Of a stretch of DNA of 64,000 bases, positions 1-64,000 are shown one piece after another (within the stretch, counting starts at the first letter, position 1; the number at the start of each line of letters is the position of its first letter). Under the pieces are notes generated by a model. It did not search any database, was not told where the DNA came from, and was given only the letters and a program-made list of their open reading frames with translations. The DNA comes from Polytrichum commune (taxonomy: Eukaryota > Streptophyta > Polytrichopsida > Polytrichales > Polytrichaceae), in assembly GCA_950295325.1 (NCBI GenBank), contig OX485806.1:20274001-20338000 (forward strand), in the 5' to 3' direction. A program made the translations under genes and the position numbers.

Positions 1-150
1 ACGCTTAAAAAAGGCTATTAAATTTTTTGACCTAAAGGTAGATGTATAACAAGGGTCCTAAGGTTTAGAAGAAAATTGACAATAGATGTGCTAGTTTTAT
101 TTAGTTTACCTTATTTCATCCAAATGATGTGTGTTTTAGAGTCATGTTAT

Positions 151-2382
151 CACGGGCGGGGGGGGGGGGGGTGACTATCAGAATTTTAGAAACCACGTGA
201 GATAAAAAATAGGGTCAATTTAATTCGTTGAGGGTAAAATTTATAACTTCGTTAGATCTACCATAGCTTTGGAAATATGTCCCATACATGATTATATATA
301 AAATAGGGCGGTGAATAATTCCTCCATTTTAGTAATCAGTAGAAAAAAAATAGGATTATAGATATTGGATCCCCCCAAATGTGTGTAGTAGAATCAATAG
401 AATAATTATGGGTTTGACTACTTGGATGAAGAATTGTGTAAATTCTGTCCAAATTTGAATGAAAAGTGTTAGTATGAAGGGAAAATGTTGTGGATGTTTT
501 TGGGGGAAGGAACATTGTGACTTCTCAACGGCCCTTGGGTTGGCTTAGGGTTTGGACAAGCATAGTGGCGTGAAGGCGGTGAAGCGTTTGGGTAGGAGGT
601 CTTGCGTTGGTGAAGCGAGAAGCAGTGAAGTAGTGAAGCGTGGCACAAAGGCGGTAGGTAAGACACATTTTTTGGAGCTTTCTTCGTTGCTCCATAGCAT
701 TCACAGTATTCACACAGGTGTTTCACAAGCGCCAAAGATTCGGCTTGCTCCTCTTGCGGTAAGAGTCAATTTCGAACTCCAACTTCTTGATTTTTCTTCA
801 TTGTTGTGTGGTAAGATTCAACTTTGTTTTACCTGGTTGTCATTCATCCTCCTGTGCAATTTGGAGCCAAAGCGCCGGAGTTTCTGCTCCTCTGCTTCAA
901 GAAACAAATAGTTTTTGGTTGTGCAGACAAAACGTTGGGAGAAAATGACCGAGACTTATGCGGAACCTGAGGAGCTTCTCGACTACGAGGATGAGGAGGA
1001 GGCCGCTCCCGATGCCGTAGTGGGAAGACCCTGAAGAAGTAAGAGTATTGGGTATGAAGAAGTTGTTGGGTCGGTTGCGGTTGAGTACGAGTATTGGGTG
1101 TGTGCGTTGTGGGATTGGATCTTGGGGTTTTTGTATTTCGAGGGATACGATCGGATGTGTTTTTGGGCATCAGTGGTTGCATCCAGAGGAGCCTGGGAGG
1201 GAACATATACCAAATTGGGTAGTGATTGGAATTGGCGATTGGTACAAATCAGAAAATCTGGAGAAATAATCATGATTACCAGACAATCCAAGCTGGTGAA
1301 AGTCTTGTTTCCCATAGATTTCTGAATAAACATGTTCAATTCTCTAACTCAAAAAACCTAGTTTTCAAGCCATGAAATTATGAGAATTAAGATTGGAATG
1401 TAGTTCGTTCGTCATAATTTTTTGTTATTAGTTTTACTTGTCTTGCTAGTAGTGTCTAATATGCCAACATTCTATTCATTGTCTTTTTGCTATAACAACC
1501 TTTTGTAGATGATCGATGATGCGCTACAACATTTGGCACCTCACCATGGTAGACTCGGAGGATTGCGCTTTGCCTTGGAGGATACGTGATGGAGTGGTTG
1601 GAGACTTCGAAGGTTGCCCGCCTCATGCCAATAATTAGTTTTAGTTATTTGTCATCATTGGTGTTAAACCTCTCCAAAATATTTTGTCTTATCATGACAT
1701 TGTAGAGGATATCGATATGTACCTTGACATGTATCGGAGGGTGCATAGTTATATCCTAACCCTTCACATTGTAAATATTTGGTACAATGTTGAATGTGTT
1801 TGTGAACACAATTAAAGTAAATGTTTTCAATTTTTGTATTTGGTTTTTCCAATTGAAAATAATCTTTTGTTTTGGAGTAGATAATTATGCAAAATTTCAT
1901 GTCTTATGACAATTGATTATAATTTTTGTTTTGTTCTATCCGTGTTTACAACTTGTCTATGTTAGCTTGTACATTTTGTTATCTTCATGTTCATTGGTAA
2001 TCTTTTAACTAAACTCCAAGTGTTATTGGTTGTGTTTTGAATGGCATTTTGAATGCTTTAGCATTGGTATAACTAATTGAAACCGATTAAATGATAAGAT
2101 GGATGGTGTGGAATGTTTGTTGCTCACATAGTTGATTTTGCAATGCTATAGTATTCCGTTCATTATTTGGTACTTGTACGATTTATAAAAAAAATATGAT
2201 GCCAAAAATTGGTCTCTCTAAAAATTTACAAATAAACATAGGGTGCTTAAAAATATGTCAAAGTAACTTTATATCTACAAATAGGGAGGGAAAAAATACC
2301 GAGAGGTGCATAAATACCCCCCCATTAAATACCCCATTATCGCACGTGGTTACAAAATGTAAGGGGGTGTGACCCCCCCGTG
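151..2382. mobile_element. 2.2-kb gene-carrying (Pack-type) hAT-like element, family A
   Basis: The element is bounded by a perfect 8-bp direct repeat, catgttat, at 143-150 and 2383-2390. Its ends are inverted: the left reads cacgggcggggg and the right, reversed, reads cacgggggggtcac. Behind both G runs lies a shared subterminal block, 'aaaccacgtgagataa' on the left and 'aaccacgtgcgataa' on the reversed right. An 8-bp duplication with C-N-N-GGG ends is characteristic of the hAT superfamily. I see no transposase, so it is non-autonomous. The interior includes a stretch of gene-like, higher-GC DNA (about 535-1330) recognisable as the start of a helicase gene, described separately. About 1500-1640 is a second less A+T-rich patch of unknown origin. 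The rest is A+T-rich filler. Confidence 0.85.
759..1038 (+). pseudogene. Captured 5' fragment of a UAP56/DDX39-type DEAD-box RNA helicase gene
   Basis: An ATG at 945 opens a frame encoding PEELLDYEDEEEAAPDAV from residue 7. This matches the acidic N-terminus of plant UAP56 helicases (RH15/RH56, mRNA export and splicing), which have a conserved ELLDYE-E-E motif before the helicase core. The frame then reads to a stop at 1032. Skipping about one base at 1019-1021 would instead read GKTLKK, as expected before the core, so a small indel has probably broken it. A splice donor (GTAAGAG) follows at 1039. Upstream, a donor at 759 (GTAAGAG) and an acceptor ending at 926 (TTGTGCAG) mark a leader intron 18 bases before the ATG. 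Because introns are present, genomic DNA was captured, not a cDNA. The helicase core (GKT, DECD) is absent, so no helicase can be made. The leader could still bring a promoter to this site; that is inference. Identification rests on one short motif plus the gene structure. Confidence 0.6.
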
Positions 2383-2499
2383 CATGTTATTATGAGTTAT
2401 ATCTTGAGGATGAAACATTGTTCAATGCTTTCTGGTTGGAAAGTGAAAGTGGATTGTATATGTAATAAAGGCTTGTTTATTTCAAGATTTATATTATGT

Positions 2500-2852
2500 C
2501 TCCGGGGGGGGGGGGGGGGGGCAGTGTGTTAAAAAGTTAAGGATATAGGTGCGAACAACCACTATTTTATAGGGGGCTATTACTTTCAATTCTCTTCTTT
2601 TTTTCACATGCTATCATTATGTAAACTTCTACTTTGGGTTAATAGAAAAATGGCTTGCCTTACTTATAATTCCAAATTACCTATTATTTCATACCCTATA
2701 GTACTTTAAAGATGTCCAATGCCATTTTTGATACCCTATATTACTCTTAAGTCCAATTATAATTTTTTGCCCTCATGTTTTTTAAATACCCTATCATTTG
2801 TTCGCACGTGTATTGCTACTCCAACCAATGACTACCCCCCCCCCCCCCCGAG
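2500..2852 (+). mobile_element. hAT-type MITE with G-run/C-run ends, copy 1
   Basis: This 353-bp element starts ctccggggg and ends cccccgag. It is flanked by a perfect 8-bp duplication, tattatgt, at 2492-2499 and 2853-2860. It inserted into the family-B element that spans the left edge of the window. A second copy in reverse orientation lies at 27326-27663 and matches through most of its length, for example 'gttaaggatataggtgcgaa' and 'tcgcacgtgtattgctactc'. It has no coding potential. The homopolymer of about 17-18 G at the left tip is longer than in the sister copy. Confidence 0.9.
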
Positions 2853-3052
2853 TATTATGTGTATGTAGTGTAGACATTTATCACATTAAAATACAAAGCT
2901 TAGCCTAAACACACGAGTCTCATTCTCTAGACTATTTGTTAGGGCCGTATACATTTTTTCCTCTCTCTATAAATGTCTGATGTATAGGGGGTTCTATTTC
3001 ATAGTCGGCCACACACGTCATTAAGGTTTCCAATGAAAAGTTCACCCACTGG

Positions 3053-4578
3053 TATGAAGGTTGCACATATGAAGATCTTGGAATGACAAAGATCCAATGC
3101 TTTTATCCCATATGCTTGTAACTTACCGGTGCAATTTGTAGTTACTTGGGACATTTGTAAACTCTTACCTCCCTAATATCATGCATGTGACAACCAAAGA
3201 TGCAGATGATATTATGGAGGTTTGTAGTGTTAACTTGGATGCGCGATAATAGAGACTTACTATAGTATGTGACATTATACAGTAACACAAAGTCAACATT
3301 GCAACAATGAAAATAATGACAAGAAAATGCGTGCGAGCGTGTGATTTGTATTCTTTGGTGGATTATTTCAATGTCAAAACTCGTGATATATGGGAAGGCA
3401 ATGTGAGGACAAGGAGTAAAATTTAAGCTATGCACATCCGTTCCCTAGGGTTTTAGGATATAAGAGAGGAAGTGACATTACAGAAGGTGACATTATAGAG
3501 GTTAGGGTGTAGTAGACTTTTAAGGGTCAATAAAATGTGCACTTGTGGTGTAATTAGTGTGGATTACCATTTAGAGTTGTAAGGGTGCTACACTATGTTA
3601 CTAATAATGCCAATGGATCATAAATAGGGGTTGATTTGAATAAATGGAAATCCATGGACTACACAGTGTTTCTTTGCGTTTCACCCTCCTAAAGGTAGGT
3701 GTTTAAAAATCTTATCTGTTTTAACCTGTCCTCACCTGAGCTCAAGATTCTCATAATTTTATTATTGCATTATATTGAAATTGGTATATATCTTGTGCAA
3801 ATGTCATATTAATAAGAACAATCTTCATGACTTGTCATGTAGCACCAAGTGTCATATAACACCTATATATTTGGAATTTGTATTGAGTGACCTTGAAAAA
3901 CTTAAGAAACTAGCACAATATGCAAAACTGTGCATATGTTGGCCAACATGAAGCATGATTATGAAGGCTCTTCATTTGAAACCTTCTACTGCAGTTTAGG
4001 AGTGAGCTACAATGTCGAAACATGTGCATGTTGACATATAATATGTCAAAGTGGTCTAGCACTCTTCCATGTGCGTGTTTCTACATGTGACCCATTCTAT
4101 ATTGTTCAAGTCTCTCTAGAAGGAGCTTGATATCATCATAACCACTTTGCAAATGCGAAATTATTGAGTATGCAATCTACACTATCGAAGGTGTTATTTT
4201 GCCATGAGTGTTACATTTTTCATGCTCCCTTGAAAAATACACTAGTAATTATTAGACGTCACTTTGTCATAAAAACATTTACTCTCATTGTTGTTAATTT
4301 ATATGTCTTAATTGTTGCTTGTATCAAAATCCATGAAAATTTCAATTTAATGATGTGAATTAATGATCACCACTAGAAGTGACAATGTTGGAGGGTGGAA
4401 AGTGAGCTAGATAGTGTTGGACATTAAGTATTACGTGCAAAGAGTGATTGGGAGTGAGCAATAGACTCTTATTTCAACCACTAAATAAGTGTAAGTTTGA
4501 TGTTTTTAATAATATATGTGACAATGTTTTAGAAGTGTTACCAATGACTCTCTTTTTACCACATAACTGTTACATTTA
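3053..4578. other. A+T-rich intergenic stretch, no gene seen
   Basis: I find no coding frame with recognisable features on either strand, no terminal repeats and no RNA gene. The open frames present (for example the 97-codon minus frame at 3142-3435) have no identifiable motif and match random expectation for this composition. Confidence 0.5.
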
Positions 4579-5299
4579 CCCAAGGGTGGACTCTTCATAT
4601 CATGTATGAACTAATGTGAGTGCAAGAAGGGGTGTTTTTTTGAGGCATTAGCGTGGATATTATACATAAGGGAGAGGTATTGTTTTTCTCTAGTGTATAT
4701 ATTAAGAAGGGTACTAAGAATCATGAAGTGTTGCTAGAAGTACAAAACAGGGCCCTACGATGTAGAGAAAAAATTAGCTTGGTAGATGTGTTAGTTTCAT
4801 CATGTTCATGTTTTCATCCATTGTTGTCATATGGTGATAACCCTCTCTATGACTACCATGTCCATTCTTGTTAGCGTTTGCATTTGGGTTTTAGGTTTTA
4901 CAAACTGGAGGCTCTTGGAACACTCATGGGCTCCATTGAGCTTTGCTCTCCAAGTTGTGGCTAAGTTATTGTGCTCTTGTCTTTGTTTGTTTGATGCCAT
5001 TGTTGACTTACATGCTACGGATAAAAAATTGTTTAACGACTTTCTCATTGGAAGTGAAAGTGCATGTTAGATGTAATAAAGGCCTATTTAGTTCAACATT
5101 TACATTTTGGATATGTAATGGAGACATTTATCTCATTAAATTGACAAGCCTAGTATAAATACATGAGCCCGTTTTCTTGCATGCCGTTAGTACATATACA
5201 TTTGTTTTTCTTTATAAACTTCTCGTATATAGGGGTTTTTAATTCATAGTGACCCACGCACGTCATTTAGATTTTCCAATGAAGAGTCCACCCCCTAGG
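4579..5299 (+). mobile_element. Complete hAT-type element, family B reference copy
   Basis: This 721-bp element begins cccaagggtggactcttcat and ends, reversed, cctagggggtggactcttca. It is flanked by a perfect 8-bp duplication, tacattta, at 4571-4578 and 5300-5307. It is the best-preserved copy of a family present at least five times in the window. The interior (about 4800-5040) is conserved with the copy at 51393-52088 but shows only short overlapping frames (73-79 codons) with no transposase motif, so the element is non-autonomous. Interior blocks used to recognise other copies are 'gaactaatgtgagtg', 'cataagggagaggt' and 'gagacatttatctcatt'. Confidence 0.88.
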
Positions 5300-5307
5300 T
5301 ACATTTA

Positions 5308-6549
5308 TAAGTGTTATTTTATGAATTCTCCACCTTCTCTAACTGTTACTATGTTGGATTCCATAAGTGCTACAAATTGTATACTCCAAAGAGGTAACAC
5401 TTATAGAGGGTAGATTATATCACATTTTTAGGTGAAGTGGTTCATGATGATGTTTTGATGATCTAATTGTAGTACCAACACAAAAGATAAGGTAGGCTTA
5501 AGGTAGACATACTCAAACCCAACATATTTGAAGCCATGGCATGTATGATTGCGGTACATCTTGTTGGTTGTAGTTTTGATGTTGGTTTTGGGTTCATGTA
5601 TCTAAGTGGACCTAAGGTATAAAGGCCTTATGTGGTCACTCTTTTTCATTGGACACCTATATTTGAGTGGTGTGTGGCAATAATTGTGTATTAGTGGACA
5701 CTAAAAAGATACGTGTTACAATGAGATTGGACTATGTGCTCAAAATATAGACATCATTGTAGGTTTAAAACTTAGCATGATTGGGGTCCTATACGATAAT
5801 CACTCAAAGAGGATGAGAATTCTCACTTTGACCTCCTAGAACTTTTGCATCTCAACACTGAATATGTGACTTGAAATAATATGTAATTGCTAGCCAAATA
5901 AACCAATTCCAACTTGACCTTCCGGCTAAGTGCTCACAATAGGGCCACACACCTTATCAAGAATCAACACTAGACCTGAAATGAACACTATGCACCACAA
6001 TCATGTACATGTCAGGGCTACAAATACACCGCAATGATACATTGCATTGGTTTTACGACATCTCCAATGCCACCACCACATCTCATTCCAATTCGTACTC
6101 CAAAGCAGTGGTGGATGAGCTTCTGAAGTACTACATGAAGGGGCCTTAAAATTATAGTGATAGAGGCATGCACCACCACTACAATATCAATCTATACAAA
6201 ATATTGTAACCCAAAATGTGTAAGACAATAATTTGAGTACGTGTCATGTTTATATCAATAAAGTAACCATGTAAAGTTTATTATAAAACATGAAGTGTTA
6301 TATAAAGAGAACTTTCCCCGGGGGGTGCACTACAATATCCTATATGAAACCACATGAGTAAATAAAAAGGGTTATTAATTATGGGTATGTATACATGAGC
6401 TTTAGGTATTACTTTGGTCAATTTCGTAAATATACATAGCCCATTTTTAATGTGATAAGAATTGTAAATTTACACATAACATGTAGGTAAGAAGTAACTC
6501 TTAGGCCTCTTCATTGAAACAAAAAAGAAAAAAGAAGATCTTAGATAGT
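5308..6549. other. Intergenic; remnant of a dispersed repeat (family E) and a hAT-type end
   Basis: Around 5630-5770 lies a degenerate copy of a dispersed sequence (family E) whose core pairs 'ttggacacc', 'gagtggtgtgtgg' and 'agtggacac'. Around 6314-6365 is a G-run followed by 'tgcac' and then 'gaaaccacatgagtaaataa'. This is the subterminal signature of family-A hAT elements, but no matching right end was found. Nothing else is recognisable. Confidence 0.4.
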
Positions 6550-7092
6550 ATGAGTGATGAGCATGAAGAAATTCCTTCGGATCATTCTGTGGTGCCATTT
6601 GTCGTTGTTGATGGTTCCAAGATCTTTAAAAGTACCTTGGTTAGTTAATTAAATGGCAACCCCACATTGTCCAAGGATAGGTTGACTAGAATTAAGTCTA
6701 GTATGTTACATACCAAGCATGAGAAGAAAATATCAAGAGCTGGTTATAATGGTTTCAGTTTGAAATTGGGATGTGATTGTGCTGTGGCTTTTGTCACTGA
6801 GGCAACGATTGAAAAGATTAAAAAAAGTAGAAGGCCAAGCAAATCAAAAGCATTGACCACTAAAACTTGGTAATTAGGATTGGTTTATAAAATGCGTAGA
6901 AAAATTGCTAATAGGTGGGTTGAATATAGGGAACTAGTTGATATGTTGGATCAACCATCTCATGTGGAGATTGGATTGTGTTGGTACCAAAAAGATCATG
7001 AATCATTATGGACTTATGACTTGACTAAACATATCATGGTAGACTTAGATACTATTATTGCACTAGCTACAATAACTTTTGTAGTAGAATAA
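6550..7092 (+). pseudogene. Decayed ORF of about 180 codons, unknown family
   Basis: A single reading frame runs from the ATG at 6550 to the stop at 7090-7092 and is interrupted by two in-frame TAA codons: one after KIFKSTLVS (about 6646) and one at 6871-6873 after TTKTW. Between the stops the sequence is protein-like, with DRLTRIKSSMLHTK, a basic patch KKSRRPSKSK, and, in the last third, NRWVEYRELVDMLDQPSHVE and WYQKDHESLWTYDLTKH. The frame continuing across both stops suggests one former gene. I do not recognise the family. The repeat-rich setting makes a transposon-borne gene the likeliest source, but that is inference. Confidence 0.45.
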
Positions 7093-8280
7093 ATCTTGTA
7101 TGAGTTACATAGAACGGATGGAAAAGTGTTTAATGATTTTATCAATGATAAATAAGTACTTTTAAAATGAAAAAAAATCAGGCCTTTTTTTAGACCATGT
7201 TTTTCACTGTACACGTATGTCAGGCTTTTTCTTTTTAAATTTACTTTGAGCATGCATACATACGTTAGGCTTCTCTTTTGTCGTATATATCTATGTATAT
7301 CATTTTTTTAATGAAAGAAAGATTGTATATAAGGTATTAATTTGGAGGTGGTGTACGCATGTCATACCACAAAATTTCTTCATGCTCATCCTAAATGAAC
7401 GCCAAAAAGACATGTGTTTAAAAAAGATTGGACTATGTGTCAAATTTTGATAAATAATTTTGAACTCAATGGTCAACATCATTATTATTTTCTTTTTCTT
7501 TTTCTTTTTTTTGGGGGGGGGGAGGGGGTTGCTATTCGACCAAGCTATGACTCCCAGATGGTCATCACCTTTGGATATTTAAAATGGGTTTCAAATTTTC
7601 CAGTGATTGTCACTGGCTTCTTCATCCTCATCCACATATTTACCAAAGTTTAAAGTTCATTAATGAGAGTTGTATTCCATGGCAAACATGAATAAGTAAC
7701 CATTTAAGAGAGCAAGAGAGTCGGCGCCAATGGCGAGGGTGACATGAATGAGGGATGCTTCACCTTGATCCTAGTTGCAAGCTCATATTTGAACCCCATG
7801 ATGGGTTGATTGAGCAAGGTAATCATTTAAGACATGTCTATCTTAGAGAGAGCTGTGGTGGTGACGACTCTGTCTCCACTCCCTCTGACGTAGACGTATC
7901 TTATTTCAACATAGTGAGAATATGAACACTCACATATGAGTGGTATGTCGTTAGTTGTGGATATAAGAATCATGGACATAAAAGGACATGTGTCTGAAAA
8001 GAGACTAAACGACGTACTCAAAATATGCTAATCATTCTAAGTTTAAGAATCGACATGATTAGGGGGACCTATATGACCATTCAATGAGCATGTGAATCGT
8101 CACTTTGATAGTGAATAAGATTTTCATACGAGCTCCAAAAATTAAGAGGAAAGTGGCTACATGTTTCGATTTGCAAACCATCTTGTACTAATCGCGTGTT
8201 TCATATCCTAGGAGAAGGGGGGTAGTATGGAAGAGTAACTGTTTAAGACCCATCTACCATAAGTTACTTTACATTACAGT
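7093..8280. other. Intergenic; pyrimidine run with G tract and family-E remnant
   Basis: At 7488-7529 a T/C-rich run passes into a G-rich tract; there is no matching terminal repeat. At about 7880-8020 a reversed, diverged copy of dispersed family E occurs ('gagtggtatgtcg', 'ggacatgtgtctg'). I see no gene. Confidence 0.4.
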
Positions 8281-8323
8281 AGTGTTGGAGGGAGTGGTGG
8301 TGGTGCAGAGGCGCTTAGGGCTG

Positions 8324-8407
8324 GGGCGAACCAACCCGTACACTGGTTCCTTTGGAGGCAAGGGTTTAGGCATCCAACAAGGAACAAGTGTCTGGGTTGG
8401 TTCGCCC
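8324..8407 (+). ncRNA. Candidate microRNA-type hairpin
   Basis: The left arm at 8324-8353 starts gggcgaaccaaccc and the right arm at 8379-8407 ends gggttggttcgccc. They pair over about 29 positions with 14 perfect outer pairs and three mismatches further in, around a 25-base loop. Weaker pairing may extend outward (gcgc at 8311-8314 with gcgc at 8414-8417). The size, short loop and near-perfect arm are typical of plant miRNA precursors. No known miRNA family was recognised. The strand is arbitrary. An inverted duplication without RNA function is the alternative. Confidence 0.35.
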
Positions 8408-8638
8408 AAATCGGCGCTCAGGTTATGTGTCGGTTTTGGGTAACTTATGCCTACCTTGGGTGGACCTAAGCTTTGCCTTTTTGTCTCCGGACTCCAGAAG
8501 GAGAAGAATTTTCAAGCCGAATCAGGTTGTGATGCACAGCCTTCGGAGCTTGGGAGGTGGAAGAGACTGAGCATCTTCCAGCACCATCCCACGTGTTGAC
8601 GAAGGACATTCCAAGAGCTAGAGTAGGCAGGCTTAGAT

Positions 8639-8667
8639 GGGAGGGAGGGAGGGAGGGAGGGAGGGGG
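8639..8667. repeat. (GGGA)n microsatellite
   Basis: About seven units of gagg/ggga follow each other without interruption, ending in a G run. Confidence 0.9.
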
Positions 8668-9954
8668 CAAACTTCAAAAGCAGACCGACCCAGTAAAGAG
8701 AAGACTTGGTGTAACTGAACTCCAGAAGGATTGAGAAAAAGGTTGTGATAAGAAGGTACAGCTAGTGGATGTGGAGAAATGCAACGCAGAGAAGACAAGA
8801 GAAGAGAATAGAAGCGAAGAAGGCCCATGTCCACACAGTGTCAGATTTAATATTAATAGCTCAACTCATGTCGAAAAGTCTCATGGCAACCCTCCGGGCC
8901 TCTCAGTGCTCGTTCGCCCTAACTTAATTCGTTGCTTTCGACATCTGGATTCCACTGTTGCTGTGCAGGACAGCTTCTAGAGCCCACCTGTGGCAGTAGC
9001 CATGTACTTGCTTGCTTGCTTGCTTGCATCAGCACATCGCGAGATTTGGATTCACCGAAAGGTTGCGAGTGACTAGTCTCGTTTATATGATCTGCACTAG
9101 GCATGGCGATATTATTATTCAGCCGCTGCTGGTGAACTAGTCTTCACATTGATCTTTCTGCCTGAATTTGACAGGAAGTAGTTCTCAGACTAGTTCAATT
9201 TGGTGATTTTCAGTGTTCGTAGAAGTTGAACAAATCCTACTTGTGGGTTTTGCGATTTATAACCGATCGCATTTGATCTCCCTGTCTGAATTAGGAGTAT
9301 GCTTTCTGTAGGCGCGGTGGCTTGAAACCTAACCCTCGCTAGAGCCTAGCTCACTTGTACTCTTACAGGAATTGCAAATTCGAGATTGTTGTGCTATACT
9401 CCAGTAGTTGTGCTATACTCCAGTAGTTGTGCAAGTGTTTCTCAAACTTGAAGCAGACTTGGGTCGCTGAATCTCCGTTACATGTGTCACGCAGAGCCAA
9501 TTATTTTATTTTTGCAAGTTCACATTGAAGCATCCAAGCACCCTTTCGAAATCTAGTGTTGGTGGTTTCTGCTTGTGAATTGAACTGCCCCTAACTTACC
9601 AGCGACTCTGGGCTAGACTAAGAAAGAAGTGGCACATCACATCGCCCCCTATCGTCTGTACATTTTAAGTGGTTACAGAAAGTTTCGGGCTTTAATTTGG
9701 AGAAGTAGCCTGTGACATAATGTAGGTATAACTTTCTTGTGGCAGATGCGTATAACTTGCTGTAAAATTGAATGGTGTGGCAGTGCACCGTAAAGGACTT
9801 GTTTAAAGCTGTAGAGATTAAGTGCCCGTGAAGGACACACATTTATTACAGATAGCCTCTAACAGAGGAGGTAGGCAGGCAGGCAACCCAGAAGTTACCA
9901 ACCAAAATCTGTTTTTCTCTTTTTCTTTCTTCTAAAAAAAAATTTCCTCAAACA

Positions 9955-10317
9955 ATGAAGAGTATCAATGTGGCCCGTCGTGACACCAATGTTATCAATG
10001 AAACATTGCCGCTGCAGATCATAACCGTGGACAGGTCACCAAGAGCCTGCCAGTTTGAGACGATTCTGGAGGAAATTAGCGTGAGCTTCTTCACAGAGGA
10101 GTTGTTTCTTTGGAACGCCGCCACCAAGTTTCTTGGCGAGGTCACACCATCCAAGCTGACCACGGTGAAGAAGGAAGCCTTCAAGTGCACTTTGGACACA
10201 ATTTGGGAGGAGACCATCAACTTTGCGGAGAATTTCGTGTGCGAGGCAAGCACATCCTGCTGGGAGAGCCTCTCAAATCCGTTCTGCATCACCTCCCAAA
10301 AACCTGCAAGACGATGA
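9955..10317 (+). CDS. 120-codon ORF, possible RGS-domain fragment
   Basis: An ATG at 9955 opens a 120-codon frame of balanced codon use. Residues 33-50 read CQFETILEEISVSFFTEE, followed by LFLWNAATKF and, about 40 residues later, ETINFAENFV. This order of a hydrophobic/acidic helix, an EEL-LW-A-F motif and a later F-ENFV helix resembles the core of RGS domains, which speed GTP hydrolysis on G-alpha subunits. The usual asparagine-rich turn is not clear, and the frame is shorter than a full RGS protein. It could be one exon, a truncated copy or a chance resemblance. The pyrimidine-rich stretch just upstream (9911-9930) could be a splice-acceptor tract. No neighbour supports a function. Confidence 0.35.
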   Translation: MKSINVARRDTNVINETLPLQIITVDRSPRACQFETILEEISVSFFTEELFLWNAATKFLGEVTPSKLTTVKKEAFKCTLDTIWEETINFAENFVCEASTSCWESLSNPFCITSQKPARR

Positions 10318-12892
10318 TACATTGTCAGTTCAGCAGACTTCAACCTCCCAAAAAGCTGTGGAGAAGTTTAAGGCGCACACGGGTAGGACGTCTTTGACCA
10401 ACAACAGTATTTAGTGATAATTGAGGTGTAACATAGGTGTGTCTTTGTAGTAAGACATTAGCAGCAAATTCTAGGTAGTAGGAAGTGTAGAGATAGAGTT
10501 GAGAAGGATCAACCGTCCTCACTTTTTAAGATGGTAATTTGGGTCAATTAAGCACCCTTCTAATTTTGCTCTTGAAACTTCAAACTCATCTACAGCTGTA
10601 CGTTAATGACTCCTTGTAGGAGAATGTGAAATGCGTCGTAGGGATGAACTTCACACCTGTACTCATGTTTTTCAACTTCAATCAACTCACCATATGACCC
10701 TGTAATAGTATCATGATGATCTGGACTTGGTATGTGGCATGCACGGGTTCACTTTAACAGGATCAGAGGTAGAAGTTTCAGCAGGGCAACACAATATTGC
10801 ATCATATTTTACTGGTTTCGACATCCATGTACGAGTGGGGACTCTGTGCAAGAGAAAGTGGCAGAATATAAGATTTTTCCCCCCCCCCCTGGGAACTGAA
10901 ACCGAGAAGCTACCAACAGCGTCATAAATGGGCGATCCTTGGGGCCCTAGATTTGCGCTCTTAAATGAAGGTTTCCAAATTCCCTTCCATTGAGTGGTGG
11001 TAACTTAGCCTATAGGTCGGCCTTACACACATCATGCCTCTATGCGTCAAGATAGATTGTAGAATTTGGTCACGTGACCATGAGTTGACTGGTTCAGAAA
11101 ATTTGTCTCTAGTACTACCATGCACAACTTCCAACTCGCAACTGGTCACCGGTTTGCTGTAGCCGCAAAGCAGGGGACATATAACATTTTGACTTCTGCA
11201 CAACTTAGCCTCGGTACTTCTCTTCCACCAGTACTTCGTCGCGAATAATAAGTATAATGGATGTCCTTTAGGACGGTTGTTGATTTTCTGCACTTTTCTT
11301 TGATCATCTGCACCTGTTGCCTTTGATTTGATTTCTGCAAGCTCCTCAAATTACAAGGCAGCAGAACTAAATTTGATGAAATTCTTGCTGATATTTCCAC
11401 CGTTTCTTTATCCGCTTACAAAAAATTCGGTGTGTCAATTCCCTCAAGAAGGTAAGCACTGTCCAAGGTATGCGGCCTATTGTTGCACTTCCAACTCCGC
11501 ACGCAACTTGGCCGTTGGATATATAGGATCTCGTCCAGTTAGCAATCCCACATACTGTCATTTCAAGTTCTATAAGTGGAGTAAGGATGCAGAAGTTATG
11601 AGAAGTCAAAGTGAAGAATATACTCTTTCTCTTCAAATGATCACACCGACCTTCTTAATTGCGTTCAATGCTGAACCTAAAATGATGCCCACACAATTTT
11701 GGGCACATTATCCAAACTCATCCTGCAACAAGTGTCTTTTTGGTGTCTAGTCTTGACTAAAAGTCTTGCCATACACCACTCGAATGTGGGTGTCCAAATA
11801 AGAAGAGCTACCACATAAGGCCCACATGCCTTCGTATAATACGCGGGGGTTCATAGCCGCAACCTTCAACTTCCCGCTTTGGAAAACGTAATATATTACA
11901 AGGAAGGACCAGGGTGAAAATTCTATCCAAAGTTGCTATTCATGGAAGAAAGGTTTGCCATAGATATTTTTATGGCCTCATCCACTCTGGGAGTCGCATG
12001 GTCTTATCATTCATTGACTTCCACTAGATGGTCATGACATATCTAGAAAATAGATTCAGAATCTACCACTTCATACATCATAACCCGTTTAGTGAAACAA
12101 AACAAGTTCAACATATATAGCTTCAGTTTTGTAATGGGTAGAGGTCTTAAAATTTTGAATCTGTTTGGAAATCAAATCACTGTTTCGGACCCAGTCTTCG
12201 TTGACAATATATAAGAATGTGGACAGAGAGGAAAAAGAGAACATGACTGGGATGAAACATCAGAGGAAGTCATGAACTACACTAGGCATATTTATGCATG
12301 CCTACCAACACTTTTACATGCCAAGCAATTTGGGTCTTAGATTGTTGTGACTGGGTCCTCGGGTCTCTCCTTCGGCTCCAAGTTACCAGTTCCAGGTAGA
12401 AACTGACGTTTCCACGCTCTCTAGATTTCACCCAGTTTCACTTGCTGAAAAAGCTGCTCTTACAATGTCAGGGCTGAGCAGGAGGAGTCATAATGCTCCA
12501 GGTGGATCCGTTCTCTTAAATCTTGAGCAACTAAAGATTGGGCCGATCTTTCGGTGTAGGCTTCAAATGCACTTGAGTTCAAAATCGCAGGGCCTCATCA
12601 ATCAATGTTGAAAATCAATTAGTACGTGTGGTGTCACAGCGTGTAGCCAGGCATAGCAGGTCTTCCAGTTTCATGAGGTATGTTACTGGAAGCAATGAAA
12701 TGACAGAGAGGTATGACACTTTTCATTTCCAACAAAATGTTAAGGCTGGCACTTGCATTTGCCCAATTTACAAGCCAATTCCCATAATATTGGAGACTTG
12801 TTTTTGGGTGTTTTCAGTTTGCTCTCTTTGGTACTATCAAATTCATTAGTTTTGTCAGCACTTCAAACCCCTTAAAGAATCTAATATGGTTC

Positions 12893-13010
12893 CCTTTTTT
12901 TCTTTCTTTCTTTCCTCCTTCCTCCTACTTTTTTTTTTTTTTTTTTGGTTACAAGTTGAATGCCTTCAACTGCAAAAGTTAACCAAAGTACAACCACTAA
13001 GGGGAAACTC
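12893..13010 (-). mobile_element. Possible 3' tail of a LINE/SINE-type retroelement (minus strand)
   Basis: On the minus strand a unique sequence ending 'caacttgtaacc' runs directly into about 20 A, followed by a purine-rich low-complexity stretch. A unique 3' end followed by poly(A) is the usual look of a non-LTR element. There is no reverse transcriptase sequence nearby, so the call rests on the tail only. Confidence 0.3.
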
Positions 13011-13063
13011 CCATCATAGGACTCAAGAGGCATCAAAAAATAATATTTATTTTGGGATTGCTT

Positions 13064-13135
13064 CCCGGGGGGGGGGGGGTTCACTCCCATATTTTAGAAA
13101 ACTACGTGAGAACAAATATAGGGTGCACTAAAAGT
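13064..13135 (+). mobile_element. Isolated family-A hAT-type end
   Basis: A CCC plus about 12 G is followed by 'ttcactcc', then 'agaaaactacgtgagaacaa' and 'atagggt'. This is the same subterminal order as the left ends at 151 and 33686. No partner end with a matching 8-bp duplication was found downstream, so this is probably a truncated copy. Confidence 0.5.
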
Positions 13136-13334
13136 TGCAACTTACAAATTATAAAACATGTACTTATAACAAAGTTCAAGCTATATATTGAACTTCATGG
13201 TATAAATTCATTAGAGTGTTCACAAATTGATCATGTCAAAGAAGTTTTGAAACTAACATACCATAGGGTTTAGTAGGGTGGGGAACTTAAATAATTTATA
13301 TTAGGGCCTCAGACTATTGGTAAGCACCATTGAA

Positions 13335-13811
13335 TCACATCTCATGGTTGTCTCTTGGTAGTTGGATGTAATCTGTCAAGTTAGATGCGGGAAGGGCTCC
13401 CATTGGATTTGCACATCTTGTTTGGCTTTGTGAGTTCCCAGTTAGGATTTGCAGGAGCTCTTTGAATTTTTTTATGTCTATGCAAACTCCCACCATCTTG
13501 CAAACTTTGCGTATGTTGATGGTTGATTGTTGAAGGTTGGATAGTAGACGCACATGCATAGGTGCACCCTCCCCAAGCTTCATTTCTCCTACTTTCATTT
13601 TTTTGCTCGCTTGGTATATGGGTAGGATTTTGAATTCTTGTTGTGATTTCTCACATTTTTGGGGAGCATTGCCAATGCAGAGGAGGGGGGTGACATCAGC
13701 AAGAGGTGTTTGTATAAGTGATACCAACTGCGACTTAAGGTACTCGGTTCTAGTAAGGTCATTGATCACAAACCATGTTTGCAGTGTCTTTGAAGTTGAA
13801 ATTGATCTCAC
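13335..13811 (-). CDS. 158-codon ORF, unknown
   Basis: This is the longest minus-strand frame between 12 and 16 kb. It has no signal peptide, membrane segment or motif I can name; it contains a Lys-rich centre (KKMKVGEMKLGEG) and a later KKFKELLQILTG. Composition is compatible with a remnant of transposon coding sequence, and the next 700 bases hold a similarly anonymous plus-strand frame (14115-14552). It may equally be a chance frame. Confidence 0.2.
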   Translation of the reverse strand: MRSISTSKTLQTWFVINDLTRTEYLKSQLVSLIQTPLADVTPLLCIGNAPQKCEKSQQEFKILPIYQASKKMKVGEMKLGEGAPMHVRLLSNLQQSTINIRKVCKMVGVCIDIKKFKELLQILTGNSQSQTRCANPMGALPASNLTDYIQLPRDNHEM

Positions 13812-14114
13812 ATGTTGATGCCTATGCTAGTCCATAGCTTATTGGATCTTGCAAGTGTTCTGAGGGTGACACATATACAAAACTCATACTACTAGTTGAA
13901 GGTATTCATATTATAGATTGGCCCTTTCAATTCTTTGATATTCATAGTAGATGCCATATTAACTACCAGCTTGAGGGGCTTAATAAAGTTCTCTTGGTTG
14001 TATATGTTATGCCACTAGCTGATCCCAACCTTGCATCCAAAAAATGCATGCATGTGGTTGACCCAAATTAATTTCCTAAATCCCACCAAACTCTAGAGTC
14101 CATAGTAGAGGAGG

Positions 14115-14552
14115 TTGAAATCCAAGATCTTACCCCTCTTGATGACTCTAACCAGCCATTACCTCCACCTGTTGGTTCTAGAATTAGTGGTGAGAGCACC
14201 GACCTATGTGGCATCTGACATGGAGTCCACATTGGTGAGTGCCGAGGTTATCGCTAGATACTTGCTGACCAAAGAGAAATCAAGGAAAGATTTGATACTA
14301 ATAACCATGGAAGATCACCAATGGCACTTGAGGTTTTCGGACCAGAACTTTGTGGGTGTAGTAAAGGTGTACTATGTGGAGTGTTGTAAAGAGTTTGGAT
14401 CCACCATTGGAGATCTTTCCAAGAACACAATCCACAACCTTGTTGTCACCTCATGTCTAACATACATATCCAAAATTGGTGCCAAAATAAGGGAATCTAG
14501 CTTAGTGATCATCCCCAATCACGAACGTCTAAATGGAATTCTATTGTCTTGA
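14115..14552 (+). CDS. 145-codon ORF, unknown
   Basis: The frame has protein-like composition from about residue 35 onward (MESTLVSAEVIARYLLTKEK, then MEDHQWHLRFSDQNF and VVKVYYVECCKEFG). Another frame overlaps it with a run reading VEEVEIQDLTPLDDSNQPLP (about 14110-14170), which suggests a frameshifted remnant of one older coding sequence. I do not recognise the family. A transposon source is likely from context only. Confidence 0.25.
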   Translation: MKSKILPLLMTLTSHYLHLLVLELVVRAPTYVASDMESTLVSAEVIARYLLTKEKSRKDLILITMEDHQWHLRFSDQNFVGVVKVYYVECCKEFGSTIGDLSKNTIHNLVVTSCLTYISKIGAKIRESSLVIIPNHERLNGILLS

Positions 14553-15457
14553 CCGCATCTAACCATCAAGCAATAACAAATGAAGGTATTTAGATGTACT
14601 AATTGCAGTGAATGAAACTAGTGCTGATGAGAAAAACCCATTTGCTCTAGTTGGGGATCCTGAATCGAAGGAAGTTAGGTCATGTTTGGGATTTAACGGA
14701 CAATTGAGGGGTATTGTGGACAAAAACAAGTGAATACATGAGCAACCAATATGTGCAAAACGTGGGTTGGTCCAAAAAGAGCCGCCACTTATCAAAGCGG
14801 CTCAAATTTGCCGTTGTTGTATGAGCCATTAACTCAATTGAGTGTCATTGAGTTGAAGGTTCTTCAGGATGCCCTATGTGACTCAGACTATGATGTGGAG
14901 GTGAACTAAAAAATTGGTTTGTTTGAGGAAATGTAGGAGTACAAACCTCTAGTTGCTTGTTGAATTGTTTCGGGTAGGATTTTAGGGAGAGGATGTGGCA
15001 ATGTTTTTGGCAGAATGTGTTTGGAGCGCTAGGGTAAGAGTTAGGGTTTGGATTTTCCATCTTGAACACATAAAGCTAGATGTGGTGTATTGAATGGTTC
15101 TAATCACTTGAACGTGAACAATGACAAAATTTCTTCATACATGAATGTGTAAACTCTAAACAAACTTTGTGATTATTGTTGGTTGGTCGTTTATGTAATG
15201 GTTACATATATGTATAAAATTGTGCTTTTAAACACAAATTTTGGAGGCATTTTATGTGCTTATAAACACAAGCATTTTAAACATGGTATGCATGAACACA
15301 TCACATGGCATGCCAAAATGTCTCAAATGCCGTTTTCTTGAATACAAGGAAGGCTAGTCTAAATTGGCCTTTGGAGGCAGCTCTGCCAACTACATCGAAA
15401 TTTATTTACAAAATGCTAGTAGCATGTGCAAGTGATGACGAGGGAAGAAGTCTCTTT

Positions 15458-15532
15458 ATATCATGAATGTTATGTTCTTCATTGTTACTTCAAACACTCT
15501 TGATAATAATCAAAGCATAACATTCATGATAT
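15458..15532. repeat. 17-bp perfect inverted repeat
   Basis: atatcatgaatgttatg at 15458-15474 is repeated as its exact reverse complement at 15516-15532, with a 41-base loop. It may be a small foldback remnant. The surrounding 14800-15990 holds no gene that I can support. Confidence 0.7.
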
Positions 15533-16032
15533 TAAAAAAGAAGCCGTTGTCTTTACTCTATGAACTTGTGCCCATATAAAATCTATTTCAAAGTGCAATT
15601 TTTGGAAGTGCACTCCACAAGACTAGAAACAAAATCGACCTTGGAAAAGAAAGTCACATGTGAATGTGATGTTTTCATGAATACTATGTTTCATTTATCA
15701 ACATTTTCATGTGTGTTTGTTTAGAATGTGTATATTAGGAAGCTAAATTGTCGGCATGTTGTATTGATGTGTTAATTATATTATTGTATGTGTAAATGTT
15801 AGATTTTACATGTTGTCATCAAAAAATATAATTTATAACTACTTTATGCCCATGTAAAAGAAGAATATTTACCAAGTTAACGTACCCATAGGATCCCCAA
15901 AAATAATAAATATTAGAAAAGTACGTAATAGTGGGGTCCATAACATTTACCTCCTACAATATAATACCCCCTCCTCCCCCAACAATCCATCTTACATAGA
16001 CATGGTTTTGCTTGTTAAATTGAATCTTTTTC

Positions 16033-16190
16033 TTTTCTCTTTTTTTTCTTTTTTTTTTGGGGGGGGGGAGGAGTAGGGATCATAAAGTATATTATTAAGA
16101 GTATTGGAATGATTGAGTGGCACGACAGCTCTTGTTTCCAACAAAGCTTTATTCACGAGCATGTCACCAATCGGCAATGCACAAACCAAC
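16033..16190 (-). mobile_element. Possible LINE 3' end (minus strand)
   Basis: Read on the minus strand, the sequence passes from 'gccactcaatcattcc' through 'cttaataatatactttatga' to a C run and then a long A-rich tail interrupted by G (16023-16058 on the + strand). Plant L1-type LINEs commonly end in a short unique stretch followed by poly(A). No reverse transcriptase is visible within 1 kb, so the copy would be heavily 5'-truncated. Confidence 0.35.
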
Positions 16191-16301
16191 TCCCAAATAT
16201 TTAATTTTTTTGTGGTATGTTTTACTTGCTACCTTTAGGACTCCAACTCTCAACCTCGTCAATTCTTCCTAAATGTCAAACCCAAAAACTAACTCTCCAA
16301 C

Positions 16302-16790
16302 TCAAGCAACAAACTCATGATTCTCGAAGTGAACATCCACTATCTCGGACACTAAAAAAGGTAATCCAAAGCTTTCAAATGAGAGTTCCTTTCTAAAAAG
16401 TCCGACAAAGGATGAAACACAATCACAAAAAAAAAAATCCTTATCTTCACAAACAAATTTTATTTCAATCATAGCTCGCCGCCTCCATGTTTGGACCTGT
16501 AAACAAACAAACACATGCTCAAAGAGTTTCCCAGCCTGACTGTTCTTGACACCCTCACTGGAACTTGGACTCGAGTCTGATCGTTTCCTCTTGGGATCGA
16601 GGCTATGCATCGAACTCGAGAAGAACTTCTCGGGAGCCGCGAGGTCGGTGAGCCTGACATGTCTGTTGCCCGAAGGATTTGTTGATACCAGAGAATTTAT
16701 GACTAAGTTAACACACCAAAGACAAGATGCATCTCCAAACCCTAGATGATGGGTCGCTCCGCTCCCGTCCTTTGGTAAGGATAACCCCAA
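16302..16790 (-). pseudogene. Gene-like fragment on minus strand, identity unknown
   Basis: A 162-codon minus-strand frame lies in a patch clearly richer in G+C than its flanks. The stretch LTDLAAPEKFFSSSMHSLDP and then KRKRSDSSPSSSEGVKNSQ looks like a real protein N-terminal region with a basic, Ser-rich segment. Downstream on the minus strand, TTGTTTGTTTACAG at about 16500 resembles a splice acceptor, so only part of the frame may be coding. The patch could be a captured gene fragment or the first exon of a decayed gene. I found no flanking terminal repeats. Confidence 0.3.
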
Positions 16791-17053
16791 TCTCCTCCCG
16801 TACTCCCGGCCCTAAACTCATTCCCTCCCCCCTTCTCACGGGAGATCACCACTGTTGCCGTTCACAAAATCAGGAAAGTCTGCGTAATCAGCTACTATAG
16901 AGTATATTATTAAGACGAGATCAACTTGGCCACTATTTTAATCACGCTCCTGACTCTTCCGTCGGCAATTGTGTCTCAGCGGTAACTTAAGTTACTTATT
17001 AGTACAAGGAACCATACTTACACGATCTTGGGATTATGAATGTTATTAACTTA

Positions 17054-17581
17054 GGGCCGGTTTAGACTTGGAGTCAAGGTTCAAAAATGGGTTGGGGTGA
17101 AAGAAATCCACTCCTCTCATTGGTAGAGAGGCTGGGACTCGCCTCTTCAAGTTTACACCATGAGTTGGGGCCAATTAACAAATAAATTATTTTATTCATC
17201 ATGACAATGGCCTCAAGCCTTGGAAAAGAGAGCTCCCAACCTTGTGGACTCTTTCCTTCTAGTTGAGGCCATTGTCATAGCTTTTATTTGCTTGTAGTAG
17301 TTTATTCTTTGAGCATTGAATAGGAGGGGAGACGTTCTAAATTTATTGTACTTTAATCATTATCCATAGAATAGTTCATGAGTACGTTGGAACCTCTCAT
17401 AACCCTCTCATAATTGCAGCCTCCAAATGGCCCCAACCCCACCTAAATAGGTTTACACATGAAAGCAATGAATGAAGTTAGGTTACTTTCTTATTAATGA
17501 CCTTGGGGGCCCATTTGCATGCCACATGGGACATATTGGTCTTCATTCACAATGGCCTTGACCCCAAGTCTAAACAGGCCC
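17054..17581 (+). mobile_element. Tourist-like (PIF/Harbinger) MITE with TTA duplication
   Basis: The left end reads gggccggtttagacttggag and the right end, reversed, gggcctgtttagacttgggg. The inverted ends continue with 'tcaagg'. Each side carries TTA (17051-17053, 17582-17584), the duplication expected of PIF/Harbinger MITEs. Inside, a 16-bp inverted pair (atgacaatggcctcaa and its complement) adds a second stem. No coding potential. Confidence 0.85.
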
Positions 17582-17584
17582 TTA

Positions 17585-18098
17585 GGGCCACTTCATACAC
17601 GAGCCGAAGAGCCGTGACCATGAAAGTGTGAGAGCCCAAACGAAAGTGGGTAAAGGTCGTCCCAAGACACCTCCCGAATCATGTGGTGTGGTCACGGGCT
17701 CCCAAGTGTAGTGTGAAGTCATATGTGAGTGGGCCCTCAACCATATGCTATTTCAATGACTATCTATTCATGCAGGTCCTCACGCATGATAGGATAGGAT
17801 AGAATAGAGTAAATCGACGGTTGTGAGCGTTCCAAGTGCCGTGGTCTCCTGGTTTTGTGTTAGGCCTATCTCCAAGAGGTGGTTTTTGATTGAATATAGT
17901 CCAAGTGACCATGCAACATGATCCATTCGGTGCTATGTAAGAACCCATGCAGACTTTACATCCATCTTGCATTCACTTACTCCGTGGGTCCCTCAAGCGT
18001 AGTGTGAAGTGAACTTGGACTGGCTCCGCCTTTTCCACCAATGAGAGTGCTTGAAGTGTAATGGCCATGGGCTCTCAGTCTCGTGTGTGAAGTGGCCC
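17585..18098 (+). mobile_element. Second Tourist-like MITE abutting the first
   Basis: Its ends are gggccacttcatacacgag on the left and, reversed, gggccacttcacacacgag on the right. It starts immediately after the TTA duplication of the element at 17054-17581. The flanks read TTA on the left and TAA on the right, so a clean direct duplication is not present. Insertion of the neighbouring element into this one's left flank may have altered it. Confidence 0.7.
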
Positions 18099-18108
18099 TA
18101 AGTGGCAC

Positions 18109-19315
18109 CAATGAACGTGGAGAACCGGCCGCTTAGTTACAGATGAAATGGTTGAAGTTCAAGACTTTAAGGAGACTACCCATCATTTTAGAGGACTTTA
18201 TACAATATACCTCAAATCAATAAAGAAAAATCGAAAGATGTCAACATGTAAGGTTGAGGCATCTATAACTGATAAGATAAAAGAGTTTGCATTTGTTGAG
18301 GAGGAGTAATAGCTAGGGATTATCTTATTGTAAAGAGATTCTATGGAGAATGCAATTTTTTATTTTTTATTTTTTATTAAATTCATGGATATGGGAATTG
18401 CTATAAAATTTTGAAGCGGTAAAGTTTAGAGGAACATATTGTCACTCTACAGGTTAACCCATAGCTAATTCTTGGCTACAACAATTGTCAAAACTCTTAG
18501 GAGGGTAATCAATCACAAGCCGCCATCACGTAAACCTGAACTCCGTCTGTTTAAAAAATATAAATCTCATCCATGTCGGCATTATAATAAGTACTCTAGT
18601 GAGTGGTTATTGGACATGGTCGACTTTGGATGCCTTGACCTTAACCAGTTGGACTTGGTAACACTAGGGATCTCGACTAGTTATGCCCCAAAACCTCCTT
18701 GGACACTATAAGTGGCACTGCACTTTGCCCAATGTCTAGGGAGATTTTTGAACATAATTGGTCAAGATCCTACTATTTCCAAGTCCAACTAGTTACATGT
18801 TGACATCTTTTGGTTTGAAGTATATTCTGTGAATTCCTCTAAAATGATCGGTTATTCTCCAAAAGTCTTGAACTTCAACTAGTTATATCTCAAACTCAAC
18901 CGGTTCATATGTAACTACACTAATATGAGATTTAGTGTCACCAATTCTCATTGTCTTGCACAAGACTAATTGTAAACCGCGTGATAGTGTCACCAACACC
19001 TAATGTTAACCCAACATTATTTGTCATTCCTTGTAGATTTTCAGGGGAATTATAGATTCCCAGTGCTGTAATTACCATCACTTACCAAGTGGTTTTTTCA
19101 TCCAAATTTCAATCATCCATGACAATATTTCATCACAAGTTGTTGACAAGAGAAGGTAGGGTTTTGGACGACGGATGAACTCACGCATCATCCATGACGA
19201 TATTTGTTCACTTATCCATAAGAAGTGTCATCCGAAAACTTACCATAGCAACATTAAATACCATATGACACTAGATATCATATTTAGTGTAGCGGTCGGT
19301 TTCCCCCGGTTATTG
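18109..19315 (+). mobile_element. Foldback-type element (family D) with nested Stowaway-like element
   Basis: The left arm (about 18109-18260) starts caatgaacgtggagaaccgg and contains 'gaagttcaaga' and 'gatgtcaacatgtaa'. The right arm (about 18620-18917 plus 19290-19315) is its inverted counterpart. Together they would pair over roughly 150 bp or more. The right arm is interrupted by a TA-flanked element at 18918-19289. Related copies lie at 41464-41843, 43382-43553 and 45122-45345. No coding frame of note; the 79-codon frame at 18472 has no motif. Confidence 0.7.
18918..19289 (+). mobile_element. Stowaway-like element (family C), copy 1
   Basis: Begins cactaatatgagatttagtg and ends atatcatatttagtg, with TA on both sides (18916-18917, 19290-19291). 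The ends are inverted relative to each other and each is itself nearly palindromic. It sits inside the family-D element; the same D position is uninterrupted in the D copy at 43382 (gtacctagcggttgg), which gives an empty-site comparison supporting a TA target. Confidence 0.85.
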
Positions 19316-19835
19316 AATGACCTTGCCTATGATCCGATTTACAATTTATCCCCCAACACACTCTTTTACCTAGAATGGCATGGCTCACGCGTAGCATTCA
19401 AGGATATGGGTCGATCAAGTAGGAGCCACTCCAAAGTGCAATGAAGTGTGTTACTTATCTCTAGACTTGAAGTGGTTTGTAAGTTTCGACATGAAGAGGG
19501 CATTGACAAATATGGTCACAAGCAATGTTGCCCTTACGGCCATGATCTCTTGAAGGGTGTGTTTACATGTTTATGTTAGGGGTCCGATACCAAAGAAACT
19601 CCAAAACTCCCGGTACCCAACTCCCTTTCGTACACATACCTATTAAGGCCGGATTTTAATTTCATGTAGTGCAATTTAATCCGATGAGAAGTGGGTGAGA
19701 AGTTGAGTTATAACTTCCAATCTAGTTCATCAATCGTTTGTAGCCCTTTGTATCCCAACATGTATGATTAAATGCATTACTAGCTTATATGGTAAGAGAG
19801 TAATGTAGATTGAATGAAATTATGAAACCCATGAG

Positions 19836-20336
19836 CACCGGGGGTAGGCTCTTCATTGGGAACCTAAATGACATGTGGTGGTGACTATGAAATAAAACCC
19901 CTTATATACGAGAATTTTAAAAAGAAAAGAAAATGTATCGGTACTGACAGGAGGCTAGGAAATGGGCTCATGTTTTTCTACTAAGTTTTTGAATTGAATA
20001 TCAGATAAGGCCTCCACTACATACACATAATATAGATCATGAAAAATAGACCTTCATACATATATGGTTCATTGGGACATGTACCATATGACAATAATGG
20101 ATGAAACGTACATTGGATGCAACTAGCACATCAAATGACATATTTTCCTTCAAACCGTATGGTCCCCTCTGTACATTTACCTTCACTCCAAAAAAGTTTA
20201 AAATCCTTTTTAAATGTATATGCTAAAAAAAGAAATACCTCTCCATCACGTATAGTATGTACGCTAATGTCTCAAATAATACCCCTTCCTACACTCATGT
20301 TAGTTCGTATGTGGTATGAAGAGTCCACCCCCTGAG
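19836..20336 (-). mobile_element. Family-B hAT-type element, reverse orientation
   Basis: The + strand left end reads caccgggggtaggctcttca and the right end, reversed, ctcagggggtggactcttca. The interior follows the family-B reference in reverse ('cccttatatacgaga', 'gggctcatg', 'catgttagtt'). The bases next to the two ends do not match as an 8-bp duplication, so the duplication has decayed or one border is off. No coding content. Confidence 0.7.
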
Positions 20337-20600
20337 TATTGTACAAGCTACATTGAGCCCCCCCCCACCCCCCCAAAAGGCAGGTCTAAACTAGAATCAC
20401 TAAACCCTTGCACAACCCCCAAATCCATAACCTTTGATTGCACAACCAACTAACTCACCTCAAAAAAAGTCAAAAGCCCAAATGGAGGCTTCACAAATGC
20501 AGGTTCCCAGTTGCATGGTTGTTCAATGCAACCTCCCAAATTCAGCCTCGCAGAAGCCCACTCTTGAATGCAACCTCCCCAATGCAAGGTTGGTGAATCA

Positions 20601-20693
20601 TAACATTATTAAGATTCACAATAGTGTTATGTGGGACTGACAATATTCCACATAATATTTTAGGAGCACTGTTATAAATCTGAATATTGTCAT
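20601..20693. repeat. Hairpin repeat (family F), short copy
   Basis: A near-palindromic 93-bp unit: 'taacattattaagatt' on the left pairs imperfectly with 'aatctgaatattgtca' on the right. The interior 'tatgtgggactgacaatatt' is shared with the longer copy at 21725-21890. Confidence 0.6.
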
Positions 20694-21724
20694 GATGCAG
20701 ACTCCCGAATGTAGCATCCCCAATCGTAGACACCCAATACAAATCGCCCACTATGCTAAAGAGGTCTTTAAAGATGGAGCTTTGAGCATGTCCACTTTGA
20801 ACAATCCTCATGCATTTAAGAATCCAATAAAAATTCTATGAGCACTTTAACAAATCCACACGAGGAACATGGATGTTGAGCTTGCTAGGTCTGAAGTCAA
20901 CTTGGTGAAGATCTTTTGGATTATGGAAGTAAAAAATTCATGCATGTTCATGACCTTTAGAAAGATTTTTCTTTGTTCTTTCTTTTGAGCTCTTAGGAAA
21001 CTATGATGAGTACATGAAAGGAACCTCAAGTTCCCAACGTTCCATTCAACTCTTGTTTAGAGCAAAGCTACCCCGACTTGGAAAAAAGGCTCCCAAGGCT
21101 TGCAAGGCTACTAGGATGGCAGTGGAAAACACTAAGGAACATTGACTGGCGGAAAAAATCCCAACATTGTAAGGTGTTTCAAGGTTCGGTTAAATTCTAG
21201 GGGAAATCATTTATCTATCAAATTCATTATAATTTAATGCTAGACAATGAGAGGGGAACAATCTATGCAAATTATTGTAGATATAATTATTGTGAGTTAT
21301 TAGTGCTACATTATTTACTTGCAAAATACTCTATTCCAAGTATTGTTATCTACTACTTCATGTGTATTATACCTATTTATGTACTCTGGCAGAATTGATA
21401 TCCATAGTGAAAAATCTTAATCTCTGCATTTTAGCTTTGCTGATCCTGTATTCAAAGGAAAGTTTTTTTTTTCCATATTAATTTTTGATATTCTAGGAAT
21501 ATAATATCCAAGATACTCGGTTTTCCTTAAAAAAATAGTTTAGTTAGTGCCAAAGTGGTAATGGTGCTACGGTAATAACCCACACTATTCACCGAAGTCG
21601 CTACAATGGTGGTATACCCAAATTGCTTTTCTTCATGAGATTCGTTGTTCAACTTTCCCACCTTTACAAGTTTCAGCACTCATATGTTGGAACTTAAAAT
21701 CAATGAAATTGGAACACCCTAACT

Positions 21725-21890
21725 TAACATTATTCAGATTCATAACAATGTTTTGTGGGACTGACAATAATATTCCACATAGTATTCCCAGATACTCCCC
21801 ACATTTAGACTGAATGTGGGGAATATCCAAGGTTACTACGTAGAATATTGTTAGTCCCATAGAACAATGTTATGGATCTGAATAATGTTA
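21725..21890. repeat. Hairpin repeat (family F), long copy
   Basis: A 166-bp imperfect palindrome, with arms of about 80 bp pairing from 'taacattattcag' on the left to 'ctgaataatgtta' on the right. The centre is 'cccacatttagactgaatgtgggg'-like, itself a stem. It is probably a small foldback MITE. The duplication is not clear. Confidence 0.7.
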
Positions 21891-24790
21891 TGAATGCTTT
21901 CAAACCATTAGTAGCGAAACCTTGAAGCACCTTACATGATGGCTTTAAAAGAATCTTCCCATCAAGTATCCAATCAAACACATGCTACCTCCAATGGGGG
22001 GGCCAAGGACTCGAACTTCGGCTTGATAGGCACATGAATGGGGAACCTTATAACCGCCAATTTTGATGGAAAAAGAAACTTTTTAAACAAACAAACAAAA
22101 CAAACAAACAAAATAGAGGAAGAGGACCGTCGATTCCCTTGCTTCCCGATTCCCGATGGCTTGAGACCCACGATCCAATTTTTGCGGCTTGCTTATCATC
22201 GATTGCACCTCATTGGACTCGCATTTTATTTTATAATGCCATTTTTCTTTTTTCTTTTTTTCTTCAGAATTCGGGCTTTTGAGATAGACTCAATTCTTGG
22301 GGCGAATCTGTGAGTTTCATGAGAGGTGTGTGAGCCCTTGATGTTTATAGTCCTCAAATACGGCTAAGATTACATGTTTATATTGCATATATATTGCATG
22401 GTATCTTCCTTCATGATCAATCTAATATGGCGGCATTTGGTGTGAAATTAATATGAGACCGAAACTAAAAATCTACGGGTGAATCAAATCCATGCATGCG
22501 ATTCTGTCGGCCAAGTCACTTGTAAAACATAAGGACGTTGGCGCAATGATTTTAGTTTTGATTTGCAATCTCTTGCTAATTTTAAGTTCTCAAAATACAA
22601 AATGGAGTAGTTTGAGGGTTTTTCGTGGATGAAAAAGTCAAAGAAATTCCTAAAACTCATGGAAACTAGATGAAGTCGTCACATTTGGGATGAATATGTA
22701 CAAATATGAATGATGTTTTTTATATTATCGTCCATATGTGACTTCCATCACTCCAATAATTGCCGCTAGCGCTCCTCGCTTGAAACGTTATTCTAAAAAC
22801 TCATCGAGGTGGGGGTACAAATTGGAATTTGGTTTGTATCTACTTGAAGCTCATTATTTTGACAAGACTCTAGTACACCATAGTGGGATAATTGCATATA
22901 ATCGTAGAGATGTGATCGGCCAAGGTTAGACTAGACATCATCATGTTTGATGGAGGCCGGAGTAAAGCAAGGCAAACTAGTGTGGAGTTGTTGGGACAAA
23001 AAGAGACCAAAGCAAACTGGAGCTCAAACCAAATTGTAATAATGCAATATGGCATGCAAATGAAACTTCAATTCGCATTGTCGTGTAAATAGCGATCGTG
23101 TGTCACTGCAGCTCGAGTACCAACCATCATTAACAAATAATATTAAAACATAGCAAAGGCACACATACACAACACACTTTCACATTCTTGCCAAGTGAGA
23201 AGGACGAGAGTCAAACCCTAGCAAGAGTTCTAATTCTCTCTTCAAATGCACACAATGAGTCAAGTTATCTCTCACTCCACCACGGGAGAATCCAAGAGTG
23301 TAAGTAAGGGGAGGAGAACTCAAGATTTATTACAAACACATGCAATCTTCACCTCACACAAGCTCTCTCCACACACTCACTCACAAGGCTTGACTTGGCA
23401 AGAATGCCAAGCCAAAGAGGAGGCTCCTCACTTAGGAGCATCTCTCCAACTTCTAGGATTCATCCATCCAAATCTAAATGAATGAAACCTCACGGATAAG
23501 GTGTGGCCGCCGACGCCGCATACCGTGACAACATAGGCAATTGAAACTCACAACTTGCACATTTTGAGCAATGTTTTTTTCCTTTCTAGATAGGGAATAT
23601 ATAAGGCAATTTGAAGTGACAGTGAGGCTAGTTGCATCGCATCATGTGCGGTGTGATGTGATGCATGATGGCCAACTAACCTTGACTCTCTCCCTTCCCC
23701 AAGATAATATATATATATATATATATACTAATCTCCATGCTTGGAAGTTTGATTCTTCAATTAAAACTTCTCATAGAAGTAGGTGTGGTGTTGGCACGTG
23801 TTGCTAGCCCGGGATTCTACTCAGACTTTGGCACGCAATGAGCCAAAAGTTTAGAACTATGTGGTGTTTATAATTATGGTTGTATCTTGCTCAAATGAAG
23901 CAGATGACGAGTCTATCTTGTTTGCCTCCTCAAGCACTTTCTAGCAAGCTTTAAGACTTCAAACCCCACCTGAGCACTCCTACACGATGACACCCCCATG
24001 ACACCTCAATGTTTTGATGTGCAATGTTCCATATTGTTGCTCATTTCTTGAATGTATCAAATGAAGAAAATGCATCATAGTCACAAGTCCCTTTGTTTTG
24101 ATAACAAGCATGATATAGTAATTGGTTAAGATCACAAATTCGGTGGATTAGTGGAAACTTATCTATAAATACAACCCTAAGATGATCATAAGTTAAAATG
24201 TCAAAATGCCTCTTGAGATGTGAACACTTCATGAGGCACACATATGAACACCTTGAAGAATTTGGAGGTGATGTACGATTCCAATTTTTACATCTAGATG
24301 TCGACATTGACAAAATGATTATTTATTTTTGAGCAAGATCCAAAGGAGATTCACGCCGTGGATAGATATGTGATTGATGGCATTTAAAGTAATTGGCCCT
24401 AAGACAAGCACTTTTATGATTAGCGTCAGCCATTACCCTCGTAAAGTTTTGAGTGCACCTAAACATTGTTGCTATTATGGAAGTGAAGATGTTATTTCTT
24501 CTTGATTGATCACATAGGTTCCCCACCCCACCAATTATGTTGGCTATTGTATCTACATTCATAGTGAACAAATTTTGAACACAAAGTCAAATCTCTTTGA
24601 AACACATGTCTTTTGGGTGGTATTTTTAAAGACCACATCCAGCCACAAACCATTCAAACATGGATGCCCAAAGAAGATAAGTATCTAAATTTCACCCATT
24701 GACTTTTAGGGTTTAAGCATGTGCATTGTGCACTCAAATGTACACAACTTCAATAAAAGTCAAGACAAGCTACATCAAACAATCCTACTA
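21891..24790. other. Intergenic; no gene supported
   Basis: This stretch includes a short (TA)n tract at about 23706-23727 and a less A+T-rich patch at 23180-23540 that carries a small stem (cttggcaagaatgccaag). On the minus strand the patch has an AATAAA-containing region that could belong to a long terminal repeat, but I found no partner copy. A family-E remnant lies at about 24530-24700. Open frames here are short and featureless. Confidence 0.4.
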
Positions 24791-24793
24791 CTG

Positions 24794-25130
24794 TGGGCCA
24801 TAGGAATTTTTAGAGTCCACACTAATTTTCATAGTGGAATTAATGTGGGCCACATTAATTTTCACTCCACTCTAAATTATAGTAGAAAATTAGCGTGGGC
24901 CACAAGAATTCTTTTTTTAAGAAAAATAATGTGGGTGAGTATTGGTTTTGTGCTAGTTTTGATGTAAGGTGATTATTTTATTTTATGTAAGGCGTTGGTT
25001 GGAAGTCTTCATGAAGATTTAGGGGGAAGACCCGAGGTCTCAGATCCAAAGTAATTCCATATTGACTAGAAAATTAGTGTGGCCCATGCTAATTATTTCC
25101 ACGCTAATTTTCCACCCACACTAACATGAC
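24794..25130. repeat. Cluster of short palindromic motifs
   Basis: The motif aaaattagygtgggcc and its complement recur at least five times in both directions within about 340 bp (for example 'attaatgtgggccacattaat'-type palindromes near 24839-24860). This looks like nested or rearranged copies of one small inverted-repeat element. Confidence 0.5.
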
Positions 25131-25679
25131 TGTTTAGTGTAGCGATTCACAAGGTCAACTCCAAGACTCCATGTGTGCACCAATACCATGTTGTTAGATA
25201 TGTCACATGGTTCCCAACAACATTCAACATATCTTAGCAAGCAAGTCTAGTCTTTTCCGCATTCCTTGAAAGTGCGTAGACTTAGGGTGGGTTTACATTA
25301 CAGTTTGGGTCCATGAAGCTTGGGGTCTAAAACACCCGGGGGCCTTGATGGACTTCACTTTTGGACTCAACGTTGGACCCAAGCTTGAGATTGACCTTTC
25401 TCAAACTAAAAGGAATATTTAAATATTTTCTTCAGTGGGGACTGCGGAGCAAGATGTGGTGGGTTAGTAATGTTATAAGAAGTTCTATTCATGCAAAGCA
25501 TCGTGAAATTATCAAACTTAGAATGGTCAACAATTTGAAAAAAGACAACTTGCTTACCCAAGAAAATAAAATAAAATACCATTTCTTATTGTAAAATGGG
25601 TTTTAAAATATCAGTATAGACCTCATAATCCCAGGGAGTGGACTCTTCATACAACGTAAGAACTAACGTGAGTGTAAGA

Positions 25680-26439
25680 GGGGCCATTCACGGTTGGGGT
25701 ACTACTTTTGGGACAAAGGACTTAAGGACTTTCTCGCATTGATCTTGGATTTAATCATGATTTACTATTATTTGATCAATAAATTTTACATAAATAAGTA
25801 GATAGTTCATAAGCTTTATCAATAAATATTTTTATTATTATTTAATAATCACCCTAAACCCTAAACCCTAAACCCTAGGCCACATCAGTGGCATTTTTTT
25901 GCTATTTAGGTGTGCATTGGTGGTCAATTATTTCCTGTTATGTATCTTGGTACCTTGGTAAAAGTGTCATGTTTCCATTCATATAAATTTTTTTGTCCAA
26001 TTCTAATACTAGACGTTCCTTTTACGTGTGGCCGTGAGTATATGTATATTTGGACATGTTTGGTGCCACATGTAAAGTTGGGCAATTGCTATTCAATACA
26101 TATTTGGTTCTATTGGTACACACTTGAACGATGAGTGTGAGGGAAAAATTTGGGATCGTTTCGATTGATTCTTGTTGTCCTTTTCATTCCTTGATCCTAA
26201 GGTGAACAATTAAGACAACACTCCTGAATGTCCTTTAAGGAATCAAAAGGATATCTTAGATGACCCTATTCCTTCTAAATTAACTTTGTCAGTGTACTCG
26301 ATATGGAGTATGAAATGTAGGTATGATCCAATATATGCTTCACAATACAAATCTAAGCATACCAAGCATGTGAAGTTATCCAAAAAAGTCCGTTTTCCGT
26401 TAGACGGCGAAAAGCAGTACCCCAACCGTGAATGGCCCC
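25680..26439 (+). mobile_element. 760-bp element with 24-bp perfect inverted ends (Harbinger-like)
   Basis: The ends start ggggccattcacggttgggg and are perfect inverted repeats for 24 bp, with partial pairing for some 7 bp more. It sits in the family-B sequence 'gtgtaagaaggggt', which on comparison shows AAGA on both sides (25676-25679, 26440-26443), a 3-4 bp duplication. The G+C-rich ends starting GGGGCC and the short duplication point to PIF/Harbinger, though a 4-bp duplication is not the norm. Inside are three plant telomere units (25852-25872) and short open frames with no motif. Confidence 0.75.
25852..25877 (+). repeat. Interstitial plant telomere repeat
   Basis: Three full CCCTAAA units and one partial unit follow each other without error. 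This is the plant telomere sequence, here inside a transposon and not at a chromosome end. Confidence 0.85.
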
Positions 26440-26535
26440 AAGAAGGGGTAATACTGGTTAGAGACATTAGAGTACACAACATTCATAAAGGAGAGGATTT
26501 GTTTTTTTCTCTAGTTATGTACATTGCAAATCTTG

Positions 26536-27325
26536 CTCTTTTGGTGCCATTTGGCCATAGCATTTTCCACTCCAGAGTCCAGTTGACACATGAATAGATA
26601 CAAAGAGAGCATCGCCATTCAAAGTAGACCGAGACCAATTGAATGACATTGGAAAGCATCATATGAAGAGACATTATCGTGTTTCATGTACATGACAAAG
26701 TTTACCAAGCGTTGTTGTTGGGGGACACCCTTATCGGACACCCGGAAATTTTGAGCAACTCATTGGTAGATCTCACGTGATAGGCAATGATCGGCATGAC
26801 TAGTCCACACAACTCAAACTCCAAATCTGTGAAGTTTATGAGAGTTTGAATTGGCATGGAATGGCCAAGTGGAACTTTGTTGGTGCTCACAAAGTAGCTA
26901 GACATCCCAACATGGTACGACATTCAACATCTATAAGCAATTTGAGTAACATGGACTCTAAAATATGAAAAGATGAAAATTTATCAACAAATTTTGTAAG
27001 TTACTTTGAGAGGGTGTTCTAGGAATAACACAATGAAGGGGTTGAAAAAGAAACTCACCATTGTCACAAAATCACAAGTTCTTAAAGGACTTAAGTCCAC
27101 CCCAATTCCGAAAGTTATTCCCACATGCAACCCGTGCATGACTAGAAGCTAAGATGCCATGGGCCCATGTCTGACCATCCATATAGTTCATAAGGCCCCG
27201 CACGTTTACCTTCAACCCCTCAATGCCTACAAGGGCATTCTTGTATGTGGCCTAAACTTACATCCAATAGCCTTGTGGAATACTAGGTATTTTCCCACAC
27301 ATTTTAGTAATTTTTAAGACATAGC
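26536..27325. other. Intergenic; nothing recognisable
   Basis: I see no gene, terminal repeat or RNA here. The frames at 26483-26674 and 26702-26923 on the minus strand have no features. Confidence 0.4.
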
Positions 27326-27663
27326 CTTGGGGGGGGGAGTAGTCATTGGTTGGAGTAGCAATATACGTGCGAACAAATGATAGGGTATTTTAAAAACATG
27401 GGGGCTAAAAATTATAAATGGACTTAAGAGTAATATAGGGTATCAAAAATGGCACTGGACATCTTTAAAGTATTATAGGGTATGGAATAATAGGTAATTT
27501 GGAATTGTAAGTAATGCAAGCCATTTTTCTATTAACCCAAAGTAGAAATTTACATAATGATAGGATGTGAAAAAAAGAAGAAGAATTGAAAGTAATACCC
27601 CCCTTTAAAATAGTGGTTGTTCGCACCTATATCCTTAACTTTTTAACACACTGCCCCCCCGAG
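27326..27663 (-). mobile_element. hAT-type MITE with G-run/C-run ends, copy 2
   Basis: This 338-bp element has ends cttgggggg and, reversed, ctcgggggg. The 8-bp duplication gacatagc is perfect (27318-27325, 27664-27671). It is the reverse-orientation sister of 2500-2852; most of the length aligns by eye with scattered changes. Confidence 0.9.
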
Positions 27664-27671
27664 GACATAGC

Positions 27672-28506
27672 TATCGAAATCGGAAACTACCTCCAAAACT
27701 TTGATCATGAAATTGAATACATGGTCATCCTCTATATTTCATAAGTTCTCACAACTCAAATGACATTCTAAGCGTTTGATCACTTCAAGATCATAATGTG
27801 CTTGTGACTTACCACCAATCTATATTATTATATTTATATTTAGATAACATGTATATTTTTCTTTTTCTAAATAGATTTGTGATCCTGTGTTATGGAACAA
27901 TCCAAAAAACATTTATATATTGAACCGTATGAGTGTATTCATTTGAAATTTCATCAAAATTCAATTTTTAAATTTTGGAATAATATTTAAGAAACACTTT
28001 TGAAATGATGTTGTATAGCACATCTTAAAAAGGGTTTTACCCCTTAGATGTTAAGACCTTGTAGGCATTCATGGGTTAGAAGGTAGCCTTCAATCCATGT
28101 CATTGCCGGTTGGAGCCATGAGCAGTTCAAATATAGTGAACTAGTGCATGTTTTTGGCTACAACCAACAACCGGACTTTTGATGTAGTCCAAAAGGACCA
28201 TATTGAAATAGTTTATCAACAAACTTGGAGGCGACAAGATTTTACCACACTCTTTGTAGGAATCTCCAAGAACCAAAATCCTCGGAGAGAAAAAATTCAT
28301 CACATACGAACGTACCTTCTCATTCATGTAACACATACACCATAATATAATATGAAACCCCGATATGCTATTATAAGAGTTCATTGGACACCGGAAGTCA
28401 ACTCTAAAAAACACAGGTTAGTCCAGTCCAAGTCATTTGAGATGAATCGGCCATAAAAACCACAAACCTATATGGGTCAAGTTTAACGTTGGACGGATGA
28501 GAGGTA
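27672..28506. other. Intergenic; no gene supported
   Basis: A+T-rich sequence with two overlapping, opposite frames (28127-28414 minus, 28148-28345 plus) that carry no motif. Confidence 0.4.
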
Positions 28507-28665
28507 CATGTAGAAGGCTCTCTATTTCATCTTTACATGTCCTGGAATGTAGTTTCCACATGGGATACAAATGGATCTCAGCAAATGTGAGCATGCCATG
28601 TGGCAAACTTCATTCGAAGAGAAAGATAATTACTTTGTGTAGGAATAGAGAGCCCTCGACGGTGG
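28507..28665 (-). mobile_element. TA-flanked short MITE (family G), copy 1
   Basis: A 159-bp element with TA on both sides (28505-28506, 28666-28667) and inverted ends containing 'aggctctctatttc' and 'gaatagagagccct'. It is the reverse complement of the copy at 33303-33455 over essentially its whole length. No coding potential. Confidence 0.8.
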
Positions 28666-28683
28666 TACTCTTGTATGCAAGGA

Positions 28684-28709
28684 CTCTCTCTCTCTCTCTC
28701 TCTCTCTCT
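28684..28709. repeat. (CT)n microsatellite
   Basis: Thirteen or so uninterrupted CT units lie just outside the family-G element. Confidence 0.9.
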
Positions 28710-30860
28710 ACGCCGACCTTTCATGGAGGTGCGGGACGAGGACACCATAAGTTACTTCATGTTCTCAATTAGAGTATACAAGGTACATGAGTCACGGTGT
28801 CGGCCCACTTGAGGTCAAAATTCAATCCCTTGAATGCAAATCCTGGAAGGGCTAGTACTTGGCGGCAGCAATGTTTTTCCTCCCTCTTAGAGCCTGCACA
28901 CACATTGGCCGAATGACAAGGCACATAATTCATCTCCCAAATTCTTTGGAATCGCGGCCCCCCACACATCAAAATAATTGGTTTCTAAAATTGAAGGCCC
29001 TTGAAAGTTGGAAGTCAAGGGTGAAGGGGGGAGATTCCTTTGGCCAAAGACCAACACATGGCGAGAGGGAATTCAAGTTGGATACGAGCATTTCGATTCT
29101 CCAATCTATCCATGTTTTGTTTTTATTTTATAGGTTTGTGGTTGATTCATTTCAAATGTGTTGGGTGATAGACCTGTTGGAGGCATTTGAAACAAATTTC
29201 AGTGTGAAATCAACTTCAAAAACTAACCTCCACTGACTTACATTCTATTTCAAGGTATTTATGTTGGAGAGAGCAGATGTGCACTTGATATACATTGTAG
29301 CAATTCCCTCTTGTCCTAAACAAAGAGGGGACCGGGCATGACGCAAAACTTCATGTAGCATTGAGCACCGAGAGACGTTCATTTTGTCATAGTATGGGCA
29401 CTTTCAACTTCACAAACGAACTTGACCATTGGATTGAGTTTAGAATCGTCTCATCAAGTACACCTTGCACACCTGATACTGTGGTTTACCATTTGAAATT
29501 ACATATTGCAATAAGTTTTTTTTTTAAATAAATAAATTTAAGAATAATTTTCTGACCAAGTGAGTTACATCACGGTTCTTGATGTGTAAAACATCTATTG
29601 ATATTAGTTAGGTGAATGATGTTGCTATTGGTACAAAGTTATACCAACGTGTACCTCCAAACGGTAAATGGCATCAATAGGTGTAAAAGACGCAACAATC
29701 GCAACTAGGTATATATAGAATGTTGTAACTTGTCCGTTGTTGGTTTCAATTTTCAACATCCAAGTGAAACTGCAAGAACTATCAACGAGCAAACGTTAAC
29801 TCATCTTTCTCTCTTCAACTTATTGCATATGTCCAATCATTTGTAAGAAACCTTAAAATGGTTAACACATGTTGACCATGCAACCCAATCTCCTTGTGAC
29901 ACATGGTGTCTTTTTTGTATGTTTTCTTCTTACCTACAAGCCTTGCCATATATTATTGCTCAATGTAGGTATCCAATCAAGAGCGGCCACGTAAGGCCCA
30001 CAACACGTTAACGTAGACATCCACTTTTTGCCATCTTGACTACACCAAACGCTTCGACACTTGGCCTTGTGTAAAGTGCCGCAAACCGATTAATGCAAAG
30101 CGACGTCCACATTTGTGTAAACTTGAAGTTAAGAGAGGCATCGGCTTGCACTCCTCCTCGGCCTCCTTAAATAGGTGAGTGTAGGTGAAACCGGGGAAAC
30201 CCAACACACCTCCCAAACCCTACAAGGAGAGTCTGATACCTCACTCCACTCCAACTGGCTTCTTATTAACCCAAACAGTCCCGCTTCACTGACTCACAAG
30301 CAAGCCAAGTAACCCCTGAAGGGGTGTGTGTGTGTGTGTCCGATGATTCCGAAGGCAATAAATATTAAATTGAGCTTTTTGTACTCACGTCACTGTAAAG
30401 GCTGCAATTTCGGGGGAGGAAAAAGGTTGCGTTTCCTGACAGTATATCTTCTAAATTATAGGGATTCTGGGTAAGCTTACATGATGATGCTTTTTGGGCT
30501 TGGTGGAAGTTCTGGTGTCTGATTTCAGCACTTAACTGTACAGTTAGCTTTCTCTTCATGTTTATTCTGATTGCCCTCTGGAGAGTCTACAGTAATCTCC
30601 TGCTTCAGTACTGCTTAAGTGCTTCAGTGTGCAATTCTTTTTGGAAAAAGTAAGGGTTCATGTTTTATTGTTTGAATGTGTCATGTAAAGTCATTTGGTG
30701 TGGATGCATGACTTTTTTTACGTTGGTTGAACATTCAATGTTGGTTTGTTGATGTTTTGTTGAAACGTCTCTAACGATCGTCACAGTTCATCATACATCC
30801 GTCGCACTTCCGTTCGAACACCTGCCGGAGCAAAGCGATCGGTCGTTGATGTCGAGGACG
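28710..30860. other. Intergenic; family-E remnant, otherwise no gene supported
   Basis: About 29880-30020 matches dispersed family E ('ccttgccatatattattgctcaatgtagg', split by changes, then 'cacgtaaggcccac'). A (GT)n tract lies at 30326-30339. The 125-codon frame at 28859-29236 has no recognisable domain. Confidence 0.4.
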
Positions 30861-30877
30861 ACGCCGTGTAGAGCTTC

Positions 30878-31070
30878 ATACCAGGGCCACACCGGTAGGC
30901 CTAGCCAGAAACACCAACCCTACATATTCTCCGGGAATACAGGGTTGGGATTTCAGATGGTTGGAGTAGCTCCAGCCATCTGAAATCCCAGCCCTGTATT
31001 CCCGGAGAATATGTAGGGTTGGTGTTTCTGTCTACTGGAGCTGCTGGGGTTTTTGGTGTGGCCCTGGTAT
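30878..31070. repeat. Near-perfect 60-bp-arm palindrome formed by inverted LTR ends
   Basis: The arms at 30907-30966 and 30970-31029 are reverse complements at 58 of 60 positions, with a three-base centre. Both changes would be G:U pairs in RNA. Outside them, after unpaired 13- and 25-base stretches, a further 16-bp perfect pair follows (30878-30893 with 31055-31070). The right outer pair runs into a retrotransposon primer-binding site, so the structure looks like two LTR ends head to head. A transcript would fold into a long hairpin. Confidence 0.85.
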
Positions 31071-31077
31071 CAGAGCC
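31065..31077 (+). other. Retrotransposon primer-binding site (tRNA-iMet type)
   Basis: TGGTATCAGAGCC is the canonical plant sequence complementary to the 3' end of initiator methionine tRNA, where plant LTR retrotransposons start minus-strand DNA synthesis. It lies directly after the palindrome, as expected at the inner edge of a 5' LTR. Confidence 0.75.
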
Positions 31078-31263
31078 TTTGAAGTCGGTGGCACTTTTAG
31101 ACAGATTCGACAAATGTCTCGATAGGTTGGATGTGGGTCAAGCGGGGTGCCTCCGGTTTCGTCCGTTTCCCATTGCGATTCATCGAATCAAAGGGTTTAG
31201 AAAGCGATATGAGTAAAGTGCGCACTAACGGCTTTGGTACAAAGTGTGTACTTAAGGGGGGGA
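31078..31263 (+). mobile_element. Short LTR-retroelement interior (TRIM-like) ending in a polypurine tract
   Basis: Between the primer-binding site and the purine tract AAGGGGGGGA (31254-31263) lie only about 176 bases, without protease, integrase or reverse transcriptase sequence. This spacing is that of TRIM elements. A matching 3' LTR after the tract (ttactgtatttgatgtgg onward) was not found in the upstream arm, so the element is incomplete or rearranged. Confidence 0.45.
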
Positions 31264-33302
31264 TTACTGTATTTGATGTGGTCACGACAGTGTAATTCCA
31301 TAAAGTTCCTTTTGGTATTTAGTAGCTGGTGAAATGAAATGAACTAAACTGAAGCTGTGGCCGTAAAGTCCAAGCGTTTTCATCCTTTGCCTTATGAAGA
31401 GAATAGAGCTGTGAGTTTCATGGAGACGGTGAGTAAAAAATAACGACTCGTGATTTTTGCAAAAGTGGGGAGGACGTGGCACCAGAAACTCAACAGGAAA
31501 CATGCAAGTGTGTAATTCTTACAGATTAATATATCATACAGGTGAGTCTGCTACATTACACTGCACTGTATCTTGTTCAGTGTAGCATTAGAATCAATGT
31601 GCTGTATAGTTGTCATGTGTCAAATACTTTCAAACTCTTTAAAATTGATGTGTTGAAGTTTCTTGTCATAAGCTTCAGTAATCTGTATGTTTGGATAGAT
31701 TTAATGCACCTTAATCTATGTTCGTGATATACGATGTGGTCCACCTTCCATGATATTCTACATCAATGAAAAAGGGTATTACTAAAAGAATAGCGTGACC
31801 TATGATAGTGGGTTCATTTGTTCATGTGTGTGGATCAATGATGAATAGCATGGTCCATGCTAAATCAAATATATTATAATGTAGTCAGTCAAAACGTATT
31901 ATGTAGAATTACCTAGAAATTACTCTATATATGTTGACCATTGCTTCTGTCCCATTCCACATTTTGATCTTGGTTCAATACCTCCAACATGTTGAACTAG
32001 GGATGGACTTACATATTGGTGAAGTTTTTCACCTCAATAACATGATTGAATAATAACACTAGATTCGGGGCTCGATAATGATCCATTTATATAAAGGTGT
32101 GGAACAAAAAGTTGCGCCTCTCTTTCATGGGTGTCAGTGATCAATCACCAAGTGAATACGCACTTCAAGACCCAACATTCCTTTCTTCAACGGAAGAAAG
32201 TTTGCATGTTTAAACTTGCATGTTTTGTGAATGGAGATGCCGAAGCGACTTCAACTTGTTCGCGGTATTGGGTACTTATAAATTATATATATGGCAAATG
32301 CAAAATTTAGAATTAAAGTCAGAGAAATGCTTTGAAAGCCACTACAGATGCCTTGATGACTTTCAGGCCAAGACTCTCAAAGGTTATATATAGTATGGAG
32401 TGTAGTGTCCCCAAATTCCTCCGCCTGATGTGAATCCACTTGGCTTCCTTCCAAAACAAACATTCATTTCCCGAAAAACAATTGCAAATGATGGGAAATG
32501 GATTGGCTGACATCCACTGTGACTTCAAATATTCATAATTGTGATTCATGAGGATGCATGTAAGCTTGTGAGTGAAGGGCCCAGCCACACACAGCTTAAG
32601 GTCAAGTTTGGAGGATGGTACTTGGTAAAAACAATTTGGACCCTTGTAAATGTGCCCATAATGGTGGGATCTAATATGCTGCCTCTCCTTTTGTTGGCTC
32701 TGTCTGTAGGACAGAGACTATGCATCAACTTCTTCGTTTCAAGAGCAAATTTCGTAACCACTTTGTGTTCACACTTGGACGTTACTCGTTCTTGTTATTT
32801 TAGTCCACTTTATGTAATGTGGATGTTAACTATAGTTTATATATATATATATACAAGTGCTCCCTAAAATGAATTGAAAGAAATCTAGTTAACTATAGTT
32901 AATTTGGCAGTTCTCGATTATTTATTTTTTAAATTTCGGGTGATAAATGAGTAGCTTCAATCCTTGACCTGTATTTGAGAAAAAGGTGCACAAAATCCAA
33001 GAAAGGTTTGGTATAGTGAATAGCCATGGATTGGCGTGAGCAAAGTAATCAGCCATGGTGGTTATTGGACTTGAAAATTTGGCAACTTGAGGTTTGGACT
33101 CGGACATGAAAAAAACACCCCAAAAATAATAATGGGGATGAACTTTAAAAAACCAAAGCTCCACCATCCTGGGGTCCAACCACACCACCTAGTTGAGAGA
33201 ATTAGCTAACTAACAAGTCAGTGAGGATTAGCTAATTGAAATACTAGCTAATAAAAAATCATGGCTACACCACCCATCTAGGAGAGTTAGTGAAATCAAC
33301 TA
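31264..33302. other. Intergenic; no gene supported
   Basis: Only short frames without motifs occur (for example 32541-32867 plus and 32319-32588 minus, overlapping). A (TA)n tract lies at about 32837-32851. No terminal repeats were recognised. Confidence 0.4.
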
Positions 33303-33455
33303 CCGTAGAGGGCTCTCTATTCCAACACAAAATAATCATTTTCCCCATCTCAAAATTTGTCATGTGTCATGCTCACATTTGTCACGATCTACTTGTATCC
33401 CACGTGGAAAATACATTCTGGCACATGTAAAGATGAAATAGGGAGCCCTCTATGG
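33303..33455 (+). mobile_element. TA-flanked short MITE (family G), copy 2
   Basis: A 153-bp element starting ccgtagagggctctctatt and ending, reversed, ccatagagggctccctattt. TA lies on both sides (33301-33302, 33456-33457). Inverted partner of 28507-28665. The TA duplication places it with Tc1/mariner-type (Stowaway-like) MITEs. Confidence 0.85.
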
Positions 33456-33685
33456 TAACTCATATGCGAGCTAGCCGATCGCATGGGTACACATCCTGGT
33501 TACCACTAACCAAAGGTTGACCAATTCAAGAGAGGAGTTAAGTTTGACCGACCAAAGTTTTGCTCAACTTGCCCAAGTTTTGAGCATGACACCACTTATG
33601 ATACATTATAATTTTGTGGCCCGCACCATTTGTGTTTCATTATGATTAAAATATTAGAATTATAATTGACTATTATAAAATTATC

Positions 33686-34336
33686 CTGGGGGGGGGTCAC
33701 GGGAAAAAATCATAGAAACAACGTGCGATAAAAAATAGGGTCTAAAATATTTATTGTAAATAAATTTTGCAAAAAACGTACATATAATATAGGGGGGTTT
33801 AAAATAGTGAAACACGTTTACATGTAAAATACCATCACTTATAATGGCCTCTTTTATCTAGTCAATGCATGTAAAATAGCGTGGAAATAATTACTAGGGG
33901 TAGTGGGTCTAGAGTAGGGTATGTGCTAGTGGATGAAGAGAGGTAAATTTCTATTGTAAGAAGAGAAATGTCCTTCATCAAAAAAATGTCGCTTACAAAA
34001 CCAAAAAAAAATGGGGTGTAAGAGACAAAATGTGGTGTAAGAAAAAAATGGACAACAGTTGGGCTCCGAGAAAGAAGAAAATGGGGTATAGTAAAAAAAA
34101 ATTGGTTACTTGGGGTATAAGGGAAAAAAATGCAATATAAGTAAAATAGGGTATTTTTAAATGATTTCATCAAATATTATAATCATTGATAGGGTGTATT
34201 AAAACACAAGAATTTACCCTTATTTTGAAGAATACCATACCTTCTAATATTTTGTGCAAGGTAAATAGCCCCCCCCCGATAAATTAGTCCTGAGCGCACG
34301 TGTATGCAAAATATAAGAGGGAGTAAACCCCCTAAG
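33686..34336 (+). mobile_element. hAT-type element, family A, 651 bp
   Basis: Ends ctggggggggtcac and, reversed, cttagggggtttactc, flanked by the perfect 8-bp duplication aaattatc (33678-33685, 34337-34344). Subterminal 'caacgtgcgataaaaaatag' matches the left end of the gene-carrying element at 151. A minus-strand frame at 33862-34173 is low-complexity and not credible as a protein. An internal C run at 34269-34277 suggests a nested or duplicated end. Confidence 0.85.
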
Positions 34337-34344
34337 AAATTATC

Positions 34345-36895
34345 TAAAATTGAACATTAAAAATTATACTTTACTATTTTCAATCATCTCTTATTTTAAT
34401 TATAAAAGTATATGCTAATTTAGGACGATGTAAGAAATAGTGTGGTCCACCTTGTAGCGGTCCAACATAAAAGAGATGGGGAAAATGCAAGGCGGGCATT
34501 CAAGACCAAACTTGGGTCACTCATTTGTAAGAGTTAGTTAGCATGAGGGATGTGGATGAGTTGAGATTTCTCACAAAGCAAAGTCCCAAAAGCTAGTAAA
34601 CTTTAATTATAAGGATTTTCAAGACCCTAGAACTAGACTACAACCACCAAGAGCCGACTCACCGGGAATTATTATTATTATTATTAGTGTTATTATTATT
34701 TTCAACACCCGGATTCAAGTGGAGGTTATTAGCAAAATGAAATAGCCTCCAAGGGGCACCCGGGCCCATGATGAGTGCCAGATAGTACTTGGATGCCTTC
34801 AGTGGCAAGGCTCTTGGGAGGGCTCAAGGGGGAAGGTCATAAGCAGTGGTAATATTTCACACGATTGTGTTTAGGTTTTGGGACGTGCTCAACAAAAAAA
34901 ACGTTTATGTTTATGGATTTATTATAAATGTTTTTTGAGTTTTGGCGCATTTTTTTTTTAAGAAAAAATTTTTATTGAAAAAGATCACAAATATAAAATT
35001 TTGCTAATTCAGTTTTGTGATATATGAAATCAATAGCAAAACTCCAATTATCAAATTGGTTAACATTCACTTACCTATGTAGCTTCCAAAAGTAAGAAAC
35101 TAACCATAAGTTGTTGGTGATGAAACACATGTGTACAAGCTTTTGATGATATTAAAATATTGGTTTAAAAAATCAAAGGTATATTGTTTCAAAAGTTTAA
35201 AACTTATATGTAAATGATATCACCATATCATTTAATATGGTTGATTTGTCAGCTCCTCATTTTGTCTTCATAAGAATATGACATTATCCCATTATATGGC
35301 ATCAATAGGAACATCTGTCAATGTAATCAACATCAGTGCGTTAGGTCCTTTCAGTGTCAAACTAGCTTGTAAATGGCTCTTGACCAAGATTTGCTTGGAG
35401 GTACCTCTCTCACAAATTGTTATACTAGAAGGGATTACTAGCACTCGTTGGGCCAAGGTTTGTGTAACCTTGGCCAATTGATGAACCATTCATGAGTCGT
35501 GGTTGCGTAGTCCCATTTGCTTCATGACTTGTCCCCTTGATAACAACCTCACACCATTAATTTTTAGCATGGCCAAAGGATCTTGTGCAAACTTCTCCAT
35601 TAACTTGTTCATCTTTCGTCTAAAATTTGATGACTGACCCACCCACCCACACATAGGCCTTGTGAGCAAAATTATCTAAGACCAATACCTTTGGCGTATC
35701 TCTAGCATCATCTCTAGTTGCCAAACTTTAAGCCTCTTTGCCTATGAGGAGGGGAAGTGGGCCAAGTGAAGAAAGTTGGTTGGGGTATGATTTGGGCTTT
35801 AGTGAAAATATTCTAGATTAAGCTAAGGTAAGCATGTCTTAAAATAACAATTTTTCCTATGTCCCCATCTCTTATAGGATACGAAACACACATTTAATGC
35901 AAGATGACTAGCAAATCCAAATCGTGCCTAAAGCCACTTTCCTCAAAAAAATTGGAGTTTGTATGAACCTCCCATTCATTGTCAAAGTGAAATTTATTCT
36001 TTAAGTTATAGAATGAACATATAGGTTCCTCCCAATTATGATGACTATTGCATCTAGAAAAGTTAACAACTGCTGAAAACATGGGCAATTTCTTTTCAGC
36101 ACGTGGTTTTTGGTGTCTATTCTCAGATTCACGTCCAACCATACACCACTCACACACAAGGGATGCATGTGTTCATTTGATATTTTTCTTGATTAGACAC
36201 TTATATTTGATTGATGTGTGGTTCAATGAGGATGAAAGAACAAACCCAAAAAGACACATTTGTACAAAAGGTTGGACACTAAATTCAAATTTCATCAACT
36301 ACACCACACTCAGTAGTGAACACAAATACGAGGACTTATGTGGTCTTAAGGAATCAACAAACATACACTTCTCATATTTGTAATTAAATAAGGGGAGGCT
36401 TAATTTTCAATCGGTATTTGCTGATGCATCGGAGTTGATTTGCCAAGGAAACAAAAGTTTTGCTATATAAACTTATTCAATAGAAGTTAGAGAGCATGTA
36501 AAACGAACTGAATAACACCCACATATCTTAGGTATATGTTTTATTATCAGACTAAATTAGGCACAACTATCAAGTTGGCGTTGTTTTTCATATATTTAGT
36601 GGGTAAAAGTATCGAAAGAAAACTTGATATGTAATACCCGATGAATCATGATATCAAAAAAAATTGAAAAAAAAAAAAAAAAAAAAAAACCATGGACGGA
36701 TAAGGTAGACAAGGCTAATTCAATTAGTTTCCTTAACTAGACACCTAATTCTGGTTTTATGTCCAGTGCGTTAACTGTTTTCGCAATTTAGATTTTGGGA
36801 GTATTTAATTTAAAAAAAACATAAGAATATGAATAGTGTCAATTGAACGTTACGGATGCAGGATGCTGCAAACATAACTTTGTGTAAAATCAGCC
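34345..36895. other. Intergenic; ATT repeats, poly(A), family-E remnant
   Basis: Contents: an (ATT)n tract at about 34669-34700, a diverged family-E copy at about 35880-36200 ('ttggtgtctattctcag', 'accatacaccactcacac'), and an A run of about 27 bases near 36664-36690. Overlapping opposite frames at 35278-35489 carry no motif. Confidence 0.4.
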
Positions 36896-37372
36896 TAGGT
36901 CAGTCACAAGGGAAGGAAGGCATTGAAATGAATTCAATAAGCTGCCGGTGGAAACACCCCATGAGCTTTGTGTGGATTTTGTAGGCGATTGGGGGCGGAC
37001 CTGCGGCTGGCAAAAAGAATTCATAACAAAGTACCCATGATTCATCCTCGTGGGACCCATCATGGGCTTTGCTTGCTTGCTTGCTCGCTGTTGCCAGGAA
37101 CGAAAGGATTTTAATGTAAGTAGATGTTGTAATTGTAGTTGTAGGTGGTATAGTATAACCTACCAGAGGCATGCTTGCAGTACTACTAGGTCGATGATGG
37201 TCCGGTGAAGAAGTGGGGTGCAAGCAAGCAAGAAGCTTATAGAGTGATGAAGAGAAGCAAGGATGGCTGGCTTATTGCAGGGGCCTTCGACAAGGTTCAG
37301 CCCTCCTAGTGCAGCCTGATGTGGGACAAGTCAGTCTGAAAGTATGGGGGAGACAATTGGATTATGGAGAGG

Positions 37373-37541
37373 TAGAGGAGAGGAGAGGAGAGGAGGAGAG
37401 AGGATATGACATTTGAGCAAGGGAATCATCATTAGCTGGGGTTGTAAGTTTGGTTGGGACATTTGAGCCTGAACAAGTATCATGGTGGGCGCAATATTAT
37501 GATTCCAATCGGAGGGTGGGGAGGGAGGGAGGGAGGGAGAG
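37373..37541. repeat. Purine-rich low-complexity tracts upstream of the ERF gene
   Basis: An (AGGAG)n-like tract lies at 37373-37402 and a (GGGA)n tract at about 37510-37538. GA-rich tracts are frequent in plant promoters and leaders. Here they sit 430-590 bases before the ERF ATG. Confidence 0.6.
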
Positions 37542-37895
37542 GAATTTATAAGAGCAAGGGAGGGATGGTGAGCGGGGGTTACAAAGGTCTGGGTTTGGAC
37601 ACAGATTGAAGTGTTGTGGTGGAAGCAAGAGAGTGACGAGGGTTATAGAGGTGTCAAAAGAAAAGTCTAGCAAGGGTGTTATGAAATTCATGAGCTGGGG
37701 GTTAGAAGTTTGGTTTGGTTTGGTTTGGTCTGGTATGGTGTGGACATCGAGTTGCGATCCAATTGTGTATTGTAAGTTGGGCTTATAATAGGGAGGGTAG
37801 AGGGTAGAAGACGGACGAGGCTTGAAAAACAGGAGCTGGAGCCTGGGGTTAGCCTTTAGATTGGTTAGGCTTGGTGAAATCGACTTGGTTTGTGA

Positions 37896-37964
37896 ATGAT
37901 GATGAGTAGTGCTGCTGCTGCTACTACTACCGGGAAATTGGCGGCGTATGTGAATTGCTGCTAA
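37896..37964 (+). promoter_or_regulatory. 22-codon upstream ORF overlapping the ERF start codon (TAATG)
   Basis: The frame starts with three consecutive ATGs (37896, 37899, 37902), reads [18 protein letters not shown] and four more residues, and stops at TAA 37962-37964. The final A of the stop is the A of the ERF ATG. A second, minimal uORF (ATGTGA, 37948-37953) lies in another frame. Ribosomes scanning the leader would meet four ATGs before the ERF start, so ERF translation should depend on leaky scanning or reinitiation. A single-base indel would instead fuse this peptide to the ERF protein, so an ancestral longer N-terminus is an alternative. Presence in the mRNA leader is assumed. Confidence 0.6.
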
Positions 37965-39262
37965 TGCCAAGGATTGTGGTGGCCGAGCAAAGGGAACTTC
38001 GGTACGAGGGGGAGGCCGGGGAGTGGGATCAGGGGTGCAGCGGGGGTGAGGGCGAGGATCAGCCATCCACTCCACCGGCTGCGCGCAAAAGGAAGTATCG
38101 AGGCGTTCGGCAACGGCCTTGGGGCAAGTGGGCGGCTGAAATTCGGGACCCCAAGAAGGCTGCGCGCGTTTGGCTCGGCACTTACGACACCGCGGAGGAG
38201 GCTGCGGCGGCCTACGACAAGGCTGCAAAGGAGTTCCGAGGGTTACGAGCCAAGCTCAACTTCCCAGACGGCCTCCACACCAGCGCGGCTTCTAATTCTG
38301 TGCCGTCGCCAGCGTCCCCAAGAACCTCAAATTCTAATTACCGTGGAACATCGACATCGGCTCGCACGTCATCCTACTCCGGCGAGGCGTCTATTGAATA
38401 CCACGGCCCCATCTCTAGTCACGGCCATCACCGGCAGGTGCCACGTCAGGAAGCACGAGGCCTGTCTAGCTCCTTTAATGACCAATCTTTAGAGTCGCCG
38501 AGCAGCCTGCACAGCTGGGACTCGCACCAATTCCCAAGCACTCCTAATAATTCCGTGTCGTCAAGTGATCCTTACAGGCGACCTACTCAGCACGTGCACG
38601 GCCCTTCCCCCTTCTCACCGGAGTATAACCATTCCTACTCCTCGGGGCCTTCCTTGGAAACCTCTCAATACGCTTCTTATCACCACGACGGTCACCGTGA
38701 TGATGTTTCGGAAGCACCCACTTACTGGAGGTCGTCGCCACAGATCCATCCAGAGTTGGGGCCTGGCTGGCAAAATGTGTCAACAGATAGGATAGGGCAA
38801 CATGACATGGTTTACAGCCCTAGGCCTGTCATGTTACAGGATAGAATTTATGATGATGATGCTCCAGTAGAGCTGCCGCAAATTAGTTCAGGCTATTTTC
38901 ATCACCATCAGCCCCATCACGAGCAATATAACCATCATGGGGTCATGTCGACAGGAGCAGGAAGATCGTCGTCGTCAAGTAGAATATACGATGATCCAAG
39001 AGAAGAATTTGAAGAAGATGATGAAGAGGGACCAGTACCCAGCTTCTACATGTCAAATTTGGGGGTAGGTGGTGGTGGTGGTGGAGGTCCTTCTGCGAGC
39101 AGTAGTAATCCTGAATTGTCATTTGAGCAGATTTTTGCTCAAGGGAATGCTGTTCACTGGCCAAGCCCTTCCACACTCACACAGGATTACTTCTACCAGG
39201 CTTGGTCCCCTGGGGTTCATCCAGAGGATCGATATCCTTATGATCCATACATCCACCAATAG
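37964..39262 (+). CDS. AP2/ERF-domain transcription factor, ERF subfamily
   Basis: A 432-codon intronless frame. ATG 37964 is the first in-frame ATG after an in-frame TAG at 37907; three earlier codons starting with TTG do not qualify. One AP2 domain spans residues 44-102: [19 protein letters not shown], then [22 protein letters not shown] and [19 protein letters not shown] (Ala and Asp at the diagnostic positions, not Val/Glu) assigns it to the ERF and not the DREB subfamily, so GCC-box binding in the nucleus is expected. A KRK-type basic stretch at 41-44 may serve nuclear import. The [10 protein letters not shown] segment is like group X (ABR1/RAP2.6/ERF115), but this is tentative. The long tail is low-complexity: Ser/His/Pro-rich, with an acidic stretch at about 342-356, a Gly run near 369-376, and a final segment with PELSFEQIF and aromatic residues that may activate transcription. 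G+C and codon use differ clearly from the flanking repeats. No near neighbour gene. A long antisense frame overlaps its start but is a shadow. Confidence 0.95.
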
Positions 39263-40114
39263 CCTCCTTAGGATCAATATTGCACGCATTTTACTATAAT
39301 TACGTTAATCAAGACTTGCAGGGTGTTTCAGAAGAAGCTACCCAACCCCCTTAGCAAGCAAACACTCTGATACTCATGCAGCTCCATGTGAATTTGACCT
39401 TGAAATCCATGCACACATCCATGTACATTGGTCCTGTACACCGATACGTCAACCATAGCTTAATATAGTTTACTGGTAGGGGTTCAACCATCAGGGGATT
39501 TCAGTCAACAATAGGATATAGAACCGTTGAGCACTAGCTAGCTCGATCTTGGTGAACTCTTATCAGCTAGAAATATATATAGAGAGACTCCCAAATGATG
39601 ATGAAACGGCAACTCAATTAGAAGACACTTAGGAGTAGACCCTAGAATCTGATCACATTGATACCTAACCTCTTCTATTAAAAGTAAAGTCCGGGCGACC
39701 TTCTTGCCATGCAATACACGTATTAATTCTCTCTCAGGTGCGTGCTTCCAAATGTTTTCTACTGCCATTCTGTACAAATTATATTTTCTCCAAGCAAAAA
39801 CCTAACCCATAATAAAATCAAATGATGCGGTGCGGATCAGTAAACCACGAAACCTGTGTAAATTCATCGAGTTCTTGCATGCAACTGTGCTTGATTGAAG
39901 AGTACTACTACTACTAGAGTTGCCTCATGTACTAGCCGGTACATAAGTACTAAAGTCATTTCTAGATCTTGCCAATCTCTGTGACTGCAGCATTGCATCA
40001 CACCATCATTCCAGTCCTCAAGAATTTCCAGTTTGCAATGTGTTCTTCGTGTCTACATTAAGTTGAAAATCAAATATGTATCATTGAAAAATACAAATAC
40101 AAAGGGTATCAAAG
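39263..40114. other. 3' flank of the ERF gene
   Basis: It holds the probable 3' untranslated region. An AATAAA sits at about 39813 ('cataataaaatc') as a possible polyadenylation signal. No further gene and no element recognised. Confidence 0.45.
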
Positions 40115-41390
40115 AATGTTTGTCATTACTGGGTTAGTTCCGTGAGTCTGGAGCAATGTCCTCCATATCATCGGCACACATGATGCATGTATACAAACTT
40201 CTACATACTTCAGTGCAGGTCACATTTGATCAAGGTGGCCCATGCCAGTCTCTATGGGGGTAAGTAATTCTTCTACTACTGGAATCTGGGGACTTGTGGA
40301 TCTGCTGGAGTACCATTGGACCTATTCCAGACACAACAAAACGGAGATGAAATGAGCTTCCCATCAGGATGTAGAGCTCTAATTCCAGGCTGGGATCTGC
40401 ACGCATGTGTGACAAAGTGCTCGGTGGTAAGCAGCACTATTGTTGATTGTCATCACAAGCATGGGAGTTGCAAGAGGGGGAAAGAAAAGAGGGGGAGGGA
40501 AGGGAAGGGAAGGGAAGGGAAGCAGCAGCAGCAGCAACATCAGCAGCGAAGGAAGGGAAGAGAGATGAAGGGAAGGGAGATGACCCCCTGGGCGAGTATT
40601 TGTCATTCTGCAATCATTAATCTGTACAATATCAGCACACATGCATGTAACTTATGCAAACTTCTACCTTCACATTTGATGATGGTCCATGTCATTCTCT
40701 GTGGGTATAAGTGGTACTACTGGGATCTGGGGACTTGTGGATCTGCTGGAGTACTACTGGATCTGTGCAGGATACAACAAAACGTGATGAACTGCGGTGA
40801 CCCTCCAGGATGTGTAATTCCTGGGATCTGAAGGCATGTGCAGTGGGCGGTGGTAAGCAGCGTTATTGTTTGTCATCCCAAGACAGGGAAGCTGCATGGA
40901 ACCTGCAAGCTGGGAAGAGAAGAGAAGGGAGGGAAGGGAAGGGGAGTTGCAGCGAAGGAAGGAAGGATAATAATAACACCCCCCCACCCCCTCCGGAGTC
41001 TTCTTGGTAATTTTGCAATGATTCATCAATATATCCTCTGTAACTTATACGAACTTCTACATACTTACTTGCTCAGTGTAGTTCACATCTGATGGATGAT
41101 GATCCATGGGATTCTAGGCTGTGGGGTAAGTAGTACTGGTACCACTTGAATCTGGGGACTAGCTGGCTGGCTTCAAGTGATCTGCTGCAGGAAGTTAGTA
41201 CTTCTAACTTACTGGATCAGTGCAGGATGCAAAACGTGATGACCTGTAAATGAGTTCCACATCAGGACGTGTAATAACTTAGTGGGCGGTGGCAACCAGC
41301 GTGGATGAGTTCACATCCGTTTTGTCATCACCACCACAAGCAGGGGACGATGAGCATGGGAACTTGCAGGGAGTGGAACGGGGAGAGATC
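40115..41390. repeat. Three-unit tandem repeat, period about 430 bp
   Basis: The landmark g-atctgggga recurs at 40283, 40724 and 41149. Each unit shows the same order: 'aacttctac', 'tcacat.tgat', a gtaagt-like step, 'atctgctg', 'aaaac(g)gatga', 'gcggtgg', 'tgtcatc', and a purine-rich (GGGAA)n or GAAGG end. Units differ by indels and substitutions, so the array is old. The frames inside (up to 171 codons) change between units and are not credible genes. Confidence 0.8.
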
Positions 41391-41463
41391 TGAGCCAACT
41401 CGGTCGCTGTTATCCTGACTTTTTTGTTGTCAACCCGGCCATTCATTGAACTGCTTCGCTCAT

Positions 41464-41843
41464 GAATGAATTGATGGGGAGAACCAGCTACTACAGATGT
41501 TAGTCACACATGAACCAAGTTGAGTTTGAGAAATAACCGGTTGAAGTTCAAGGTTACAGGACAGCAAGCGATCGTTTTAGAGGAATTCACGAAGTATACC
41601 TGAATTTAATAAAGCAAAACCCGAAAGATGTCAACATGTAACCGGTTGGACTTGGGAGACACGCAGATCTGGACCGATTATGCCCAAAAATCTCCCCCGG
41701 AGACTATAGGTCATTCCGTGATGGTCCAAAAAACTCCAAAATATGATTCGGTTGATGGTTGCCTAGAGTGCTGATTTTGAATCGGTAACTTGGAAAGCGA
41801 ACCGGTCGATCTGTCACTAGTAGCCGGTTCTCCCCGTTCATTG
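41464..41843 (+). mobile_element. Foldback-type element (family D), compact copy
   Basis: The left end includes ggggagaaccagctactac and the right end, reversed, ggggagaaccggctactag. Longer inverted pairing includes 'aaccggttgaagttcaag' on the left arm only in part. It is about 380 bp, with no coding content. Block order matches the left arm of 18109-19315. No clear duplication was found. Confidence 0.7.
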
Positions 41844-42159
41844 CTTGCAGGCACGCAGGCAGGGAACGGAAGCGAAAGGGAAATGCAGACATGAAGACGT
41901 CAAAGGTGGAAACAACAACGAAGGAAGGTAGCAAGCGGGGCGAAGGGAAGCGAAGCGAAGGGAGGCTGGCGTGCGGCGCCGTCACGGTGGAAGCGTGCAC
42001 TACATCGGCCATGGTGGTCCACTCACGAGGCGCCACGAGGTGCGTCTCCTCCTGCCTAGCTGGCTGGCCCCTCCACCCCTGCTATGGCCACCCGGCCCCC
42101 TTCAGTCTCCACAAGGCCTACATTACTTATTTATTGGGCCCCATGGTGACTGTTGGATG

Positions 42160-42770
42160 GGCCGAGGACTTGTTGCATCCGGTCCGCTTAGCAATTGCAA
42201 TGAATCACGAAGATTGTCATAGTTTATTAATCGCCTCTGCTTCCAAAATCATGCACCTCCCCCCCTTCAGACTTCATATATGAGGTACTGTGATTGTTGG
42301 ATTGGATGGGGTGTTCTCTCATCCGGTTAACAATTATTATACAAGGAATCCAGTCTTATTGCGATGTATCACAAAGATTTTCATTACTTTAAACTTTTAT
42401 CACAAACTTTTATTGAAGTTGAGGCCCCAACCGCACCCCACATTCTTTTAGGACTGCGTCCCATCATGAATTTGTCGTCCCTTCCACTCCATTGTCCCTC
42501 CAATCTCCATAAGGCATGTGGCTCGATTGTGATGGTGGATTAAATCCGGAGTTATATTCTCATCCAGTTCGCGATGAATGCAATGAATCACGAAGACTAA
42601 TGTTATTAATTTCAAGTCTCAAAATTGCCAAAGTTGAAATCCAATCGCACAAGCATTATTTATTTAATGTGGGTCGGATTGGGAGTTGTCTCATCCCCTT
42701 AGCAGTTGCAATGAATCATGAAGATTGTCACTTCAAGTTCCAAAATCATTAGAATTGAGATCCAACTATG
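42160..42770. repeat. Degenerate repeat units
   Basis: The block 'gcaatgaatcacgaagattg' and the preceding 'tcatcc..tta.caattg' recur about four times (near 42195, 42358, 42577, 42706) at uneven spacing of roughly 130-220 bp, with 'ttccaaaatcat' following in most. The array is an old, indel-rich tandem duplication. Confidence 0.6.
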
Positions 42771-42839
42771 ATGATGATGTCATTTTTTGGATGTGGATGT
42801 CACAAGAGATCAATTCTTTGAGGATCGTCATTAAATTTC

Positions 42840-43060
42840 CTTACCTTATCGACCATCGGATAGGCCCTTTTAATTATGAGGGTATGGATTGAACCTAGAA
42901 TGATGTCTAATATATTTTGTGCATGTAGGAATGCGTATCGTTTTGATGTGCACTCCTAACCACAAGCCTGGCCATGTACCCGTCACATGGAGGTGGCTTA
43001 TTGATAAAAACGTTTATGGGGACCACGTAAGGCCCATGACATACCTTCCTTGTTTATTTC
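42840..43060. repeat. Dispersed repeat family E, copy
   Basis: It shares 'gaacctagaatgatgtcta', 'ccacaagcctggccatgtac' and 'ccacgtaaggcccatg' with copies near 5640, 11760, 24610, 29930, 36110 and 47960. No terminal repeats or duplication were established for the family. Confidence 0.55.
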
Positions 43061-43381
43061 CCTCTAGAGAGCTTGTTTGGGCCCCAAGTTGCTGAGCACA
43101 TATGATTCAGCATGGGTAAGCTATCTTAGCTGCCGATCGAGGATGTGAAGAAACTTGTGTGTTTTGGTCATGTGGGTGATTTAGTGTGATCCTTGAGGGG
43201 ATATAATCGCCCTATTTACTCCCTGCTAAAGGGGCAGTACATAAGGTGTTACACCTCAAACTCTGGCCCACTTTTTACGTAAATTGTAGTCACTGCCGAC
43301 CAGCTACATGATTTTGTACTTGAGCTGGGCCTAATTTGTCCCCAACAAACTCTAGGCAAATGATCATGTGGATGTATACTA

Positions 43382-43553
43382 GTCCAACCGGTTACATTGT
43401 AGTGATCTTCAGTTATTCTTTATGAATTGGAGGTATATTCCATAGATCCCTCTAAACGGATGGGTAATTTTCCTGAAGTCTTGAACTTTAACCGGGTAAT
43501 TCTCAAATTAAGTGGTTCATCTGTACCTAGCGGTTGGTTCTCCCTGTTCATTG
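43382..43553 (-). mobile_element. Family-D half element
   Basis: 'agtccaaccggttaca' to 'tccctgttcattg' corresponds to one arm of the foldback family. It also preserves the uninterrupted site gtacctagcgg used to define the family-C insertion in the copy at 18 kb. Confidence 0.65.
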
Positions 43554-43592
43554 CTCTGGACAAAGCTTCTGTGTTAATTGTGTTAGTTACTA

Positions 43593-43892
43593 CACTAAAT
43601 ATGATATTACTTAGTGTCACCAGTTCTATTTGTCTAGCTCAATACTAATTGTAAACCGTGGTGTAGTGTCACCAACACTAAGTGTTAACCTAACATTATT
43701 TGCCATTCCTGGTAAATTTTTGGGGGGATTAGAGACTTACACTGTTGCAATTACAATCACTTACCAAGTGATTCTTCATCCAAATTTCAATCATCCATGA
43801 CAATATTTATTCACTTCTTCGTAAGAAGTGTCATCTGAAAAGTTACCATAGTGCCATACCATATCACATAACGCTAAACATCATATTTAGTG
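43593..43892 (+). mobile_element. Stowaway-like element (family C), copy 2
   Basis: Begins cactaaatatgatatta and ends catcatatttagtg, with TA on both sides (43591-43592, 43893-43894). 300 bp, shorter than copies 1 and 3 through an internal deletion near 'caatatttattcacttc'. Confidence 0.85.
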
Positions 43893-44817
43893 TAGCTGCT
43901 TTCATTTCTATGGGGCGCTCAATGAAGTGTTGCCAAAGTTCCGTGCTTTCAGACTTCAGTGGGGACAGGAGGCATAGATTATGGAGGGATATGGGCCCTT
44001 GGACCCCTAAATTTCTGAAAGGAGCTTGTGGTTTGTGCATGCATGCATGTATTATGTGGCTTGGTCCAGCTCATGAAGTTCCAAATTATTGATAAACTGG
44101 TCATCTTCGTACCACAAGGGACAGGGTAGCATGTGAACCTCCATGTGATGTCTTCAATTACCAACTACAATCTTCTGTCTACTTATTATTGTCGAACCGG
44201 CTTCTGATAGATACTAATAACAAGGATAGGGCCATGTGACTCAAGAGCGCCTCCAAACAACCACTGCAATTGATCTTATTTTTTTCCTTATTTTAATTTC
44301 CTTATTTATTGGTTTTCTAGGTTTTATTTTGGAGCATCGACTACATTTCGAATCCATAGATAATAAAAGCAGCGAGAGGCAACGCTCCAAACCTCTTCTT
44401 CCCCATCCGGAGACTGACTTCGAGTGGGCTAGGACTTCGAGAAGGGTTCAAACCTCCCCTCTTTCTTGATAACCCATGGCTAATGAAGGTTATGGCATCA
44501 TAAACTTCATGGGTGGAAACGAGCATGCCACATTGACCCACAAAACTTCAAAAGCTGATGATATTGCAGGAGTCCTTTTACATACAAATCGTTGTTGGAA
44601 CTGCTATGTACGTATATAGTCTACTAACTCTCGAGCATCATATGTTGGGGATGGGGGCCGATTGGGGTGGGGTATGGAATTACATAAAAGTGTGTGTCCA
44701 CAGACTTCCACACAGGAATCTGGGTGGGTTGGTTAGTTAGTTAGTACAGTTGGGGTCCAACATATATATCCTGTCTTGGAACATCATTGGATCACTCCTA
44801 GCTAGCAGGCGCATTGT

Positions 44818-44897
44818 GTTGAGGTGGTCTGTGTTGTCTTGGATATATACTTACGTGGAGCTCGTCCAGTATCCAAGACGAACCACATCACCTCAAC
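44818..44897 (+). ncRNA. Candidate small-RNA hairpin
   Basis: The arm 44818-44852 (gttgaggtgg... to tcttggata) pairs with 44868-44897 (tatccaaga... to cacctcaac) over about 28 positions with a few mismatches and a small bulge; the loop is about 15 bases. The size fits a miRNA precursor. It could also be a tiny foldback remnant. The surrounding 43900-45120 has no supported gene. Confidence 0.3.
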
Positions 44898-45121
44898 CAA
44901 TAATTTATAAACCAGCACAAATGCTGATTCACACATGCCATGTGATGACGTGGCTATGACTGTGCTCCTTGACACAATTCTCGTAAATCTACCAGGCTGC
45001 TTACGTGGCCACTTGTACTTTAAACGGAGAGCTCGGGGGATGGTCAGAGCGAATTAACAGGAACCCTGCCAGGCACGCTAGTAATAGAGTTCCAAAGGCC
45101 TTCAAATTAGAGAATACGGTG

Positions 45122-45345
45122 GGGGAGAACTGGCAGTGAGTTACAGGTGAACCAGTTGAGCTTGAGAAATAACCGGTTGAAGTTCAAGACTGCAGGAAAA
45201 TGGCTGATCATTTTAGAGGAATTTATAGAAGAATATACCCCAATTTAATAAAGGAAAACTGAAGGATGTCAACATGTAACCGGTTGGACTTGCAAACACT
45301 AGGATGATCTCAACCGATTAACTTATGCCCAAAAATCTCCCCGAG
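45122..45345 (+). mobile_element. Family-D half element, opposite arm
   Basis: 'gggggagaactggc' to 'gcccaaaaatctcccc', matching the left arm and centre of 41464-41843, including 'aaccggttgaagttcaag' and 'gatgtcaacatgtaaccgg'. With 43382-43553 it forms two outward-facing arms 1.6 kb apart. Confidence 0.65.
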
Positions 45346-47029
45346 TACTGATTAGAGGTTCTTTCAGGACTTTTGCTCCTCTGAGCTCATCAACGTGGAG
45401 GGTGTTCTTGTGTTTTAGCCTCTAATTATGATACTTGGGTGAAGGGGATATCTCAGTGCACTGTAGTGTTTATGATTGGGTCCCATCAGTGGGACCTTGT
45501 GAACACTAGCTCAACCCCAGTGATATTTGGGTCTCGGTTGTTACGTCAAGTTGCGAAACATTTTTTTACCCAACATTGTGAAAGTATATATAGGTGTACG
45601 TCTGTGTGGTGGAATTACTATTCTACCCACTTTCTATGCTCAACTTTTGGGTTTTCTTGCTGCGCAATTTTGGAGGTCGCTTTTTCTCCGAACCTGCCAA
45701 GGTAACTTGGGAGAGCCTTGGAATCATCCTAGTTTATCTTATTAGATACTATGCCCTTTATTTCCAGATGTCGAAGCATGGCAATGCAGGACCCTTACAT
45801 GCTAACCGCTACCATGAGTGCGCGCGTGATGTTTACAAAAATCAAATTAAATTTGTTCGATGATCGAGTATGGAGATCACTACAAGCAGTCAAAAGTAAG
45901 GTGCATGGTGCAAAAACTGTCACTCTATTCATATTCAACTGATATAATTATTGTTTCCTTTCTTATGAATCGAAAGGGGATTGCAACACACCAAAGTACG
46001 TCCTTTTTGAACTCTTGGCATATGCAAAAGTCATAAAGGTCCAGAGTTTCATTCGTAGACGACACAAACGAACACGGACATTTAATCTTAAGGTGGTGGA
46101 CATTCTCATAATCAATATGTATTTATTGTGCAGGAATTTATGATGTTGGTTTTGGATGGGGTGTTGATTCTAACATGTTATACCTTATGTACTAGGTGGT
46201 TTGGTTTATCATGGTGGTTCTAGATCACCTCGAACAAAGCTCCCAAGACTACCATCTACTTGGTAATGATCACACATAGATTGTTATAGACCTTGTGTTG
46301 AATAGAGTTTTATTCTCATGGACCTAGTGAAAATTGCCACGTGATAGAAGTTGTTTGAGGCTTGCACAATTGTCACATAGACTATGCAATGGTCTTAGCT
46401 TGAAATTTTTAAAAATTAAAGCTAGTATTTAAAAATACTAGTGTGAATACGAGCCCGTTCACCTTATATTGATCATGGCTAGTCATGATCCAATATATGA
46501 ATTAGTGCCTTCCTTTCGGGAAGTGGGATCCGTAAATCATCGTTTCTTGTTTTCAAAGTTTTTATGATATTGAGGTGTCTTTAAGAGGTTGGCATGTTGG
46601 TTATGAGGATTTAGCTCATTTTTATCTAAGCTTGAAACCTTTGAAAGGGTTATTGTTTTCTTACTTAAGTTTATCATCTTTAGTCCTACTTTTATGTCAT
46701 GGCTTCAACTTCATTACTGCTTTTACAAGCCTAAATGTCTTGGTAAGAAAGAGCGCATAACATCTAACATCACTTTTAACTCATGAATAGCACTTAGAGT
46801 TCCTGTTTTAACAAAAGAACCTTCAGCCTGAACAATGCCTTGAATAAGATCTTATTAAAAAGATTGTGAGTCAAGCAACGGCACCAAGTTCCAAGCCTCA
46901 CTGAGGTGATGTTCAAAGTACGGTCTATATGGGATATGTATATCCTCCACACATCTTTTGACCTCAATAATATGGGGGAGGGCCCATGTGTGAATAAATT
47001 ATGTGAACCTACAAAGTTATGAATAAGTA
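45346..47029. other. Intergenic; no gene supported
   Basis: Several overlapping plus-strand frames (45439-45942) share a short patch but have no motif or consistent composition. Nothing else was recognised. Confidence 0.4.
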
Positions 47030-47249
47030 CACTAAATACTGCATTTAGTATCACTTACTATTTGGAATTATGCAATGCTATATTTATTTAATGTAGATCT
47101 CATCTTTTTGCTAACAAAGGTCAAATTGGTTGTTTGGACATTATAGAACATTAACATCATTGACTTGGTATAAAATTACATCAATAATAAGAGGATATAG
47201 CATTGCGTAACTCCCAAGTAGTAAGCGACACTAAATACAATAAATGGTG
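47030..47249 (+). mobile_element. TA-flanked MITE (family I), related in its tips to family C
   Basis: 220 bp with TA on both sides (47028-47029, 47250-47251). Inverted ends of about 55 bp: 'cactaaatactgcattta' and 'gcaatgctatat' on the left, 'atatagcattgc' and 'cgacactaaata' on the right. Tips resemble family C (cactaaata) but the interior differs. Confidence 0.75.
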
Positions 47250-47879
47250 TAGTGTGTTCATTTAAATTCTCTTACCATCATAGAACCTTCTATTGATAGG
47301 TGGCATGAGCATGTAGGCAAGAGGCTCTTCATTTATGTATTCGTGTATCTATCTATTTATTTGTCTTCATTTACTTGAATACATGGAGAGGAAAGTCCAT
47401 AAGAAGGAGAAGAAACTTCCTTTAGTTTTTTGGCCGGTCCTTTTTGGGTGTCCATTAATACGTGGGAGCGTGCCCCTCAAGTTAGGTGTTCTTCAATGTG
47501 GTTGCGTCCTTGACTCTCTTTTTCCTTTAAATTTAGATTCTAAAAAAATTGGAGAGTGAAACCCTTGTATAATAGAATTTAAGAGCCACGCTAAAACCAT
47601 GTATGGCAGAAACTTCAGGACAATGTAGATTGAACCCATGATGGGCCGTAAGAAAACTGAATTTTCGTATTTGTGTGGGTATAAGATGTGTGGCCTTTTT
47701 TTGAGCAATACAATTGCACTGACAATTTTGGTTGATACACCAAATTGTCTCATATTGTTAGTGATCACAAATTACACGCGTTATCCTTTTAAAGTTTTGG
47801 AGTGGGAGTTGAGATGTCAAAGTTATAGCATGTCAAAGTGAAGATTTTAATTTTTTTTTTTGGTTTTTGTAATGATTAC

Positions 47880-48070
47880 AAAGACCTTCCCAATTATGTT
47901 CATCATTAAGCCTAGAATGATATCTATATTTTGAGGACATAGTTCAATCTCAAATTCGTAACACACGTGTTTTTGGTGTTCATCCTTAACTATAAAGCTT
48001 GCAGTATATCACTCAAACATAAAGGCTTGCAACTAAGAAGAATGATCTCCTGAGGTCCACATATATACCT
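47880..48070. repeat. Dispersed repeat family E, copy
   Basis: 'ccttcccaattatgttcatc', 'cctagaatgatatcta', 'cacgtgtttttggtgttcat' and 'cactcaaacataaagg' follow the family order. Confidence 0.55.
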
Positions 48071-48250
48071 AGAGGTTTTGTGACATGGCTCAAGTCAATT
48101 GATGAGAGTTCAATGTGTGTGCCCTTGTGAGATACAGAGAGACAATCAGCTAAGGTCTTCAGCCTTCCAAAGCGAACTACTTTAATTGAGTAGTTTATCA
48201 GTTATGCTTTAAGGAAACCTTTAGAATAGTCTCTTTGTTGCCTAAAAGTA

Positions 48251-49790
48251 CAGCCTCACCTCTATAATACGACACTCGATTATACAACACCTCGACTATA
48301 TGACACATTTCCCTTCGATCAAACTTTCTAGTGTTGATTTATCTCAACCTTGCCACTACGACGCTTTTAGTAATATGACGTTTTTAGGCATGATTTGTTG
48401 TATTATAGAGGTGATTAGTATTCATGAGACCCACACTAAGAATCCGCCTTGGGATCAGGGAGTTGTTCCAAGTACAGAAGCAATTGGAAGGAGAACATGA
48501 ATCATGATCATTAGTGGGTTAGTTTACCTTAACCCAAGTTATTGTTTTATACCTTGGTTCTAGAGTAGATGTTGCACCTTTAAATCTTTGGGAATTATAG
48601 GTGGAGGTTGAAGCAGAACTAAGAAGATTCACATAGGTGCGGCTTAAAGAATGGAACCATAGGCCTATTAGCTGGGGGAGCCTTTTCAATCTATAAGTTT
48701 AACCTCAACTCCCTGTTTTTTAAGTAGGTGTTACAAATATCTTCCCGAGTTTTGATTGAAGGTTGGGTGGAGGTGGCTTACACTAAGTGGTAGGTGAGAG
48801 TCGGCGAAGGTGTTTGAAGGGTAGAGGTTTTGTTAATCAGGAAGACTATTGGTGGAGTTAGGGGAATTCATTCATGTGTATTGAAAGGGTCTGTTGGTAG
48901 GTTTTTGATTCTTGGTAACATCTTTGGTGGGGATAATTTAGGTTAGAGTTTTGGTGGTGAGGCGGTGTTTGGTATTTGGAGGAAATTGAGTTGACTTAGA
49001 AATTTGGGGTATGAGGACTCCTCTCCTCTCCATATTTGGTTGAGTTTCAGAGTTGGGATGGGAAGTGATAATGCTGATGATTCAAATGATGCAGTAATAT
49101 TTTCTTGAATCTTGCGATTGATTGATGGATTGCAGCGGTTGAGGTCAATCTTGCAGCCTAGGTTTAACTTGAATGGTGTGATGGGTTTAGGGTTTGTTGA
49201 AGACATGGTTGAGTTGGTGGATTTGGCATGGGGTAGAGAAGTCAAATGACACTTAGATTTGAATGGAAAGCCAATGGAGGGGAATGATGTGGATGACCAA
49301 CTAGTACCAATAGTTAAGCTTCTCAAGCTCGTGGGTAGGCCCAATTACAATCAAATTTTCCAATGAAGCATTATTCTGAGTTTTTAATTGCAGATGTGAT
49401 GAACATGCAACCTTTAATGGATAAATTGAACAAGGTTCCAACATCAACAAATCATCAAGAGACAATAGATTCTTACTTTCGTAGTGTGTGATATGGTGAA
49501 GACGTCATCATGGAAAGATTAGCGATTCCAAACTCCATATGGTGTGATGTTGTGAACATATTTCTTCAATATAACATGTTCTTTTAAACTTTTGTATCCT
49601 CATTGTGTACTATACAAAATGACATTTTACACCGAAATAAGCCATTTTACATTGAAATAGGACATTTTCTTGGAAACCCTTGATAGTATGACATTTGAGG
49701 CCAAAATGTCATATTACCGAGAATACAACCCTTGGATAATACAACACTTTCTTGCACAAGCAAACATGTCATATTAAAGAGGGAGAACAT
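48251..49790 (+). mobile_element. pogo/Tigger-like element remnant
   Basis: The left end cagcctcacctctataatac and the reversed right end match over 'ccctct.taata.gaca' at the same offset, with TA on both sides (48249-48250, 49791-49792). CTCTATAATACGACA-type ends are typical of plant pogo-like elements. Further 'tatgacatt'/'tatgacac' motifs repeat inside both ends. Near the right end (about 49395-49490) a plus frame reads QETIDSYFRSV before a stop; a short hydrophobic/aromatic tail of this kind is seen at the C-terminus of some pogo transposases, but this is weak. The DDE core was not found. Confidence 0.5.
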
Positions 49791-49792
49791 TA

Positions 49793-50694
49793 GTTAGCTT
49801 CTCAAGGCCTAGAAGGCTTCAAATTTGGATTATATATTTATTGTTTGTTTGTTTGTTTAGTTCATTCCATAGTTTGACTTATAAGAGCATGTTCACAGGT
49901 TGTGTAGCAAACTGAAAATCTTTTTAGGGCCCTTTTTTTAGTTTCTTTCCGACATCCCTATTAGCTATATTTCTCAAACCCAAGGGTTCTACAACCAAAT
50001 GCCATGGGATTGCCCTTAAAGGGTTTATGGCTAACATGTACCCCTTGCGGTGGGATTAGCCTATGAGGCTAAGGCTAGATGCATTGTTAACATCCACAAA
50101 CTCCATAAGTAATCATCCACAACATCCATGCAATTTCATCCACTGTAACATGTTGGTCTTCTCAACTGCAATCCCACGGTTTCATCCACATCATCCGTAC
50201 TATACTGTAGAGTTTTAAGCATTAACCACACATGAATTGCTCATTAGCCATCCTTTCAAATCGAGTGGTGCCTTTATGGTGCCTTTTTTTGAAGTAAAGT
50301 TTTACCAAGATGACAAAACCTTTTCGAATGTGTTGAGGGTAAGCATTTAGGGCAATGAAGTTAGAGAAGAGGGTGGAACACTATGACAAGATCAATAGAT
50401 TCTATGGTCTACATATAGTTTTGGGTTAGATGTTTTGGTTTATTACCTGTTACCTAATTGAAAACATCTTCTTGTTTGAACATGTATGTAGTACACATTG
50501 AAATAGCATATCATATCATACATGTATACAAGGTTCATGGGGAGTTTATGGTTTAGGATATCTCATCATCTACATATTTTGTGTTCCATTTCCCTCATAT
50601 TTCATCTTTCCTTCCTTCTTCTTATTTTGTGGGCTTTCTTATTGAATTGATAGTAATGGTTTATTATGGTTATGACTATTGTCAAGCTTAGTTA
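49793..50694. other. Intergenic, possibly 5' part of a PIF/Harbinger element
   Basis: No motif is visible. The stretch directly precedes the PIF transposase remains, and a 'tgtcaagcttag' at about 50682-50693 could be a splice acceptor for its coding exon. Confidence 0.3.
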
Positions 50695-52659
50695 GAGGAG
50701 GCTCTAAATGATGATCATGATGAGGATCACTTTGCCCGACAAATGGTGGATGCATTTGCTGAGATGGTTCAAGAGTTGTATGATGGCAATTATGGGGCAT
50801 CTTCTAGCCATCACAGTGGTTTTGTGGTAGGAAAACGTGGAAATATAGATGGGGAGAGAGTGCTAGACATCAAAAACTCATGAGAAACTACTTCAATGAT
50901 CCCCCTCACCATCTGAATGATAAGTTTAAAAGAAGGTTTTTTATGCGTAGATCTTTGTTCACACGTATCATAAGAGTTGTGTGTGAGCAAGATGTGTGAG
51001 CAAGATGTGTATTTTACACAATGAAATGATGCTACATATCCATTGGGATTATCCACAAAGCATATTTTCATTGCTATTATAAGGATGCATGGTTATTGGG
51101 TGGTTTCTGATTTTTTGGATGATTATTGATGCGTGTGTGGGTCTACCATTGATGAGAGCATGTAAAGGTTTTGTATTGTTGTGAGAGAGTGTTTCGAGTC
51201 CAAATATTTGAAACAACCTACCCATGTTGATATCCTGTGTCAAATGAACATTAATGAAGGGAGAGGATGGCCTAACATGTTTGCTAGACTAGATTGTATG
51301 CACTGGAGGTGGAAGAATTGTCCCACCTCCTAGGTAGGACAATATGTGAACAAGTTGGGCCATAAGTCAATTGTGCTAGAGGTTGTGATTGACCTGGGGA
51401 TGGATTCTTCATATAATTTATGAACTAATGTGAGTGTAAGAAGGGGTATTAATTGAGGCATCAACAAACATGGTATACATAAGGGAGAGGTTTTTTTTTT
51501 TTTTTTTTTTTTTCAATCGTGTGTACATTAAGAAAAGGTATTAAGAATCTTGAAGTAAAGGTAAATGTACAAAAGGAGGCCTTAAGGTTTAGAGAATTTT
51601 TTGATAAAAAAATGTGTTAGTTTCATCCAATTTTCATTTTCACCCATTGTGGTCATATGAAAATAGTCCTCAATAACTACCTTCTCCATTTTTGTGAGGG
51701 TTTGCATTTGGATTCTAGGTTTTACAAAGTGGAGGCTCTTGGAGTGCTCATGGGCTCCTTTGTGGTCAACTTATTGTGTTCTTGTCTTTGATTTTTGATG
51801 CAATTGTTGAGTTACGTGCTATGGATGAAAACAATGTTCAGTGTTTTTCTTATTGGAAAAGAAAATTCAAATTTACAAGTAATAAAATCTCATTTAATAC
51901 ACGATTTTTATTTTGTAAATGTAGTGGAGGCATTTATGATATTAAATGAAAAGCCGAGTATAAGTAGATGAGTCCATTTTCTAACTTGTTGTTAGTACAT
52001 ATACATTTCTTTTTCTCCATAAAGTCCCCATATAGGGGATTTCATTTCATAGTAATGCACACACGCCATTGAGGTTTCCACCCTTGGCATAGTTGATCAA
52101 TCATTATGGATTTGGCATGCATATTTTGGTGTGTTGGGATCCAACAATGCTTTGAACATTTTAGAGAGGTCCTCACTAATGATAGATATTCTAAGTGGAC
52201 GAGGTGACAATATTAGCTTCAAGGGGAATGGATTTGTTTGTAATAAATACTATCATTTGACCAATGGTATCTACCCACACTGGAGTTGTTTTGTTCAAAC
52301 CATTCATGAAACACAAGATGAAAAGAGAAAGTGCTTTGCTAAAAAGCAAGAGGCAACAAGGAAAGATGTGGAGAGAACTTTTGGTGTGTTGCATGCTTGG
52401 TGGGCCATAATCCAAAATCCAAAAAAACAATAGAAAATTGAAACACTTCATAACATAATAAAATCATGCATCCTAATGCATAACATGATTGTGGATGATG
52501 AACAACACTATGACCTCAAACTTTCACACAACCCCGATTGCACAAGCCTCTTCTTTGAAGAATGAGCTATCGTGAATTTGAGCAAGGACCATTCAATCTG
52601 AGGATGTTGACATTTTTTATAACCTCCGTGACGATCTCATAGAACACCATTGGAAATGA
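50695..52659 (+). pseudogene. PIF/Harbinger transposase, broken by stops and by an inserted element
   Basis: Read across three frames, the order of plant PIF transposases is kept: an acidic start (EEALNDDHDEDHFARQMVDA), RNYFNDPPHH and FKRRFFMRRSLFTRI, GWPNMFARLDCMHWRWKNCPT (first catalytic Asp, about 51292), then, after the insertion at 51393-52088, LWIWHAYFG, GSNNALNILERS, YYHLTNGIYPHW, RKDVERTFGVL (catalytic Glu), ILMHNMIVDDE and a final NLRDDLIEHHWK before TGA 52657. The second catalytic Asp, normally in GS-ND-NVL, is Ala here. Several stop codons and frameshifts, plus the 696-bp insertion, make it inactive. Such enzymes cut and paste PIF and Tourist elements; working copies elsewhere could move the Tourist-like elements near 17 kb. 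The PIF terminal repeats were not found. Confidence 0.85.
51393..52088 (+). mobile_element. Family-B hAT-type element inside PIF transposase
   Basis: Begins cctggggatggattcttcat and ends ccacccttggc. The interior follows the reference copy at 4579-5299, including an enlarged T run of about 29 bases at 51489-51513. Removing it plus an 8-bp stretch rejoins the PIF reading frame (VVID then QSLWIW). The presumed duplications gtgattga and atagttga differ at three of eight positions, so it is old. About 12 bases near the right end are deleted compared with the reference. Confidence 0.85.
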
Positions 52660-52799
52660 TGCAAACAAATATATGAAGACAATGAATATGGATATTGACG
52701 AGTTTAGCTTTTTTATGTGTGGATAGTACATAGCCAATTGTTTATATTTGTTATAATATACTCTTGAAGTTAATTCTTTTGTAATTCTTTTGTATTTTT

Positions 52800-52975
52800 T
52801 TTTGGCCTCAAGGCAACCATTTTATTATGGGGGCAACGATTTTTCCAATGGGGCAATGTTTTCTCCTATTGGGCAACCATATTTTCCTTGGAGGCATGAC
52901 ATTTTTCTTGTGGACAACCCATTTTTTTGGGGCAGCCTATTTTCCTTTTGGACAACCATTTTCAGCAAGGTTAAT
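52800..52975. repeat. Degenerate minisatellite
   Basis: About five imperfect units of roughly 30-35 bp share 'ggggcaaccattttcc'-like cores (gcaacgatttttccaatgg, gcaaccatattttccttgg, gacaaccatttt). Confidence 0.6.
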
Positions 52976-53360
52976 GGCAAAATGTTGTTGGGCTGTTGTG
53001 TTTTGCAAGATTTGAGCTTTCATACGCATAGCTCTAGCCATTTCTAAGGATGCTTGCACTTGAGCATGTGCAGCTTGTTCATGTGTCTTCCCATCCCCTA
53101 GATCCACTTTTGCTTGCTTGGCATTGGGAGGTCACTTGCTCTTGCTGCTTGAAGTTTGAGGTTGGCAAGTCACACTTACATTCCAAATGGATTCCTCCCA
53201 CAACTTCACTCTCCATCGTTGAATCACTAGGGCAACTAGAGCATCAACAAACGATTCTTCTTTAGAGGTACGAGAGTCCTCACAAATCGTTTCGGAGCTC
53301 CACCCAACATGGCACCTCCCGCAATAATCCAAGCCTTTGGGATTCTTCAATTGATACAAA
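52960..53360 (-). pseudogene. Possible second ORF of the PIF element, minus strand
   Basis: On the minus strand, convergent with the transposase, a frame reads EESFVDALVALVIQRWRVKL, then a stop, then QAKVDLGDGKTHEQAAHAQV and MARAMRMKAQILQNTTAQQH. The Gln/Ala/Met-rich helical end resembles the tails of PIF-associated second proteins, which help the transposase bind DNA. The Myb-like core is not visible. The identification rests mainly on position. Confidence 0.3.
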
Positions 53361-53657
53361 TGTCAATACTAGGGATTGTGCTTTGAAGGGTTTGAAGTTG
53401 TTCAAGTCTACCAAATAGAAGTTGGGTTTGCCACCCGGTGTTGATTGCAACTCACATCACTAACAAAGTAAGCTACTCAATTTTTAATCCTAACATTTGA
53501 GTTAAGAAAACATGCATTGAGGATTCCTTGAAATTTGCTAAGTATGGTGTGGCTCATACCACATCTGTTCTGGAGACTAACTGCCTTGCTTCCCAATGGC
53601 ACATTACTAGATTGCCCCCCAGCTCAATGAGAAGATGTTTGGCAATGCAAGCTGATA

Positions 53658-54314
53658 TTGGGACTTTGTGCAATGCAAAATCATGAACTAGCAAACATGG
53701 GCACTCTTGCTTCGACTTCCAGGGGGTTGACAAAGGAACTTGGCTCTACGAACAATGTGGTGCATGATTTTTGGTTCTACTCTGACAACATGAAACATTG
53801 TGAGAGTGGCAACAAGAAGAAATATGTTGTAGACTGGCCTATAGCATCCAAAACCTGGCCGGTGAAGACATGTATCATTCTCTCAGAGGGAGAGGTGTTG
53901 GTGCTCGAAGACACTGGGTTCCAATTGCAGCAAAAGGAGGCCCTCTTTCCGCGTCAAAGGCTATCAACAATTGCAACACTACCAATATTCCATTTGCCAC
54001 CAAATATGGATGCCTACCCAACTTCCAGGTTGTTGAAGGTAGTGCGTCACAATCCAATAGCAACCACAATAAATCACAAAAACAAATGGGAGAGAGTTGG
54101 ACTTATGGATGGTCACTATGTGGTTGGAATAATTGCCATTCCATATCCTAAATTTGGAGTGATAATTAACATCATTTGTAAGAAAGATAACTCTACCATG
54201 TCACAATTGGTGATATCCGGCATTGCACATGCCCAAAATTCACAAAATGTCATCTTAGGCTTTGGGAAAGAGAGGGAAATGGGTGTACTACAAACATCTA
54301 TACTATGTGTTTAG
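53658..54314 (+). CDS. 218-codon ORF, unknown
   Basis: This is the longest anonymous frame in the window. It has protein-like stretches (WFYSDNMKHCESGNKKKYVV, PVKTCIILSEGEVLVLEDTG, VGLMDGHYVVGIIAIPYPK) but no domain I recognise, no signal peptide and no clear membrane segment. An overlapping frame (53870-54151) also looks gene-like, suggesting a frameshifted remnant. It directly follows PIF remains, so a transposon-borne gene is plausible. Confidence 0.3.
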   Translation: MGLCAMQNHELANMGTLASTSRGLTKELGSTNNVVHDFWFYSDNMKHCESGNKKKYVVDWPIASKTWPVKTCIILSEGEVLVLEDTGFQLQQKEALFPRQRLSTIATLPIFHLPPNMDAYPTSRLLKVVRHNPIATTINHKNKWERVGLMDGHYVVGIIAIPYPKFGVIINIICKKDNSTMSQLVISGIAHAQNSQNVILGFGKEREMGVLQTSILCV

Positions 54315-55817
54315 ATTTGTGTGCGAGGTGGATTACGACAAAGGTAAGTTCATTCACGCTCTTATGTTCACCTACAACGAGGTCATGTGACGACTTGAAC
54401 TTGTTGGTATTGTAGAGTGTGAGTAAGCTCCCAAGTGTTGTGTTGAGCCCCAAGTTTGACAATGTCAGGAAGTGACATGTATTGGTGTGGATTTCTATAA
54501 TAAAAATCCACAATAAATTGATAGTTTTTTGAAGTGACCATGGTAATAGGCCCCCTTGCCCTTTCGTTTAGTTTTTTTAATATGTTGTTATTGAAACCTT
54601 GGGAAATTGGAATTGCATGAGTGTCAAATTTAAAGTATGAACCCTAAGATATTGCACGCTTATTAAATTTGGTTTCATTGCTTGCATATTACCACTCACC
54701 GCTCATGTGTTACGTCTCGTTGCTCATTGCTCATTGCATATTGCTCATGTCTTAGCTTCCCTTGATCTTTGACATCCTTAAAATGCCTCACGGTTCCACT
54801 CAAAACATCACAAATTCAGGGTTTGAAATGAGAAGCCATCTAATTTCACACTTGAAATATGCTAGACAAACCTCAAGGAAGATATTGGATCATGTCGTTT
54901 GCTACAGTCCACTACACCTAAATTACTTTCCACAAAATCTTGAACCCCCCCCCCCCCACTTTGGTTCCGAGCATGGGGTCCTCATAGACAAACATTAAAT
55001 ATTCAAAAGAAGAATTATTCTTAAATATCTCTACACACACACATATAGTGACTGATTCTAAAAAAAACTCAACGAAAGTGCCTTATTGCAAAAATGAAGT
55101 TTTATTTAATTTAGGGATACCATGAAGATAAATGTTCATGATGCATTTATTAAAATGAACACTTCTTGAAAATAACTCTTAGAATGATTATATCCCAAAA
55201 TAAACATCCTTGGCATATACTTTAAACTTCACGTCCGATTGGGAAGAAATTTTTTCCCAAGTCTAGAAGTTGAAGAATGAGCTAATTGTTGGCAATGTGT
55301 GGGTGGCTTGTCAACCTTGCAAAAATTGCATCAAGGGACATTTATGCCATCCACTACCGTAGCTCTCTAGCAGCTTGGGCAGAAAATAATTAAGTTTGAA
55401 GGTGCCTAAATTTTTGGGAAATTGATTTGATTGAGTGTCTCAAAAAAAAAAATTAAAAATTAAAAAAAAAAAAATCCAAGAGTGCCTGAAAATCACAATA
55501 ATGCAAGTGACATTTACTAGAATCCAACAAAGTAGCCTCAAATAACTTCACCAAGTGACATACAAGTGAAAGACAAACTTTAGGGTAAGGAATGTTGGTT
55601 TAGAGAAGTGTTTAGGTTAATCGTAGCCGCCATAGATGAAATTAGGAAAACCATCCATGAATTATAAAAGTGACTTGGATGAATGTCTATCTTATTTTTA
55701 ATTACTTTTTTAATCTACCCAATTTTAGGATATTATTTCTTGGGTTGCCTAAGTTACTTTCGCACTTTAATTAATTATTAGGCAGAAAGGTGCCCAACCT
55801 GCTAGAGAGCTATGGTA
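54315..55817. other. Intergenic; C run and A-rich tracts, no gene seen
   Basis: A C run of about 13 lies at 54946-54958 without the subterminal signature of family A. A-rich tracts lie at 55441-55475. The frames are short and featureless. Confidence 0.4.
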
Positions 55818-56170
55818 CATGTTATATTATATTTAGTAGACCACCAATCCTATTCATCTTGCTCAATACTATTTCAAAAACGCATGTGTAATTTCACCAA
55901 CACTAAGTGTAAACCTAACATCATTTATCATTATGTATTTGAGCATTATACATTTACAATCTTGCAATGACCGTCACTTACGAAGTGGTTTCTCAACCAA
56001 ATTGCAATCATCCATGACAATATTTCATTATAGAAATGTCAGGATGTAGAATATACCAAACTAAAAGTGGATGAACCAAACGTAAGTGGGGATGACAACA
56101 ATATAAACTACTATTCATAAGGAGTGTCATTAGAAAAGTTACCACAATGACATAAACTACCATTTTAGTG
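55818..56170 (+). mobile_element. Stowaway-like element (family C), copy 4 (diverged)
   Basis: TA on both sides (55816-55817, 56171-56172). The tips are degraded, but interior blocks match the other copies: 'caccaacactaagtgtaaac', 'caatcatccatgacaatatt', 'aaaagttaccacaatgacat'. About 60 bp near 56040-56105 are private to this copy. Confidence 0.75.
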
Positions 56171-56352
56171 TAGTTTGTGCATCATGAAATAATCAAAGTC
56201 TTGCTTTGCATCTTGGTTTGAAGATTTTAATGTCATGGGACTACAGTAGGTTGAAAGCAAGATGGGCAAAAATTGCCCAATAATTAATTTGTTTTGGAAA
56301 AGGAACTTAGGTGCTTTGTAAAAATATTTATGAAAAATTAGGTAAATATGTA

Positions 56353-56354
<2 letters not shown>

Positions 56355-56387
<33 letters not shown>
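56355..56387. repeat. (AG)n microsatellite
   Basis: About 16 uninterrupted AG units. Confidence 0.95.
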
Positions 56388-56389
<2 letters not shown>

Positions 56390-56528
56390 AACACTTTCCC
56401 CACACTTTTGTAACAGACTCCATTTTCCTCAAGTTATCAAGCCTCTTGATTTTGAGATGTTCAGTTTGTAACACATGAATGTCAACTTCACTCCATGTGA
56501 ATAATAAAGTGAATGCACGTGGTAGGTA

Positions 56529-56899
56529 CACTAAATATGATATTTAGTTTCACCAATTCTAATTGTCTTACTCAATACTAATTATTAACCATGATATAGT
56601 GTCACCAACACTACATGTTAGCCCAACATTAATTGTCATTTCTTGTACATTTTTGGGGGATTATAGATTTACAGTGTTGCACTCACTATCACTTACCAAG
56701 TGATTTTCCTCCAAATTTCAATCATCCATGACAATATTTCATCACAAGTTGTTGACAAGAGAAGGCATGGTTTTAAGCCATGGATGAACTAATTCATCAT
56801 CCATGACAATATTTGTTCATTTATTCATAGGAAGTGTCGTCTGAAAAGTTACCACAATGACATTAAATACCATATGACACTAAATGTCTATATTTAGTG
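56529..56899 (+). mobile_element. Stowaway-like element (family C), copy 3
   Basis: 371 bp, starting cactaaatatgatatttag and ending ctatatttagtg, TA on both sides (56527-56528, 56900-56901). It aligns with copy 1 (18918-19289) over the full length, including 'tcatcacaagttgttgacaa' and 'gttaccacaatgacattaaa'. Confidence 0.88.
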
Positions 56900-56901
56900 T
56901 A

Positions 56902-58735
56902 GTCTTGTCAATGCATGTGAATTGTTGACTTTGGCCTCATTTTAAAACATATCAGATTTTCTAATTTTGAAACATTTTTGTGCTTATTTCTCTTTCCATT
57001 TAGGCCACGTGACTCATTAATTTTTCAAAAAATCAGGCTTGATTCTTTTGGGAAAATTATGCCCACACTGATCTCAGCTTATGGTAGTGGCAATCGCGCT
57101 TAACAATGGTATGAGTGGCAACTTTGTAACCCTCATTGTAAGCTCACACAAGCATTCTCAAGTACTGCCATGTTGGAAGCCGGTTCTTTTAACTCAACCC
57201 TTGATAGTCCAAAAGTTTGTTTCAATTTCTTTGGTCAAGAGCTCAAGTAGGTCACTTAAAGCATTTTGAAAACAATGTATGGCATAATATAGGGGGAACT
57301 AAATCTATCTTGGGTACGCAACTCTCATATTATATGCAAGGGCCATCAGCATTAAAACAACTTAGAGGACGGCTTTTGTAAAACTTACATTAAATTATAC
57401 AAAAGTAAAAGGACCAAAAAGTTCGGTGAAGACCAAATTAAATAAAATGAGATGTAGAAAAAGTTGGGTTGCATATTTATTATGAAATAAAAATCTCCGT
57501 ATCGTACATAACGAACTGAAACCCCTATTTTTGAAACCTTGTAGAGCATCTAAATTTAAAAGATCCACATGAGTAGTTGCCTCCAATTAACATTAAAAGC
57601 ATTGGCAATTTCTTATTCATAATAAAAAAATCTCAATTTTTTATTTTAAAACCCAAAAATTTGGGTAGTTGGCCTATGGTACTTGTATTAAAAAATCATA
57701 TAATTAGGTTTTTAATTCAATTATATGCTTCAAGGAATATTCATTTCCTATATATAATTAGATATTTGGATTCCTTGTTAAAAGAATTACAAGATTTTTC
57801 TACAAAAAAAACAAATTATATCACTCGAGATTGGACTAAAATGCATTACAAGTGATTATAATCATGGCCATATAATACGGGAGGTGCTTACCCGAGAAAT
57901 TTATTCGACATAAATTTATAAAAGAATTCCACACAATTTGAGGATAGTAGAAAGTGTATAATTCTATCTCAAGTTAAGTAGATAGAATTAAATATGGACC
58001 ATTCAAAAAATAAATAATAATATAAGGGTTGAAGATAAGGACCTAAACATGTAGGTTGAATGGGCCTAGTATTGCACACATGCTTCACAATATTTGGATG
58101 AAAATTGCAGCATCATATGTCCAAAGATGATGGAAATTCCACGCGTTTGTTACTAATTGTCTTCCTCACCCTTCACTCCTGCACTCATGTTTGCCAACAC
58201 CTAGGGTTTCACTTCCACTTTGTTGAGATTGGTGTTTCTTGGTTTTTTGTTTAGTTTTCACAAAACAAAGGAAGCAAAGAACAAAGAGTGTAATTAAGAA
58301 AGCACATGCCTCATACAAATAGACAACAACATGGTCTTGAATTCCATTAGATAAACAAGGCTCACTTGCTTAAGTTGTTGCTCATAGTGGATTCTCCTCT
58401 ACTTTGGCCATTTTTCCCACCTCCAACTCCACCTCATCCAAGTAAGCTTCTGCAACAAATTAATCATATTATGCCTACTTGTAAAATTAGCTTGATTCAA
58501 AATTGAATATGCACAATTGCGTCAAGGTTTTCATAAATATGAGCATGTCATTTCCGAGGTTCCTTAGATCAAGATCATTAGGAAGGATATAGGCTAGAAA
58601 ATCTCATGTTGGCAGTTTGTCTTGAATGAACACATGGATTGCTAATGAGATCATTGCTTTTGAGGTCTTAGAAAGTATTCCCATCCTAAAATCCTATAGA
58701 GTGACCTACTCGAGGTGGACAAAAGAGTACCATTT
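56902..58735. other. Intergenic, very A+T-rich; one 92-codon frame
   Basis: A frame at 57577-57855 is extremely A+T-rich and reads FLYIIRYLDSLLKELQDFST near its end. The composition recalls plastid or mitochondrial DNA, but I cannot match it to an organelle gene and do not call it one. Nothing else was recognised. Confidence 0.3.
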
Positions 58736-60180
58736 TCCTTGTTTCAAAATGTCATCCTGTCAGCCCTAAACCCCCACCCTTGTGCGTCCTAGTCCAGGTG
58801 AGAGCCTAGGGCGTCCATGTACTTAATTGCTTGCATTAGTCTTCCTCATCATTCGTAAAGGCCCCAATGATGGTAACATGAAACACACAACCTTTTATTC
58901 TAAATGAGGATGACAAGTGTTTATAAACACTTCTCATCTTTTATTGACCTACAAAACACACAATGTTTTTATAAACTAACATTTTGGCCCATCCACTAAG
59001 CCACTGATCCTAACTCCCTAATCCAACTAATGCTCATAACTAATTCCCAGCCCTTGTCTATCTCATAACTAATTTCCCCCAGCCTTTGTCTATTGATTAA
59101 CTAATTTCCCCCAACCTAATTAATTCTCAAACCCACCAAACTCCCATGTTTTTTCACAGTCGGCCTTGGGCAGAGTTCGTCAAGGCCAACGGCTTGGAAT
59201 GACCGACCAACCAACATTGAACCCCTTGCCCAGCAGCAGCCCTGCCCCAGACTCTTCTGCATTCGAATTCCTACCAGCAGCCCTGCCCCAGACCATGTCG
59301 TTGGTGGCAATCTCTGAAGGTCATAGCCCCTGGCCTTCTCCCAACATCAACAATTCTTCAATTCAACAATGTTGTTGTGAGTGAACTCGAACTACCTTCA
59401 AGCTCCTGGGTCCAGCCAGTGGCTTATGAATTCAGCCCTTTGCAGCCTCCTGTAGCAACAACATTTCAGAGCAACCAACTCACCTCAGCTCCTCCGAACA
59501 ACCAGCAATCTGCAACGCCTCGCCCACATTCTCACTGCATCCTCTCAAATCGTGGATCCATCTGTCCACTTCCAGGCCCTCCAATTGCTGCATTCCCTCC
59601 AACATTGATTTTTCTACAGTTGAGTGGTTCTCCCAAACAGTCTGCCGCATGTACCTCCTTCGTCGCCTCTGAAGGTAGATGCGAGCTGCAATTGGCCATC
59701 TTTCCTCCGAACCTTTCTTACGGCCGCACTTGGTCGGCAGATTTTCCTCTTCGGACAACGAACTCTGATGCGGTCAGGAGGAGTCTCCACCCTTAGTCAC
59801 ACCTCCCTTCAGTTGTTAGATCCCTCCCTCACATTGCCGTTGAGAGTGTCTGTCTCACCAGCACTTACGCTCCAGTTGCAACTAGCCATCTCTGAGTGCC
59901 TATGCACATCCTTTTCGGCCCAGCCACCTTGTGTTGCCACACTTCTCACCCTCTTCGGAGCCTCCTCCCTTCGTCTCTCAATCCCCAGCCCCTACTGCCA
60001 TCTCAGAGAAGCTCCAGCCGCCCCTGTTCCAAGGCTCTCTCGCCTTCAGCCTTAGCTGCGCACACCATACCGAGAGAGAGAGAGAGCTGACCTTTGGCCA
60101 GCAGCTTCCAACCGAACCCTATTCGACCACCCGGAAATCTCTAGGTCTCCAGTGGCCTCCCCCCTTATACTAACACCCTC
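58736..60180. other. C/T-rich (plus strand) patch, unknown origin
   Basis: Base composition is clearly different from the flanks. It includes three imperfect units of about 32 bp ('ctaatttcccccagcctttg') at 59030-59125 and the exact duplication cagcagccctgccccagac at 59234-59252 and 59275-59293. On the minus strand there are TATAAA/AATAAA-like sequences in the 58900-59000 area and a TATAAGG at about 60163-60169, so an LTR-type or captured promoter region is possible. The frames (139 and 143 codons, overlapping) look like composition effects. Confidence 0.35.
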
Positions 60181-63100
60181 CTATCCTAATTCAATTAATA
60201 AAAACCCAACCCATCTAACCAACATATAACTCTACACTCACAATTCCTCTTAATCTAATTCTTCACCAATAAGTTGCATGTCGCTAACCCTTCCAGTCTA
60301 ACACCTAATCCTAATCCAAAGCATCACTCTTTTTATGTCTTTTTCACAATAAATAAAATTCAAGATCTAAATTATAATGATTTCTAAGGTTGACACACAT
60401 GTGGGCACACGACTTTGGGCTCACACATCCCATAAAGTAAGATTGTTGCAATTCTGTTGAATACCCCATTTATATTGTTAGAATCTAATTTTTTAAAGTT
60501 AGATTTAGTAATCATTTTAGAAGCATTTATCTTTAAAAATAATCAATAAGAAAATGCATTAACATTGCATTGAATCATTTTTCAATGGACAATGTCACAA
60601 CTTTCTTTTAACATGTTCCAAAGTTGCAAACTCATGGTGGCAATGTGTATTTATTTTTTTGAATTTTTGGTTCAAATAGAAAAAAAATGTGAAAAGAGAT
60701 AAAATAGAGCTAGCCATTCAATTAACATGTGAAATTAGGTCATAAGCGATGAGATAAAGAAGAGAGATTTTGGAAGGTTATGGTATGATAGGAATGGCCA
60801 CAATAATAGGGAATTAGCACATGCTACTTGTTGCTATATATAGTTTGTGTTTTTTTGAAGAAGTGTCTTAGACCATAATCAATCCTACATCGAAACTCTG
60901 CTAGTTTGGCAATTGACTTGTAAACGACATTGTGCTTAGAGTGGATCAAAGTGTGATCCTTTTTGTGAAGTAAATGTACCCTGTGATTGCTAGGGGATTT
61001 GTAGATGAAGAGTGATTCTTCAGTCCATTGTCTTCTTATCCTTTTTGTGTTCGTTTGAGACACAATTGAAGTGAACCTTGTCACATTTGTATGTCAGATC
61101 TTGTGTGCAAGTTTATGGACTTTGAACCATTGTATGAATTTGATTTATGAATGCCTTGAGGAACTGAGATAGACTATGAATTTAACTGATTGCAAACAAA
61201 GTGTATGTGTATGGTCTATGAGCTTGAGTATTCTTAGTTGAAGGAATTGATACCAATAATTGAAGAGGAGACAACAAGAGATGATGGGTTTGTTTGTCTA
61301 TTGTCTTGTGTAGATCTTAAGAGGGATTCACAAAAGTGAATGTATCTCTAGTATGAGATTGAATATGAAGTCAACAACCTCTGTTTGGGAAGATCATTAG
61401 GGAGTGCACACCGAATGTAAGACAATCTAAGGTCTCTATGAGAAGGAAATTTCCAAAAAATTTGATGTTTTATGTAGTAAGAGTCTAAGATAAGAGAGAC
61501 AATTAACTGTGAATTGAAGAAATTCTACATTAGGTTGTAGGAGAACTTAGGATAATGATAAGATGACCCATTCCTTCATAAGAAGAGTTCTTTGGTGATT
61601 TTCATAAGTGAGAAAGATCTTATTGTAATCAATTGTCTACAAGAACAAATTTTGAGTGTTTTCATAGGAATTGCATGGTTGAAACGAGTTGTTGAATGAG
61701 TGAAAGCAAATCTTATAGAGAATGAATATGGTCATACCACAAAAAAGTCACATAATGTCAATTGAGAGCATTGTCGTTGTAGTATGTGAATGATTTATTT
61801 CAAGTGCAGAATCCAAAGAGTCTTGAGAAGATGAGTACCTTTGAAATTCAAGAGGCCATAATTATGTGTTAGTTAGATATCTTGTGTGTTCTTGATGATT
61901 GTTGGCAGGGTTGGAAGTTTTGAAAGGACAAGTGGTTGAGACCATTGATTGTCCAGAGGAGTTTGGAGCCGAGAAGATACTAGGGATGAGAGACAATAAA
62001 TCTACCTCAGACTAAGTAACTATACACATTACCACATGCACTCACAAAACTAAAAGTTCAAATATATTTTTATGCAATTTATAAATTAATCAAGATTAAG
62101 GTGACGAGACATAATGGATTACTGAAATTAATTCTTAAGATGAGTTGAAGATTAAAAAGAGGTGAAGCATTGAACCAGTCCATGGTCTTCTAACCAATTT
62201 GGCACATTGATTCCAACAATTCTTGGGAGAAGAAATGAATGTTGTGGTGGTACTTAATCAGAAGACCATAACTTGACCATAATTCACTATTGAAGATTTA
62301 ATTAAGGAATAGTGCAACCCTGAGAGGGTAAATTGACAAACATTTCAAGTTGAATTCAAAAGGTTATTTAACATGAGACAATTGATTACTCCAAAGTGCT
62401 CTTGACTTTGGTAAAGAGACTCAAATGAGATACTACATGCAAGATAATTGACTATGGCTATGCCTATCCTTGTGCACCGCACTTGGTCCCATTAAAATGA
62501 ACTCACTACCAGACTTTTGCCTAGGCAAATAGTGTCCGAATGAGTGACTGTCATAATTGCATGTATTGACATTGAGAGATTTTGAAGTCTTTAGCGTCTA
62601 AATCATCACCTAATTGTTAGTTCCAACTTGATGTAATATGAAATAACCTTGTGTTTTCCCTAAATAAATTTACGTGAGACACCTAGACATATCAAAAATC
62701 ACCTCTTAAGTCTTCCCTAAGTGTTTCCCTAGGTTTGTTTGTATCCAAAACCTAAACTACATGCAATTTTTTACAAGAAAGAAAGAAAGAAAGAAAAACT
62801 TGAGTAGTAATTTCATGATAAATCTTTCATTTTTAAATGCACGGGCAACCACAAAGTGGTCGATTTTTAGTCAAAGGGGGTCAAATTATCAAGTTTCAAA
62901 CTTATGTTTGGGATACTCCCTTCACAAGGTGTTTAATTAGGTTACAATGCATTTTGTTGACCATTGGGATTGAGCAATAGACCTATTTTGTAGATTCTAC
63001 ACAGTTGAAAAATCAAAATTTGGTGTCCAAAATGCAAACCAAATTCTAGGGATGTTTTAGGGATGCTTCAATCATGTGCGTAGACTTGTAAAAAAATTTC

Positions 63101-63869
63101 CTTTGTGACTTCAATTTAGATTTTTTACACATAATAATCATAACCAATCTAAATATGGTCCAATCATGTTGCAATATTGATTATAGCTTCAATATACAGT
63201 CACCTACTTGTAGGATTCAACTTTAGGATTGTACTCCTTCAAGTAAAACAAAAAAATACCCATATGCAATGCTTTGACTTTTTAAAAATATGCCCAAGTA
63301 TTTAGGGGTTTAAAATACACTCTACACTCCGTAATCTCACACATGTGGCAACAAAGTGCATGTGATATCAAGGAATTATGTAGTGTTAATATAGATGCGT
63401 GATAAAAAAAGAATTAGTGTAGAATGTGACATTATGGAATATAACAAATTGCAACATAACAATCACTGCTCCAAATCAATCCAAACACTCAATCTGCTCC
63501 AGCTCTAACACGTCCACCACAAATCTTGTTGCTTGCATTAACTTACACTACTGCATTTCACTTCATTGCAAGTGGAAAGAAGAAAGTTCCACATTGTAAG
63601 TAGCTGCTCGTGGCTAGATTACCACACAACACCATAGCCAAACATAAAAAACTATCATGAACATGGACTACTCTTCAACTAACCAGGTTTAGGTAGGTAA
63701 AAGTGAAGCAAGCTTAAGGTTATAAATTAACACGTGGACGCAAGTTTGTGGTTCCACCAACCTCTCATGGAACATGAAAGCAAGTTCAAATCCATGAGAC
63801 GAGAAAAGCAACACCACCTTGTCTATTGTTTGTGTTGTGTTGGTTGAGAGTTTGGAGACATGTGAGTGA
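60181..63869. other. Intergenic, A+T-rich, no gene seen
   Basis: This contains a (GAAA)n tract at 62775-62796. Short plus-strand stretches between 61130 and 62000 read for a few dozen codons but break often and carry no motif; they may be old retroelement debris. Confidence 0.4.
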
Positions 63870-64000
63870 CTCGGGGGGTGCACCTTTCATTAAAACCTAG
63901 AATCACGTGCGTTCACTGCATACTCTAAAAACCCCCTATATACAAGTTATTTTTTGTGAAATGAAGTAATACACATTCAATTGCAACAATAAATATGCAA
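63870..64000 (-). mobile_element. Family-B-related hAT-type end running off the window
   Basis: ctcggggggtgcacctttca, then 'aaaacctagaatcacgtgcg' and 'accccctatatac', correspond to the reversed right end of family B (compare 5217-5299 reversed). The partner end is outside the window. Confidence 0.6.

Follow-up and report, generated by a model that had tools for sequence, protein, structure and literature searches.

A Pack-Type Transposon That Very Probably Captured a Genomic Piece of a UAP56-Type Helicase Gene and Multiplied as a Chimera

Introduction

How a transposon without a transposase comes to carry the beginning of a host helicase gene is the question raised by positions 151-2382 of the window, the 64-kb stretch of DNA analysed here (G000:C4:20274001-20338000 of a 408-Mb assembly). 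The way in which cut-and-paste transposons capture genes is still debated, and a passage of one review allows that an undiscovered mechanism may exist for their uptake of gene pieces. The results presented below indicate that a non-autonomous cut-and-paste transposon very probably copied a 249-bp genomic stretch of a UAP56/DDX39B-type gene, multiplied, and took up further pieces. The family keeps unusually complete intermediates, leading from a UAP56 piece without deletion (L021) through a 13-bp loss (L026) to other captures (the window copy, L025 and L006/L007). Since the identified parents lie in the same assembly, the joints and their order can be examined directly.

The Element and Its Family

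The features of the locus are as follows.

143-150, no strand: left target-site duplication (TSD) CATGTTAT, exact match to the right copy
151-2382, plus strand: complete non-autonomous Pack-type element with terminal inverted repeats (TIRs), an 8-bp TSD and an empty site
151-200, plus strand: left terminal inverted repeat (CACGGGCGGG...GTGAC...AACCACGTGAGATAA)
151-804, plus strand: the element's own left module, which copies lacking UAP56 share as far as element position 645-654
805-825, plus strand: short linker, no source found, present only in UAP56-bearing copies among the loci compared
826-1046, plus strand: captured UAP56 piece comprising part of the 5' leader, exon 1 (13 bp deleted) and the splice donor; parent C1:34568637-34568885
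945-1034, plus strand: residual open reading frame MTETYAEPEELLDYEDEEEAAPDAVVGRP, then stop, frameshifted against the parent
1039-1045, plus strand: retained splice donor GTAAGAG of UAP56 intron 1
1062-1241, plus strand: second captured fragment, taken from the DNA upstream of a PfkB gene (C6:22733311-22733651 minus about 160 internal bp)
1242-1313, plus strand: 72 bp for which no source was found, complete in L001-L005 and L027 and represented by its first 27 bp in L006/L007
1314-2382, plus strand: the element's own right module
2335-2382, plus strand: right terminal inverted repeat (...GTGTGACCCCCCCGTG)
2383-2390, no strand: right target-site duplication CATGTTAT, exact, 8 bp

The perfect 8-bp duplication that a preceding sequence-only reading had described stands exactly as proposed, with CATGTTAT at 143-150 and 2383-2390. 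The inverted ends it claimed are likewise present, and the termini (left CACGGGCGGGGG..., right ...GACCCCCCCGTG) recur as family ends across the genome. The paired end pattern of the family is CACGGG...AACCACGTG, and an inverted motif, AACCACGTGmGATAA, read by eye about 28-31 bp inward, is common to both termini. With up to two mismatches allowed, the terminal patterns occur at 325 left and 202 right places genome-wide, and the backwards control gives 0 for both; coordinates were listed for the first 100 places of each end, or 200 of 527 ends. Among the best 40 of 1219 candidates scored, at least four other loci are near full-length relatives at 97-98%, and many further places match the arms alone. 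The earlier view of a mobile element was right, but it overlooked both the multi-gene chimera and a family with hundreds of ends.

Target-site duplications were compared by script in 42 end pairs among the loci examined, of which 36 could be delimited and 6 were left undelimited. The 8-bp duplication is exact in 29 of the 36 delimited pairs, at least 7 of 8 bases match in 33, and in none is an exact duplication longer than 8 bp. This indicates that the duplication around the element is not due to chance. Empty sites were sought with nine joined-flank sites as queries, the best 40 of 4511 candidates being scored. Within these, a locus running across the join appeared for four of the nine sites (the window, L001, L004 and L025), the joined flanks of L007 gave one weak row at 77% reaching just about 20 bases past the join, and those of L002, L003, L026 and L027 gave no spanning row. 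The window has two paralogous empty sites, C2:48250336 (87%, whole site) and C5:15008177 (84%). Both carry a single CATATTAT as against the CATGTTAT-element-CATGTTAT arrangement in the window, which bears out the expectation of an empty site with one duplication and shows that the element sits inside a member of another repeat.

The longest open stretch of the window element, 134 aa, runs along the minus strand of the captured DNA, and the longest reading frame in six other copies has 160 aa. Four reading frames from those six copies had no Pfam match over the cut-off, and three from the base element matched no Pfam family above it. The window element and the copies read have no transposase of their own. 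All the features by which Pack-TYPE elements are recognised are therefore present: TIRs with a fixed-length TSD, identifiable host-gene parents, mobility, which for the chimera is evident from 12 UAP56-bearing copies and the empty sites, and the lack of a transposase.

Several composite arrangements were also encountered. In L037, one family member is nested in another in opposite orientation; the 13-kb span of L005 resembles a copy into which other DNA has been inserted; and in a two-ended 17-kb span at C5:47.54 Mb (L054), the right arm breaks off in the first 3.7 kb.

Superfamily and the Search for a Transposase

An element of this kind would be mobilised in trans by a transposase, most likely of the hAT type. 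It is rather probable that the family belongs to hAT itself and is mobilised by a hAT transposase of the same genome, and the exact 8-bp duplications in most delimited pairs, together with inverted ends starting CA, are consistent with this. Transposase profile searches of the genome covered hAT and KDZ. The hAT dimerisation domain (PF05699) is abundant, with 150 matches scored, the best of 1060 candidates. The 200 listed ends (of 527) have none of these 150 domains nearer than 13 kb, the closest listed being at 14.0 kb, and one lies within 15 kb of a listed end against 1.9 expected. In the 40 of 150 hAT loci read downstream, no transposase was found between matching ends, apart from one ambiguous relic in L101.

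In L101, 36 bp resemble the family's right terminus at 89%, and a relic hAT domain lies about 0.9 kb upstream of it, which speaks for the hAT assignment. By reading of the open reading frames, the L101/L111 relic adjoins a LINE-like stretch. L112 (C1:3923988) and L113 (C1:10618127) form a sister subfamily with L101, which has the last 46 bp of the right end in common with the main family (96% in L112/L113) but a subterminal region of its own, about 420 bp long. Against the hAT reading, L112 and L113 share this right end and subterminal sequence with L101 and do not contain the hAT part; over about 6.5 kb, no left end and no transposase could be recognised in either of them. Among the relatives of L101, the similarity between copies of the hAT domain extends only about 180 bp beyond it and is then lost, which would fit the copying of a short piece bearing the domain apart from the rest of its element.

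The base composition of the duplications and ends also weighs against hAT. The hAT preference for nTnnnnAn target sites is a tendency and not a strict rule; it is absent from 33 TSDs of this family, with T at position 2 in 6 of 33 and A at position 7 in 11 of 33. Ends of hAT elements are typically CAGGG-like, whereas those of the family begin CACGGG. The earlier designation as a hAT-type element is therefore compatible with the 8-bp duplication and the inverted ends but finds neither a linked transposase nor the expected target-site bias.

It is conceivable, if somewhat doubtful, that the family belongs instead to another group with a duplication of about 8 bp, such as Mutator-like, P or KDZ/Zisupton elements. 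The length of the duplication alone separates none of these, and Mutator-like elements are the best-known gene capturers in the portions of the literature consulted. Pack-MULEs and other Mutator-like elements usually have a 9-bp TSD, however, and such a duplication is not seen in the 36 pairs. The genome gave no match to a KDZ transposase, a weak result because the controls were silent too. Helitrons are not known to have TIRs or TSDs, while this family has both.

The UAP56 Piece and Its Parent Gene

The interior of the element matches C1:34568637-34568885 (L024 1638-1886), so that the parental UAP56 locus anticipated by the sequence-only reading was indeed found, at C1:34.57 Mb (L024/L057). 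The parent gene goes on with 33 further protein letters and then with exons for DEAD (Pfam 3.8e-32) and Helicase_C (4.5e-19). When its joined exons were compared with PDB sequences, DDX39B was closest (1e-94), and the first helicase outside the DDX39/SUB2 group was DHH1 (1.8e-34). The window copy matches the parent over 193 bp at 96% (826-1018), and L021 over 249 bp at 96%, a match that extends about 20 bp into intron 1.

The UAP56-like N-terminus proposed for the element is confirmed, as the reading frame at 945-1034 reads MTETYAEPEELLDYEDEEEAAPDAVVGRP and the parent is of the DDX39B type. In other words, the UAP56 origin of the captured coding exon is real, but its frame is not intact: 13 bp are missing from exon 1 of the window copy, and the resulting frameshift leaves an open reading frame of 29 codons. 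The splice donor noted after the exon is there as well, GTAAGAG at 1039-1045. Other UAP56 exons are absent from the 64-kb window, in which 945-1028 (E 0.11) is the sole tblastn match at an E threshold of 1; a UAP56 gene running on outside the terminal repeats, the observation that could have overturned the capture reading, was thus not seen within the window.

Two further proposals are not supported. The captured stretch begins about 120 bp before the UAP56 ATG, so a moved helicase promoter is unsupported. The supposed UAP56 leader intron upstream of the exon, in 727-825, is ruled out: homology to the parent starts at 826, 805-825 is without a source, and most of the stretch is the family's left arm. 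Window 727-804 belongs to that arm and also occurs in copies without UAP56; in the UAP56-free L028-L033, L042 and L047, the arm extends to element position 645-654. A GTAAGAG in the left arm could pair with a captured CAG acceptor near 924, and such an intron would be chimeric.

The claim of genomic capture with introns kept is correct in that a mobile element took genomic DNA, but the evidence for it in the window is thin, with just 7-8 bp of intron 1. Intron retention is better seen in L021, where introns of HTRA survive alongside about 20 bp of the first UAP56 intron.

Other Captured Gene Pieces

The window copy carries a second host fragment. Positions 1062-1241 match C6:22733311-22733651 (L023), with an internal stretch of about 160 bp missing, and an open reading frame about 0.9 kb further on from this source, at C6:22.73 Mb, has a PfkB domain (3.3e-12); the gene is presumably fructokinase-like. 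Spliced capture of this piece is ruled out, since the missing stretch has no GT-AG borders. Another candidate source, C6:13267510 (L022), matches the first part at 93% against 92% for L023 but covers just 21 bp of the second part, and the locus at C6:22.73 Mb was therefore taken as the nearer source.

In L021 and L026, the UAP56 piece is followed by a 480-bp piece of an aldehyde-dehydrogenase gene with its parent at C4:29721256-29721734. A later exon of this parent matches Aldedh (Pfam 1.4e-7), and we take the gene to be ALDH3. The same two copies hold HTRA-protease DNA, with the parent at C1:13142120-13144941 (96-99% by piece); L021 retains HTRA introns, and other HTRA parts, exon sequence included, are missing. 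L006 and L007 contain about 800 bp of an unnamed gene (source C4:21259453-21260256, 95%) as well as a short piece resembling C6:41.43 Mb; the tested reading frame of the unnamed gene (L088) matched nothing in Pfam or PDB. In L025, the additional DNA is a stretch of about 800 bp (93%) that lies, at its source, upstream of a rubredoxin-like reading frame, the likeness being 21.4 bits in Pfam, below the cut-off of 23.

Some inserts proved to be of a different nature. Those of L048 and L016 were rejected as captured genes, being other repeats, and the insert in L027 is a nested PIF/Harbinger-like transposase (DDE_Tnp_4), not the family's own. The older copies L032 and L033 have a 383-bp interior in common at 96%, a possible further capture, which matches none of the UAP56, ALDH and HTRA pieces except at its edge.

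Order of Events and Capture Mechanism

The sequence of captures was read from an alignment of 12 UAP56-bearing copies and the parent gene. The left joint into UAP56 is identical in all 12 copies. The 13-bp deletion occurs in 11 of them, L021 alone being without it; L026 has the deletion yet runs on into intron 1 and ALDH, while in the ten other copies it is followed by the PfkB-gene piece. The parental second codon is kept in L006, L007 and L025, and Thr replaces Ala in the window copy and six others. In L001-L004 and L027, one AAG next to the donor is missing as well, the donor itself being intact. A few base differences from today's parent are common to all 12 copies and may be changes in the parent gene instead. 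This nested pattern supports a single UAP56 capture, probably followed by spread, decay and further captures. The nested series itself is seen in the copies, and its direction we infer.

A tree of the left arm, with 51 rows including the 12 UAP56 carriers, gives a less simple picture. The carriers do not form one clade on this arm and are hardly more clustered than shuffled labels: 9 label changes are needed, of which well supported branches force at least 3, compared with a mean of 10.9 after shuffling, and 35 of 500 shuffles were as low as 9. Much of the weak clustering reflects a lack of signal, because most rows differ by about 1%. The forced changes imply that members swapped arms or that internal deletions happened repeatedly, and a single capture can accordingly be upheld only with such swapping or recurrent loss. 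Copies such as L020 and L035 have the look of deletion products.

A plausible course of events can be outlined from these comparisons. As homology shows, a 249-bp genomic stretch of the UAP56/DDX39B-type gene was copied into the interior of the element, and the TSDs, the empty sites and the 12 copies show that the chimera transposed and multiplied. The 13-bp deletion arose in the UAP56 exon. In the window type, what follows the UAP56 donor is the fragment from upstream of the PfkB gene, joined to the standard right arm, and other branches took up the DNA from upstream of the rubredoxin-like frame (L025) and that of the unnamed gene (L006/L007). Acquisition may have occurred by breakage inside the element, or between neighbours, and repair with ectopic genomic DNA, a process that could leave deletions and hybrid elements.

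More tentatively, one TIR family may gather gene fragments serially in a slot between conserved arms while exchanging those arms, having sampled at least six host loci among its UAP56-bearing copies (UAP56, aldehyde dehydrogenase, HTRA, the PfkB gene, the rubredoxin-like frame and the unnamed gene) in an order readable from surviving intermediates. If this is true, the family naturally documents how a TIR transposon outside the Mutator group captures genes.

A function of the captured leader and exon, as part of a chimeric transcript or as a small peptide, is very improbable. The window copy retains the ATG, a short reading frame and the splice donor, and the other aligned copies retain the ATG and an open frame, but 11 of the 12 have the 13-bp frameshift, which leaves about 29 codons. 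Most likely the window copy is carried along passively and has no coding function. Such copies can nevertheless be mistaken in annotation for fragments of UAP56, ALDH or HTRA genes. Acquisition through RNA, by retrocopy or processed capture, might be suggested by the stretch missing from the PfkB-gene piece but is extremely improbable, as that stretch is not bordered by GT-AG, L021 keeps intron sequence of both UAP56 and HTRA, the HTRA gaps take out exon sequence, and no copy was seen with UAP56 exon 1 joined to exon 2.

Relation to Known Gene-Capturing Elements

Rice Pack-MULEs, in the accounts consulted, resemble the family in that they have captured host gene fragments and reached high copy number. 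Their Mutator-type TIRs and usual 9-bp TSD set them apart from it. Maize Helitrons, according to part of one report (PMC3288121), similarly gather several fragments in sequential steps with internal losses.

Gene capture by hAT elements is already known in print from grapevine, maize and rice, as excerpts of the relevant papers attest. The grapevine hAT family Hatvine-6 is described in a portion of its report (PMC2528002) as having common ends and a variable interior, like the family here, and that interior often matches host introns, exons and non-genic DNA. Hatvine-6 elements share transposase coding sequence in the same account, but none was seen in the copies read here. Pack-hAT and other Pack-TYPE elements were described in maize and rice (Gisby and Catoni 2022, PMC8903248), and the passages concerned present Pack-hATs, like our family, as non-autonomous TIR elements with an 8-nt TSD and host gene fragments; one maize Pack-hAT supplies a new splice donor. 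The Pack-hATs of these passages have the core TIRs of Bg and Ac, in contrast to the CACGGG ends without a linked transposase found here. A search by features, without the host name, found no published report recognisable as this TIR family, a result that says little.

Neighbouring and Unrelated Repeats

A second small element of 353 bp lies at 2500-2852 (within window 2492-2860), about 110 bp beyond the first and in the repeat that hosts both. Its G-rich inverted ends are 27 nt long and 81% complementary (CTCCGGGG.../...CCCCGAG), and an exact 8-bp TSD of its own, TATTATGT, flanks it; the two empty-site loci do not have it. An 803-bp repeat in L016 (567-1369) is up to 100% identical elsewhere and often occurs twice; because it recurs in pairs about 5.3 kb apart, it looks like the LTRs of a young retrotransposon.
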